64,000 nucleotides of DNA. Source: Liolophura sinensis. Taxonomy: Eukaryota; Mollusca; Polyplacophora; Chitonida; Chitonidae. Positions 1 through 64,000 of this stretch are shown in pieces (the stretch's first letter is position 1; each line of letters begins with the position of its first letter). The DNA is taken from the NCBI RefSeq assembly GCF_032854445.1, contig NC_088299.1:11217608-11281607 (forward strand), in the 5' to 3' direction. The position numbers were made by a program, and so were the translations under genes. The notes beneath the pieces were generated by a model, which had not been told where the DNA came from, searched no databases, and was given only the letters and a program-made list of their open reading frames with translations.

Positions 1-827
1 GTTTGGTTTTAGAAAATGGTCTTATATGACACAAAGACCTCAATCTCACTAAAAAAGCTATGCTATTACCCGTTACTGGTGACCGAGTAACTTAAATACA
101 CAGTGTAAGTAAAACCTGCTTGCAGCCCTCACCTATGTGGAGGGATCCAACCTGGATATATAAACAAGTCGGAATTGTTTCAGTGCACTTGTTCCTGGTC
201 AGCCGTTTTTATGTACAGTATAGTGTGCTGTATCCACTGTCCCTTGGCCACATCTTCTTCAACTCTTCCATCCAAAATGTTTAAATAAAATTAACATGTT
301 CATGTAATCATGTCTCTCAATAAAAGAACTCGAAGACACTTCGGTGTTTGTAAATTGTTTATTGTAATGCTCTTGGGATAATTTCTGGTGTGTGTAATGA
401 CTTCTGGCCCCAATAACCAAGAAGCAATCACAGACAAAAGTTAAAGTAAATTATTCTATGACAAAGTTCAGCTAAAATAACGAAGAATCAATGATTATAA
501 TTTTGTCTTTAGTGTAAAGATTGCTTTGTGATCCTGGGCCCCTTTCACAGAACTTTGTGGGTTATATTTCTCGTAACTTTTTTTTCGTAAGAGACGTTGC
601 TCTGGTCATAGAGCCATAAAAGTTACAAAGAATGATTTACGAAGGGTCGTGAATGTGGGTCCTTGTCTTCTGCAAGACGTAGTGGTTAAAAAGAATAACT
701 TCTATTTTATCTCTGTTGTACATGAATATTTCAGAAAAATTTCTGTTTAAGGAATGAAGGAAGCCAGAGAAAACTATCTGCATTTGGTAATTGACTAGAA
801 AGCTATATGTACAGGGTTGCAACAGAT
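1..827. other. Non-coding; possible 3' UTR end
   Basis: No exon was recognised. Two AATAAA hexamers on the plus strand (284-289, 319-324) could mark the 3' end of a gene lying to the left of the window. Confidence 0.25.
525..660. mobile_element. Possible degraded MITE
   Basis: The start (CCTGGGCCCCTTTCACAGAA) matches the terminal motif of the MITE-like elements at 2764 and 27735. The right end (GGTCGTGAATGTGGGTCC) is only loosely complementary. Confidence 0.25.
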
Positions 828-885
828 TTATTTATTTGATTGGTGTTTTATGCCTTACTGAAAAATATTTCACTTATATGACTGC
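828..885 (-). mobile_element. SINE tail fragment
   Basis: Antisense tail only: TTTATTTATTTGATTGGTG and TATTTCACTTATATGAC. Confidence 0.7.
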
Positions 886-1566
886 TAACACTTTTCACTT
901 ACGACAAGGCTTTAATAATGTGCAGGTCATAATGATAAAGGGAAGTCTACATACTTCATGACCATGTGCTGTTGACTACATCTGATCTTAAGATTCCAGA
1001 CGTTTGGTTTTACACAAAAGGTTATTTCACTCAAAGAAAGTCCACTGACTTCAAACTGAACAAGAGATAAGTGAAGACATAAAGGCAAAGATCGAATAAA
1101 TTGTAATGTTAAAAGATATCTCCACGTTGTTGGATGTGTGGTCACCAATGTAAAGGTTAACATAATGGCCAACGGCCCGATGACTTCGTAGAGGCGTCCC
1201 TTTTTTCTGTCAATCCTGGTAGGATCACACCTAAGACCTTAAGAGAGGAAGTTGTAGCTTCCTCTCTTGGCGTTCAGCGTGAATGGATGGTGTAACGACT
1301 GACTGACCAGTAATCAGTATACTGGCTCGGGCGGGGCGACTTACTTGCCTTCGGTAGGGCGTCTCAGTGAAGCCAACACAGCGTTAAGTACAGCGTTAAA
1401 CTCCAAGCACTCACTCACATAATGGACGCACCTTTCAACTCCCGAGTTTTTGATGCGTCTTGCCTTTCTTAATTAAAAATCATGCTCTGGCACTCCATGT
1501 ATTAAATCAAATGTTTTCATGATGTTGTATGTTTTCATCTTGTATAATGCCAAAGTACATGTATGA

Positions 1567-1827
1567 TTTTTTTTTTTTTTTTTTTTTGATTGGTGTTTTA
1601 CGCTGTACTCAAGAATATTTCACTTATACGACGGCGGCCAGCATTATGGTGGGTGGAAACCGGGCAGAGCCCGGGGGAAACCCACAACCATCCGCAGGTT
1701 GCTGACAGACCTTCCCACGTACGGCCGGAGAGGAAGGCAGCATGAGCTGGTCTTGAACTCACAGCGACCGCATTGGTGAGAGGCTTCTGGGTCATTACGC
1801 TGCGCTAGCGCACTAACCGACTGAGCA
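1567..1827 (-). mobile_element. tRNA-derived SINE, full length
   Basis: The family has a tRNA-like head (A-box-like TGGCTCAGTTGG, B-box-like GAGTTCAAGTCC), a body with CACCATAATGCTGGCCGCCG, and an (AAAT)n tail after CACCAATC. This copy is antisense and flanked by a perfect 12-bp target-site duplication, GTACATGTATGA, at 1555-1566 and 1828-1839. Confidence 0.92.
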
Positions 1828-2176
1828 GTACATGTATGAGTAAGTTTGCCTGCAATATATATATATATATATAAAGCACGTTCCGGTAACCCGCATTGCA
1901 TCACCTGTCAGGTGTCATGAGGGTTGCACGGAAAAATTCAGAGGATGAACTAAAAGCACGCATCAAGGACTGCTGGAAAAAATTACTCTTAAGGAGATTC
2001 GGGACTCAATCAGTTCATGGAAGAAACGTTTGCGCGCTGTCCACCGAGAAGATGGAGGACCAATTGATCACCTTTTCAAGTAAAACAAGGTAGAACTTCA
2101 TTTTGAAATGTCCAGAACATGCTTTTTGGGCTCTATTTTGATTTTGGTCCCAAGATGGCCCATTTTTATGCACACC

Positions 2177-2226
<50 letters not shown>

Positions 2227-2356
2227 CAGACAAAAGTAACTTTCTCCTCCGGTCTGTCAGGTACTTGTATCTGACAGACTGCGCCTCTTCCTCCAACTAT
2301 AAATCTCTCGTAGAAATTTCTAGCTAATAAACTGGACACTTCTTGATTTAGTAGTA

Positions 2357-2604
2357 GCTCAGTCGGTTAGCGCGCCAGCGCAGCGTGATGACCTAGAAGT
2401 CTCTCACCAATGCGGTCGCTGTGAGTTCAAGTCCAGCTCTTGCTGGCTTCCTCTCGTAAGTGGGAAGGTCTAGCAGCAACCTGCGGATGGTCATGGGTTT
2501 CCCCCGGGCTCTGCCCAGTTTTCACCCACCATAATGCTGGCCGCCGTCGTATAAGTGAAATATTCTTGAGTACGGCGTAAAACACCAATCAAATAAATAA
2601 ATAA
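2357..2604 (+). mobile_element. tRNA-derived SINE, near full length
   Basis: Same family, sense orientation, with clear head, B box and AAAT tail. The target-site duplication ATTTAGTAGTA is seen at 2346-2356 and 2605-2615. Confidence 0.92.
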
Positions 2605-2763
2605 ATTTAGTAGTAATACCTCACGTGATATTTAACTTAATATCAGCTATATTTAGTGGGTTGACTGTCCAGGTTCGTACATGTGGAAGATCCTGAGTTA
2701 TATTCCAAATCAAGTCTTGCTAACACTTTACTTGGCATTCAGCATAAGAAGAGTGGACCAAGT

Positions 2764-2912
2764 CCAGGGGCCCATTTCACTCAAAAGGCATTCCCAGTGC
2801 AGTGAGCACGCAACTTCCATGAGAACTAGTACTGTAGGTATAAAGTCACCATGGTATATGTACCTACGTGCCCACAGCGTGCGTACGTGTGCATTGTGAA
2901 ACAGGCCCCTGG
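2764..2912. mobile_element. MITE-like element
   Basis: Short non-coding element with terminal inverted repeats. The left end reads CCAGGGGCCCATTTCAC and the reverse complement of the right end reads CCAGGGGCCTGTTTCAC. Confidence 0.6.
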
Positions 2913-3900
2913 TTGACGAGGTGTCCATATGATGTGACTGGGTGCTGCATCATGTCTGGTGGCTCTGGCATGGCCATCCAGTGAAGTAGCACTAAGTAAA
3001 TCCGTCGGCACTGAATCTGACCATGCTACCTATACAATACCCCGCTAGACACTGTCATGATACGACCAAAATAATGTTGAATGCAAACCCCAATCAAATA
3101 AATATTCAACAAAAAAAATTTTTTTTTCTTTTTTTTTGATCAGGTTTGTCTGGTTATTCAAGTATATACAAGTTAATATACAAATACAAAATACACTCAA
3201 GAAAGGAATGCATTCCAGCTTTTAAATGAACAAGAGAAAGCTTTCTAATAATCACGGTAACAAGACATAACAAATACAAGATGTACACAAGACTGGACAT
3301 TTGTCTGGAATCTCCTCCATAAATACTCCTTCTACTTCGGCTATCTTCAGATCCGTGTACTTGAAAAAAAAATGCAGGTCTTTTTATCAATTCCAAAATA
3401 AAAACAAAATTTCTGGGACACTGTTCCTCTTCTGCAAAATCCTGCTTTTTTCTCTGTGAATTCTCGTACTGGAACGAGAACAGACTTGTAAGTCTATCTC
3501 GTAACATATTAATATCCCTATAAAGGGTAATTTTGCTTTATACAAAACATATTTGCTTTATTTTTCATGATTTTCGTGCCAAATTTTTGGAGTAGATGAG
3601 TGACCAGGTGACAACCTTACACTTGATTCGCAATCTTCAATTAACATATCAACATTACAGATATGTATCGGTAGATGTGTGCTTCCATTGACATCTACAT
3701 TCACACGTACATTTACACGTACAAACCTCCTTCAAAACAAAATGCTTCATTACAAATCGGGCTTCAATATTAACTCGGTCACAAATGTGTCCTCCAAATT
3801 TTTCACCAACCATGCCGCGTTCATGCATCTCTGCATAGTTTCAGAGGAAAACCTTCAATTCTCTATTTTCCTTCACTCAATGTAACTACATGTATATGTG

Positions 3901-4060
3901 CCCTATAGGACCATAAATTTCACGCATGACCAACTTGCCCATTTTTCCTGATTCTTAAAATGCTATTTATTTTAGAAAGGTGGTTTGAGCTTTGTCTTAT
4001 ATCATGGGATAATATTCTACTAGGAATTTGTAGGTTTCAGCACCGAAAATAGTAGGATGC
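3901..4060 (+). repeat. Dispersed repeat, copy 1
   Basis: Shares GACCATAAATTTC, CCATTTTTCC and TTTTAGAAAGRTG-like blocks, in order, with 5583-5720. Family unknown. Confidence 0.6.
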
Positions 4061-4455
4061 CACCAGTATGTTTATAGGGCATTCAAACCTGATACACATA
4101 ACCTGACACAAAAACAAAAAAGGAAAGGTTTTATTCCAAAGTTTTTCTTGGACTATTAATGAGATTTCTTTTTTATTTTAATTTTCTCTCCATGTTAATT
4201 TCTTTAAAATCCTTGTTTTATACATCAGCCAGAATAAAGAAAAAAAATAAATTACCGCCATACCGCCAACCCTAACGTCTGATGAGGTCGGATTAAGCCC
4301 AACAAAAAAATGTTCAACGATAGCGTTAACATGCGCATATATACTGTATAAAGAAGTAAAGCACACCACGCCATCAGTCCAAGGGTGGTGGTGGTAATGG
4401 TTAGGGGGGGGTTATCAAATTTCTAAATGTGTGGTGTAGCACATAGCCCATCTTA

Positions 4456-4506
4456 ACCGTACCATTTTGGCTAACCGCACCACTTTGGCTAACTGCGCCA
4501 CTTGGT
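4456..4506 (+). repeat. Short imperfect tandem repeat
   Basis: CACTTTGGCTAACTGCGCC-like words three times in a row. Confidence 0.65.
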
Positions 4507-5157
4507 GCACAGTCATTTGGAAAACAAACACTTCTTAGTTGACAGCTTGACAAAGCAGATCAGTGTAATTATTACTGCTCTGTGTTGATCTTAATCCTTG
4601 TTTACTGAGAAAAAGCAGTAGTACAAAAGTTCTGAATCATCAGTATGTCCATGTCTCCAGTTTTCACTTTATATTCACGCTAAAAAATCATTTCCACGGC
4701 TTTGCGCTTCCACGCAGACTGAAAAAAAGAGAGCGCAGTGAACTGTTAGTCAACAGATTTTAACCCCAACACTTAAGTTATCAAATTTGTTTACCAGCCA
4801 GTATACATTTTAGCATCGTTCTTACCAAACAAAATTTTCATGGGAAATCTTTTAATCTTATATACTTTAATTCTTCAACCTATTCACATCTTTCCAGTGT
4901 GTGTTTTCAAGCATATTCTGAAGGTATTATGTTGTGTAGATTGATAAAATTACACTTTTTGCAAAGCCGTGAAATTGGACAATCCAACTCATGTCATTTT
5001 GTCTCCAAAATCATATTTAAAATGTGTACAAATTGGAAGGAAAGTTTTTCTTTCATATGCCAAAAGGTTGAGGAATGTATAGCGTAAATGTAAGTAAATA
5101 TGTGAATTTCAACCTCCAATGGACACTGGAAAGAACTTGGAGCATTTCTCTACTTGC

Positions 5158-5163
5158 TTTATT
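5158..5163 (-). other. Candidate polyadenylation signal of COPS7
   Basis: AATAAA on the minus strand, about 190 nt downstream of the COPS7 stop codon. It is the first canonical hexamer found there. The position suits a short 3' UTR, but no transcript evidence is available. Confidence 0.5.
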
Positions 5164-5353
5164 ACAACAGCCGGTAACAGTACAGTTCACAAAGGTCACA
5201 AAAATCAAGCTGTTAGGTATGCAAAATGAAGATCTTCTAAATATGGCAGATAGAATATATCTACTGTAACAGTGAGATATGATAGCACCAGCAAGTCCCC
5301 TATTGTATGTCACAGTGAAATAAGAGACATATAATACAGATATGATGGTATCC

Positions 5354-8300
5354 CTACCCTTTTGTTTTGGAGGTTTTCTTTGTAGCTTTCTCTGGCTGTG
5401 ATGGCATCTCTCTACTGTCTACAGCCATGTGTTCATCAATGTCCTGTTGCTGAGTGCTCTTCAGGGTCTTTTTAATATTTGATACCTGTGTAACAACAAC
5501 ACAAACAAAGAAAATTACAGATGGTTCAAATAACCCAATACTGATACATCATGCTGTAGATCAAGTATTCAAGGTGTAATTACCCTACATGACCATAAAT
5601 TTCGTCCGTGACTACCTGGTCCATTTTTCCTTTTCTTTTGATTTTAGAAAGATGCTTTGAGGTTTGCTTGGAACATGGGAAGGTATTCTGCTGGAGCTGG
5701 AGTTGAAGTTGATGAACCAACTAGAGCCCAAGGGCTGTGAAATGGGTCTATTGCTATTCAATTCTTATTTTTCTCGTAACTAACGACAAATTGTTGTCTA
5801 GTACAACTCACTGGTCTTCTCCACCCACAAAGAGCCTATTAGTGACTCTGTCTGTAATGGAGAACCTGACCCCACCTTATTATGACATGGCCTTAAAGAG
5901 AATGCATTACATCACAACGTCATAGTATGATATACTGTAAGATTTAAGACATTTTGCCAAAATTTTTTTTGCAACTAAGTCGTGACCATTTCTATTTGTT
6001 CCGTTAGTCTGAGTATGAAAATCTTCATTATTTGCACCACCGCCGTATGTGGCAACAGATCTAGGCAACATATCGTAATACAATACATGTTTTGGTCATT
6101 ACACTGTCTGGTTGTATCTCAAAAGTACAAATATGGCAAGGACACATAAAATAAATGTACAATCTGTCAATCTCTTTTCCCCATCTTTCCCATCTTTTCA
6201 GGATTCATCACATATAGCAAACTCAATTAACAGCTCATTCCACAATCTAACAGATAAATTCTGACCAACAGACCAAGAAAAACTTTGTGTAATAAGTTTG
6301 TTGGTGTTCACGCAATTAGGAAGATCAACTATTGAGCAGTAACACAAGGGGCCAACCATTGACAGAGATAGTTTTCTGAGGCAGTTTGGTACTCCCTACT
6401 TTTCCAAGAGAGGGAGTATTGGGTAAGCCTACCGCAGTACACATTTTCTGAAAAATACTCAACACTTTACTATTTTGGGTCCACAGCAACACACCTGGAT
6501 TAAGTGAAGGAGATTGAGAAAATTGGTGCATACATGTATAGGCCTAAAACGACCTACAGGTAGAGACACTGTTGTAGTTACATATAACAGTACAAGTATA
6601 TGTCTGTACAAGTATATGTCTGTACAAGTATATGTCTGTACAAGTATATGTCTGTACATGTCGACTGTCCAGAATTACGACTTGTCATAACATTCTAGAA
6701 TCAATTATTTCAGCTCTTCCTCATGAGGAATGAATCGCAATGACCCTCATAGGCCTACATTTATTTGTTACAACAACTGCAGTTCAGAAATCATTGATAC
6801 ATGTTCACGTTGGAAACTGGACCCTCGATGAAACTATATTTGAGACCTGTTATGACTGTTTGAACTTGGAAATGGAAATGGGAAGACTTTCAGGTGATTG
6901 GTGGTAGGCTGGTGAACCGCGACATCTGCCACGCCTACTTCAATCAAAGGACACTGTAAGTTTGAAAGCCATGCTACACTGACTATCAGAGATCTGGTTG
7001 AAAAGCAAGAAGCATCTCTCTGGACACATTGGACGGTGGATTCTTTTTCTCAGACTCACACAGTATGATGTCAATGATTGTTATGCTTACCTCCTGTTCT
7101 GTCTGAGCCTTGATTTTATTGTTATTCTCCTTACACTGGTTAGCTTTCTGTATCTGGTTCTCTACACCCTTCAGTACACCCTCACAGCCTGCACACCTAC
7201 AATCCAACATATCCATAGTTACAATTGGAAATTGGGCAGATAATATTACATCTCTAAATTAACTGTAATTACTGTATAGACCAGGCCCCAGGATCACAAA
7301 GTGATCTTAGACTTAGATCAAAATGTTTCCTGACAAGGTAAATTCTGGGTAAGTTACTGAACAACAATTCTTATCAAAAACACTGGAAAAGAACATACCA
7401 AAATGAAGGGTTAAAATTTTCGCTTAAGTCTAAGATAGCTTCATGATGCCAGGACAGGAACACTAGCAGATGTGAAATGTTACAATGGTAACTGTTTGTC
7501 TAAGGGTACATTTACACAGACATGCGATTGCATTTACGTTGCTTCTTGCGATTACTTGATGGAATCATTAGTGTTCCCATGACTGATGTGATGACACGTG
7601 ATTCGAGTCACCAGTCAATCCACCTAACAATAAATCCTCGTCCAATGCGTTAAAACTAGGAGAAAAAGGATTATTAATGTATATCCTTGGAAGAATTAAC
7701 AGTAAATATTATCACATGTCCATGGAAGCACACCATAATAATTTCAGTTTCAAAGCTGACAACCGTTTCTGATAAAGGGTAAATTTATTTCACTTAACAA
7801 GCCCTTAAATGCTGAAAAGGTCCATTAGCTGAGATGATAACGAAGAGTGAGCAACAAATTGGAGCCATGATGGATCAAAGAAATAAAAATACAAATAAAA
7901 ACTATTCATTTATAACTAACAAGTATACTCAACAAAAAAATAAATGCATGAAGCAATTTTTTACTGTTTTCTCTCAATATTAAATAACATGTTAACTCAA
8001 CATGTACGGTACAATTGCGGCTTCAATTTCCACCAGCGTGAACACAAACACAGCGTGGTCAGTAATCACATTTCACAGCACTCAGGACCAAGTACATCCA
8101 CTGTTAGCATCACGAAAATCGTGAACTGTGATCACCGACCACTCTGTTTTCACATTGCCATAGGTCCTGGATTATCTGCCCTCAAATGTGAAAAATCTGG
8201 TGGGAAATTGAAGCAATAATTGATAATGAATACTTACACTAATTTTTTTTTAATTCTGAGAGAAAACAATATAAAATTGCTTGTGCGTTTATATTTTCAT

Positions 8301-10739
8301 TGAGTATACATGTAGGAGACATGTATCTCACCAATCCTGAAGGACGTTGATGATTTCAGACACCTGCTCAGGTCGAATGTCTCGACCTATAGCGTAATCG
8401 ATCTCTAACAACTGATTTTTCTGATCTAATTTTCCCAGAATAACATCAGCATAGATGGATTCAATGATGAGGTCCTGCAATTCAGGAACACACATAATTA
8501 ATTTGCAAGACACAGTAACAGCAATATATGACATGTTAATATACATTAATAGCTATTTTTCCTTACTCATTTGCTTGTTTTAGGGTTAGTCGCATAATTT
8601 CTCGCATATATTATAGCTGTCAGATTCATGTGTGGAGTGAAAACACTGAACTTTCCAGTGTTTTCACATATTTGACATGTTAGTGTTGTTAGTGGTAGAC
8701 AACTGATCTCCAGTTAACTTCATCCTTAGCTTAATGCCCTCCACAAAATTTGCTTATTTTAAAACATCTAGTCATATGAATGAATAATAAATGAACTATT
8801 TCAGAAAGAAAAAAAGAATACGTATACCCCACGAATTATGACAAAATGAATAAATTTGCTTCTTACCTCTAGTTTTCGTAGGTTCTCTACTTCCAAATCT
8901 TTCAGTAACACAGAGTATGGAATGCGCTGTGATGAGAAATCAACAACACCTACTGACCTAATTTATGTTTAACAGCCTGCTCAAATTAATTTATTTATTT
9001 GATTGGTGTTTTATGCCGTACTCAACAATATTTCACTTATACGACGGCGGCCAGCATTATGGTGGGTGGAAAATGGGCAGAGCCCGGGGGAAACCCACAA
9101 CCATCCGCAGGTTGCTGACCTTCCCACTTACCGCCAGAGAGGATGAGCTGGACTTGAACTTATAGCCTGCTCAAAAGTATTTCACTTATACAACAGTGGC
9201 CAGGTTTATGGGTGAATGATACAAGACTGCCTGAAGTAACACACTGCCCTGACAGTTTCAAAAATTATCACTTTAACTCAATAATGGAAGTAGATCCACA
9301 CAGCAATATTCTTTAAATTGTGACCTGTAAAGAGGGTAGAGTTCTAAAATGTGCCATTTCACAACAATCACAGAATTACCAAAATGTTGTGGTGGTATTT
9401 TCAATCTGGAGCGGCAACCATGGGGAGATAGCTGCAAAGCAAATACCAAGTGACACGTTTATCATTCTGCATCAGTAGTCTCCCCTTGTAATGAACAATT
9501 TAGCATCACTGCATGTTTATCATGTGCCACATGTACTATCACTATGGCAGTCAAATAAGATATTGTAAAAAAAATATGGGGAAGAAAACTGTCTTCTTCC
9601 TGCCTTACTTTTGTTTTCGTAGCCAACGTGACAATGGTGAGGTGTCGCAATTTTGTTACTTGTGCAGGAGTCAACTCGGGAAGGTTGGCTTTATTTTCTG
9701 CAAATTGAAAATATATTAACGAACAACTTCTAGCAAATCTGTACATTAATCAAAACACCTGAACCATAATACTATAAACTGGATACTTGTAATAACGTGT
9801 ACACATTTAGTTAAGAAAGTTAGTAATATGACTGACATTGATACTTTTTATGACAATTTTGTAGCTCCATAAACAGAAACTATCACCTCTAACAGATGTG
9901 AAATACAGAAAGACCCATAAGCAGAGAAATGCTACAGACTTATCATTGTAGTCACGGCCAGTCCCATACAGATATACACCTCACTTACCTTTGTAGTCAT
10001 GGTAAGTTCCATAAGCAAAGATATTCAACAGCTTGAAGTAGGAGGCATGAGGCCCTGATTCCAGCTGAAAGGAAAGAAATACTTCATGGACATTTCCCAA
10101 ATCTTAACCTTTATCAAAATGTTCAGTAGATTCCAAACTGTCTGTAAAACCTTGAACAGACTTTTCCAAAACACTTCACCACAAGATTTCATTAATATAC
10201 CTGAAGCTTTTCCACAATTTAATGTACGTCTGATGACTTGACTCAAGTTACTTATCATAATGCGATTATCAACATGTGCTAAAGAATTTATCATAAATTG
10301 AAAGTTCAATGAAAAATATTGAACGTGGAGTTTATATGGTACAATAATCAAATATCTAAGTACATGCCTGTTTTATGTGGGTGAAAAATGCCCATTTTAG
10401 GTATTAACACTCACTGAATATCAGGTAAAATTAATGAGTTGAATTGAATGATAAATGTGTCAGTGAGATTTGAAAAGTAATGTAACGTTATACATCCAGT
10501 ATAGCAGTAAAATCTTGAGGAAATCCTAATATAATTTACTCTTAATTAGTGACAGTTAATGAGTTTATAATTGCTGAACATACCTCTTGTATATTAGGCA
10601 TGTCAAGCAACTCTCCAAACACGTATACCCCAGGGGCATCCAGGGCCTGGGATATTAAGGTGGAAGCAGCAGCACCTTTAGCTGATTTGGCTAGCAGCAC
10701 AAACTGCTCCAAGGGGTTACAAGTTGTTTTCTCTGTCAT
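5354..10739 (-). CDS. COPS7: COP9 signalosome complex subunit 7, seven coding exons
   Basis: CSN7 is a PCI-domain scaffold subunit of the COP9 signalosome, which removes NEDD8 from cullin-RING ubiquitin ligases in nucleus and cytosol. Coding exons in order: 10739-10584, 10064-9989, 9697-9609, 8926-8867, 8474-8332, 7196-7091, 5485-5354. All introns are GT-AG and the sum is 762 nt, giving 253 aa plus TAG; animal CSN7A/B are about 264-275 aa. The protein opens [20 protein letters not shown]. Family signatures follow: [15 protein letters not shown] (about 35-49), FAYGTYHDY (about 68-76), [12 protein letters not shown] (about 94-105), the winged-helix part of the PCI domain ending in [13 protein letters not shown] (about 152-164), then a helical C-terminus and a Lys-rich tail ([11 protein letters not shown]). 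The ATG sits 3 nt after a strong acceptor (TTTTTTTCCCTGCAG), so there must be a 5' UTR exon upstream. A donor-like CAG/GTATTA at 12431 is one guess. Introns hold SINEs and MITEs. Confidence 0.96.
5583..5720 (+). repeat. Dispersed repeat, copy 2, in COPS7 last intron
   Basis: Same element as at 3901-4060, moderately diverged; no coding capacity seen. Confidence 0.6.
6588..6660 (+). repeat. 16-bp tandem repeat
   Basis: TGTACAAGTATATGTC is repeated four times in tandem with a partial fifth unit. Confidence 0.9.
7281..7453. mobile_element. MITE-like element in COPS7 intron
   Basis: The left end has ATCACAAAGTGATCTTAGAC and the reverse complement of the right end has ATCATGAAGCTATCTTAGAC, forming long imperfect terminal inverted repeats around a short AT-rich core. 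Confidence 0.55.
8986..9163 (-). mobile_element. SINE, 5'-truncated, in COPS7 intron
   Basis: Tail and body are present; the copy stops near the B box (GGACTTGAACT in antisense), so the A box is lost. The target-site duplication AGCCTGCTCAAA lies at 8974-8985 and 9164-9175. The target was itself an older SINE, whose remnant continues to about 9215. Confidence 0.88.
9176..9215 (-). mobile_element. Remnant of older SINE that received the 8986-9163 insertion
   Basis: TATTTCACTTATACAACAGT and GGCCAGGTTTATGG match the antisense body directly after the duplicated target, as expected when one SINE lands in another. Confidence 0.65.
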
Positions 10740-10842
10740 CTTCTGCAGGGAAAAAAACCCCACTTAAATAGGGCAAAAATTTGTTTAGATAATTTGCATA
10801 ACATACTCATGGAATGACTGATAGTGTATCACTATACTGCAG

Positions 10843-11076
10843 AGGGCCTCCAAGGCTCACTTGGTTAGCGCGATTGCGCAGCGTAGTGACCCAGGAGCCT
10901 TTCACCAATGCAGTCGCTTCCTGGCTGGCTTCCTCTCTGACCGTACGTGGGAAGGTCTGTCAGCAACCTGTGGATGGTCATACGTTCCTCTGGGCTCTGC
11001 CCGGTTTCCTCCCACCATAATGCTGGTCGCCGTTTTATATATGAAATATTCTTGAGTATGGCGTAAAACACCAATC

Positions 11077-11103
<27 letters not shown>
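10843..11103 (+). mobile_element. SINE, full length, upstream of COPS7 coding start
   Basis: Sense copy from GGGCCTCC to a long AAAT tail. A perfect 14-bp target-site duplication TCACTATACTGCAG is at 10829-10842 and 11104-11117. The B box has been lost by a small deletion near 10917. Confidence 0.92.
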
Positions 11104-11107
<4 letters not shown>

Positions 11108-11729
11108 TATACTGCAGTTGTCCATCTCTGTTGATAGTGCAAACATACCTTCTTGACAAGTACCAGATGTACTCTAATCTTTTCAACTGCCTCTGAAACC
11201 AATGTCATGCAACATTCTGAGAGAATTACGGGGTGTAGAGAAATAATCTGCAGTTTTAAAATCTTGAATTTTTTCATGAAACAATAACAAAGAAATCATT
11301 TTTAGCAGACAAATCAATTTACAATTATTTTCATGAAAACTTTATAGACATAATTGCAGTGAAAAACACTGGATTAGAAGTTGTAAAGGCTGAAGATTTA
11401 CAGTACATGTACATGTACAAGTCTGTTCCCATTTTAATCACATTTTGTTTCCAACATCACACTCTGGAGAACAAAATAGTAACATGTTACAGATTCACCA
11501 CAGAATGGTGGCAATGGACTGATCGGTGGTAAAGACTGTCTGCCATTTATCAAGCAGTTTCAAAAGGTCCAGGGTAAGATAAGAACTGGGTCATATCAAT
11601 GACTTTGAGCATACCTCTACCATTTCTCTGTCTGGGTTGTCACTCATGATTGAGAACAGCCCAGGAAAGATTCACCATGTTAAATACAGTTACAATTTAT
11701 TAAGTACGAATACCAGAACCTAAGCAAGA

Positions 11730-11935
11730 GCCCATACCTGATGCCTCATGAAGTCCACAAACCTGAAGCCTCATAAGTACGCATACCTGAAGCCTAACCA
11801 AGTACACATGCTTGACACCTCATTAAGTAATCATACCTGACACCTCATCAAGTACCGGTACTCATCTCGGACACCAAGCAAACATACTGGACACTTCATC
11901 AAGTACACATAGCTTAGACCTCTTCAAGTACCGGT
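11730..11935 (+). repeat. 25-bp degenerate tandem repeat
   Basis: ACCTCATCAAGTAC-like words occur at 11743, 11768, 11792, 11817, 11842, 11893 and 11918, in steps of 24-25 bp with one double step. Located upstream of the COPS7 coding start. Confidence 0.8.
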
Positions 11936-12002
11936 ATTGAGTTCACTGTTGCACTACTAGCATACTGCTATGGCACTCAAAACATTGCTTCTCAAGCATT
12001 TG

Positions 12003-12155
12003 TTACTCAAGAATATTACACTTATACAACAGTGGCCAACACTATGATTGTAGGAAACAGGGCAGAGCGCAGAGGAGACTCACGACCATCTGCAGGAACA
12101 TACCTTCCCACATAGGACCAAAGAGGAAACCCGTCTGAGCTGGATTCGAAATAAA
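12003..12155 (-). mobile_element. Old SINE fragment
   Basis: Antisense body of the same family (TACTCAAGAATATT through GAGCTGGATTCGAA) with many substitutions. Ends are unclear. Confidence 0.7.
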
Positions 12156-12784
12156 GCACACAGCGCCAATTTTGACATATACATTTTGACATAGTCCATT
12201 CAGGTCAGTGTTTAGACTTAATGTGCTATTTTAAAATTCCGACAGTTTCAGCGTTACGGTGAATGTCAGAATTTTAAAATAGCACGTTTGGACGGACTAA
12301 TTTTGACAATGATGAACCCAACACATTCTTCTCGTATCAAACGGTCCAGTGTTTCCAATATTCACTTTCTGTAAGGTCAAGGCATAGGGTATTGCAAGGC
12401 ATAATCAATGGCGATCCACTTAGTTAATACCTGCGATGCTAATGAATGTAAAATGCGAAACAACAACAACGACAGGTCTGATAAAGACAGGAGTTCAGCA
12501 CAAAACGTCGATTCTTTTCACACATTCTCGTTCACACATGCGTGACATAGAAAACTATATGTACCTGTAATTACCAGAACTTGTGAAATATCCCAGAAAA
12601 CGTCACCGAATCGTCGCAATACTGGTTGAAGTTGTTTTACTTTCAGCATCTGACAGCGCCTCCAGTGGTTTCTAGAGTTACCTCCCCCTTTCTAACCAAA
12701 TTTGTTCTCCGCATGGATGAGCAGGCCTATAGAGTAGGCCTACTAGGTCCACAAGTCCTGTGGATACGACAATATTTCAGGTCT

Positions 12785-14303
12785 ACTTTTGAAAGAATGT
12801 GCAGAGGAACTGGCCGTTCCCCTAAGCTTAATTTTCAGTGCATCTCTTCAAAATGGGTGCTTCTCAACAGATTTTAAGAGAGCTAACGTGATTCCAATTT
12901 TCAATAAAGGCTGACGTTACTAATTACCGCCCTATATCTTTGCTACCACTCTTCAGTAAAATTTTAGAAAAGGCTGTACATGAAACTCTGTTCAACATGT
13001 TCGAAAAAAAAAATAGCCTTAAATCTACATGGATTTTTTCGTAACCGTGACACAGTTACCAACCTAGCCTGTTATGCTGATGGTATCACTAAAGCTTTTG
13101 ACGCAAAACTGTAGACCGATGCTGTGTACCTAGGCCTCTGTAAAGCTTTCGACAGCGTCTCTCATGATATGCTGATACATAAACTGAAGCATTATGGCTT
13201 CCAACGCCCACTGCTCAAATGGCTTTGCTCCTATCTCGAAGGCCGTTCGCAACGAGTTGTCCTACAGAGCGCAGAATCTTCACGGAAGCCGGTATTATCC
13301 GGGATAACGCAAGGGTCTTTGATTGGTCCGCTACTGCTTATTTTATATGTAAACGACATGTCTTCTTGTGTACGGCACTCTAAATTGTCACTGTATGCAG
13401 ATGACAGTAAACTTTACAGACAAGTGCGTTCCGCGCAAGAATGTGAGCTATTACAGGATGACCTTGCACGTTTAACAACCTGGTGTTCAGTCACTTATAT
13501 CTCTGTACAGATCTTTATTTTGCTCTAACTTGGAGTATGGGTCAATTATATGGTCCCCCACCCAAAAATATCTCTCAGACAAGTTAGGGTCCGTTCAAAG
13601 AACGTTCATCAAATATTTATGTTTTAAAACTAATGACACTTATTCCTTTGAAAAATACAGTGGTATGTGTAAACAATTTCAGCTGCCACTATCTGATCGC
13701 CGCAGAGCTGCAGATTTAAAGTTCTTACACAAATGTGTTCACTCTATCGTTGACTCGCCTTACCTAGCACACCAGGTCAACTTCGATATTCCTGCTCGGG
13801 CCTTACAACAAACGGTAACTTTCCTGCGTGCGTCAACTAGAATTAACGCTCGAAAACATTCTTTTTTCCCTCGAGCCATGAATTCCTATAATGACCTGGG
13901 TTCTAATCATTCCACAGAAATTTTTTCTTCACAGCAATCTTTTAGAAAGTCAGTTCACTCGATTCTTTTTTATCGGTTTTCTGTGATTAACAAATTTCAT
14001 GATCTTAACTTCTGATTATAACGGCTTACAATTCTTAGTTTTTATGAAATTTCAACAAGAATAGTTTTTATATATTCACCTGTGTTTACAAGTAGGCTTA
14101 TAACCTTTCTGTATCAAGAGTTATATCATATGTTTACCTGTGTTTACACTATCTTTGTACAAAAATTGTATTTTATATTTACCTAGCTTTACATATGTGT
14201 ATTATAGGCTTCTGTTACTCTGTATGTATCCCTGTTATGAGACCTGTAAGTGGGCTCCTGGCCTGTTTGCTCTGAATATTAATAAACCATAAACCATAAA
14301 CCA
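12785..14303 (+). mobile_element. Decayed non-LTR retrotransposon, 3' part with reverse transcriptase
   Basis: Translated pieces in several frames give RT motifs of the Jockey/CR1/L2 type: ANVIPIF near 12885, then NYRPISLLPLFSKILEKAV, FDSVSHDMLIHKLKHYGF, the turn GITQGSLIGPLLLILYVND and the catalytic LSLYADDSKLY near 13400. A second frame from 13530 (YGSIIWSP through RINARKHSFFPRAMN) is the usual post-RT region. Stops and frameshifts near 12915, 13010 and 13110 break it. Between TTWC and YGSIIW the rest of the RT thumb is missing, an internal deletion near 13485-13530. It is 5'-truncated and ends in a short ATAAACC repeat typical of such 3' tails. It sits between COPS7 and PLSCR and cannot move on its own. 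Confidence 0.88.
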
Positions 14304-15836
14304 CTTAGAAACTGTCTTCACAGACACCTATTTAGGAGACCTTTCCGGGAAAAGGCAACAATGACAGTTTTATATTCTTTCCTCCGGTTTCCCAACTTTT
14401 AAAGTGGTTTAAGCAATTTAGTTATGTCATATGAAGCATTAAGTGTAGGCGGCCAGTCCTATCCTACATGTAGGTGTATACGCCGCTCATCGTGAGGCTT
14501 ATAAACATATGCTAGAGTAATTTAAGATTCATGGACACTATTTTCGTCGTTATGTTTAGCCTAGTTCTTTAATTTTATACATATCAGTTTTGTTAAAGGT
14601 TCATAAATTACTGAATTTACGTAGGCCAGTTGTAACGTTCCTGAGGTAGTACCCATGGCAACAGGTATACATGTAGTGACGACACACATGTGAAGTACGT
14701 CACCATATAGAAACCAGCATGGCTCTTGCTACATGCCTAAATATCCTCTAAACTTGATTCAGCAGTAGGCATTTAATTAAATATCGTGCTCATACAATTG
14801 CAGGGTAGATAAATAGACCTATATTAAATTCATAAGTGTATCAGTATGTTGTCGACTTTGATGTTCAGAATGTTTCATTACCTTTAATAGTATCAAAAAC
14901 TCATATCCAACTACTGAATAAGCTTTTTAAATAGGCCTATACCAAGTTTCGCGCACTTCTCCAAAACGCTATGGCTATAGCTCCGATATACAGTGTTTGA
15001 CTATTGCTTGCGTTAATAATAATGATTTCTAAGACGCCAAGAAAGCTAACACCCTTTGAAGGTTAAAGGATTGCGATATAATAGCTGGACAATTAACCTC
15101 TTGACATTTAGTACAAAAACTTTCACAAGTACTTTGTCAGAATGCAACTATGCGATTTAACCGTTACAGCCTTGAGGTGTCTGAACGTGTTAACACAGAT
15201 CCTTCACCTTTCTTTGGTTGACCTCCCTGTGCAGGTATTAAAGCTATTGTTATTCACACGTGTGTTAAACCTTTAAGTATTTCACGGTGTGAAGGACAGA
15301 CCTACATGTAAATCCCTGCATTATTTATAGCTTAGGTGAATACAATTCTGCAAACCTGTAGTTCCCAAGTCAACATTCAGTGTATGTTCACAGAAACTTG
15401 GTCCATGTACTTTATGAACTTACATACGGTGGGTGTGAACGCCAGTTCTAGCTAGGACTGTGTGATAGTTACACTTTGGAAGACATGCTATTGTTTTACC
15501 AGAGTTTGAAAGCGGGACTTGCGGGGATGATGTAGTACGGTTCGCAATCTACCACTCCAGGAGAAGACCTGTGGCAAGTTCTTCACATCTGGTATGTTAC
15601 AGTTATATACATGTACACATATACACATCTAAATCACAAATTGTGACACTTCACATGTTAACAACCAAAAAATTCTGGGAATACCCCGGAATCTGATGTA
15701 TATGAAGATATATTCATGTTAAAAGTTCTGTGGCACAAACCAGACTTATCCCTGTTGATACCACCCTGTATAACGACGCTAGACTTGAATGTCTGTCCTA
15801 ATGCTTTGCATCGTTTATTAATATATATATTTATAT

Positions 15837-15927
<91 letters not shown>

Positions 15928-16360
15928 GTCCGTATGTTTAGCACACAGGGGACATATTTTGCATGGATATATAATTTATACATGTAGATACAGTCCTACA
16001 GAATGTGGGAAAGAAATTATCAGTTTCTTTCCATCAATTTGCAAGGCATATGGAACTTTGTATTCACTGCATACCAAAGAGACGATTTCTTATCTTATTT
16101 GATGAGCGTTGTACACACATATGTAACACGCATGACGCTGTGCTAGTTAAAATATGAAAATGGTATCAGTTCAAGGTTTATAGCGCAAATCAGCTTAAGC
16201 AACAAAAATATTGCCGTCAGTTTGGCAGATATTCCACAAGTAAACAAATAAACACGTCTAAAACCTTCAAAACAACCAATAGTTTACATGCAAGTATATG
16301 CACCGCTTTACACAGCGCTGTTTCACACGTTTAATGACTGAACAATGCGATAACACTTTC
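14304..16360. other. Upstream region of PLSCR
   Basis: Probably holds the scramblase promoter and a 5' UTR exon. A stretch ending at a donor-like TCTG/GTATGT near 15591 is one candidate. Otherwise only the (TA)n tract stands out. Confidence 0.35.
15821..15924. repeat. (TA)n microsatellite
   Basis: About 100 bp of almost pure TA in the COPS7-PLSCR intergenic region. Shorter TA runs occur at 1855-1873, 2180-2222, 17163-17238 and 28396-28411. Confidence 0.97.
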
Positions 16361-16525
16361 GTTAATTTATTTATTTACTTGATGGCTGTACGCCGTACTC
16401 AAGAATATTTCACTTATACAACGGCGGCCAGTATTATGGCAGGAGGAAGCCGGGCAGAGCCCGGGGGAAACCCACGACCATCCGCAGGATGCTGACAGAC
16501 ATTTACGACCACTTACGGCCGGCAC
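16361..16525 (-). mobile_element. SINE, head-truncated
   Basis: Antisense tail (ATTTATTTATTTACTTGATGG) and body up to the GGCCGGCACTCATC region. The tRNA head is missing. It lies about 300 bp upstream of the scramblase ATG. Confidence 0.85.
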
Positions 16526-16809
16526 TCATCTTAAAACTGGGAATGTATACTTGATATTTTAATATATACCATGATTTTTAAATGCATGTACAGGCGTATT
16601 TAATAAAGCTTTGTGTGCTTTTCATTTTTGTCCTCTAACAGCCATTGCAAAATACGAAATATATGAGGTACTAAGTGTATAAATGTCGTTGGGAATGGCA
16701 ACTATACGCATAGGCCTTCGTGAAATAAACAGTGTGTGTGCCCTGGTTGTTTTAGTACAGGTGTTGTAAGAGGGCGAATTTTACCTGTGACAGGGGAGAA
16801 GATATAGTG

Positions 16810-17161
16810 ATGTCCGTGAGCCCAGTGATAGAGCAGCCCAAGGGTAAGTGCCCAGATGTCCACAAGAGTACACTTATATATTATGTGTGTCCCAACAACG
16901 CTTTACGGTGCGCTGACCGAACCCTTGTGATTCAGCTGAAAGTACCACAACAATGGCGCCGCATGTTGTGAAAAGTATGGAAAGTTATAAAGGACAGCAT
17001 TAAGTGGCACAAAGTCATGGACAGCCCTAACGATATAACTGTTGGCATGTGTATATGTTATGAGTATGGGCGCCCTATAAGCATGCATTGTCAAGCGTTA
17101 TGCATGACAACACGCTCACTATATACGAGGCTAGAACCAATTAGCCAAACAATTTCTTTTA

Positions 17162-17243
<82 letters not shown>

Positions 17244-20200
17244 TCTCATTAAGTGTCTCCACTTAAATTATACGAGTCAACAACTATTCACCTTTTCACT
17301 TATGTAAAGCTCTCCGACGAAACCAAAAATAAGAAAATGGTGGAAAAAGTTCAACTTGGCTACAGACTTATGACCTCTCTAAGACCTCAGTTACAATACA
17401 TTTCAATCTGGTTATAGAAATAGGGGCCTATGGTATTTTTGAAGCCCCAGTTACTACGTTTTTGTCGACTAAGGCATATATCTAGGTGTCAGTAAATATG
17501 TGTCATTTGTCAGTTTGCTATTGCCAGAAGAACTAATTAATGGAGATTTCCGGTACTGGCGCAAATTGCCCCAATTGCAGATTTCGCAACATTGTACTGT
17601 CTATAACCGTGTTAAAAGATACATGGGTGTGTTAGAATATCGCGTCCTCGCTGTCTTGTGTGGGTAAATATCATGTCCTCGCTATCTCGGGTGGGTAAAT
17701 ATCGCGTCCTCGCTATGTCGGGTGGGTAAATATCGCGTCCTCGCTATCTCGGGTTGGTAAAGAGCTAGCTACCCTCAGGTCCTTAATTGACCAATGACGT
17801 TGAATGCTTGAATCAACGTTCGCTGTTTCGACTGTGGGTTTAAGTCAGGGGGTTTGTCAGTTTTGCCAAGGGCTTGTTTTCTCCTCCCACAATCATAACT
17901 GTAGTTATGTTATTAAAAAAGTTCTTGAGCACGTTGTTATAAACATAACTTAAAGAAATAAAACCAATCTATACATGTATCTAACAGTAATAAATTCCAC
18001 ATGGAACTGTGCACAGTTATTAAAGTAGATTTTTGGCTTTTTCCTGAGAATTCTTTAAGAGCCATTGGGAGAGTTTCATGGAGTAGGGGTAATCATTTCA
18101 TGGAATATGGGTAATCATTTCATGGAATATGGGTAATCATTTCATGGCCATATTAACTAGAGGTTTAGGACGTTTTATTAAAAATCACATATTTTATTAT
18201 GACAAGAGTGTGGACTGTCGGCATAGTATAGTAGCAGTGATAGTAGCTATGCTAACTTTACTGAAATTTCTTGTCATTTTCCCAAACTCTGTACCGTTTC
18301 CATTTTGAGTTTCATTTTGACACGGACAATAATTTCACACAAACATTATCTGCTTTGGCGCAAACTCAAGTTTGTTCTTATTTGTTTTTTTTTTTTTGTT
18401 TTGCTTTTTTTTTGGGGGGGGGGGGGGGGGCTGCTGATGTAGAATCCCCAGATCGTCTGTTGTAAAAAAATCATGTAAGTTTGAATGTGCGCATGGTTTT
18501 TTTAAAACACTAGGCAAATACATAAATTAAGAACAAGTTTCAGCACAAACACCAACTGGTTTGGAGATCTCATGGCGCAAACTCATTTTGCTGGGGGTTT
18601 TGTTTTTCTCTCAAAACGAACAGGAGTTGTAGAACCCCAGATTGGCTGGATGACCAAGCCGGACAGTTTGGAGGATTCACTGGGACTCGAGTACCTGACT
18701 GACCTCTCCGAGCTTATCATTCGCCAAGAGGTCAAACTGATTGAAAGTGAGGCTCTAAACAGATCACGTGACGGATTAATTTTGTCGTCTGTTGTTAGAA
18801 AATCATATTAAGTTTGAACTTGGGCATGGTTTTATTTACAAATTTTTTTTACATATTACACGCGTGTTGAGATGTGATGTGTTTTTTTTTTTTAAGGTAT
18901 ACAACTAGAATATGAAGGCTACTCAAAAATCATATTAAAATATTTTGTAAAATAACTAAAGCTGACTAAATTCATGTCCTGTTTCATAGACATTAATGGA
19001 CAGAATGTAAACATAAGGAAGCATATATAAGTATATAAGTAGAAACGTCTTGTGTATGGCGTTAAACACTATGTCTGCAGGTTTGAGCTCACAGGAGATA
19101 GAGAATACCTACCGGATCTGCAATTCTGCGGGGGAACAGGTCTACTATGCCCAAGAAGGTAACCATCTACAAGTACAGGGGCACTTAACACAGATCCTGT
19201 GTCTCACAGGAATAACATAACGCACGTAATATGATGTATGTGGAATTTTTTTTTCATACATCTTTAGTTTGGTTCAAAAAAATAACAGGTGTTTGGAAAT
19301 GTCGCCCAAAAACAGCGATGGATATGCAATGTGTACATATATGCATATGGGAACATAGCACAGGAACGATTTCATAGGCCTAATACATATTCCGCCAAAC
19401 AATGAAGCAACAGGTTGTTGTGATTTGCATATGAAACCTATGGTTTCCCTTGAATTGTGTCTTCGGTATATAGCCAGGCAAAACCTATTTTAGCTGCAGA
19501 CTGCTTAAAAAGGCCACTAGTCAAATGTAAACAAATTGTCCGCCTGCTTCATGAATATGAGCATGTAAAAGAAAAGCAGCTATGATATTCGTGTGTCTTA
19601 CAAATGAACCTTGAGCCTCAAACAAGTAAAATCATTAATAAAGATTAAACAATTTATTTTATAGGTGCATGTAGACCATTCAAAAGGTCATTATACACCC
19701 AAGTCATTGATTCCAAAATTACGAAAGAAGATGGTTTAATTCACACATGTATATACTACAAATAATTCGTTCATATATTAAATGATATCGCATTTGTTTT
19801 GTGTTTGGGACAGAATCAAAAGCCACACAGAGGCAATGCTGTGGATCGTACAGGCAGTTTACTATGCACATTCGAGATAAACTCGGAATGGTAAGTTTCT
19901 ATGTATAGAGAGAATTATCTGGAAAGTGAAGAAGACCTGGTGCGATTTCCTTCTATCGCTAGGGTATGACAGATACCATGTTATAAAACAAACAAAATGC
20001 ACAACACACAAGTTTACCAGGTGTAGTTCCAATAAAATAATCTCACGTATTAATGATGCAAAATCTTTGCCTGTATGACCTAATAGGATATTAAATATTG
20101 GCAACTGACACAAAACGTCTGGACCAGTTTAATCCTATGATGCATGTCCACTCGTTACAAGCAGTGTGTGTAAACACGTTATATAAATATACACACAAGT

Positions 20201-23200
20201 ATGATCTCAATTTGTTTTCGGCTTTTCACAATAAATAGGTTTATACTCTATTACTTAAGTACGAAAATAAAAACTAGTTATACCTTTAAATCATTATAGG
20301 GCTTGTCATTTGCCTGGAAGAAATAGACATCTCTCCTCAACTCTTCGCACGTAACATGTACACATCATACATACAGTGTCATAACGTGGTTATCTACCTT
20401 TGTAGGAAATTATACGACTGAAGAAGAAGTTTGTGTGTTGTGGAGGGAGTAGTTGCTTTGCTTGCTGCAAAGGTTGCTCCAATTACATCGAGATAGAGGC
20501 TCCTGTGGCGATACAGATTGGTTATATGAGACAAGAGTAAGTGCATTTGGTAAACCAAGCAGACACGCATACAGGCAGATATTTAGTTAGGTATGTGATT
20601 ACCCAAACCGACACACAAATAGACACACAGACATTCTGTAAGAGCTTGACCCGGCCAAGGAGTCATTTAGAAGTAAAGGTACGGTGTCCAATAGAACATC
20701 AGAAACTCGGTGTCAGAGAGAGTATGAGAAAGAAAAGACTGTCAGAAGATCAAAACATCGTACAGAGAAGGTACTGTTTTGACAAACAGTCAGTTTCACA
20801 AAATACCACACAGACAATGAATCAGACAGACAGACAGTCATTCAGTCAGACAGAGCATAACACAAAGTACTGTTTTGACAAACAGTCAGTTTTACAAAAA
20901 CCACACAGACAATGAATCAGACTGACAGACAGTCAGTCAGAAAGGACATAACACAGAGAAAGTATTGTTTTGACAAACAGTCAGTTTCACAAAATAGCAC
21001 ACAGACAATAAATCAGACAGACAAACAGTCAGTCAGACAGAACATCACACAGAGAAAGTACTGTTTTGACAAACAGTCAGTTTCACAAAATACCACACAG
21101 ACAATGAATCAGACAGACAGTCAGTCAGACAGAACATCACACAGAGAAAGTACTGTTTTGACACACAGTCAGTTCCACAAAATACCACACAGACAATGAA
21201 TCATTCAGGCAGGACATCATATGCAGAGAAGGAATTAATGAAGCAGACAGCCCGACCAATCCACAGAGAGGTAGAAAAGCACATCTGCATACATATACAC
21301 AGACACTGATAAATGTTCAAATATTAGGGAAGATAATATAGCTTAGTATGTGGATACTCCCGTTTTTTCTGTTTTTAGTTTAATGACTATATTCCTTCTT
21401 TATCAGACGGACCAATCCACAATACGTCATATACGACACATCCAAATATTCCTCCACGCACAGTCGGAGTGCTTGAACTAGACGATACTGAGCCTATATC
21501 ATTACCCCTACCACATGTAGTCCCATAATCCTTACGTTGCTTTCTGCCGCTCTGTACGCTCACTTTTCGTCACTGCCACCACTAGACAGACTTGACCTTT
21601 CCAGCCTTGCCTCGCATGTAGGCTTGTACAGGTTGAGCGTCATCACTGGTATTTAATCTGAATTCTTATATGAAGTTGTTTCAGATGATAGTTAGAGACA
21701 TGTTTTGTATACTTTTGATAAAGAGAATGCTATTGTATAAAGTGTTGTTAAAAACGAAGATATTTTTTCACATCCTGCCTCATGATCGTGACCCCAGTGA
21801 CCTCGGCGTTGTTAAAGACTTCTTTTCAAACTTTGCCAGTGGTGGCAATGATGCATTCAGTCCATCTTTGCAGGTACAGTCTATGTGGGCCTCGTTTTCG
21901 AGTTTGTGACGTTAGAGATCGTACCTTGCTGTACGTCCAGGGACCATGCTGCACGTGCCAATGTTTATGTTGCCCTAGAGACATAGACTTCCAGGCAAGT
22001 TGAGGTTATGTTTTTAAAATATATGTACCTTAATACAGCAATCATGTTAACGGGTGGAAAAATATTCAATGCCAATATCACAGACAAGTTTATCGGGCTT
22101 CCGTGGCCTAGTGGTTAGCATGCTAGAACAACACAATGGACCAGGAGCGTATCACCAATGCGATCGCTGTGAGTTCAAGTGCAGCTCATGCTGGCTTCCT
22201 CTCCCGTCATAGGTGGGTAGGCCAACCAGCAGTCTGCGGATGGTCGTGGGTGTCCCCCGGGGTTCTGACCAGTTTTCTCCCCCCATAATGCTGGCCGCAG
22301 TCGTACAAGTGAAATGAGTACGGCAATAATACATGCATGAACATTTTTATCTACTTCACAGACTCAGATATCATACAGAGCATATACATGTGTTATTGCA
22401 TAACTTTTTCGTCTGAAGCTGTAAATCGCCTCATTTATCGGATTACCACTCTTTGTGTCTTAGGAGGATAAATTGATCACGGTACTTAGTTTTGCTAACT
22501 TATTTCGCTGCCCAGGTTCTAGATGCAGAAAAATCGTCCACTCTCGGGAAGATATCTAAGGTATGGAGCGGACTGGATCAAGAACTGTTTTCCAATGCTG
22601 ATAATTTTAAAGTCACATGTAAGTATAACTGAATACAGACACCCCATCCCTCTTCCAGAATAAAGTCATCGTCGTATTTTGCTATAAAATGAATTTTCAC
22701 CTTTGTCTTTAGAATTCTCTTGGCAGCAAAATGTGCGCAACACATGCAAACAATACACAAGACATCGATAAAAATACGTACTAAGTTGCATCTTTTTGGA
22801 TACTGAAACAAGAATCAAGCTTAATAAATGTGCCGGATTTAATGTTACATGTATGCATATCGATTTATGTGAAACATATTTTGAAGAAAGCGGTATACGC
22901 CATCAAATGTCGACGGATATACTGGAAATAGTAGAAAAGTATGTACAAATGAAGGAGCTTGTACATATATAATTCGGGTGAATTTTTGTTAAATTAACCC
23001 TCATGTTACAGCCGATGTAGACGATAGAGTTTTATAAAATTATTTCAGAAATTACTTTAACGAAGGCATAATTTTGTTTTTCAGTTCCACAAACGATGGA
23101 TGTGAAAACCAAAGCCATACTATTAGGAGTTGTCTTTCTCATAGTAAGTGGTTGTTTCCTGCTACACTTTTCTGGGGAGGTTTGCGTTGAATATAATATT

Positions 23201-26200
23201 CATAGTAGGTACCTAGAGTGATTGCCAAAGTGGGTGTTCTGTGGAGGGCTACAGTAGGTACCTACAGTGATTGCCAAAGTGGGTGTTCTGTGGAGGGCTA
23301 CAGTAGGTACCTACAGTGGTTGACAAAGTGGGTGTTCTGTGGATGGCTATAGTAGGTACCTACAGTGATTGACAAAGTGGGTGTTCTGTGGATGCCTATA
23401 GTAGGTACCTACATTGGTTGACAAAGTGGGTGTTCTGTGGATGGCTATAGTAGGTACCTACAGTGATTGACAAAGTGGGTGTTCTGTGGAGGACCTTAGT
23501 AGGTACCTACAGTGATTGACAAAGTGGGTGTTCTGTGGATGGCTATAGTAGGTACCTACAGTGGTTGCCAAAGTGGGTGTTTTGTGGAGGACTATAGTAG
23601 GTACCTACAGTCATTGCCAAAGTGGGTGGTCTGTGGATGGCTATAGTAGGTACCTACAATGATTGCCAAAGTGGGTGTTTTGTGGATGGCTATAGTAGGT
23701 ACCTACAGTGATTGACAAAGTGGATGTTCTGTGGATGGCTATAGTAGGTACCTACAGTGATTGCCAAAGTGGGTGTTCTGTGGAGGGCTATAGTAGGTAC
23801 CTACAGTGATTGACAAAGTGGGTGTTCTGTGGAGGACTAAAGAAGGTACCTACAGTGATTGCCAAAGTGGGTGTTTTGTGGAGGACTAAAGAAGGTACCT
23901 ACAGTGATTGCCAAAGTGGGTGTTCTGTGGATGGCTATAGTAGGTACCTACAGTGATTGCCAAAGTGGGTGTTTTGTGGAGGACTAAAGAAGGTACCTAC
24001 AGTGATTACCAAAGTGGGTGTCCTGTGGATGCCTATAGTAGGTACCTACAGTGATTACCAAAGTGGGTGTTCTGTGGATGGCTATAGCAGGTACCTACAG
24101 TGATTGCCAAAGTGGGTGTTTTGTGGATGGCTATAGTAGGTACCTACAGTGATTGCCAAAGTGGGTGTTCTGTGGATGGCTGTAGTAGGTACCTACAGTG
24201 ACTGACAGTGTGGGTGTTCTGTGGATGGCTATAGTAGGTACCTACAGTGGTTGCCAAAGTGGGTGTTCTGTGGATGGCTATAGTAGGTACCTACAGTGAT
24301 TGATAAAGTGGGTTTTCTGAGGATGGCTATGGTAGGTACCTACAGTGATTACCAAAGTGGGTGTCCTGTGGATGCCTATAGTAGGTACCTACAGTGATTG
24401 CCAAAGTGGGTGTTCTGTGGATGGCTATAGTAGGTACCTACAGTGACTGACAGTGTGGGTGTTCTGTGGATGGCTATAGTAGGTACCTACAGTGATTGCC
24501 AAAGTGGGTGTTCTGTGGATGGCTATAGTAGGTACCTACAGTGACTGACAGTGTGGGTGTTCTGTGGATGGCTATAGTAGATACCTACAGTGGTTGCCAA
24601 AGTGGGTGTTCTGTGGATGGCTATAGTAGGTACCTACAGTGATTGATAAAGTGGGTTTTCTGAGGATGGCTATGGTAGGTACCTACAGTGATTACCAAAG
24701 TGGGTGTCCTGTGGATGCCTATAGTAGGTACCTACAGTGATTGCCAAAGTGGGTGTTCTGTGGATGGCTATAGTAGGTACCTACAGTGACTGACAGTGTG
24801 GGTGTTCTGTGGATGGCTATAGTAGGTACCTACAGTGATTGCCAAAGTGGGTGTTCTGTGGATGGCTATAGTAGGTACCTACAGTGATTGCCAAAGTGGG
24901 TGTTTTGTGGAGGACTAAAGAAGGTACCTACAGTGATTGTCAAAGTTTGTGGTCTGTGTATGGCTATAGTAGGTACCTACAGTGATTGCCAAAGTGGGTG
25001 TCCTGTGGATGGCTATAGTAGATACCTACAGTGATTGCCAAAGTGGGTGTTCTGTGGATGGCTATGGTAGGTACCTACAGTGATTGCCAAAGTGGGTGTT
25101 CTGTGGATGGCTATAGTAGGTACCTACAGTGGTTGCCAAAGTGGGTGTTTTGTGGAGGACTATAGTAGGTACCTACAGTCATTGCCAAAGTGGGTGGTCT
25201 GTGGATGGCTATAGTAGGTACCTACAATGATTGCCAAAGTGGGTGTTTTGTGGATGGCTATAGTAGGTACCTACAGTGATTGACAAAGTGGATGTTCTGT
25301 GGATGGCTATAGTAGGTACCTACAGTGATTGCCAAAGTGGGTGTTCTGTGGAGGGCTATAGTAGGTACCTACAGTGATTGACAAAGTGGGTGTTCTGTGG
25401 AGGACTAAAGAAGGTACCTACAGTGATTGCCAAAGTGGGTGTTTTGTGGAGGACTAAAGAAGGTACCTACAGTGATTGCCAAAGTGGGTGTTCTGTGGAT
25501 GGCTATAGTAGGTACCTACAGTGATTGCCAAAGTGGGTGTTTTGTGGAGGACTAAAGAAGGTACCTACAGTGATTACCAAAGTGGGTGTCCTGTGGATGC
25601 CTATAGTAGGTACCTACAGTGATTACCAAAGTGGGTGTTCTGTGGATGGCTATAGCAGGTACCTACAGTGATTGCCAAAGTGGGTGTTTTGTGGATGGCT
25701 ATAGTAGGTACCTACAGTGATTGCCAAAGTGGGTGTTCTGTGGATGGCTGTAGTAGGTACCTACAGTGACTGACAGTGTGGGTGTTCTGTGGATGGCTAT
25801 AGTAGGTACCTACAGTGGTTGCCAAAGTGGGTGTTCTGTGGATGGCTATAGTAGGTACCTACAGTGATTGATAAAGTGGGTGTTCTGTGGATGGCTATAG
25901 TAGGTACCTACAGTGATTGCCAAAGTGGGTGTTTTGTGGAGGACTAAAGAAGGTACCTACAGTGATTGTCAAAGTTTGTGGTCTGTGTATGTTTATAGTA
26001 GGTACCTACAGTGATTGCCAAAGTGGGTGTCCTGTGGATGGCTATAGTAGATACCTACAGTGATTGCCAAAGTGGGTGTTCTGTGGAGGACCTTAGTAGG
26101 TACCTACAGTGGTTGCCAAAGTGGGTGTTTTGTGGAGGACTAAAGTAGGTACCTACAGTGATTGACAAAGTGGGTGTTCTGTGGATGGCTATAGTGGTAC

Positions 26201-27560
26201 CTACAGTGATTGCCAAAGTGGGTGTTCTGTGGATGGCTATAGAAGGTACCTACAGTGATTGCCAAAGTGGGTGTTCTGTGGATGGCTATAGAAGGTACCT
26301 ACAGTGATTGTCAAAGTGGGTGTTCTGTGGATGGCTATAGTAGGTACCTACAGTGATTGCCAAAGTGGGTGTTTTGTGGATGGCTATAGTAGGTAACTAC
26401 AGTGGTTGCCAAAGAGGGTGGTCTGTGGATGGCTATAGTAGGTACCTACAGTGATTGACAAAGTGGGTGTTCTGTGGAGGGTTATAGTAGGTACCTACAG
26501 TGATTGCCAAAGTGGGTGTTCTGTGGATGGCTATAGTAGGTACCTACAGTGGTTGACAAAGTGGGTGTTCTGTGGATGGCTATAGTAGGTACCGACAGTG
26601 GTTGACAAAGTGGGTGTTCTGTGGATGGCTATAGTAGATACCTACAGTGATTGACAAAGTGGGTGGTCTGTGGAGGACTAAAGTAGGTAACTACACGGCT
26701 ATAGTACTTATGGTGGTTATCAAATCGGAATGCTCTATGAAGGGCTAGGTGTAATGCTAGATTTTTAGTAGGTTTACACAGTGATTGTCAAAATGAGTGT
26801 TCTTTGAAGGGTATGTTGAATGTTAAGTTCAAACAATTATTCCAAGAAGGGTCATTCTGTTGAAGACCGGTATTGAATTTCACATAGGAAAATAATTCTA
26901 TTTGAATATCTCAACACTTCACTCATGAGGCTATTCTGGAATGGCTGATGCTGGATACAAGTTTCATATTACGTAGATATGGTGGTTTACAACATTGCTA
27001 CTTTGTAGAAAGGTTTGCGCAGAATGCTAACCTAATGGCAAAGAAGACACAATTTCATGTGATTCTGCAGGCCCGAGAAATACAAGCCTCATAATATGTA
27101 CATACTATGGAGGACCTTCGTTAAGTGTTAGGGTCGTATTTAGTACAAACAAGTATTCCATGTGAAGCCATTCTGTTGAAGGGCTGTGTTGAAATTCACT
27201 CGGCACAAAATTTCCATTTGCATATCACAACACTTCACCTAGTAAAGCAATTTCCTATTTTTTTGTCACAGAACCTCAGTAAATAAATATATTTCAGTCC
27301 TTATCACACGACCTAATTGAACACATATATTCCCTTCCTTAGAACACGACTTCATTGAATACATTAATTGCCTTCCTTTATTACAGGACCTCAGTAAATA
27401 CAGGAATTCCCTTTTCGTATTACAGGACTTCATTGAATGCATTAATTTACTTCCCTTGTCACAGGACCTCAGTTAATACATGAATTCCCTTTCCTTATTA
27501 CAGGACTTCATGTTTTTCGAAGAAAGCCATGACCATAGCCGGACCGAAAGAATTGTTTGA
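16810..27560 (+). CDS. PLSCR: Phospholipid scramblase, nine coding exons
   Basis: Scramblases are lipid-anchored, single-helix membrane proteins linked to Ca2+-dependent phospholipid redistribution; some also act in the nucleus. Coding exons: 16810-16843, 18624-18746, 19081-19158, 19814-19890, 20406-20536, 21874-21994, 22516-22618, 23085-23143, 27504-27560. They total 783 nt (260 aa plus TGA) and all phases match. Recognisable blocks: LGLEYLTDLSELIIRQEVKL (about 31-50), QRQCCGSYRQFTMHIRDKLG (about 84-103), the Cys-rich palmitoylation-type stretch CCGGSSCFACCKGC (115-128), EIEAPVAIQIGYMRQE (about 133-148), GPCCTCQCLCCPRDIDFQ (about 171-188), the Ca-binding-like loop NADNFKVTFPQT (215-226) and a C-terminal hydrophobic helix AILLGVVFLIDFMFF (233-247). 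The Pro-rich N-terminus of vertebrate PLSCR1 is absent. Intron 6 has a GC donor (CAG/GCAAGT). A 5' UTR exon is likely: an acceptor-like site ends at 16760 and a donor-like site lies near 15591. The start is the only ATG in the first exon that keeps frame. Confidence 0.94.
17163..17238. repeat. (TA)n microsatellite in scramblase intron 1
   Basis: About 75 bp of pure TA; the ORF running through it is an artefact. Confidence 0.97.
17635..17762 (+). repeat. 31-bp tandem repeat, four copies
   Basis: TATCGCGTCCTCGCTATCTC followed by GGGTGGGTAAA, four units with few changes, in scramblase intron 1. Confidence 0.88.
18075..18147 (+). repeat. Short tandem repeat, three copies
   Basis: TTTCATGGAATATGGGTAAT-type units in scramblase intron 1. 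Confidence 0.85.
18334..18503 (+). pseudogene. Degenerate partial copy of scramblase exon 2 region
   Basis: Matches 18538-18835 in order: CACAAACA, TGGCGCAAACTCA, a T-rich tract, GTAGAATCCCCAGAT (exon 2 start: GTAGAACCCCAGATT), then CGTCTGTTGT, AATCATGTAAGTTTGAA and GCATGGTTTT. Almost all of the exon body is deleted. A run of 17 G (18414-18430) replaces the short G run of the parent. It is an ancient local duplicate that can no longer code. Confidence 0.75.
20765..21199 (+). repeat. 96-bp tandem repeat in scramblase intron 5
   Basis: TGTTTTGACAAACAGTCAG recurs at 20775, 20871, 20966, 21062 and 21154, spaced 96, 95, 96 and 92 bp. A sub-motif CAGACAGACAGTCAGTCAG expands and contracts within it. 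The unit is 32 codons long, which creates fortuitous ORFs rich in Gln and Thr. Confidence 0.9.
22095..22335 (+). mobile_element. SINE in scramblase intron 6
   Basis: Sense copy with GGGCTTCCGTGG head, B box GTGAGTTCAAGTGC and body. The tail end is degraded (TGAGTACGGCAATAATAC), without the AAAT run. Confidence 0.85.
23200..26700 (+). repeat. 49-bp satellite, about 71 copies, in last scramblase intron
   Basis: The monomer runs roughly TAGTAGGTACCTACAGTGAT, TGCCAAAGTGGGTGTTCTG, TGGATGGCTA. It carries the perfect palindrome TAGGTACCTA, which includes a GGTACC site. Variant monomers recur at 343 bp (7 units; TGATAAAGTGGGTTTTCTGA at 24301 and 24644) and 1568 bp (32 units; the TCATTGCC variant at 23611 and 25179). 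A decayed monomer persists at about 26767-26812. Confidence 0.97.
26832..27240 (+). repeat. Pair of diverged direct repeats after the satellite
   Basis: 26832-26925 and 27146-27240 share CAAACAATTATTCCA-like, CATTCTGTTGAAG and ATCTCAACACTTCACTC-like segments about 314 bp apart. They fill the intron between the 49-bp satellite and the acceptor-like repeats. Confidence 0.6.
27233..27503 (+). repeat. 38-39 bp repeats carrying copies of the last-exon splice acceptor
   Basis: Seven units have boundaries at 27271, 27309, 27347, 27386, 27425, 27464 and 27503. The last four are exactly 39 bp apart. Each unit has a pyrimidine tract, then ACAG (or a mutated ACAC), then GACYTCA, as in the true acceptor TTATTACAG/GACTTCATG. 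The last unit is the real 3' splice site of the scramblase. Confidence 0.85.
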
Positions 27561-27734
27561 CCGAAAAGAGTTTTGTGCGTATTCAGGATCCGGAAGATTT
27601 TAGGTGAATATACAGTTGTCAAACACTTTTCCACAGGATTCTTTTTTATCTGTGTAAGGGACAATGCCAATATCGACAGGGTTTCGAGGTATGTTTTATA
27701 CCTAGGAAGGATGTGTACTGAAGCAGAAGACAAA

Positions 27735-27879
27735 TGGGCCAAGTTTCACAAAGATGTAGTACATGTACGACAATCGCATGTATAAGACGAGGATACGTAA
27801 TAGTGACGTAAAACATATCGTACGACAAATGTACGATAAAAAACATTAAGTCGTACCCCGATTTGTGAAACTGGGCCCA
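27735..27879. mobile_element. MITE-like element downstream of PLSCR stop
   Basis: Terminal inverted repeats of 18 bp differ at one position: TGGGCCAAGTTTCACAAA on the left, and the complement of TTTGTGAAACTGGGCCCA on the right. The core is also partly palindromic around CGTACGAC. Confidence 0.65.
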
Positions 27880-28246
27880 GCTGTGTAGCAGATGATTATT
27901 GAAGGATCCTTGCAGCTGTTAGGCTCTCTGAGTGCAAACAATGGCAAAAAAGCTTCACCAAGCAACTGTGAACAATTTCGATATACACGGAGCAGTAAAC
28001 AAATCCACAGAAAGAGTTGAAAACGCTTCAAAAACCCTTCTTGGGCAGGGGAATCTGCAGATTTCCTCGCTCTCACCGTTTGTAGTGATCGCCTTGGTGA
28101 TAATGAGTGATCGGCGACTATTCATTGTGTGATGGTTTGCGCAGTGTTGTTGAAGACGACCAGTCTTCCGCCCTTATGAAGTGCACATCTATACGTTACA
28201 GAAAAAAGGCGTCAGTGGTGTACTTATGGCATCGTCTTCCTGTACT

Positions 28247-28252
28247 AATAAA
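28247..28252 (+). other. Candidate polyadenylation signal of PLSCR
   Basis: First plain AATAAA after the scramblase stop, about 690 nt downstream. A MITE-like element (27735-27879) would lie inside this 3' UTR. A weaker variant signal nearer the stop cannot be excluded. Confidence 0.3.
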
Positions 28253-28504
28253 ACTGTTCGCAGTCGTCTCAGAGACTTACAAAACATGCACATTGTGCAA
28301 TGTTTTGTCTTTCTAGATGCAAGACAGTTCAAGCTGAGCGCCATGCATAATCTCGTTCAAAGGTACAAAGCCTTTTGCTTGTTGCTCCAGTTGTAATATA
28401 TATATATATATCAATATCTAATTAAATTTGCCTTGATTTATCGCTTCTTTTATCACATTTACACGTCTTACTCCAAGACTGGTCGATTCATGTTTTTCCC
28501 TGTT

Positions 28505-28555
28505 TGATTAGTGTTTAAATGCCGTGCTCAGAAATATTTTACTTATACAACCGCT
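28505..28555 (-). mobile_element. SINE tail fragment
   Basis: GATTAGTGTTTAAATGCCGT and TTTTACTTATACAACCGC match the antisense 3' end of the family with substitutions. Confidence 0.6.
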
Positions 28556-28559
28556 GTCT

Positions 28560-31500
28560 CATCCTAAAAATTCCTTATCAAGTTGTGAAACATTTAGTCC
28601 TATGGGTTAGTAGCTGCTATTTATTAAGACGTTCGAGAAAAAAAAGGACAAAGGCACCGACTTCACATATTAACAGCTTCAAAATTCATGAAATTTTTTG
28701 GTTTAGTAATCAGTTTCATATTCGGAATAGAGTTGTATACTGACTTAAATTTTTATCATCGATACCCTATGAGGCCACAGTGCAGTTTTTGTGGTACAGA
28801 TGTCTTGCTTTTAATGGGTTGGGGGTGATGGTGGGAGTGGGGTGGGGAGAGTCGTCACGTGACGACTTGCTCTTGTCGCAAGCCAGAGAGTAACAGCGAC
28901 CAACAAAGTGATCTGTTATATATATTTCGGAGATAATGAAGGGCTAATCATCTATGAATAGAGATGATACGTATTGCTTATGGGATGTCATGTTTGTTAT
29001 ATCAAAGCCAAAATATAAGCGTTTGGGTAATTGTTAAAGATAGCTGAGCTAATTTATAAATGCATGCAAAAGACCGAAAAAAATTAATGACGGGTTTAAT
29101 CTCTGAGAATAAACATTCCTACGGAAGCTTTAATGTAATTAGAATACATAAAAGGGTAATTTTTTTTCATTTTTATACGCACTCTGGGGTTAATATCTTT
29201 TTGGCAACTTATACAGGATCATAAACCGTGTAACTTATGAAACTTCGTGGATAAGCAAAAAAACATCATAATCTCTTGAAACTCATCGATTTCCTGTTAT
29301 GTGACGGCAGTAATATGACAAGAAAAATATTGATGGCAAATTCGGTGAGAAGAGCAATCTGCACGACGAAATGGAATCTGTTCTTTTCATGAAAACCTTT
29401 ACAAGATATGTTCGCCTAGGGAATAGAACGCCCTTTAGGAGAAGAATAATTTAGCAGCTTAAGTAGAGTATTGACTTTATCGCATCTCTTAAATCCATGC
29501 TGTTGAGTTTCTTCAGGCATCATTGAATGGAGGCTGTTGCAGATGACGAGTAAGGCTAGTCATGTTGCAGCTCGATGGCAGAATATTTACCGCCTTTAGG
29601 CAATTCGGGCCAAAGCTTCGTAGCCTGATGTTCACTCCAGGCTTTGCGATGACGTTTAGTAGGCGTAGTACTCGAGCATTACACGAGGACAATGGTGACG
29701 CCGGTTTCGAAATGAGTGACCGTAATTTGGTAGTAAAATGATACCTTATGGTGACCATTGCGTGCGCCTAGTTTCCGTTGCCTGATTCGCTAGACAACTT
29801 GATGAGACTTACCACACGCTCGATTTGTGGTAGTGAATGTGAGGCATTGCAAGCCGTTAAATACTTTGAACTATTTTGATTTTTTTGGCCACAACTTCTT
29901 TATCAAAATTTTCACCTAATTTTATTGTGAAATTACAGTTGCAATGAAAGAATCAAATAGCAGTCAGTCTGAGGGATTCCTTTGATTTCTTTTTGGAAAC
30001 ACTGTACCTACTTCAGTACAATATAGGGCATGCCAAAATACTTCATCAGCACAATAGTTATGTCCCCTTGACCGTAAACCATATAGTAATGCTTGCAACT
30101 ACCAATCAGCACACCTACCTAGTGCTTGCTCGGATATACTATTCCCTTCTTCACCATTCGTGTTTTTAGAGTGCATGAAATCATTATAGAGAAAACCCCA
30201 TCAACCTCATCCAATTAATTTGCTGTTTCTCCAGTTTATTTGGTGTTTTTTATGGTGGTTTCCCAAACATCCTGCTGATATTACTCTTTATGTTCTAAAT
30301 CCGATACAGCTACGAAAAAACTGCTTTTTTCTGACTGTGTTTCCTCTAGTTTTGAAGTCTGTTCGGCAATGCTGTTGAGATCAACAAGGAGAACTGTCGC
30401 TGCTCAAGCCTTGGAAGTTAACAAACCCTTCATCAGTGAAGGTTGCCAGTGAAGCAGTATGAATGAAAGTCCAATACTACAAATGCTCTAATGCAGCAGA
30501 GGCAATGATATAACAATTTGTGTAATACATCAAAGGTTTTAGCGTAACAAATGCTCTAATAGAACACGGCAGGACATGCGCAGACTATGATAAACTCTCA
30601 CTAGATGTACATACAAAGTTGTCCTGTTGATGTGGACGAAAAAAAAAAAAGAACCCCAAATAATACATCTTAGCTTTATTTCTCTCACTCGAACTATTAA
30701 CAGATGTTAAATTTTCACGAGAATGGTAAACCAAATGCTATGTCTTTCTGAATCTACACAGGCCTGCTTGATTCAATCGGTGTTTTATTAAAGAAATGTT
30801 CGACGTATATGTCTCATCTTTGCATTCAGCCTTCGGGATATAGTTGTGCTATAAATAACGTTAGGACATTCCGTAATATCTAAAGGAGTTTATACTACCC
30901 AGGCGCAGTAACTATTTCTCAAATTTACTGCAAAATATTTTGTCTAAACTGTGGAAACATTCTCATCTTTTGAAAAGAAGTGAATTCTAAGGAAACTTTT
31001 TGAATACTGTCATAGCCTAATGTCCTTTTTATCAGTCGACATTCCAGGCTTATTACCTTCCTCTTAAGAGCGTGTGCTACCATGTTTCCTCGACTGATGA
31101 CGTATTTATGTACTCATTTTGTAATTCGCGCGTTTCACTGAACAAATTCCGATGCATGACGGCGCTCAAGTTTGAATGTGGGATAAACCTGACAGAACCC
31201 CCCGCAACATTCTAAGAACCTGAGAAACCCCAATTCTGACAACCGACTCGCCGTCAGCTAGACTGGAACACGCGAAATGGACCATTTTAGACAACTTGCC
31301 CAGGGAAGTCTCCCTTCAAAATACTATAAAGTTTACAGGAGGGCATTGGCTTTCTGTTCTCTTTATGAAGAAAGTTTGTCAGCGTCAACGTGAAAAATTC
31401 AGCTTTTACGTTGTACTATACCATACCACCACGACCATCTGACTCTTTTTGCCTAAAAAATAAGTCCAACATTATTCGACCTCCAGTTTTCGAGAACTGG

Positions 31501-31985
31501 TGCATTCGAAAGTGAAGTCATGGCATCGTGTCACAATGGTAACCATCAGGAAGTTGGGTTGTAGGCCTAGAAATGAAGTTTTCAGTTGTTTCCAAAGCAG
31601 ACCAAATTCTGATAGGACGGTAGTGTTCTCGGTATCTTGGTAGTCAGCGCTCGACAATGCTCGGATGGGGCCGTTTGGAGAATCTAACCTCCATTCAAGG
31701 CCATTTGTCTTCCACCATTCATATCTGTCCGCCACATATTGAAAACTGGTAAATCAGTTCTGAATGTTCGATGGATTACCTCGAGCAGTCTGGTTTCCTC
31801 CATCCATACTACGTGCGGGTCAAATAAATAAATATTAATCTATACAGCCACTGTAAAAGATACTTAAATAACATATTCCTCCACGGTGCTCCACAAGGGC
31901 ATTACTAGCTAGGGGTCTTATTCTGCCAGACTCATGCACGATATTTCGGCAATAACCGCTGTGAGTGGAGCGTACCAGTGGCCTT
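28560..31985. other. Long stretch without recognised genes
   Basis: Short frames at 29513-29758 and 31472-31735 (minus) have no supporting splice sites or family match. A few homopolymer runs occur. Nothing else could be supported. Confidence 0.45.
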
Positions 31986-31989
31986 CCAT

Positions 31990-32200
31990 GCCTCGCTGCG
32001 ATTCTTAAGGCCTTTGTAAAATGAGCTCACGAGTTCCAGTCTAACTCTGTGGTTTTAAGTCAAGACTAGCAAGGTTTCTGGCGAAGGGCAGAAGTTTCCT
32101 CAAGGTCACTGTGGTTTCTTCCATCTATCAGCTTGACCACCGTCATATATTACGTGGAAAATCTCGAGCACCGCGTTAAACACCTATCAAACAAATCAGC
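31990..32200 (+). mobile_element. Ancient SINE-like remnant
   Basis: Weak similarity to the family body and tail (CCGTCATATATTACGTGGAA, AGCACCGCGTTAAACACC, ATCAAACAAAT). It is highly diverged or belongs to a sister family ending CGTTAAACACC. Confidence 0.4.
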
Positions 32201-33189
32201 ATGTTCCGATTATAATAATTCATTTGTAAGAAATTTATCCTTTACTCTGAACATCTACAGATTGAAGAATTTTTTCCTGAGAAAGTTATGAACGTAGCCA
32301 AGAATTAACTCACTAAGTCTGTGTACGTTGTTTCAAGGAATGGATCATCAACAAATAGCTATGGCCTATCACGTATAAATGTGCATGAGGGTTATGTACA
32401 CCAGCAATGTAAATATTTACAGAAGGATAGAAATAAATCGACTTCTTTTTATAACCATTTATTATTTATTTTTCCAGTATATACATCAGCATACAAAACC
32501 AGGAAGCAAAAAACTTCTTGCTTAAATGTTAATTTGAAATACAAGTTATTACACATGCAGACAATCTCGGCTGACCAATTTATTGATGTGAATGATATAG
32601 ATATTACAGATTTAAATTATATATTGCCTATAAACAAATGGAAAACAAAATGGAAATATAGTATACAGAACAAAAATACAAAATGATACAGTAGGCCTAT
32701 TACTCGTCGTGATGTAACAGAAGCTATGTATCGTTTATTTCTATTACAGCTGAGTTTTTTTATGGCATAATTATGTTATCATTAATTTGTCTCCTCGAAT
32801 ATCGACTTTTTCACCACTGAATATTTGTATCTAATGTACTTTTAACCTCAAGACAACAGAGTCATCGTGCTGCATATAACTGTTTGGTCCACAACTACAC
32901 ATAACGTGCGGTAAAGAATCTCCATACCACCCACTGTACCATTCATAACATCGCTCTCGGAACTACTACTGTATCTCTCACGGTATCAAATACTTCACCA
33001 CTCACTGTACCTATGACTGCAACAATCTCTTGTCCATTCCCTGAATCACTGACTGTACCACTCTCAGATCCCCTCACTACTGATCACTTTACCATTCTCG
33101 GAACCCCTGACTACACCATCCTCGGAACCACTGATTGAACTACTCCAGAACCACCCACTATACCACTCACTTTACTACAGACTATACCA

Positions 33190-35365
33190 CACATTATACA
33201 TCAAGGTACCACTCACTTTATGACCAACACAGAGCCGCTCATGTAACTGTACCATTGACCATGTCACTCTCGGAACCACGCGCTGTAACACACCCCCTTT
33301 ATCAATGACTATACCACACATTATACATCACTGTACCACTCACTTTATGACAAGCACAGAGCCGCTCATGTAACTGTATCATTGACCATGTCACTCTCGG
33401 AACCACGCGCTGTAACACACCCCCTTTATCAATGACTATACCATACATTATACATCACGGTACCACTCACTTTATGACCAACACAGAGCCGCTCATGTAA
33501 CTGTATCATTGACCATGTCACTCTCGGAACCACGCGCTGTAACACACCCCCTTTATCAATGACTATACCGCCCATTATACATCACTGTACCACTCACTTT
33601 ATGACAAGCACAGAGCCGCTCATGTAACTGTATCATTGACCATGTCACTCTCGGAACCACGCGCTGTAACACACCCCCTTTATCAATGACTATACCACAC
33701 ATTATACATCACGGTACCACTCACTTTATGACCAACACAGAGCCGCTCATGTAACTGTATCATTGACCATGTCACTTTCGGAACCACGCACTGTAACACA
33801 CCCCCTTTATCAATGACTATACCACCCATTATACATCACGGTACCACTCACTTTATGACCAACACAGAGCCGCTCATGTAACTGTATCATTGACCATGTC
33901 ACTCTCGGAACCACGCACTGTAACACACCCCCTTTATCAATGACTATACCACACATTATACATCACTGTACCACTCACTTTATGACCAACACAGAGCCGC
34001 TCATGTGACTGTATCATTGACCATGTCACTCTCGGAACCACGCACTGTAACACACCCCCTTTATCAATGACTATACCACACATTATACATCACTGTACCA
34101 CTCACTTTATGACAAGCACAGAGCCGCTCATGTAACTGTACCATTGACCATGTCACTCTCGGAACCACGCACTGTAACACACCCCCTTTATCAATGACTA
34201 TACCATACATTATACATCACTGTACCACTCACTTTATGACCAACACAGAGCCGCTCATGTAACTGTACCATTGACCATGTCACTCTCGGAACCACGCGCT
34301 GTAACACACCCCCTTTATCAATGACTATACCACACATTATACATCACTGTACCACTCACTTTATGACCAACACAGAGCCGCTCATGTAACTGTATCATTG
34401 ACCATGTCACTCTCGGAACCACGCACTGTAACACACCCCCTTTATCAATGACTATACCATACATTATACATCACGGTACCACTCACTTTATGACCAACAC
34501 AGAGCCGCTCATGTAACTGTATCATTAACCATGTCACTCTCGGAACCACGCGCTGTAACACCCCCCTTTATCAATGACTATACCATACATTATACATCAC
34601 GGTACCACTCACTTTATGACCAACACAGAGCCGCTCATGTAACTGTATCATTGACCATGTCACTCTCGGAACCACGCGCTGTAACACACCCCCTTTATCA
34701 ATGACTATACCGCCCATTATACATCACTGTACCACTCACTTTATGACCAACACAGAGCCGCTCATGTAACTGTACCATTGACCATGTCACTCTCGGAACC
34801 ACGCGCTGTAACACACCCCCTTTATCAATGACTATACCATACATTATACATCACGGTACCACTCACTTTATGACCAACACAGAGCCGCTCATGTAACTGT
34901 ACCATTGACCATGTCACTCTCGGAACCACGCACTGTAACACACCCCCTTTATCAATGACTATACCACACATTATACATCACTGTACCACTCACTTTATGA
35001 CCAACACAGAGCCGCTCATGTAACTGTATCATTGACCATGTCACTCTCGGAACCACGCGCTGTAACACACCCCCTTTATCAATGACTATACCATACATTA
35101 TACATCACTGTACCACTCACTTTATGACCAACACAGAGCCGCTCATGTAACTGTATCATTGACCATGTCACTCTCGGAACCACGCGCTGTAACACCCCCC
35201 TTTATCAATGACTATACCACACATTATACATCACTGTACCACTCACTTTATGACCAACACAGAGCCGCTCATGTAACTGTATCATTAACCATGTCACTCT
35301 CGGAACCACGCACTGTAACACACCCCCTTTATCAATGACTATACCATACATTATACATCACTGTA
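33190..35365 (+). repeat. 127-bp satellite, 17 copies
   Basis: The anchor GAGCCGCTCATG recurs at 127-bp steps (GCC at 33234, 33361, 33488 and so on to 35264), with two 126-bp steps where a run of C has lost a base. Copies differ at a few alternating sites such as GCGCTG/GCACTG and CACACATT/CATACATT. Flanks (32880-33190, 35366-35700) are a degenerate mix of ACCACTCACTGTACC-like words from which the unit seems to have arisen. No gene is seen here. Confidence 0.96.
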
Positions 35366-35699
35366 CAACTCATTGTACGATAAACACAGAACCACTCTTT
35401 ATACCACTTACCATGTCACTGACCATCACTGTCTGAACCACTCACTTTTCACTCGATGCACAACTGACTACACCACTCAGTGTTTCACAGTTCCACTCTT
35501 TGTACCACTCACTGTATCATTCCCACGCTTTGTACCACTCAATATACTACCTACTATACCACTCTCTAAAACACTCGCTGTACCACTACCTTCCACTCCA
35601 CCACCCAATGTCAAACCCAATGTTCCACTCAACACCGTTATACCACACTCGGAACTATTAAACATGCCACTTTACCACTGGCTGTATTACACACTATCA

Positions 35700-36930
35700 A
35701 TGGCAGAACCACATTTTAGAAAATCTCCATCTGCTGTGTAATTATCCTTACAGCCCATAATGTCATAATAATCATAGAAAACATCACCACGAAAAAATCA
35801 TAACGCTATACACGTACTGTAACATAAACCAGCATAAAAAACACCTTGACTGTAGTTTACAATTACTCTGCCATGCCACATGGCGAAAATAACTAAGGAC
35901 ACGCTATCGCTGTATTGTACCACACCGTACCAAACACATTAACGCAACATGTGCAAAAAAGAACCCTATTAAGTAGTTGTATATCTTAACCAGACTTTCC
36001 ATGACTCTTTGGCTGAATAATAACTTATTATATATCATTCTGCAACTGATACAAAATGGTGGTTGATGTGAAATACTAAAGCCGATGTTCAGGGAGCTAC
36101 AGGTATTCTGTCCATTATTGATACTATTACAGAAAATGTTACAGATGTGGATGAAGAATGCATGTGTATCCGACTGGTAAACGGTTTACATTTCCATATG
36201 AAAATCGATAATCTTCAAGCCACTTTCCCTTGAAAAACACCTCCACAAATCCTTTTTGCAAAGTTACAACCTGTCATTACCGCAAACGAAGTTTCCTTTA
36301 TCTTAACAAAAAGTATCAAAATAACGTTGAAATCGTTTTTCATTTTCCTAATAAAGAAGTGAAATGTACTTGTTTCTAAATCTTAATTCAATGAAGAATT
36401 CTAAATTTGGAGAAATTTAAATATGTCCACACAAATGTACGTGATTTACGAAATGTAAACATCGTTGTAAACTGATAGTGTAGTAATTATTCATACATAA
36501 CGAAAAGATATACTGGAATGTGTTTAATGTCAGCGTACAACACGTACAGCGCGTTCTTTCATCCCACTCATTTGCGGATATTTAACTCGCTAAGGTGTCC
36601 TTGTTTATATAATGAATGGTTATAGAATTATTCAGTGGACCAAAACTTGCCGTTGGTTTGTAATTTGTCGTTACCTTCTTTATACAATGGGCAGCGTTTA
36701 AGCTATTGTTCTCGGTGTAATTTGACGGTAAAACATATATATAAATGTTATTTTCTTGATGTTTCTTCTCCCTTCCTTATCCAGTAAGTTTCGATTAACT
36801 TGATTGGCAGAATCCCAGTCTACCTTATGCATACAAAAACGAAAACAAATATCCCCAATTCGAGCCGAACAACTACAAAATCCAACAAATACTCTACCAA
36901 TCTTCACCACACTATCATGTCGAACTCATT
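35700..36930. other. AT-rich, no gene seen
   Basis: Region downstream of the 338-aa ORF; may include its 3' UTR. No clear polyadenylation hexamer on the minus strand was identified close to the stop. Confidence 0.4.
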
Positions 36931-36932
36931 CC

Positions 36933-37949
36933 TTATTTCTTCCCTTCCTCTTCCTCCAGCCGTCTCTTCATCCAGGTCTCTAAGCAGCTCTTCTCACTTT
37001 TGGTGTTCCCCTGCGGAACACCAGGGAGTTCCATATCATGGACTTCTGTGAGATTGGGTGCCCGCCAAACCCTTCGACCTTCAATGGCTCCACTCCGTTT
37101 GCTAGAGAAGCTTGTAGACTTGTTTTCTTGCCGAAAATCACGGGATGACTCTGAGGCTTTTCGAACTTTTTTCCGGCGGAGTTTGAAAACGTTTGGGAGG
37201 GATCCCTTCACGGATGGGACAGACAGGTCACTTAAGGCGGTCTTGTTGACATCAGGGAGACGGGCAAAAGGGCAGTCACTTAGCTCCCTGTTTATATTCG
37301 GCGGTGAGGTATCTGTGCACAGTTGAGCACGGTTGGACAAGTTGTCATCAACATCCATCAGTTGCAAATCTTCTTCAGTTTTGTGCCCATTAGCTTCATG
37401 CTTCCCCTGAGTACTTGGGTACATAACTTGGGGTATATCCGACAGAACTGGGTTAGGTACAATAGCTTTGACTGAACTGACTTCTGGGATGTTTTTTACC
37501 TGGATCAGATCCGTCTCCGACCCAGCAGGTGAGGCCCAAAACTGTACACGACTGAAATCTTCAATATCTTCTAAAATCAAGTCCTCTTTGGTTGTGGACC
37601 TTCCGGGTTGATCGCTCATTTGTGATGGGTTTGGCTTTTCTGATTTACAAGGGAGTGCTTCTGGTGTGCCAACAATCTGAGGACACAGGAGGTCAGTAAC
37701 TTCCTCCACTGAGGATTCTCTGGAGGACAGCAATTGCAATTCCACGGATTCAATGCGGCACACGCAAAATATATCGGAGTCCACAGTCTGGCTGTTTGGC
37801 GAACATTCCACTGTACCAGGCAGGGGCGCCGTTTTGCAGTGCCTCATACTTTTTAACCTTTTCCACCATCTTGTGGTAGACTCTATCTCACGCCTCTTTG
37901 CTACAATTTCTTCCGCAGTTGAGGAAACTTTTGAAGAATGACAGCCCAT
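36933..37949 (-). CDS. Uncharacterised 338-aa protein, single long ORF
   Basis: This is an uninterrupted 338-codon frame, by far the longest in the window, in AT-rich DNA where chance frames rarely exceed 120 codons. The start is supported by an in-frame TAA 12 nt upstream of the ATG. The N-terminus MGCHSSKVSS has Gly2-Cys3 and Ser6, a pattern fitting N-myristoylation with palmitoylation, so membrane anchoring is inferred. A basic segment (KRREIESTTRWWKRLKSMRH, about 18-37) follows. The middle is acidic and Ser/Pro-rich, probably disordered. The C-terminal part has a basic patch (KLRRKKVRKASESSRDFRQ, about 257-275) and ends ETWMKRRLEEEEGKK. No known domain was recognised. It may be intronless or the main exon of a larger gene. 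Confidence 0.7.
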   Translation of the reverse strand: MGCHSSKVSSTAEEIVAKRREIESTTRWWKRLKSMRHCKTAPLPGTVECSPNSQTVDSDIFCVCRIESVELQLLSSRESSVEEVTDLLCPQIVGTPEALPCKSEKPNPSQMSDQPGRSTTKEDLILEDIEDFSRVQFWASPAGSETDLIQVKNIPEVSSVKAIVPNPVLSDIPQVMYPSTQGKHEANGHKTEEDLQLMDVDDNLSNRAQLCTDTSPPNINRELSDCPFARLPDVNKTALSDLSVPSVKGSLPNVFKLRRKKVRKASESSRDFRQENKSTSFSSKRSGAIEGRRVWRAPNLTEVHDMELPGVPQGNTKSEKSCLETWMKRRLEEEEGKK

Positions 37950-38007
37950 GATAGGCTGTTACGCTATTTCATCAATGTCATTTAACTTCGATGAAAGTCA
38001 AAAGCAG

Positions 38008-38026
38008 GACGTCACATTGTGACGTC
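38008..38026. promoter_or_regulatory. CRE-like perfect palindrome upstream of the 338-aa ORF
   Basis: Two 9-nt arms (GACGTCACA and TGTGACGTC) flank a single T. Each arm holds a near-complete CRE/ATF half-site pair (GACGTCA). It lies 59 bp upstream of the ATG at 37949, so it suits a proximal promoter bound by a bZIP factor. Function is inferred. Confidence 0.45.
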
Positions 38027-38199
38027 GACAAACACATCACAGTCACTGTCACTGATTCACTCGCTCAGAACACAGTTCTCTAAGTATACACAGATTCTTC
38101 TTATTAAAATGTGTTTGTTTAAAAATAAAATATTTACAAAGTGATTGGAATCAATGTAATTAAACATAATTGCAGTATTATTGTCAAATTTTGTAAACG

Positions 38200-38490
38200 T
38201 TAGCAAATTATTGTGCGCGTAATGCGGCTTCCAGTTGGCGGTGATTTGCCCGTGCGTAACGTCGCTACGTAACGTAACAACCGGAGGTCGGAAGAAGTCG
38301 GCAACAATCGGGAAGCTCCGTCATCACTAGGTTCACATGTGAACGTCTTTCGTAACTCTTCGGGGTTTTCCGATAGGCCGTCAACTACCCTCGGAAGGGT
38401 AAGTTCAAAAATATTTGTGGTATTTTGTGCTGAAGAATGGGAGACAAGAGGACAAGCTACACACATGGTCCAAATGACAGTAGAAAGCAT
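38200..38490 (-). CDS. Possible small secreted protein in CpG-rich segment
   Basis: The ORF can start at 38529, but the ATG at 38490 gives the better N-terminus, a signal-peptide-like MLSTVIWTMCVACPLVSHSS followed by AQ. The mature part would be about 75 aa with two Cys, ending GSRITRTIIC and then TAA. The frame is unusually CpG-rich compared with its surroundings, which fits a promoter or first exon. No family was recognised. A resemblance of the segment DLRLLRYVATL to neuropeptide-type sequences is only impressionistic. It could equally be a chance ORF over a CpG island. Confidence 0.3.
   Translation of the reverse strand: MLSTVIWTMCVACPLVSHSSAQNTTNIFELTLPRVVDGLSENPEELRKTFTCEPSDDGASRLLPTSSDLRLLRYVATLRTGKSPPTGSRITRTIIC
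38210..38445. promoter_or_regulatory. CpG-rich segment, possible promoter
   Basis: Many CG dinucleotides (for example CGTAACGTCGCTACGTAACG) in an otherwise CpG-poor, AT-rich neighbourhood. It overlaps the candidate secreted-protein ORF and lies about 260-500 bp upstream of the 338-aa ORF, so it could be the promoter of either. Confidence 0.3.
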
Positions 38491-39360
38491 CGTTTTCCGA
38501 TAATTGTGACATAATAAAGGAAAGAACAAATGAGTTCATATCTTTAAACCGCCTTGATACAGGCGACAAGGAGTTTTACGATGTTGCACCTTGTGCGTCT
38601 ACGATTGTTACACTTACTCTTTTTGAAGCACAAATTTCTTTAAGAAACCAGTAAAAAAATTTAAACATTTATAGGACCTGGAGTAAGGCGGGGAATCGGC
38701 CCCGTAGATGTACGATAAGAAAGCCCAAATTTCCAAATCTTAGCACAGTTCTGTAAATTTCCAAATCAGCAGTATAAAAGTTGATCGAAGTACCCATAAA
38801 AGTTACAGGGCCATAAAAGAGATGGTTGCTTGGTAATAACTTACCAAATATTCACTCTCGATCAAATCGCCAATTTTTCGTTTAAATGAGGCATTGTGTA
38901 TATAATTTACAGTATGAAGATGGACGTTAGCCAGACAAATATTTTTATTGAAACTTTCTACTATGTATTTTTACACGCTGTCGGAGTTTTGGTTCGGTGA
39001 TCGTTTGTCTTCATATTTAAAACATAAACTTTATGATGTGATGAGTTTGGCAAGTTTGAAATCCGTATTTCTGCCGTAGTCTGTCACACATCCTTCATAG
39101 TACAGTGAAGTAACGAAGCCACTCTCAAGAATAGATGGAACCTTAAGGAAGAGTTAGAATATTTATGGTTCTTTATTTTTGTGTGAATCAAGATATAGAC
39201 CGTCTAACCATTAAATAACTGTTGTCATGAATTAAAATGCGTATACGTAAACTGGACATGTGGCATCATACGTGAATCCTGATTGAGAGCACATGTAGTC
39301 GTCTATCATTAAAATTAACATATTATGTATACTGGAATTACAATGCTCAAAGATACATTT

Positions 39361-39415
39361 GCTGTATTTATTTAATTGATTGGTGCATAACTGCGTTCTC
39401 AAGAATTTTTCATAA
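39361..39415 (-). mobile_element. SINE tail fragment
   Basis: TTTATTTAATTGATTGGTGC and CTCAAGAATTTTTCATAA match the antisense tail. Confidence 0.6.
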
Positions 39416-39701
39416 AGTTACATTTGTGTTGTACTGATTTTCCCCAGTCTACAGTCTCTAATGTTAAAAAAAGGACATTTCAGTCTGACTAGTGAAGTCT
39501 ACCATTTTTTGATTTTATGACCGGTACGTCAGTTTAGTGCATATCCTGCACAGGAGGCCATTCCCCACCTTCCCGTGCCATCTACAGGCACTCGCGTACG
39601 GTCAATTTGAAGGTACGGGCTTACTGTGTCACGCTATGTAAAATGATCTATAACCCCTTAGAGGGGGTGTGGTTTGGTGTTCACATCATCGTCACACTTA
39701 C

Positions 39702-39900
39702 AGTTGTTAAAGAATACATGTCTTCCATCAACATAGCTCCCAAGTCTGCATAAATGTCACAAGTTTGTCCATGACTTGCAAAATACGTTTGATAAAGTAA
39801 CATCATGGGAGTAGAATGCTTTGGCCATCTACGAACGGGTCTAGGAAAATTGCTGTTTGATCTCTGACCTACGATCCCACCGGTCCTTGTCTCAACAATG
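39702..39900 (-). CDS. Possible internal exon
   Basis: An open frame (ending QTCDIYADLGAMLMEDMYSL, TT) stops exactly at a perfect donor ACT/GTAAGTG. The upstream acceptor is uncertain. No family was recognised and the exon may be spurious. Confidence 0.2.
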
Positions 39901-40520
39901 TCTCCATGCGGGGATATCTTTATGGGTCGGGGAACACAAGACAAGCTCAATCAAGCTAGCTTCCCCTATGATATATCTGAAATTTAATTTTACGAATCAT
40001 ACACGATGTTTTTCCGACTGGCTACCTTTACATACAGATTTTTTCGACTATCTTCAAGTTAGATTTGTTGATGGAAGGATATTTTTTGTACATATTGCAG
40101 CCGCTGCGCTGAATTAAAATGACTGAAGTAAACTAGACAAGGAGAGAGGAGTTCTAACCTGGCCTTGGATGGGCAATTTGTTGGATCTCACTGTCTGTTC
40201 ATCGGACCGCAAATGGCTTGTTGCCAGTGTCTGAGGTTCGTTGAAGATCAGTCATTGTCGATAATGTCGTTTACCAATATGGCGTGCATAACGTGTGAGT
40301 CGCACAAACTGGTGCCATACTTCAGCGGGAGTTGCATGGACAAAATCTGTGTATATGAAATTCCATTATTGCACTAATTACCTGAACGGGAATAATTATG
40401 AAAACAATTACCCGACTGCAATTAAACTTAAGTGTGCACAAGTTTAGATGATATGAAAGATATATGCCAAGTTTCGTGGAAATATGTTCACTTCTTTAAA
40501 AAGAGCTGCAATACAAAATT

Positions 40521-40544
40521 GGGTAATTATGAAACTAATTACCC
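40521..40544. other. Small hairpin repeated nearby
   Basis: GGGTAATT and AATTACCC form an 8-bp stem with an 8-nt loop. A similar motif (AATTATGAAAACAATTACCC) occurs at about 40393-40412, with shared flanking ATAAAACTTAA-like sequence. Function unknown. Confidence 0.4.
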
Positions 40545-41772
40545 GATGGCCATAAAACTTAATACGTTTAGCGTTGGATGATAACATACCCCGGACTAGC
40601 TGCTAAGTGATACCAGAAGATTCACAGTTCGTTGATATGACGAGTGTTAAAAGATTAGAGAATTGAAGACTTTTTGTACCAAGCCAATCCGATACTTTGT
40701 AACATTACACTTTCTTTAAAGGACAAGCTTCAGATACGTATAGAAGAGCTGCGAACAGTGTATGAATTTCCTAGGGACTGCCTCAGCTTCTTGCCACAGT
40801 TGATTTCTAACAGCTGTGAGCCGCGCACGCCTAGTTTCGCGTTCAGATAACAAATCGTACACACAGGCTAATTCCCACTTCGAGATAATTCCTATCACAA
40901 ATAATACTGTGTTAAAAGAATCATAAAATGATCAAGATTTAGCATTCCCTACACAAGACTCCATCTAATTGGTAATGTTTGTTGAACGTTACCTGCATGA
41001 GAGCATCGGTCTAATCGGTAGCAATTGCTGTGGGGCATTCAATCCCGTCTTGTCCAGGTACGAAATAAAGTAAAGAAAAAAAACAACAACACAGCGGACC
41101 CCGTGATATACTATCTTTGGGTGACGCTGATTTCTCGATTGAATCTCTCATGTGATTTCCCCTCGCCCGAGATAAATGCGTCTAGCGTAAGCCATTTATT
41201 GGCTAGATCATTCAATATGGATTGTTCTGAGATTTGAAAGCCCAGAATTAAAATTCTACGAATGCAGCTAATCAGTTTAAGAGAGAGGCCATCTATTTAT
41301 ACTGTCGGAGTCTGAAAGTGTCAGCGAAAATGCACGGTGAGGTGTAAAGACCCACTCAAAATAAACCAAAACTTGGCGCTTTCATCGTGTGAGTCAATAG
41401 ACTGTGCAGTCGATGCGAAATAGCCGTTTTGGGGTGACCGTCAAATATACCCTCTCAATTGTATACAGTTTTTCCTCTCTTTTGCAACCTTAACCAGCAT
41501 TAAGTGGCCTAACTGAGATTTTTAATATTACAAATAAAGATAATTTTCATTTTAAAGATAATTTTTTGTAACCATATCAATATGTAACCATGCGGTGTAA
41601 AAACATTTGTTCAGTGAGCATATAAACACGACACCTCACCCAATATAACGATTACTGACACCATATATGTCTGTATCCTGTCACTAAGTAACCATATACC
41701 GGTAACTAATAATACATATCTCGCCGTTGGAGATCCTCATATTTAACATATCACTTTTGGGAGACGTTCATT

Positions 41773-41955
41773 TTATTGTTCAACAGGAATGAAATGCAGA
41801 AATCGATCTGTTGTCTGGATTGCCTGCAGTGCATCTATTTCTTCAAAACCAGAACCAAAAGCAACATATTTGCCAAGCTTCATTGTGCCAACGGAGCGAA
41901 AGATCACTGGCGTCTTCATGGTGCTTGTCTGATTCTCCTCTGAGAGCAAAATCAA
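41773..41955 (-). pseudogene. Possible cyclophilin-type fragment
   Basis: A 60-codon frame reads TMKLGKYVAFGSGFEEIDAL QAIQTTDRF. The KYVAFG...DALQAI spacing recalls the HVVFG-V-EG-VL-AI region of peptidyl-prolyl isomerases. No other part of that domain is visible nearby, so it is at best an isolated exon or relic. Confidence 0.25.
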
Positions 41956-42080
41956 ACCGCCCCAGATTTAGGCTATGCTACAGGACAACCCTAATGTCGC
42001 AGGATTAATAACATCTGGTGAATGGTGGAGGCAGGATGGTTACAGAGGCTCGGCATAATATTGGCTTTTTTATGAATTCG

Positions 42081-42275
42081 GTTGGCGAGAGGCGAATGGA
42101 TATTGATCTGTAATAAAATATGTTCAGATATTTTTTCATTTGCAAATATTTTCATGTAAATTTGTTTTTTGGCTGGGAACTTGTTACGATGCATGCGGTA
42201 ACCAGACATAACGCACCCACTTAGAGCAAAGCCTCCTAAACTTTCGTCCATTACGAAACCAGCCGCTTACTGCCA
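42081..42275. repeat. Third fragment of the duplicated block
   Basis: Matches the left end of block B (see 54526). The match fades on both sides. Confidence 0.7.
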
Positions 42276-42753
42276 GTTTAAACTTAATATCACGATATTT
42301 CCTCAGAATATAACCATGTTTGTGTGTGCAGAGAATATCAATATGAAGGCTTTATGAATGTTTATATTTCTGCAAAGAAATAAAACTCTCAAGGCCATCG
42401 TGCGTTTGAAATGAACTTTCGAGCTTGAGTATCACGTCAAATCGCTTTCATCGTCTCAAAATCAAAGGTCAAAAAATGAAACTGTATATAAAAAGTCTCC
42501 TCAAGACTAGGCCATCATTTTGGAATTGGTTTAATGAAAGCTTATTCCTGTCATGCAGTCAAAGATCTTGGCGCAGGGGTACAAATGGGTATTGGATTAC
42601 TGGAAAAATGACGACATCCCTTTATTTCAAATCAAGTGGCTCTGTTTCATTATTTTTTATTGTTCTAATGGAAAATTGCTGTCCTGGATTTACAAGATTC
42701 AGTTTCTTGCCTGAAATTGAATGGAATCCAGGACAAACCCTCCGGTTGACGAA

Positions 42754-43168
42754 AGACCCGCGGACCAAAGCCCCGCGAACAAAATCCCCGACGGAAAAAA
42801 AAACACAGGCGGGCAAAAGTCCGCGTTGTCTTCACTCATATGTTAGATATTAGTTGGCGGGAATTCGTATAATGTGACTTTTTTTTTCCATCTGAAAGTT
42901 TGTCATCAAAGAGTATCCCACTCTTTAACATCTTTAATAATAAATGGGCAAATATAAGTTTATTCAACCACTGTATTCAGTTTGTTTGGCTAAAACATTT
43001 CAGCATGGCATATAGGTTATAGCTTACAACAATTCACAGTATCACCTAGCAGCTACCGTAAGATATGCATTTTGACTCGATTTATATGCATCTGCTGCAA
43101 TTTTATGTGTTCCCTATCACAGTGGTTTTTGTCCGCGGGTTTTTAGTCCGCCGGGGCTTTTGTCCGAT
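42754..43168. mobile_element. Element bounded by GC-rich inverted repeats
   Basis: Left arm 42754-42836 contains ACCCGCGGACCAAAGCCCC and related units. Right arm 43127-43168, read in reverse complement, contains CGGACAAAAGCCCCGG and ACCCGCGGACAAAAACC. The arms are far more GC-rich than the surroundings and enclose about 290 bp of AT-rich DNA. It may be a MITE or foldback element. Confidence 0.5.
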
Positions 43169-44834
43169 CCCCAACTGAATGCGCTGATCCTGAGTGGCAT
43201 TACGTATGATATGGGGAATTTGGGAACGCAAAACATCATGAAGTGTGACAAAGTCTTCTTTTAATTCGCAAAATAATTATGTTTTGTGCGGGCCAAATTG
43301 TCAAACTTGTACTCCTAAATTCTCAACTAATCTTTGTATTGTATTTAACAATAGACCTATCACACTGAATACCGTGGCTAGTTCAGTATTTAACACATTA
43401 TCTTTGGCCGACGGTGGTTTTCCTATCGATTTCTTCTCATGAATGAGATGGCCGTGATACAGTAAATTAAAACTGAATATCATGAACAATTCCCATGTTT
43501 GTGAGTGCTGACTATATCACTATAGAGGCATTGTGGGGAGTTAAAATTACTCAGCAGGCAAAGTTCCCAAGCTTCTTTTTTTTGCAAAGAACTGTTTCTT
43601 CCGGATTTTGCGTCAAATGTGTTTCTAATACAAACATTGGAACTACGGAAGATTATATCTCTTATTGTAATAAGTTGTGTGTGATATATGAGTTTTAGCG
43701 ATGACTCCAAAGAATTAGATCAGAAAGAAGTCATGTCATTAGTTTGGAATTAGTTAAGTAAAGGTTCAATCCTGGCAAATGAAAATCAAAACTCGAACTC
43801 AAAGGATAATGAATTATAATTATTGACAAACTAACAAGGTGTTTTAATGACAATATATTATCATTGCTCAGAATGTTTTTGTATTCTCCTGGAAGATGAA
43901 TAACTTCATCTTCCACATAACTTTAATTTATACGGGCACATTTTTAAGTGCGCCGAAATTTTAAAATTTCGTAAAAGGTTTTCATTTGCTTCAACCCAAA
44001 ATTTCAACGAAAAATCCCCAGAGACGTCATGCCCATGCCTTAAACATCACTCTCTCAGTATCTGATTGGATGTAATAGAGTTTGCGCAAGCTCCTTGTTT
44101 CTCATTTAAATGGGCAAAAGTGTGAAAAGACGCACAAAACTCAAACAATGTCCAAGATTGCTTGAAAACGTTAAACACCAATGTGACGAAAACCTTTATG
44201 CTGGCTGTCAAATACCCTTGTTCAAAGATTTGATTGATCTCCAGCACGAGGAACAACTTCCGTTTTGTTTGTAATTTGGATGAGAGAGCTTGTTAGTTAC
44301 AATGACTACTTCTACAGAGTGCCATCACGCACGCCATGACGGCTTGTACAATAGAAAACATTCTCAACGTATTGCTGTGTTTTTACCTTTTAAAACGTTT
44401 AGATAGCCGAAAACCCAACACTGCATTTTTTCGGGTTAAGTTCTTCATTTCATGTCTCATGGGAGAAAATCTAAAATCTTCATCATCATGTTTATTCAGA
44501 ACATGCAGTATTTCATTTGTCAATAGATCATGTAGCCTTTTTGGGCTATTTATACGCTGGGAGCTTCCTGATGTTATCAATAATGATTTCACGCGTGTCA
44601 CACAAAATCCGCCTTATCAGGAAAAGGTTTGATAACAGTAAATATCATTAACTGGCTGAAACAGCAGACCAGAAAATCAATCAATCTGAAATAGATTTTC
44701 TTGACAACGAAAAACATTTATATTAAACATAGGACTCGGGTGATCTTAGTATCTGGACTCTCCCGTCCAATCGTCGTCATATGACTGAAAATTGTTGAGC
44801 ACGACAAGCACTCACTCACTCACTCTCCCGTCCA

Positions 44835-44973
44835 AAGTGGGAAGGCTTTCCAGTAACCAGCGTATGGTCGTGGGTTTTCTGCCCGGTTTCCCCCGACCAC
44901 AATGCTGGCCGCCGTCGTATTAGTGAAATATTCTTGAGTATGGCCTTAAATTCCAATCAAATAAATACACAAA
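44835..44973 (+). mobile_element. SINE 3' part
   Basis: Sense body and tail (GTGGGAAGGC through CAATCAAATAAATAC) without the tRNA head. Just before it (44735-44820) is a piece of a second repeat type with a CACTCACTCACTC run and CGTCGTCATATGACTGAAAA. Confidence 0.8.
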
Positions 44974-45080
44974 TAGTATTTACACCAATGACAAAGCCTT
45001 TGGAATACATGGCTACTTTACTCCAGCGTTTATCAATGCATAGTAAGAATTTTATTAAGGCTAATTCATCGACAATTCAT

Positions 45081-45185
45081 GGACTCGGGTTTCCGGTTTC
45101 CTCAGACCACAATGCTGGCTGCCGTCGTATAAATGAAATATTCTTGAATACGACGTAAAACACTAATCAAATAAATAAATAAATA
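45081..45185 (+). mobile_element. SINE 3' end fragment
   Basis: Sense fragment from ACTCGGGTTTCCGGTTTC to the AAAT tail; the head and half the body are lost. Confidence 0.8.
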
Positions 45186-45589
45186 TGTAATACGTTGTGT
45201 AGTACATCAATTGCATTATTACACACATATGTATCACATAACACTATAGCGGATCATCTGTATGTGTTGTAAGTTTGAAGTCCCATTGTTATTTACTCCA
45301 GACCAATATTTCCCAAGAGAATGAAAATTATTTTCTGATCGTCTAATTCATTTCTGTTAACAAAAGGCTGTCATTCATGGTCACACTCCTTTATAAACCT
45401 TCCTATCGATCTTCTGAATTAGATACTCAGCGGGATAATGATAACTAAATGGGTTTCTGTTTATACGTAGTTTTTAATCTGTCTGCTCGATCATCAGAAT
45501 TCGATAGCCAGCTACAGGACAAACTGGCACAGGTCTGACAGATTACCAGAGCACATTTAATATAACGTGGCTTCTGCGGCTGAGGAAGT

Positions 45590-45722
45590 TAGCTTGTCTG
45601 CGGATGGTTGTGGGTTTTCCCCTGGCAGAGAGCCCGTTTGTCTTCCACAATAATGTTGGCTGCCGTCGCATAAGTGAAATAGTTTCGAGTTCGGCGTAAA
45701 ACACCAATCAAATACACAAATA
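45590..45722 (+). mobile_element. SINE 3' part, diverged
   Basis: Sense fragment from GTCTGCGGATGGTTGTGGG to CACCAATCAAATACAC, with substitutions. It is the third such 3' piece within 0.9 kb. Confidence 0.78.
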
Positions 45723-46480
45723 TTGAAGTAAACTGCCTATGTCAACATATGCCTGTAGACATCGAACAGGATGCATACAGAAACTGATAGAAAGTTTTAA
45801 CGTTTGTTTTAACTGTTATTATTTGGCCAGGCGGGTGCACGACAGAACACCTCATTCCCGATATTCCAAAAGTACAAATATCCTCTATTATTACCCCTTT
45901 CAACTATAACTCATATCAAGTTTATAACATTCAAAATCTAACATGTAAATTAGCATTATTAGAAGTAAATTGTCACTGATTAAGATATTTATGTTTGGCA
46001 CATTTTCATGAGTGCGTTTAAAATTCACACAATGGACAAATATTCATCACAAGTGACAAGGTTAAAATAAAAAAATATTAAAATACATTTGATGAGACAA
46101 ACATTTTTATCCCATGCCAGTATGATTAATTTTTTTAGAACGTAATTCTTTTGATATGCTAATTTAAATCAGAAAACAGTTCACGTCTCGGACAAATTGT
46201 CAACAAATAATGAAAAGAAGTCACAAGAGACGCGCTAAAAGTTCTCACGTGACTCAAAGCTAACATGTTTTTTCATGATGAGTGGTCAAATTGATATTTT
46301 TCATGTCATTTAGGGCTTAATTTTATGCACATGCTCTATTTTACGTCGTTATATGCTTCACGACGTATTTTGTGAACTCACAAGACGTAACGTAGGTTGG
46401 CCGTGATAGATGGGCCTTCAATTAGGTAAATATTCTGGAAATAGTCGCTGAGTCACAGGGAATATGCACACATATCTATT

Positions 46481-46561
46481 TTAATACAACATAGATAGAA
46501 TCAGTCTCCATTCTTCACTTTTGTCTGGCCTCAAGCTGGAGTCAAATTCTTCATACCAGTT
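46481..46561 (-). CDS. Possible short terminal exon
   Basis: Acceptor-like ATCACTATTACAG at the right edge is followed by 26 open codons (NWYEEFDSSLRPDKSEEWRL, ILSMLY) and TAA. Rich in acidic and aromatic residues. No upstream partner exon was found, so support is only the splice site and composition. Confidence 0.2.
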   Translation of the reverse strand, partial: NWYEEFDSSLRPDKSEEWRLILSMLY

Positions 46562-47017
46562 CTGTAATAGTGATTAAATTACCATCCAATTTAACGTATT
46601 AAGCAAAATTAAAACATTACACGCAAATACACTCTGAATTTTTTTCTTGTCGTATTAGTTAAGGGAAATTTGATCGTGTATGAAAAAAAAACACCGGTTT
46701 TCAGCATGAAGTTGATTAGGCTTTAGAAAATCTATTACGCCATGTCCTACTTAACTGGCGAAACTGTCGAAGCGAAATTAAAAGGGTAAGTGAACCCTTA
46801 AATTTTTAAAGAATATGGACTAACTGAAATTTAAGATAACCTTCTCTGATGTTTAATCTGATGTTCATTAAAACGAGGCGAGTTGGATTGTTGAAGAAAC
46901 AAACATGATTTGTCAGCAAGACACTATATTCACAAATTTATGAGTAATGTCTACGTCAGTGAGTTGAATGACGTTGGTAGTAATGCGGTAGCAAAATCAA
47001 GTTCAAATTTTGCTTTT

Positions 47018-47600
47018 GGAAGGTTGTACTGTGTTGGTTTAGATCTTATAAGGACATACTGTGTTGTGTTCGTTCTTTTGCAACATGTTGTGTTGGGTTC
47101 GTTCTTGTGGAGACATACTGCTTGGGTTCGTTCATGTTGGCAGTAATGTACAACCAAAACCAAGCTCGAGTTGTAAGGATATACTGCGTTGGGTTCGTTC
47201 TTGTGGGGACATACTGTGTTGGTTCCGTTCTTGTGGGCACATGCATGTACTGTGCTAGCTTCGTTCTTGCCAGGGCATGCAATGTTAGTTTCGTCCTTGT
47301 GGGATATACTGTGTTGGGTTAGGTCTTGTGAGGACATACTGTGTTGGGTTCGATCTTGTGGGGCATAAGGTGTTGAGTCCATCCTTGTGGAGACGTCTGT
47401 TTTGAGTTTGTTCCTGTAAGAACGTGCTGTGTTGGGTTCGTTCTTGTGGGCACATACTGTGTTGGGTTCGTTCTTGTGGGCACATACTGTGTTTGGTCTG
47501 TTCGTGTGAGGACATACTGTGTTGGGTCTGTTCTTGTGACGACGTACTGTTTTGAGTCTGTACTTTTAAGGACGCGCAGTGTTGGGTTCGTTCTTTTTAT
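47018..47600 (+). repeat. About 30-bp degenerate minisatellite
   Basis: Units such as ACATACTGTGTTGGGTTCGT plus TCTTGTGGGG recur about 18 times with indels. Long ORFs on both strands here (VGTYCVGFVL, and CPQERTQHSM in reverse) are consequences of the repeat length being a multiple of three. Confidence 0.9.
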
Positions 47601-48589
47601 TTACGCTCTGTCTATTACGGACATCAGACGAAGACTTTATCGAGTGCTGATGACGTGAGGAACGGTCATAGTATGCAAACTTTCCAACTTTTTTCAATAA
47701 AAAAAAAGGACTTTAGTGTGCCAGGCTGTGCCCACTCTTTTCTCACGCCTTCTTTTTTGGCGAAAATGCGTGCGAGTAATACAAATGAATTCCCGGGATG
47801 AGAGCAAACAACAGTGCTTTTTTTTTTACACAGCATGATTTATAGATAAATGTAGATATGGTTCAAACCCAAACTGCTACAGTGGTGAACACATTATGCT
47901 TGAAATATACCAATGAATGATTGAATGATTATAAATTAACTACAGTTTGGCAGCATAGCAGCTAAATGGGGGTGGAAATACGCCATAAGTTTTTTGAGGT
48001 ATTTAATCAATTGTTTATCTTTTACTTGCATTTCTTGAATTATTTAAACTGTTAAAAGTGAAATTATTTGCATAGGGTGATAAGTTGAACAAGGGAAGAT
48101 GTATTTTTAAAGTTATTAAACGTTAAAAAATAGTTCGCTAGGTTAGTTACTTGTGTCAAGAAGGCTGTGATGCATTTTTTGTAGTGTTCATTATATACTA
48201 CCAAGGAATCGAATGAGTTTAACCCGGATAAAACGGGTACACAATGAGCAATTGATTGTACATCCTAGTGGGGGGTAGAAGTCAGCTGTACTCGCAATGC
48301 ACTGTTTGATTCACCTTTGAGAGCTAATAGAAGATTTGGATAAAAAATGCAAGCATTATTTCAACATCTCGATCTGTCGTCGTCCTGAATGAAGAAATCG
48401 ATATATTTTTATTTCTGACCAAGAACTCTTACATTTAAATGACCCCAAATTACATCCTTCGTTCTTGAATTTAACATGTAAGGTGAATAACGCATTCTAA
48501 TAACTTTGGAACAGAGCAGTGGAGTTTTTCTAGAAAAGACAGTCCATGAAAACCACGGGAATGAGTAACGGGATAAGGATGGAATGAGT

Positions 48590-48900
48590 AACGGGATAGG
48601 GATGGGAATGCACAGAATGCAGTAATTGACAAGGATAAAGGTAGGAATGTATATAATGCAAAAATTTCCGTAGATGATAGGAATGCATAAAATGCGATAA
48701 TTGACAAGCATGAGGATAAGTATGCACATAATGGAGAAATAATTACGAAAGGTATAGGAATGCCTATATTGCAAAGAGAATTGCAGATAGGGATACGAAT
48801 GTACATAAAGCAATAAACGACCATGGTAGGATTGGTATGCAGATAATGCGAGAATTGACAGCGATAGGTAAAGGAATGAAGATAATGCAAACATTTATGA
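48590..48900 (-). repeat. About 38-bp degenerate tandem repeat
   Basis: GGAATGCATAAAATGCGATA-like words recur near 48609, 48647, 48681, 48720, 48759, 48797, 48834 and 48874. Similar sequence resumes at 49195-49330 after the SINE. The 161-codon minus frame over it has biased Leu/Ile/Tyr/Ser composition and is attributed to the repeat. Confidence 0.75.
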
Positions 48901-48950
48901 AAATGTTAGAGGCATTAATGTAGCAAATGCTTTAATAGACTGCAGTAGAG

Positions 48951-49187
48951 ATATGATTTATTTATTTATTTGATTGGTGTTTTATGCCGTACTCAAGAAT
49001 ATTTCACTTAAAAGACGGCGATTAGCATTATGGTGGGAGAGCCCGGGGGAAGGCCACGACCATCCGCAGGTTGCTGTCAGGCCTTCCCAGCATGAGCTGG
49101 ACTTGAACTCACAGCGGCCGCATTGGTGAGAGGCTCCTGGGTCATTACCCTGTGCTAGCGCGCTAACCAACTGAGTCACTGAGGCCC
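48951..49187 (-). mobile_element. SINE inserted in a 38-bp repeat array
   Basis: Antisense copy from ATATGATTTATTTATTT to GAGGCCC. The 8-bp duplication CAGTAGAG flanks it (48943-48950, 49188-49195). The repeat-like sequence of the array resumes on the right side. Confidence 0.88.
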
Positions 49188-50857
49188 CAGTAGAGGAGTG
49201 AATGCATATAATGCGATAAGGGACAGAGGAAAAGGGATAAAGCTCAATCAGGGCGTAAAGGATATGAGAGGGATAAAAAGTGATAATAGCGATAAAACAA
49301 AATAACGGAGATAGGTGTGCAAAATACAAGAAGTGATATAGAAGAAAGCCCATGTTCTTAAGGTGAACAGAGAAGGTTCTCAACGCGTAGCTACATATAC
49401 AGCCTATAGGGCACGAAGTAGTTTAGCTTTGAGAGCTTATAAAGGATTCTGATCAGATTACGCACTGATGTTTCTCCAAATAATGAAAATCCTCCAGGAA
49501 TAGTTTTTTTTTTCATTTCGTTCGGAAACTGATAGACCTAGATAATGGTGACAATATCTCAGCATAGTGTTTTTTTCAGCTCTTGCATTATTAATTAGCA
49601 TTAGTTTAGATTATAATGGAATGTTTTAATCGGATTTGCACAAAAAGCCCAAGGCGTGGGAATTAGCCGGTAGTACCATGCGCTGAGACAGGTGCTAAAC
49701 TGCTTATCCCTTTAGAAAAACTTAGTTTTTGTGCTAAGTTCTGATTTTAGCACCGATCATTGTCTTGGTAAACTGACAAATGAGCGCCCACTTCTGCCAA
49801 AGTGATGTTTTCCAATCCTGCCCGCCGAGATTTGTTTCTGTCGTATCAGTAGCTCCGACATTTCCAACCATAGTAAGCATATGCTGTATTGCTAAAACTT
49901 CGCAAAGGTTGAGTATAACTCAAAGGGCTAAATATAGACAGCGCGTAAACACAACAATAGGTGTTCACAGGCTTTAATCTGATATATCATCGTAAGCAAA
50001 TCCGTCTGCCAGATTCGTTCTACCTAATTTTAGCCGAGGTTAAACGCAAATACCACACGTTGTCTCTGAGAGTTTTGCATATGTTAAAGAATAATAATAA
50101 TTAGAATGTTTGATGCTTGCACTGTTTTGTTAACTTTTGCACATCCTATAGTCCACAGGTTTGCTTGACGTTAATGGCACATATCCTAAATTATAGTTAA
50201 AGGCATTCTGCAAATGTCGGCCCTTAACAATAGCCTAACTGTAAGTATAGAATTAGTTAGCCATGAAAGTGTTCCGTAATCTCAAGATACATTTTCAAAA
50301 TAACCCAAAACTACGAGTTTGCAGAATATTTTGAAGATATAATTCTATAAATAGAACATTAAGCGTCTAACATGTAATTGAGAGTTATCAGTTTTAAGGT
50401 ATTCTGAGAAGACAGCTGACATTCTTGACATGACGTCCAATGAAAATTTCAATATAAATATAGGTATCTCTTTCGCCAATGAGAACATTGCTTGATACCA
50501 AGCTGTACCTTATTTTGTTCACTTAATTTTAGTCAAACGCAAACGTGCTGTGTTGGTGGTAAATCGTTAGCCGTAACAAATGCAACATATGAGTTTACAT
50601 TTGTCAGAAGCAAACTGTCTAAAAACCCTTTCATATTCTAGGGATCTGTTATTAATTAGTGAACCGCGGGAAGCCAAAACCATGCGATTAAAGAGAAGAG
50701 GAAAAATAAGTCTACAGGCAGAATGAAATTAGGTGAAAGGGGAAATAGTTCTCTACATTGTCTTGCTTATTCTCTAGTGACATTTACTTTCGCTTAGATC
50801 TGATATAATTATTTTATCTGAAGGTTGAGTGCACGTTGTTTTATGGTTTATGGGAGG

Positions 50858-51045
50858 TTCATGTTGTTGGATCGGAGGTTCTCGTTGTTGAATCGTAGGT
50901 TCTCGTTGTTGGATCGGAGGTTCTCGTTGTTGGATCGGAGGTTCTCGTTGTTGAATCGTAGGTTCTCGTTGTTGGATCGGAGGTTCTCGTTGTTGGATCG
51001 GAGGTTCTCGTTGTTGAATCGTAGGTTCTCGTTGATGGGCATAGC
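50858..51045 (+). repeat. 21-bp minisatellite with open heptad frame
   Basis: About nine units of GGTTCTCGTTGTTGGATCGGA-type (20-base core GTTCTCGTTGTTGGATCGGA). Units alternate GGATCGGA and GAATCGTA in a 63-bp pattern. The plus frame reads RRFSLLD/RRFSLLN heptads inside a 112-codon ORF (50825-51163). The reverse frame reads NENLRSN repeats. The repeat explains the open frame, so coding is not assumed. Confidence 0.92.
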
Positions 51046-51390
51046 AGACAGAGGGAGAGAGAAAAAACCCAATAAACTATACAACTTAGGGTTGAATAAC
51101 TTTAGGCTGGAGAGGTTCCCCAGTAGACAAAGTAATAAAAGAGGGTCAGTGGGTGGGTCATAATCAGTGGGAGAGTCATAATCAGTGTTGGCAGTCAGCT
51201 GGGCGATAGAAGAGGAAAAAACAACTATAAATCTGGTGTAGGAAATGGGTTTTTTCTCAAGCAGACGTTGCGACCTTTACCAAAACTCTGCAACTCACTG
51301 GCTGCTGGATAAGTACTGTTCTTACCCTAATGTCGTCATGGACGTTTCGATATTACAACACTGAAGACATTTAACTGTCAAATATGTGTG

Positions 51391-51398
51391 TATAAAAC
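51391..51398 (+). promoter_or_regulatory. TATA-like box conserved between duplicate blocks
   Basis: TATAAAAC followed by AAGCAATAT occurs here and at 56448-56455 in the partner block. It could be a core promoter of a lost or short transcript. The ORF downstream at 51481 is not kept in frame in the partner. Confidence 0.25.
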
Positions 51399-53559
51399 AA
51401 GCAATATCGGAAGAGGCAGACAGTGTTTTCACTTGATCCGTCAGTGTGATTGGCCAGTTTGAAACCCGAATACTAGGGTATTGCTCCATGCATCTTCCGC
51501 TGTACAGTTACGCCCAGAAAGCTCTCAGTCTCGTCTGGTACTTAAATCTCACGAGATCCCTAGTGGTGATCAAGCCGTCACTTTACAGCCCTCTGTGCGG
51601 CGGTTAATCTCGCGTTTTGATTATCATGGGCAAGATGTCAAATTACATAGATACCTGAAGAACGACGAGGAGCGTCTCGTGGGGTACACATACTTTAACT
51701 TCCTATCCGCTAAATAACTGTAGTCTTTCGACTGCTTGGACACGTCAGTCTGCATATCTCTGAAGGATAGATATATGTATCTATGTGTCTGGCGTTATTT
51801 GAAGGCTAAACTAGAATATCTTTGCTTCGCTACGTCATCTCATTGATATTCAGAGCTTTCTCATTTTATTGATATTTTCGTTATGCGAACAAAGTTCTTG
51901 TCATCATCGACCCGCTTCGAGTAAGTAAACTGTTCTCTGTTCGGCAAAGAATTAAGTATGCTGTGACTCACAGCATTGAGCATGATGAGAGTGATATCAA
52001 AACAGCGTGGCTGTTGGGAAATGGTCCCACATATGCGTTGAAATACGATTCTGCCAACCTGCAACAGTTATTATTTTGTTCTAACTGTTCATGAAAAGGC
52101 TTAAATAGTAACAAGTTACACACCTTTTCCTTACCATGGATAAAGTAGGTTTAGTAAAATAATAACAATGACGTTAATTGCAATGCATAAGACGTAACTG
52201 GTCTACAATATTTAGTTAGTACTACACAAACAAAATGATCTGTTTTTGCAAAATTTTGGCTTTCAAAATTTTTGTACCGGAAAGGCTTTGACATCGTCTT
52301 CTGCTAAAGAGACATTCCATTAAAGGCAGCATAAGATCATTTTTATTTATTATTTCACTTTTTTTGCTTAAGACGACATTTCCCAATAATGCAGTTTTTT
52401 ATCTATTTTCTGCGGAAACTGATGACTGAACTCTTAAAATACAAAGAAAACAACCAGTAAATTGAGTGATTTTCTTTCTGTAATAATGGAAACAGATGGG
52501 CACCGGTCGTGTTGAGAGTTGTAAAATTAAAACCATTTCACCGATGGAAGTTCCCCTGAGAGTTAACAAACCCAACATCATCATGGGCGTGGGTACACAT
52601 CGGAAGTTAAACAAGGTAATACCATACACACGACATATTGCCACGCATTAAGAGTTCAGAAGAGTAAGAGTCAAACATTGCGATACTTTATTACCAAGCT
52701 TTTTTTATTTGGTCAATCATTATAAACCAGAAGTCCATAGAGTCTCTATTTGACTTGAACAAATTTGTCCAAATTTAATTCAAATTTCAATCAAGTTCCT
52801 TAATCTGGCTAGTGTGACGTGAAACCGTGAAATAAAGGCCGCTCTTGAGACCTTGTACCACCCTATCATTTGTTTCTTTGTTTTGTTGGTTACTTGAGAT
52901 GAAACGTCTTTGTCAAAAACTATTCAGGTTATCTCACAATGGTGTCTTCTTACAGCAGACCAGTCCTAATGCAACATATTAACCATATTTCCTAACTGTA
53001 ACGCCATGGCGAAAACACCACACATGACGGTCAAACTCACAGGCCTATGTATACTGACAAAATGTCCACCAGTTCTTTGTGCCAGTCTCTTATGTCCAGC
53101 ACTAAAGGTCTATCACTTATGGCATGGACACTGTACATTTGTAACCGTCCTGAGGTCCCTCACGTAGCAATTTTATCATGCTAAACACATTTATACTTTA
53201 CTAAATTCTGTTGAATTACGTTGTTTACCTACTGGCAGTATGGAAGCACCGGAACTACATCCTTTTTCTTCTTCTTTGCTAAGGGCCTCTGGACTATTCA
53301 TTTAATCCATTAATCGGTTAGTTAACCTATTAGCTTTGAAGAAAGTGCCAGAAACATACCTGGAAACAGGATATATCGATATTGCACTCTTACCGTTAGA
53401 TATTCGAATCTTAGTCACTTTTGCATGAATAACATTGATTTTAAAAGTTGTCCACAAAACATCTCCCGCTCGACGATCCTCAATACATCATTATTATTTA
53501 AGGCATATCGTGTATATACATGCAATGTTGGTGTTCCTATTGGTCAACAAAATATTTTG

Positions 53560-53870
53560 CAGCATGTATGTCACCACAGCCTAGACGAACAAATCAAAAT
53601 AATTTCCATTAAAGACTACATTAATGTCGACCTGGATATCTGCGCCCTGCTCAGGTTTTTTTATTCTGTCTGCCGATGTTTTCTGTATAACTTTTTGGGT
53701 TTTTTTGTGGTTATGAGCTGATGTAATGGGCCCTTGAGAGTCTCTCACACCTGGTTAACTGAGCTTGAGCCGGAGTAGAAGGATCAGTTTATCCCGGGTT
53801 GATAGAATGACATATGTATCCGAAACCTCTTCGGGATGTAAAAAAGTTTCCAGCCTGGTAAACTTTGATT
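53560..53870 (-). pseudogene. Broken copy of the 62-kb candidate exon
   Basis: Shares the acceptor context (TTTTTTACATCCCGAAGAG), ACATATGTCATTC and the downstream GGCTGTGGTGACATA with the 62 kb copy. Indels shift the frame into an early stop (CTCAAGCTCAGTTAA), so it appears non-functional. Confidence 0.45.
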
Positions 53871-54111
53871 CACGACAGGAAGAGCTGAGTGTTTGGAGTT
53901 TCATGTAACCTTCGCACGTTCAATGTAACCAATGCACGTTCAATGTAAATTTGCACCACCATGAATATCTGTACATGTATATGGCGTCTTTTTTTAAAGT
54001 TTCTTCCAGCATTTTACAATATTTTATGAGAAGTGAACAAAGATGGAAATAATGGAAAAAAAACATAACAAAAAAAACGCAATGTTCCGCACATGAACAT
54101 GTATGTGACTG

Positions 54112-54236
54112 TAGGACTCCACGGCCACTCATCAAAGCAATCGTTGTGAGTTCAAGTCCAATTCGCGAATCTCTCCCACCATAAAACGCTATTCTGCAGT
54201 GCGGCGTAAAACTCAAATCAAGTAAATAATAAGTAA
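54112..54236 (+). mobile_element. SINE with internal deletion
   Basis: Sense copy keeping a piece of the head, the B box (GTGAGTTCAAGTCC) and the 3' end (GTGCGGCGTAAAACTC). About half the body is deleted. It lies at the right end of duplication block A. Confidence 0.75.
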
Positions 54237-55754
54237 ACGTAAGTTTTTCAGAAACAAAATCTCGATTACATGTACGTTTGACCACATACCTGCCTGAAGC
54301 GAACAGAGCAGGGAGAGCAGTGCCACCTCCCCCTCCCCCTCCCTCGAACTTGTTGGATTGTACTCGGGGAGCAAAGCCAAAACAAAGATTCACAGATTTA
54401 TAGACAAAGTCACCCTGTTATAAAGATGAACCTTACGCCGAAGCCCCCACTAATAACATCTTATGAGGGATGGGGAACGAGGATTTTCACAAAGAGGCAC
54501 ATTTATATTGTGTTTTAGGTAGTCGTCGAGGGGCGAATGGCGACTGATCGATGATAAGCTATTTCCAAATATCACTTTTTCATTTGCAAATATTTGCATG
54601 CTGATTAGTATTTTGGCTGGGATCTCATTACGTAACAGGCGGTAACCAGCGTTAATGAGCCCATTTAGAGCAACGTCTCCCGAGCTGCCCTACACTAAAT
54701 AACCGGCCATAAACCATCATACAGATTACACTACGTCTTCAGCTCTAACAGCTGACCGGAATAACATCAACAGATAGCATAAAATTCTTTTAAAGAATCG
54801 TCAAGAGTGTTTGGACATGAACTTCTCAATCTGCAATTACCAAGGGAAAGAAGTCAGCGATGCAGGCAAATGAACTGTGTAATTCACCTTTGAGGGCTAA
54901 TACAAGATTCCAGTGAGGCAAAAATTGGCAATCCTCTGTTCTGCATCTCGACCTGTCTTCATCCTGAACACACAAATTGATTTTTGACATCGGTACTGGG
55001 GCCAGGCCTACTCCGCAGTCGCACACTGCTGCTAGCGTAATTTCCTTGAGAACATATAGTGATAAATGTTAGATGAAGGGTTGCAATAGAGTTGCAATAG
55101 CTTAGTAGGACAGGCCCTAGAACAAGAACTCGTGGAACGAACTGTCTCAAAATTACATTCCTCGTTCTTAACCATTTGGGTTTTAAAATCTAAGCCTTGG
55201 AGTATTTTCTTCTCAAAATTTTGCAGCAGAGAAGTACTTTTTGCTGGAGAACACTCCTGAGAAGACCATAGATAGGCCTGTACAAGTGCGACATATTAAG
55301 CGAAAATGGACAATCCATGGAAAGGATTAGCTAAACAAGATAGGGACAAATATTAGTTCAAGCGGAGGCAGAGAAAAACCTTCTGGAATAGTACAGTCAA
55401 CTATGGGCATCTATTAACTGTATTTTAAAACACAAATAGTAGTGAACAGAATTCTTCTTCAATGTGTAAAAACTTTTGTTTTAAATCTTGCATCAATAAT
55501 AAAGATAATTTTAAACCTGTTGGTAATAACCAGGTAATTCCGTTCACATTCAACTTTAATGCAGTAGTTTAATCGGATTTAAATAAAACCGCCTAAGGCT
55601 ACGAGAAACGGCCGCTGGTATCATGTGCTGAGGAAAGTACAAGATGGATACGTCAGACTGGTTACCTCGTTGTTAAACCATCGATGTTAGCACTGCTTGG
55701 TTGAACATAAATGATCCTGTTGACAAAATGACAAATGATTGCGCATCTCCTCCA

Positions 55755-55880
55755 AATGTATCTCATTTTGGCTTTCTTTATAACTGTAAATATGTCAAAC
55801 TTGGCGAATTAATTCAGCACGATGAATATACCGACCTAAGGCCCAGGTTTCTGAAATTTTCCGAAGCAGGTCAAAATCTC
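55755..55880 (+). repeat. Dispersed repeat, sense copy
   Basis: Similar to the reverse complement of 57838-58030: blocks TCTCATTT, GCTTT..., AACTGT, and a GARTTAATTCAGCACGATGA-like block against GATCTAATGCAACACAATGA. Family unknown. Confidence 0.5.
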
Positions 55881-57837
55881 TGAGTTTGTGAGAAGTAACT
55901 TCACATTATTGCCTGGATCCGAGGGTTATACGTTCAAGCTAAAGTGAAGGTTTGAATGAATGGACACTCTGTAGTACATGCAAGTTCACGTTCATCATTT
56001 TGCCAGGACTAAGACAACTGTTGAATCGATCGTTTACGTTCTTGAATTGGCGTTTCACGCACTTGGATCAAAGAAATATCGTTTTCAGATATCGTTTTCA
56101 ACTTTTGTAATAAGGTAAGACCATGGGACAGCAGGTGTTGTAAATAGTAAATGACGCAATTTACCAAACCAGTTAGAGAAAATATCGTAACTTATTTCAA
56201 GGCACTCTGCATATTAATAAAGTAGATATTTCTCTCACAATGTATGACTAATACGTTACCGGCTTAGCCACAAGTCCCATAACAAGAGGGACGAATCACA
56301 GGTTACATAGCTTACGGCCAAAGTACTTCCAAAACCTTCCCAAATAGGCTAATTTCAAACGGCCAGTCAGTTCTCATCTTGACCGTGTTCAGTGAACCGA
56401 TCAGACCTGTGCTATGGGACGACAAACTAGGGCATAAAATATTTGGGTATAAAACGAAGCAATATGGGACAGACATTGTTCCTACTTGATCCAACTGGAT
56501 AAATGGCCGGTTTGAAAACCTAATATTCGGGTATTACTCTGTGTAGCTTCCGCTCCAAACCCTACAGTTATGTCCAGAATACTGTTATAGTCTCGTCTGG
56601 TACTTAAATCTCGCCAAATCTCTAGTGGTTATCCCTCCGTTTTGATCTTCATGGATCTCCGAGAAAAGTTCCATGAATACATATGGTAAAAGAGTTTTAA
56701 TATTGCAGATCTAATGTAAATGGCGTTATCGTTTTTAGAGACTTGAGTAATACTATATTGTTTACAAATACAACCTTATTGCCTTAAGAACAGGCTCGTA
56801 AACAAATATTGTCTTTGGGTATTCAGAACGATTTTGAAGATAACAAGACTACATCTCACAAAAAGCATCCATGTCGAAACTGTTTTGCAATTATTTCATC
56901 GAACCTTTAATAATGAAAATTAACAGTACATCTAGCTTAGGAGACAAACGAAATTTAGGCGCTCGACTCTTTTTCCATTTTTATCTGTCATGAGAGCTTG
57001 AATTTAGGTTTATTACAGCTTGGAAGCAGTCACACATTGAGTGATGTGTTAGGGAAGTCTAACATAAAAATGCTGAATTTCAAATTGCTAACAAAACATC
57101 ACAAATATGTATCATTTTCCAGTTGAAAGTTTTAAAATCGGTTCCATGTATAATAATGCAATGAATTATACATTTCCGATTAAAGCACTTTGATTGCCGT
57201 AAGCTATTTTGCAAAAGATACAGCCAATCGATGACGAATATGCCAAAGGCAATTTAGAGGAGAGAATTTGCTTTGGCATTTTATTAAAATCAATAACACC
57301 ATGTTCCAAAATCATGCACTGTAGCAAAAGGGCGTTAACGTTTCTAGAATAGACGATGAAAACCTTACTGTTAATCATTTAAAATCAAATCCTTCTGATT
57401 AACGATAAACATATTGCCTCCAGTGGTGTTAAACAATCAGATATTTTACCAACGTTGCGTTTGCGTAAATTAACAATGTTACATAGCCGAAGGCCTAATA
57501 TAATTCCGATGGAACAATCTAGTCACATTAGGTCTTTTATTCAACCTTAATGGATTGATTTAATCGGATATTCATTAGAACGCTGCCTTACGGCGGCAGA
57601 AAATAGCTATTAGTTTCGTGCGTATGGCGAGTGTGGAGTACAGAGTAAGGTGTCCCTGTAAAGTGCTACTTCATTACAATCTACACCTATTCATTTCAGG
57701 GATAAAACCATTACTCATATCAGCTGCTGTGGTCACATATTTAGGTTAAGAGCGATTTGCACTTGGGTAGAGCATACACCAGCCGAACATAAAACATATC
57801 GAAAGTAGATGGCTGATGAGAGTCTACAGCTCTTCAC

Positions 57838-58030
57838 AGGACAAATGAAGCATTTGTTTGCAAAGAAACAAGGCTGGTTGGTTCCGGAATCTCTGGCACT
57901 CTACTTCCCGATTGTGTCCAATTCCCCTTAACCTCGGGGTTAGGGGCTGTAAATTCATTGTGTTGCATTAGATCGCCACATTGGCTATATGAACAGTTGC
58001 AATCAAAGCGCAAATGAGATACATATTTTA
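57838..58030 (-). repeat. Dispersed repeat, antisense copy
   Basis: Reverse-complement partner of 55755-55880, including CCCCTAACCCCGAGGTTAAG. The open frame over it (93 codons) is not taken as a gene. Confidence 0.5.
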
Positions 58031-58314
58031 TTATCCACAACTTATATTTTAGCATGTTACACGGTTTGATTGCTGATTTGACTGAGTCGTCTAGAACCTT
58101 GCGTCCTTCCAACATTATTGAGAACTGTTGACGGCTTCTCTTTGCATGATTCCGTCCTATTTTCCTACTTTATGTACCGGTACTTTCTTAGTGTTTTGGT
58201 TATTTGTGTCATACGTCATTTGGGGAACTGGCCTTGAGATTATTGACCTGAAACATCTTTATTGGTTGGCTAGTATCCACGCATAGATTCAGTATAATGT
58301 GACACAGTATATAT

Positions 58315-58571
58315 TTATTTATTTATCTGATTGGTGTTTTACGCCGAACTCAAGAATATTTCACTTATACGACGGCGGCCAGCATTATGGTGGGAGGAAA
58401 CCGGGTAGCGCAAACCCATGACTATCCGCAGGTTGCTGGCAGACCTTCCCACATACGGCCAGCATGAAGTCAGCATGAGCTGGACTAGAACTTACAGCGA
58501 CCGCATTGGTGAGAGACTCCTGGGTCATTACGCTGCGCTAGCGCGCTAACCAACTGAGCCACGGAGGCCCC
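58315..58571 (-). mobile_element. SINE, full length, best preserved copy
   Basis: Antisense copy ending CCACGGAGGCCCC, with intact A- and B-box-like parts. A perfect 14-bp target-site duplication GACACAGTATATAT is at 58301-58314 and 58572-58585. Confidence 0.93.
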
Positions 58572-61500
58572 GACACAGTATATATCCACACACCTAATAA
58601 CTTTTCATCGTCATATGACAGAAATATTGTAAAGCACGACGATAGAACCCAAGCTTACATACACTACGTCATTCACGAGATGACGACGGACAAAGGTTTT
58701 CGTGGGGGTCTTTGAATGGGGATTAATTAATTTTTTTTTTTTTTTTTACATTTTTGGTAAAACCAGTAACTGAAAGAAAGAAATTAAACACAATTAGGTT
58801 AAATTTATAACCTAATCAGGGTGAAAGCATCATACTTGTGTTTTAAGTTGTAATGACATGTAAATGCGCTGCAGTACAGGACTTCAAACTGATCTTGTTT
58901 TCTCGCCTTTCGACAATGACAGGAATGATTTGTTGGATACTGCAATTTTTTCTGTCGTATAGTGTATATTGTATGTTAGTAATCATATCACTTTCGGTTA
59001 ACGCACTTGATCTGAGTGCACGATATCATTTCGTATTCCCTCAAGCATTTTGGAGTATCAATTTAAATACCCGCACACTGCTGAAGAATACGGCACACCG
59101 CTGAAGCAGAGCAAAAAAAACAGTTTTTCACAGCCTCCATAATAATCACACGAATGTTGAAGAAGAACTTTAAATATCTTTCGTTAATTTCAGAAACTAC
59201 GCCGCTAAAAGTTTTATTTAACTCAACATATCTTAATCTCGTATGTTACTCCATTAGCTCTACACAGGCGAACTAATAACTCCCTGTGGAGAGTAGAAAT
59301 CTTCTCTGCTTTATTGCGTGCCATTGGCTTTCAAAATGTGTGAGCCTTTTAAACAATGTCTTACGCTAATCGACTTGGATGACTAGTTGATAATTTTTCT
59401 TTCATTTCTTCTTTCAAAGGACTTCAGGGAATCCTCCAATTTCTACAACGCAATCGTCTTTATTAATTTTCTGCACGAGAAGAGAGCTCAAGTGTTCAAT
59501 TGCACCAGAAACATCCGGTAATTTAGGTGATTAACCTTCTCAGTATGACCTACAGCATATGGATTCAAATCAGAGCAGCGACGACTGTATGACAGTTATC
59601 GTAGTAACGGGCGAAATCCGGTCTCTTGTCAGTTCTTCTCTGAGGGCTTTATTCTAACTGTTGATGTAAATGCTTAAGAGATGATATATGACACGTTTGG
59701 TTTTTATTTTTTTAACATGGGTTTAAGATGTGTCCTAAAACAGAAAATTAGACAAAAGCTTCTCAGCCTTTTTCTTTTGGCGTAAAATGTCTTTTAGCTA
59801 GTCTTTCTAAGGCCCCAGCATAGCCAGCAATTTTCACGTCAGCGGTGATAGTTTTCAAAATAAGTCTTTGGGTGGGAGAGTAAACATGGTGGTGATGAGG
59901 GGGAGGGGGGGGGGGGAGGCGAGCGTTTAGCTGACACCATGTTCCCAGTATGTTTTCGACTATTGACGGAAAATATGCAACACAGTGGTGTTATCACAAG
60001 ATATTCCATAACTGTCTCAAAAGTAAGACAAAAATCTATTTTTCTTTGGTATACGTTACAACCATAATCGTGGATTATGTAATAATGCAAATGGGACCAA
60101 GTTTCGGTGAAGAAATGTCCACAGGCAATCCACTCAGTCGTGTATAACAATGCGGCGAATTTCGTTTAGTAATTACTTTCTCCTAAACTTGGCACTTGTG
60201 TCAGTTTGTTTAAAAAACCTTTGCTTCATTTTCATTCTTAAGTAAATGTGAGGTTTTCCCCCAAAATACCAAATATCAGCTCCAAAACTGTCAAAGCGTT
60301 TAACACGTGCAACATGGCAGGAATCCGTGAAACAAAAATATTCGTTAACGTTCACATCTGACTAATCAAACTTTGGAGTTTGCTGTTTTCGCGTAGATAA
60401 GAATGAAACGACTTGACACATGCGATTGTTTCCTGCGAAACACTATTGTGGTGTAAAGTTTTGATTCAACAATATGAATGCACGATTTGAAATCGAGGCA
60501 TTTGAATACAGGCTAACATTTTGTTAGGTTATATATCTCCAACGAAGGAAATAACCTGCGCTTTTCACAACAACGTAATTTGATATCATTTACATATCAA
60601 TCGAAACGGTTTGGGCGGTTGTCGTATAGAAAAATAACAGCCATTTCATCGTTAGAGATCCCATTGGGAGTTAGGAGCCAGACAAGACCAACGTCATTGT
60701 GTACACACGAAGGTAAACAAGGCAATATACAATAGACACAGAAGTTAAGCAATTTCAAATCGTGCATTCATATTTTTGAATCAAGCGGTAGTACCGGCAT
60801 AATACTCCGAGAATGTGGACCAGGTGCTTTAATATTCGGCATTCTCCATTTAGGCTGGACAACAAAATGTGTATTGTTACATCATATGCATCAATATGGT
60901 TGGCTTTTCATACTGTACACCTTCACTGAATTGGTTTGAATTTAACGTCATTCGTGAAAATTTGATTTGAATTCAAGGAATTTCTTTAGTTTTCTGATAT
61001 GACGTTGATTAAAAGCCCTTCTTTGTACATTGCCCTCGCTCAACCCCATCATTTGTTTGGTTGTTTACTTAGCAAGTGGTATCTTGGTCAACCTTTCACA
61101 CCTATTGCCCTCTTACAGCAACACTATATATAAAGCCAGCATATTTATAGTGCTGAATCACTGGAACACCATGATGAAGACACCAAACATGAGACCCAAC
61201 TCAGAAACAATATACTGACAGCGGTGCCACCAGCGCTTGGCCTATTAATTTATGTCCAGCACCAAACAGAGGAAGAATAAAGTTTTCTGATATTAAAGCT
61301 TACTTTATGTGACTTTCTTACAGTGGGACCATATGTCAACTGTCACAGTGTTGTCACTGATTTGGTTTTACACGGTATGCTGTAGTAATATATGTTTTGT
61401 CCAGAATGGGGACAACCCAGGGCCTGCTGCTTTGACATTCTGCGACCGTACTGGGGGCTTGGTTTACCACACTTGTCATGCAGGAGACTACATCGATTTC

Positions 61501-62033
61501 ATCCTCTTTGTTATGATCTTCAGGACAGTTTACTCAATCTATCAATCATTTAGTGAACTTGTTTGTTTGGAGCTTTATGAACACTTATAGAAACATCCGT
61601 GTTGAAACTTGACATTTACCTTCATAAAAAATTCCACATTTACACTTTTATATCCTGTTACGATATACGTTTACACTACTGTCTGTGACGTCATCAGTCC
61701 GTGATGTCCGCTCTTGCTGTACTGATGTCATACTTTAATACAGGATTACCATGCAGTTGTAAGTCTAGTGTTGGTCTTCTGATTATTTGTATCTATATAC
61801 AACGACCAATCATAACATGTCCAAATGTGAGTCGGTGTTGTATATGTAATAATATGTAATAAACATGGATTTTAAAGTTAATGGAAAAACTACAACAGAA
61901 CCGTGAACACTAGAAGATGTATATGACATGAACATCTCTAGACGCCTTGTATGAAATATATATCACATAATGTCCATGTTTCCCTTGGTCTTAACATTAT
62001 ATCTGCAGTACAGATATGTCACCACAGCCCAGA

Positions 62034-62264
62034 CGTGCAAAAATCAAACCAGTCGGCCGGGAGATCTGGGTCCCTCTCATGTCTTCTTATGTCTGTCGGT
62101 GTCTTCTCTTTAATGGCGTCAAGTTCTTTTCGGTTTTCTGTTGACGTAATGGGCCCTTGAAAATCTTTCACACCTGGGAAATTGGGTTTCGGCCGAGGTA
62201 GAGGGATCAGATTATACCAGGCTGATGGAATGACATATGTCTCCGCAGGCTCTTCGGAATGTAA
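62034..62264 (-). CDS. Candidate terminal exon of an unknown gene
   Basis: Reads from an acceptor-like TTTTTTACATTCCGAAG into AETYVIPSAWYNLIPLPRPK, then PNFPGVKDFQGPITSTENRK, ELDAIKEKTPTDIRRHERDP and DLPADWFDFC, with a TGA shortly after at 62019-62021. The composition is protein-like (charged, Pro-rich, no low complexity). A diverged copy exists at 53560-53870, where the splice-site context is kept but the frame is broken. No domain was recognised. Upstream exons would lie beyond 62.3 kb or outside the window. Confidence 0.4.
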
Positions 62265-62491
62265 AAAAGCTTTCAGCAACAAAACTAGCTCAGTGTTTGG
62301 AGATCATCGTGACCTTTGCGGCTAAGGTCAGTCTTTTAAATGTGCATCCATGTCTGTAATTGCCGATATAACAAGAATTTCATCAAAAATGTTCTCATAT
62401 GTTAATGATCAGTACACAGCGATGGAAATATTGAAAGAAATCGTCTTTGTTCCGCGGCCAGAACACATGGGTGCTTGTGGAACACAATAAA

Positions 62492-64000
62492 GTTGAAATT
62501 ACGTTCAATTTTCACTCAAGGAAAAAAAAAGAAAGAAAAAAGTCGATCCAATTTTGGCTGCGCCGGGCCAAAGCATTTACCATTCCTTGTGCACTGAGAA
62601 TTAAATCAATAGTGTTCCAGGTTATACAGATGTGCAGACATAGGGCGAACGTTCGGAATTCTAATGATAGAAATAGAAACAATGACATTTTGCGTTGTGT
62701 TGTTTTCTGTATTTAGGTTTATGTAAATCAGAAGGTTAACTTACATTGACGACCAAATATGACACGAAGTGTAGTCCGCAGATCCCCACACAAAACATAT
62801 TCCTTACAGCCCATGCGTCGCTCTCTACATTTGCTTTACATGACTGCCACCAGTAGCAAATTTTGTACAGAAATCTTGAACAACGCTGAGGTCACTGGGG
62901 TAACAGTGATGAGGCAGGAAATGATCTCATTAAATACAAAAACTTTGTCTCAATCTTTATTTTTAATACTACTTAATACACATGCATTCCCTTTACCTGA
63001 AGTAAGCCCCACTATGCACAGCATGATTCTAACCTGCATCTTAAACAACTTTATTGATTAATGCTGATTAAATAGTCGAGCGCGACGGCTAAGCCTACAA
63101 AAGCCCACGTGTGTCACGCGGGTTCCAGAGCTGAAGCATGTCTAGTGCTTACAGTGATGGGTGCTTGTGGAACACAATAAACCATGTTTGTAACGGTGGT
63201 GTGAGTGACAAACTGTACACGAGCTATTATTAACGGGAATGACGAGCGGGACTTTGCTGGACAACTAAGAAGGGATATATAAGGGAAAAGTCCTCCATAT
63301 TTTCGAACTGCGGATTTTTGGATCTGACAGAATTTTTCTCATGTTGGAAATTCAAGAAAAGGGTAAAGAAAACTATTATATTCACAAGGCAATCTTTCGA
63401 ATGATTTTGCAAAATTTCGTACAGTCTGTTGTTTGTTGAAGCATACAAAAACTTATATAGTGTTTTTTAGAGTATCAAGTCAACAATTGCTAGGCCTATA
63501 GACTGGCTTAACTCTTACTTTTTAGGAGGGGGTTGGGGTGGTCAGGTCCAGGTGATTGTTGCTGTTACCGTCATTTTAGCTAGATGTTCCACACGTTTTA
63601 CTTATGTAAAGCTTCAAGCTCTTAAACATACACAAGACTTTTTTTGATTTACCGGCCAAATATCATAAAAAATAAAATGGTTGAAATTTCAGCATTTTTG
63701 AAATTCATATGTACTCAACCGATTTTTTGCGAACTGAAAATCTTACCCCTTGCGGAACTATCTCTATTTTCTGCTTTGTTACAAACTCATATTTGCTTTT
63801 ATTCCATACCGACAGACACTATTCCTGTAAGTATAAAGCCTTGCTTAATCAAACAAGAAATTTTAAATCCGTATCACACGTGAGATTGACATCCACCAAC
63901 CATTCTTTAATACAAATCTATCATATTATTTATTCAGAACTTCCGGTCCCAGGGAACGAGACAAACTTCCATCAACACTAGGATCAGTTTCTTCTAAATC
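62492..64000. other. No gene recognised
   Basis: Contains a 25-bp exact direct repeat (62467-62491 and 63157-63181, including GTGCTTGTGGAACACAATAA). Short frames up to 100 codons (62759-63061) lack any supported identity. Upstream exons of the 62-kb candidate could be here but were not found. Confidence 0.4.

Follow-up and report, generated by a model that had tools for sequence, protein, structure and literature searches.

A tandem array of junction copies, probably a mirage minisatellite, at the end of the last intron of a chiton scramblase gene

On its plus strand, the stretch of chiton DNA analysed here (the window, 64,000 nucleotides of Liolophura sinensis) carries a gene for a scramblase, a membrane protein. 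One open frame of 248 residues results when seven coding exons at 18625-23143 are joined to the last exon at 27504-27560 (Table 1; a slash marks an exon/intron junction, here and below). The joined protein aligns with positions 10-221 of the 221 in the profile PF03803 (E=4.3e-62, 209.8 bits, cut-off 25.4), which places it among the members of that curated family. The exon boundaries are predictions from AG/GT signals, phase and alignment with paralogs, and an upstream first exon with a start codon was not located for this gene. We suspected a pseudogene while one exon seemed to be absent, but this was ruled out, as the exon lies at 21874-21994 and ends in a GC donor. Elsewhere in the window, an open frame at 13115-13528 with a YADD motif presumably resembles the reverse transcriptase of a non-LTR retrotransposon, and a 127-bp tandem array of 17.5 copies (96% matches) occupies 33180-35397. 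A repeat reading CCGTGGCCTAGTGGTTAGC and onwards at about 22090-22330, which we take to be SINE-like, has counterparts that look similar by eye, on either strand, near three paralogs: in the last intron of C, in that of A, and downstream of the final exon in D.

Table 1. Predicted coding exons and last intron of the scramblase gene, and units of the array that ends this intron (window positions).
Feature	Position	Strand	Basis or remarks
Coding exon	18625-18746	+	AG/GT signals, phase, paralog alignment; 5' end uncertain
Coding exon	19081-19158	+	AG/GT signals, phase, paralog alignment
Coding exon	19814-19890	+	AG/GT signals, phase, paralog alignment
Coding exon	20406-20536	+	AG/GT signals, phase, paralog alignment
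Coding exon	21874-21994	+	AG/GT signals, phase, paralog alignment; GC donor CAG/GCAAGT (21994-21995)
Coding exon	22516-22618	+	AG/GT signals, phase, paralog alignment
Coding exon	23085-23143	+	AG/GT signals, phase, paralog alignment
Last intron, phase 0, 4360 nt	23144-27503	+	Donor CTCATA/GTAAGT; position and phase the same in paralog C
Array unit 1, 40 nt	27232-27271	+	Ends TTTTTTTGTCACAG; AG intact, top score among the AGs examined
Array unit 2, 38 nt	27272-27309	+	AC in place of the junction AG
Array unit 3, 38 nt	27310-27347	+	AC in place of the junction AG
Array unit 4, 39 nt	27348-27386	+	Acceptor-like end intact; predicted tail if used DLSKYRNSLFVLQDFIECINLLPLSQDLS
Array unit 5, 39 nt	27387-27425	+	Acceptor-like end intact; predicted tail if used DFIECINLLPLSQDLS
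Array unit 6, 39 nt	27426-27464	+	Acceptor-like end intact; predicted tail if used DLS
Array unit 7, 39 nt	27465-27503	+	Terminates in the real acceptor, that of the conserved last exon
Last coding exon	27504-27560	+	DFMFFEESHDHSRTERIV, then TGA; first 8 bases GACTTCAT are the final piece of the repeat

The last intron of this gene is rich in repeats. Most of it is filled by a 49-bp minisatellite at 23202-26695 on the plus strand (71 copies according to TRF), many units of which read TAG/GTACCTACAG. A separate tandem array of seven units of 38-40 bp, 27232-27503, ends the intron, and its repeat extends past the acceptor to take in about 8 bases of exon; TRF calls it at 27268-27510 (period 39, score 192) and at 27299-27511 (period 78, score 265). 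A first-pass annotation of this DNA had described seven units of 38-39 bp, each with an AG followed by GACYTCA. The number of units stands, but their lengths are 40, 38, 38, 39, 39, 39 and 39 bp, and the sequence ACAG/GACYTCA is confined to units 4-7, since units 2 and 3 end in AC and the AG of unit 1 is followed by AACCTCA. Similarly, the three intact upstream AGs that it listed (27386, 27425 and 27464) are indeed spaced exactly 39 bp from one another and from the AG at 27503, but there is a fourth, the AG of unit 1 at 27271, whose distance of 232 bp to 27503 puts it in a different frame. A higher-order repeat of 78 bp is also apparent, with units 4 and 5 together identical to units 6 and 7 at 68 of 78 positions. 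The intact units thus alternate between two kinds, GACTTCATTGAAT and GACCTCAGTNAAT, and the true period is 78 bp.

The repeated unit is the gene's own splice junction. Units 4-7 each consist of the end of the intron plus 7-8 bases of the start of the exon, and units 1-3 are imperfect copies of the same junction. In two respects the array matches what has been called a mirage in amphioxus: its unit spans the intron/exon boundary of the host gene, and it is a tandem run of minisatellite-sized units with higher-order turnover. Which came first, the exon or the repeat, can be addressed through the coding sequence. The exon start GACTTCATG encodes D-F-M, and this motif is conserved at the same place in paralogs C (DFMFFE) and B (DFMYFE). 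Because the exonic part of the unit encodes these conserved residues, we infer that the junction was copied into the repeat, and not that the exon arose from the repeat.

Several other origins for the array were considered. Chance similarity was ruled out, as an upstream copy scores 26 with a 36-base junction query, whereas the best of 1000 dinucleotide shuffles reaches 15. A dispersed or transposon-derived unit is unsupported: a DNA search, by a method that can miss common words, placed the array at one site in the one assembly, and a pattern search returned the array and a single second match on contig C25, which is a different, unrelated sequence. A known RNA element or tRNA was likewise rejected, since in the window neither Rfam, at the gathering score, nor ARAGORN gave a hit. 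Nor is the array common to the paralogs, as TRF finds no array in the same-place intron of gene C. Gene B is without this last intron, the short last exon of gene D is a different one, and in this paralog comparison the last exon of gene A was not found.

To score the AGs as acceptors, we built a matrix on 18 acceptor sites of this genome (6 belonging to the window gene and 12 to its paralogs; 22 were listed, of which 4 motifs were unmatched). With this small matrix, the AGs at 27271, 27386, 27425, 27464 and 27503 score 12.1, 6.1, 8.0, 7.5 and 6.6, respectively, and rank 1, 8, 3, 4 and 5 among the 352 AGs of 23170-27559 (348 up to 27503). Ranks 2 and 6 are held by AGs outside the array, at 26768 and 27022. 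The training acceptors, each left out in turn, range from 1.3 to 15.2. By this rough measure, the upstream sites would be about as good as the real site, and the proposal that the array presents competing 3' splice sites is backed at the level of sequence, with four intact upstream AGs scoring 6.1-12.1 compared with 6.6 at 27503. Because 27503 is transcribed last and does not have the top score, its exclusive use is not obvious from the sequence. Branch-point candidates are uneven (just two of the sites, 27386 and 27464, have a CATTAAT some 19 bases upstream) and decided nothing.

We also predicted the proteins that upstream sites would specify. Reading from 27386 or 27425 continues in frame to the TAA at 27474-27476, and reading from 27464 gives D-L-S before the same stop, all as the first-pass annotation had claimed; use of 27271 would give NLSK and a stop at 27284-27286. 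In every case the last exon would be longer and the new stop would lie downstream of the final junction, from which one would predict that the messages evade nonsense-mediated decay. It had further been proposed that DFMFFEESHD forms the end of the transmembrane segment and that use of an upstream AG could leave the membrane helix incomplete. The first proposal holds for DFMFF, but EESHD falls outside the most hydrophobic 19-residue stretch. The second does not hold for 27425. The best 19-residue Kyte-Doolittle mean is 1.87 for the normal tail DFMFFEESHDHSRTERIV, compared with 2.34 for the 27425 tail DFIECINLLPLSQDLS and 1.41 for the other three forms, including that from 27386 (DLSKYRNSLFVLQDFIECINLLPLSQDLS). 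The 27425 tail would also keep the Pfam match almost whole, at 200.1 bits compared with 209.8.

Signs that the copies are being maintained are mixed. Among the variable columns of the four intact units, the pyrimidine or purine class is preserved in 6 of 7 within the splice signal and in 1 of 7 within the spacer (Fisher p=0.029), and none of the seven columns of ACAG/GAC varies (p=0.031 with the 25 of 39 invariant columns placed at random). When invariant columns are counted overall, the signal is not more invariant than the spacer (15 of 22 and 10 of 17, respectively, p=0.74). Because the parts were chosen after the alignment had been seen, and because the copies share descent, these column tests give only a hint that the splice-signal columns are maintained. 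The loss of the AG in units 2 and 3 argues for decay. This decay does not simply follow distance, as unit 1, the outermost, keeps a strong, out-of-frame AG.

We then asked whether other junctions of this genome are copied in the same way. In 167,893 bases (the window and regions chosen around scramblase genes) there are 33 minisatellite arrays, 10 of which have two or more good acceptor-like AGs on a single strand. In scramblase gene C, an array at L027:9134-9841 (G000:C6:76585134-76585841; TRF rows merged) copies a donor. It starts at the exon 4 donor, TGTTAAGCAACA/GTAAGTTCAAAAC, which is followed by six further copies of TGTTAAAGAGCA/GTAAGTC (CAGTAAGT; GCAGTAAGT), which begin 156 bp beyond the real donor and follow each other at intervals of 100 bp. 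Another intron of gene C holds a 70-bp minisatellite (L027:7085-7385) in which four places read ACAGGTGAG or GCAGGTGAG, an acceptor and a donor back to back; we take these to resemble recursive splice sites. Copies are found at 2 of 34 scramblase junctions, a biased sample that includes both of the cases that prompted the count and in which 4 of 12 donor motifs were skipped.

A sample of myosin genes, comprising 30 exon loci of 81 matches chosen without regard to repeats, contains donor-copying arrays at 2 of the 30. The first (L052; C12:686729-686914, minus strand) has about 8 units of a 66-bp repeat, with two exact copies of the 16 bases that surround the real donor and a larger number of near copies. 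At the second (L060; C11:2675303-2675428, minus strand), a 32-bp repeat of 7.5 units holds six exact 12-base copies of the donor, with a seventh outside the repeat but within the same locus. Read in the myosin frame, neither exon contains a stop ahead of the junction. A third match (L051, score 17) is doubtful, having a weak donor and a stop in the match. All of the copied junctions other than that of the window are donors, which leaves the window array as the sole acceptor case seen.

It might be supposed that minisatellites prefer junctions. This is unsupported: copies scoring at least 18 occur at 2 of 49 myosin junctions and in 26 of 196 control segments (Fisher p=0.081), and copies scoring at least 16 at 3 of 49 and in 27 of 196 (p=0.22), so that junctions are poorer in copies if anything, and not significantly. 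In this comparison, junctions were selected on their scores in the vicinity of the profile match (of 60 possible edges, 49 passed, and 6 of the 30 exon matches contain stops), and the controls, four per junction at 300-900 bases away, may include other exons. The donor matrix was a general one. As junctions are not enriched, junction-copying arrays look like an expected by-product of a minisatellite-rich genome.

Arrays of this kind have been reported before, if rarely. In amphioxus, mirages are tandemly duplicated intron/exon boundaries in the globin genes BflGb6 (on the acceptor side) and BflGb9 (on the donor side) and in Adh3, and many of their units keep the AG or GT signal (PMC3087553). 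RT-PCR and the Adh3 data are reported to suggest that regular splicing is undisturbed, and a role in intron gain has been proposed (PMC3087553). The chiton array shares with these the tandem duplication of a boundary, but differs in host (a mollusc, and a last intron, instead of a cephalochordate) and in unit size, with 39 bp (78 bp at the higher order) compared with 150-160 bp in BflGb6 (PMC3087553). The Adh3 unit is given there as 10-72 bp (Nucl Acids Res 2002;30:2871, as cited in PMC3087553), and the copy number of BflGb6 as 6 and 3 on different haplotypes. A human counterpart is the VNTR in intron 18 of ABCA7, with a 25-bp unit that opens with the two bases of the real splice site; splicing at a copy one unit further on is infrequent, and by our reading one unit is retained in 2 +/- 1% of transcripts (PMC5954066). 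There, however, the copied site is a donor and the repeat number, linked with skipping of exon 19, is described as hugely variable in people (PMC5954066). NAGNAG tandem sites are also neighbouring in-frame acceptors with like motifs (PMC3250501, PMC8055015), whereas the window sites are 39 bp apart, derive from a minisatellite and each have their own pyrimidine tract. Repeats at human exon-intron boundaries have been tied to new introns (PMC2812944). Among the matches listed from the open-licence literature (titles and abstract starts, hardly directed at molluscs), none concerned boundary-copying arrays in molluscs, and no paper in that literature was found for chitons together with scramblases.

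We consider it probable (roughly 80%) that the array is a mirage minisatellite that has grown without selection for a function, with 27503 as the main splice site. A short duplication would first have covered the 3' end of the last intron together with roughly 8 bases at the start of the last exon; two copies that differed slightly would then have been amplified jointly as a 78-bp unit, and part of the upstream copies would have decayed, with units 2 and 3 losing their AG. Because the copies lie inside the intron, the mature message would be unchanged as long as 27503 is chosen, and upstream sites would seldom or never be used. Growth was probably by accident. Neutral repeat growth, which the first-pass annotation had named as the alternative to a functional array, fits best with the arrays at the donors of other genes and with the undisturbed splicing reported for amphioxus (PMC3087553). 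What speaks against this reading is that three in-frame upstream units retain strong acceptor features, that unit 1, the farthest out, holds the top-scoring AG, and that the column tests hint at maintenance.

Those same scores could instead mean that the good upstream sites are used appreciably, as costly splicing noise that leaves less normal scramblase. The low-level use of a neighbouring unit in ABCA7 (PMC5954066) lends this some plausibility, but no harm is visible in the sequence, and the located exons join in an unbroken frame. We regard appreciable noise as somewhat unlikely, noting that it overlaps with accidental growth of a mirage, so that the odds of the two are not exclusive. A bolder proposal is that such arrays are pervasive in this genome (at a few percent of junctions, hence at thousands), that they form a reserve of spare acceptors and donors, now and then used, from which new protein ends and introns are created, and that the scramblase array, with the base class preserved in its signal columns, is held for use; we consider this improbable.

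Alternatively, the upstream sites could be functional acceptors, used in some tissues to make scramblases with other C-terminal tails. The upstream scores, close to or above that of the real site, the 39-bp spacing that keeps three sites in frame, the pyrimidine or purine class preserved in the signal columns of the intact units and the hydrophobic 27425 tail with its nearly whole Pfam match would all be expected in this case. On the other hand, two of the six upstream junction copies are broken and 27271 is out of frame, the signal columns overall are not more invariant than the spacer, unrelated genes carry similar arrays, and amphioxus mirages reportedly leave regular splicing intact (PMC3087553). 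Selected use of the upstream acceptors therefore seems quite unlikely. Still less probable is that the array is a step towards the gain of an intron or exon as in the model proposed for the amphioxus globins (PMC3087553): the sequence (A or G)ACCTCA/GT(A or T)AAT stands after 27271 and 27386 (units 1 and 4) and, as a poorer match, after 27464 (unit 6), which would put a donor-like GT 7 bases beyond an acceptor, but a 7-base exon would shift the frame, and the likeness is one of sequence only.

Accidental growth of a mirage minisatellite would make the window array a further case of a kind of repeat that is already known but rarely described. It most likely extends boundary-copying repeats from amphioxus to a mollusc, and in the small sample examined here such repeats recur in unrelated genes of one genome. 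The array also gives one intron four 3' splice sites of nearly equal score, spaced 39 bp from each other, with a fifth that scores higher still farther upstream. Because these near-equal sites lie in one intron, public RNA reads can directly show whether position or strength decides between them, which makes the array a natural test of how cells pick the correct splice site.
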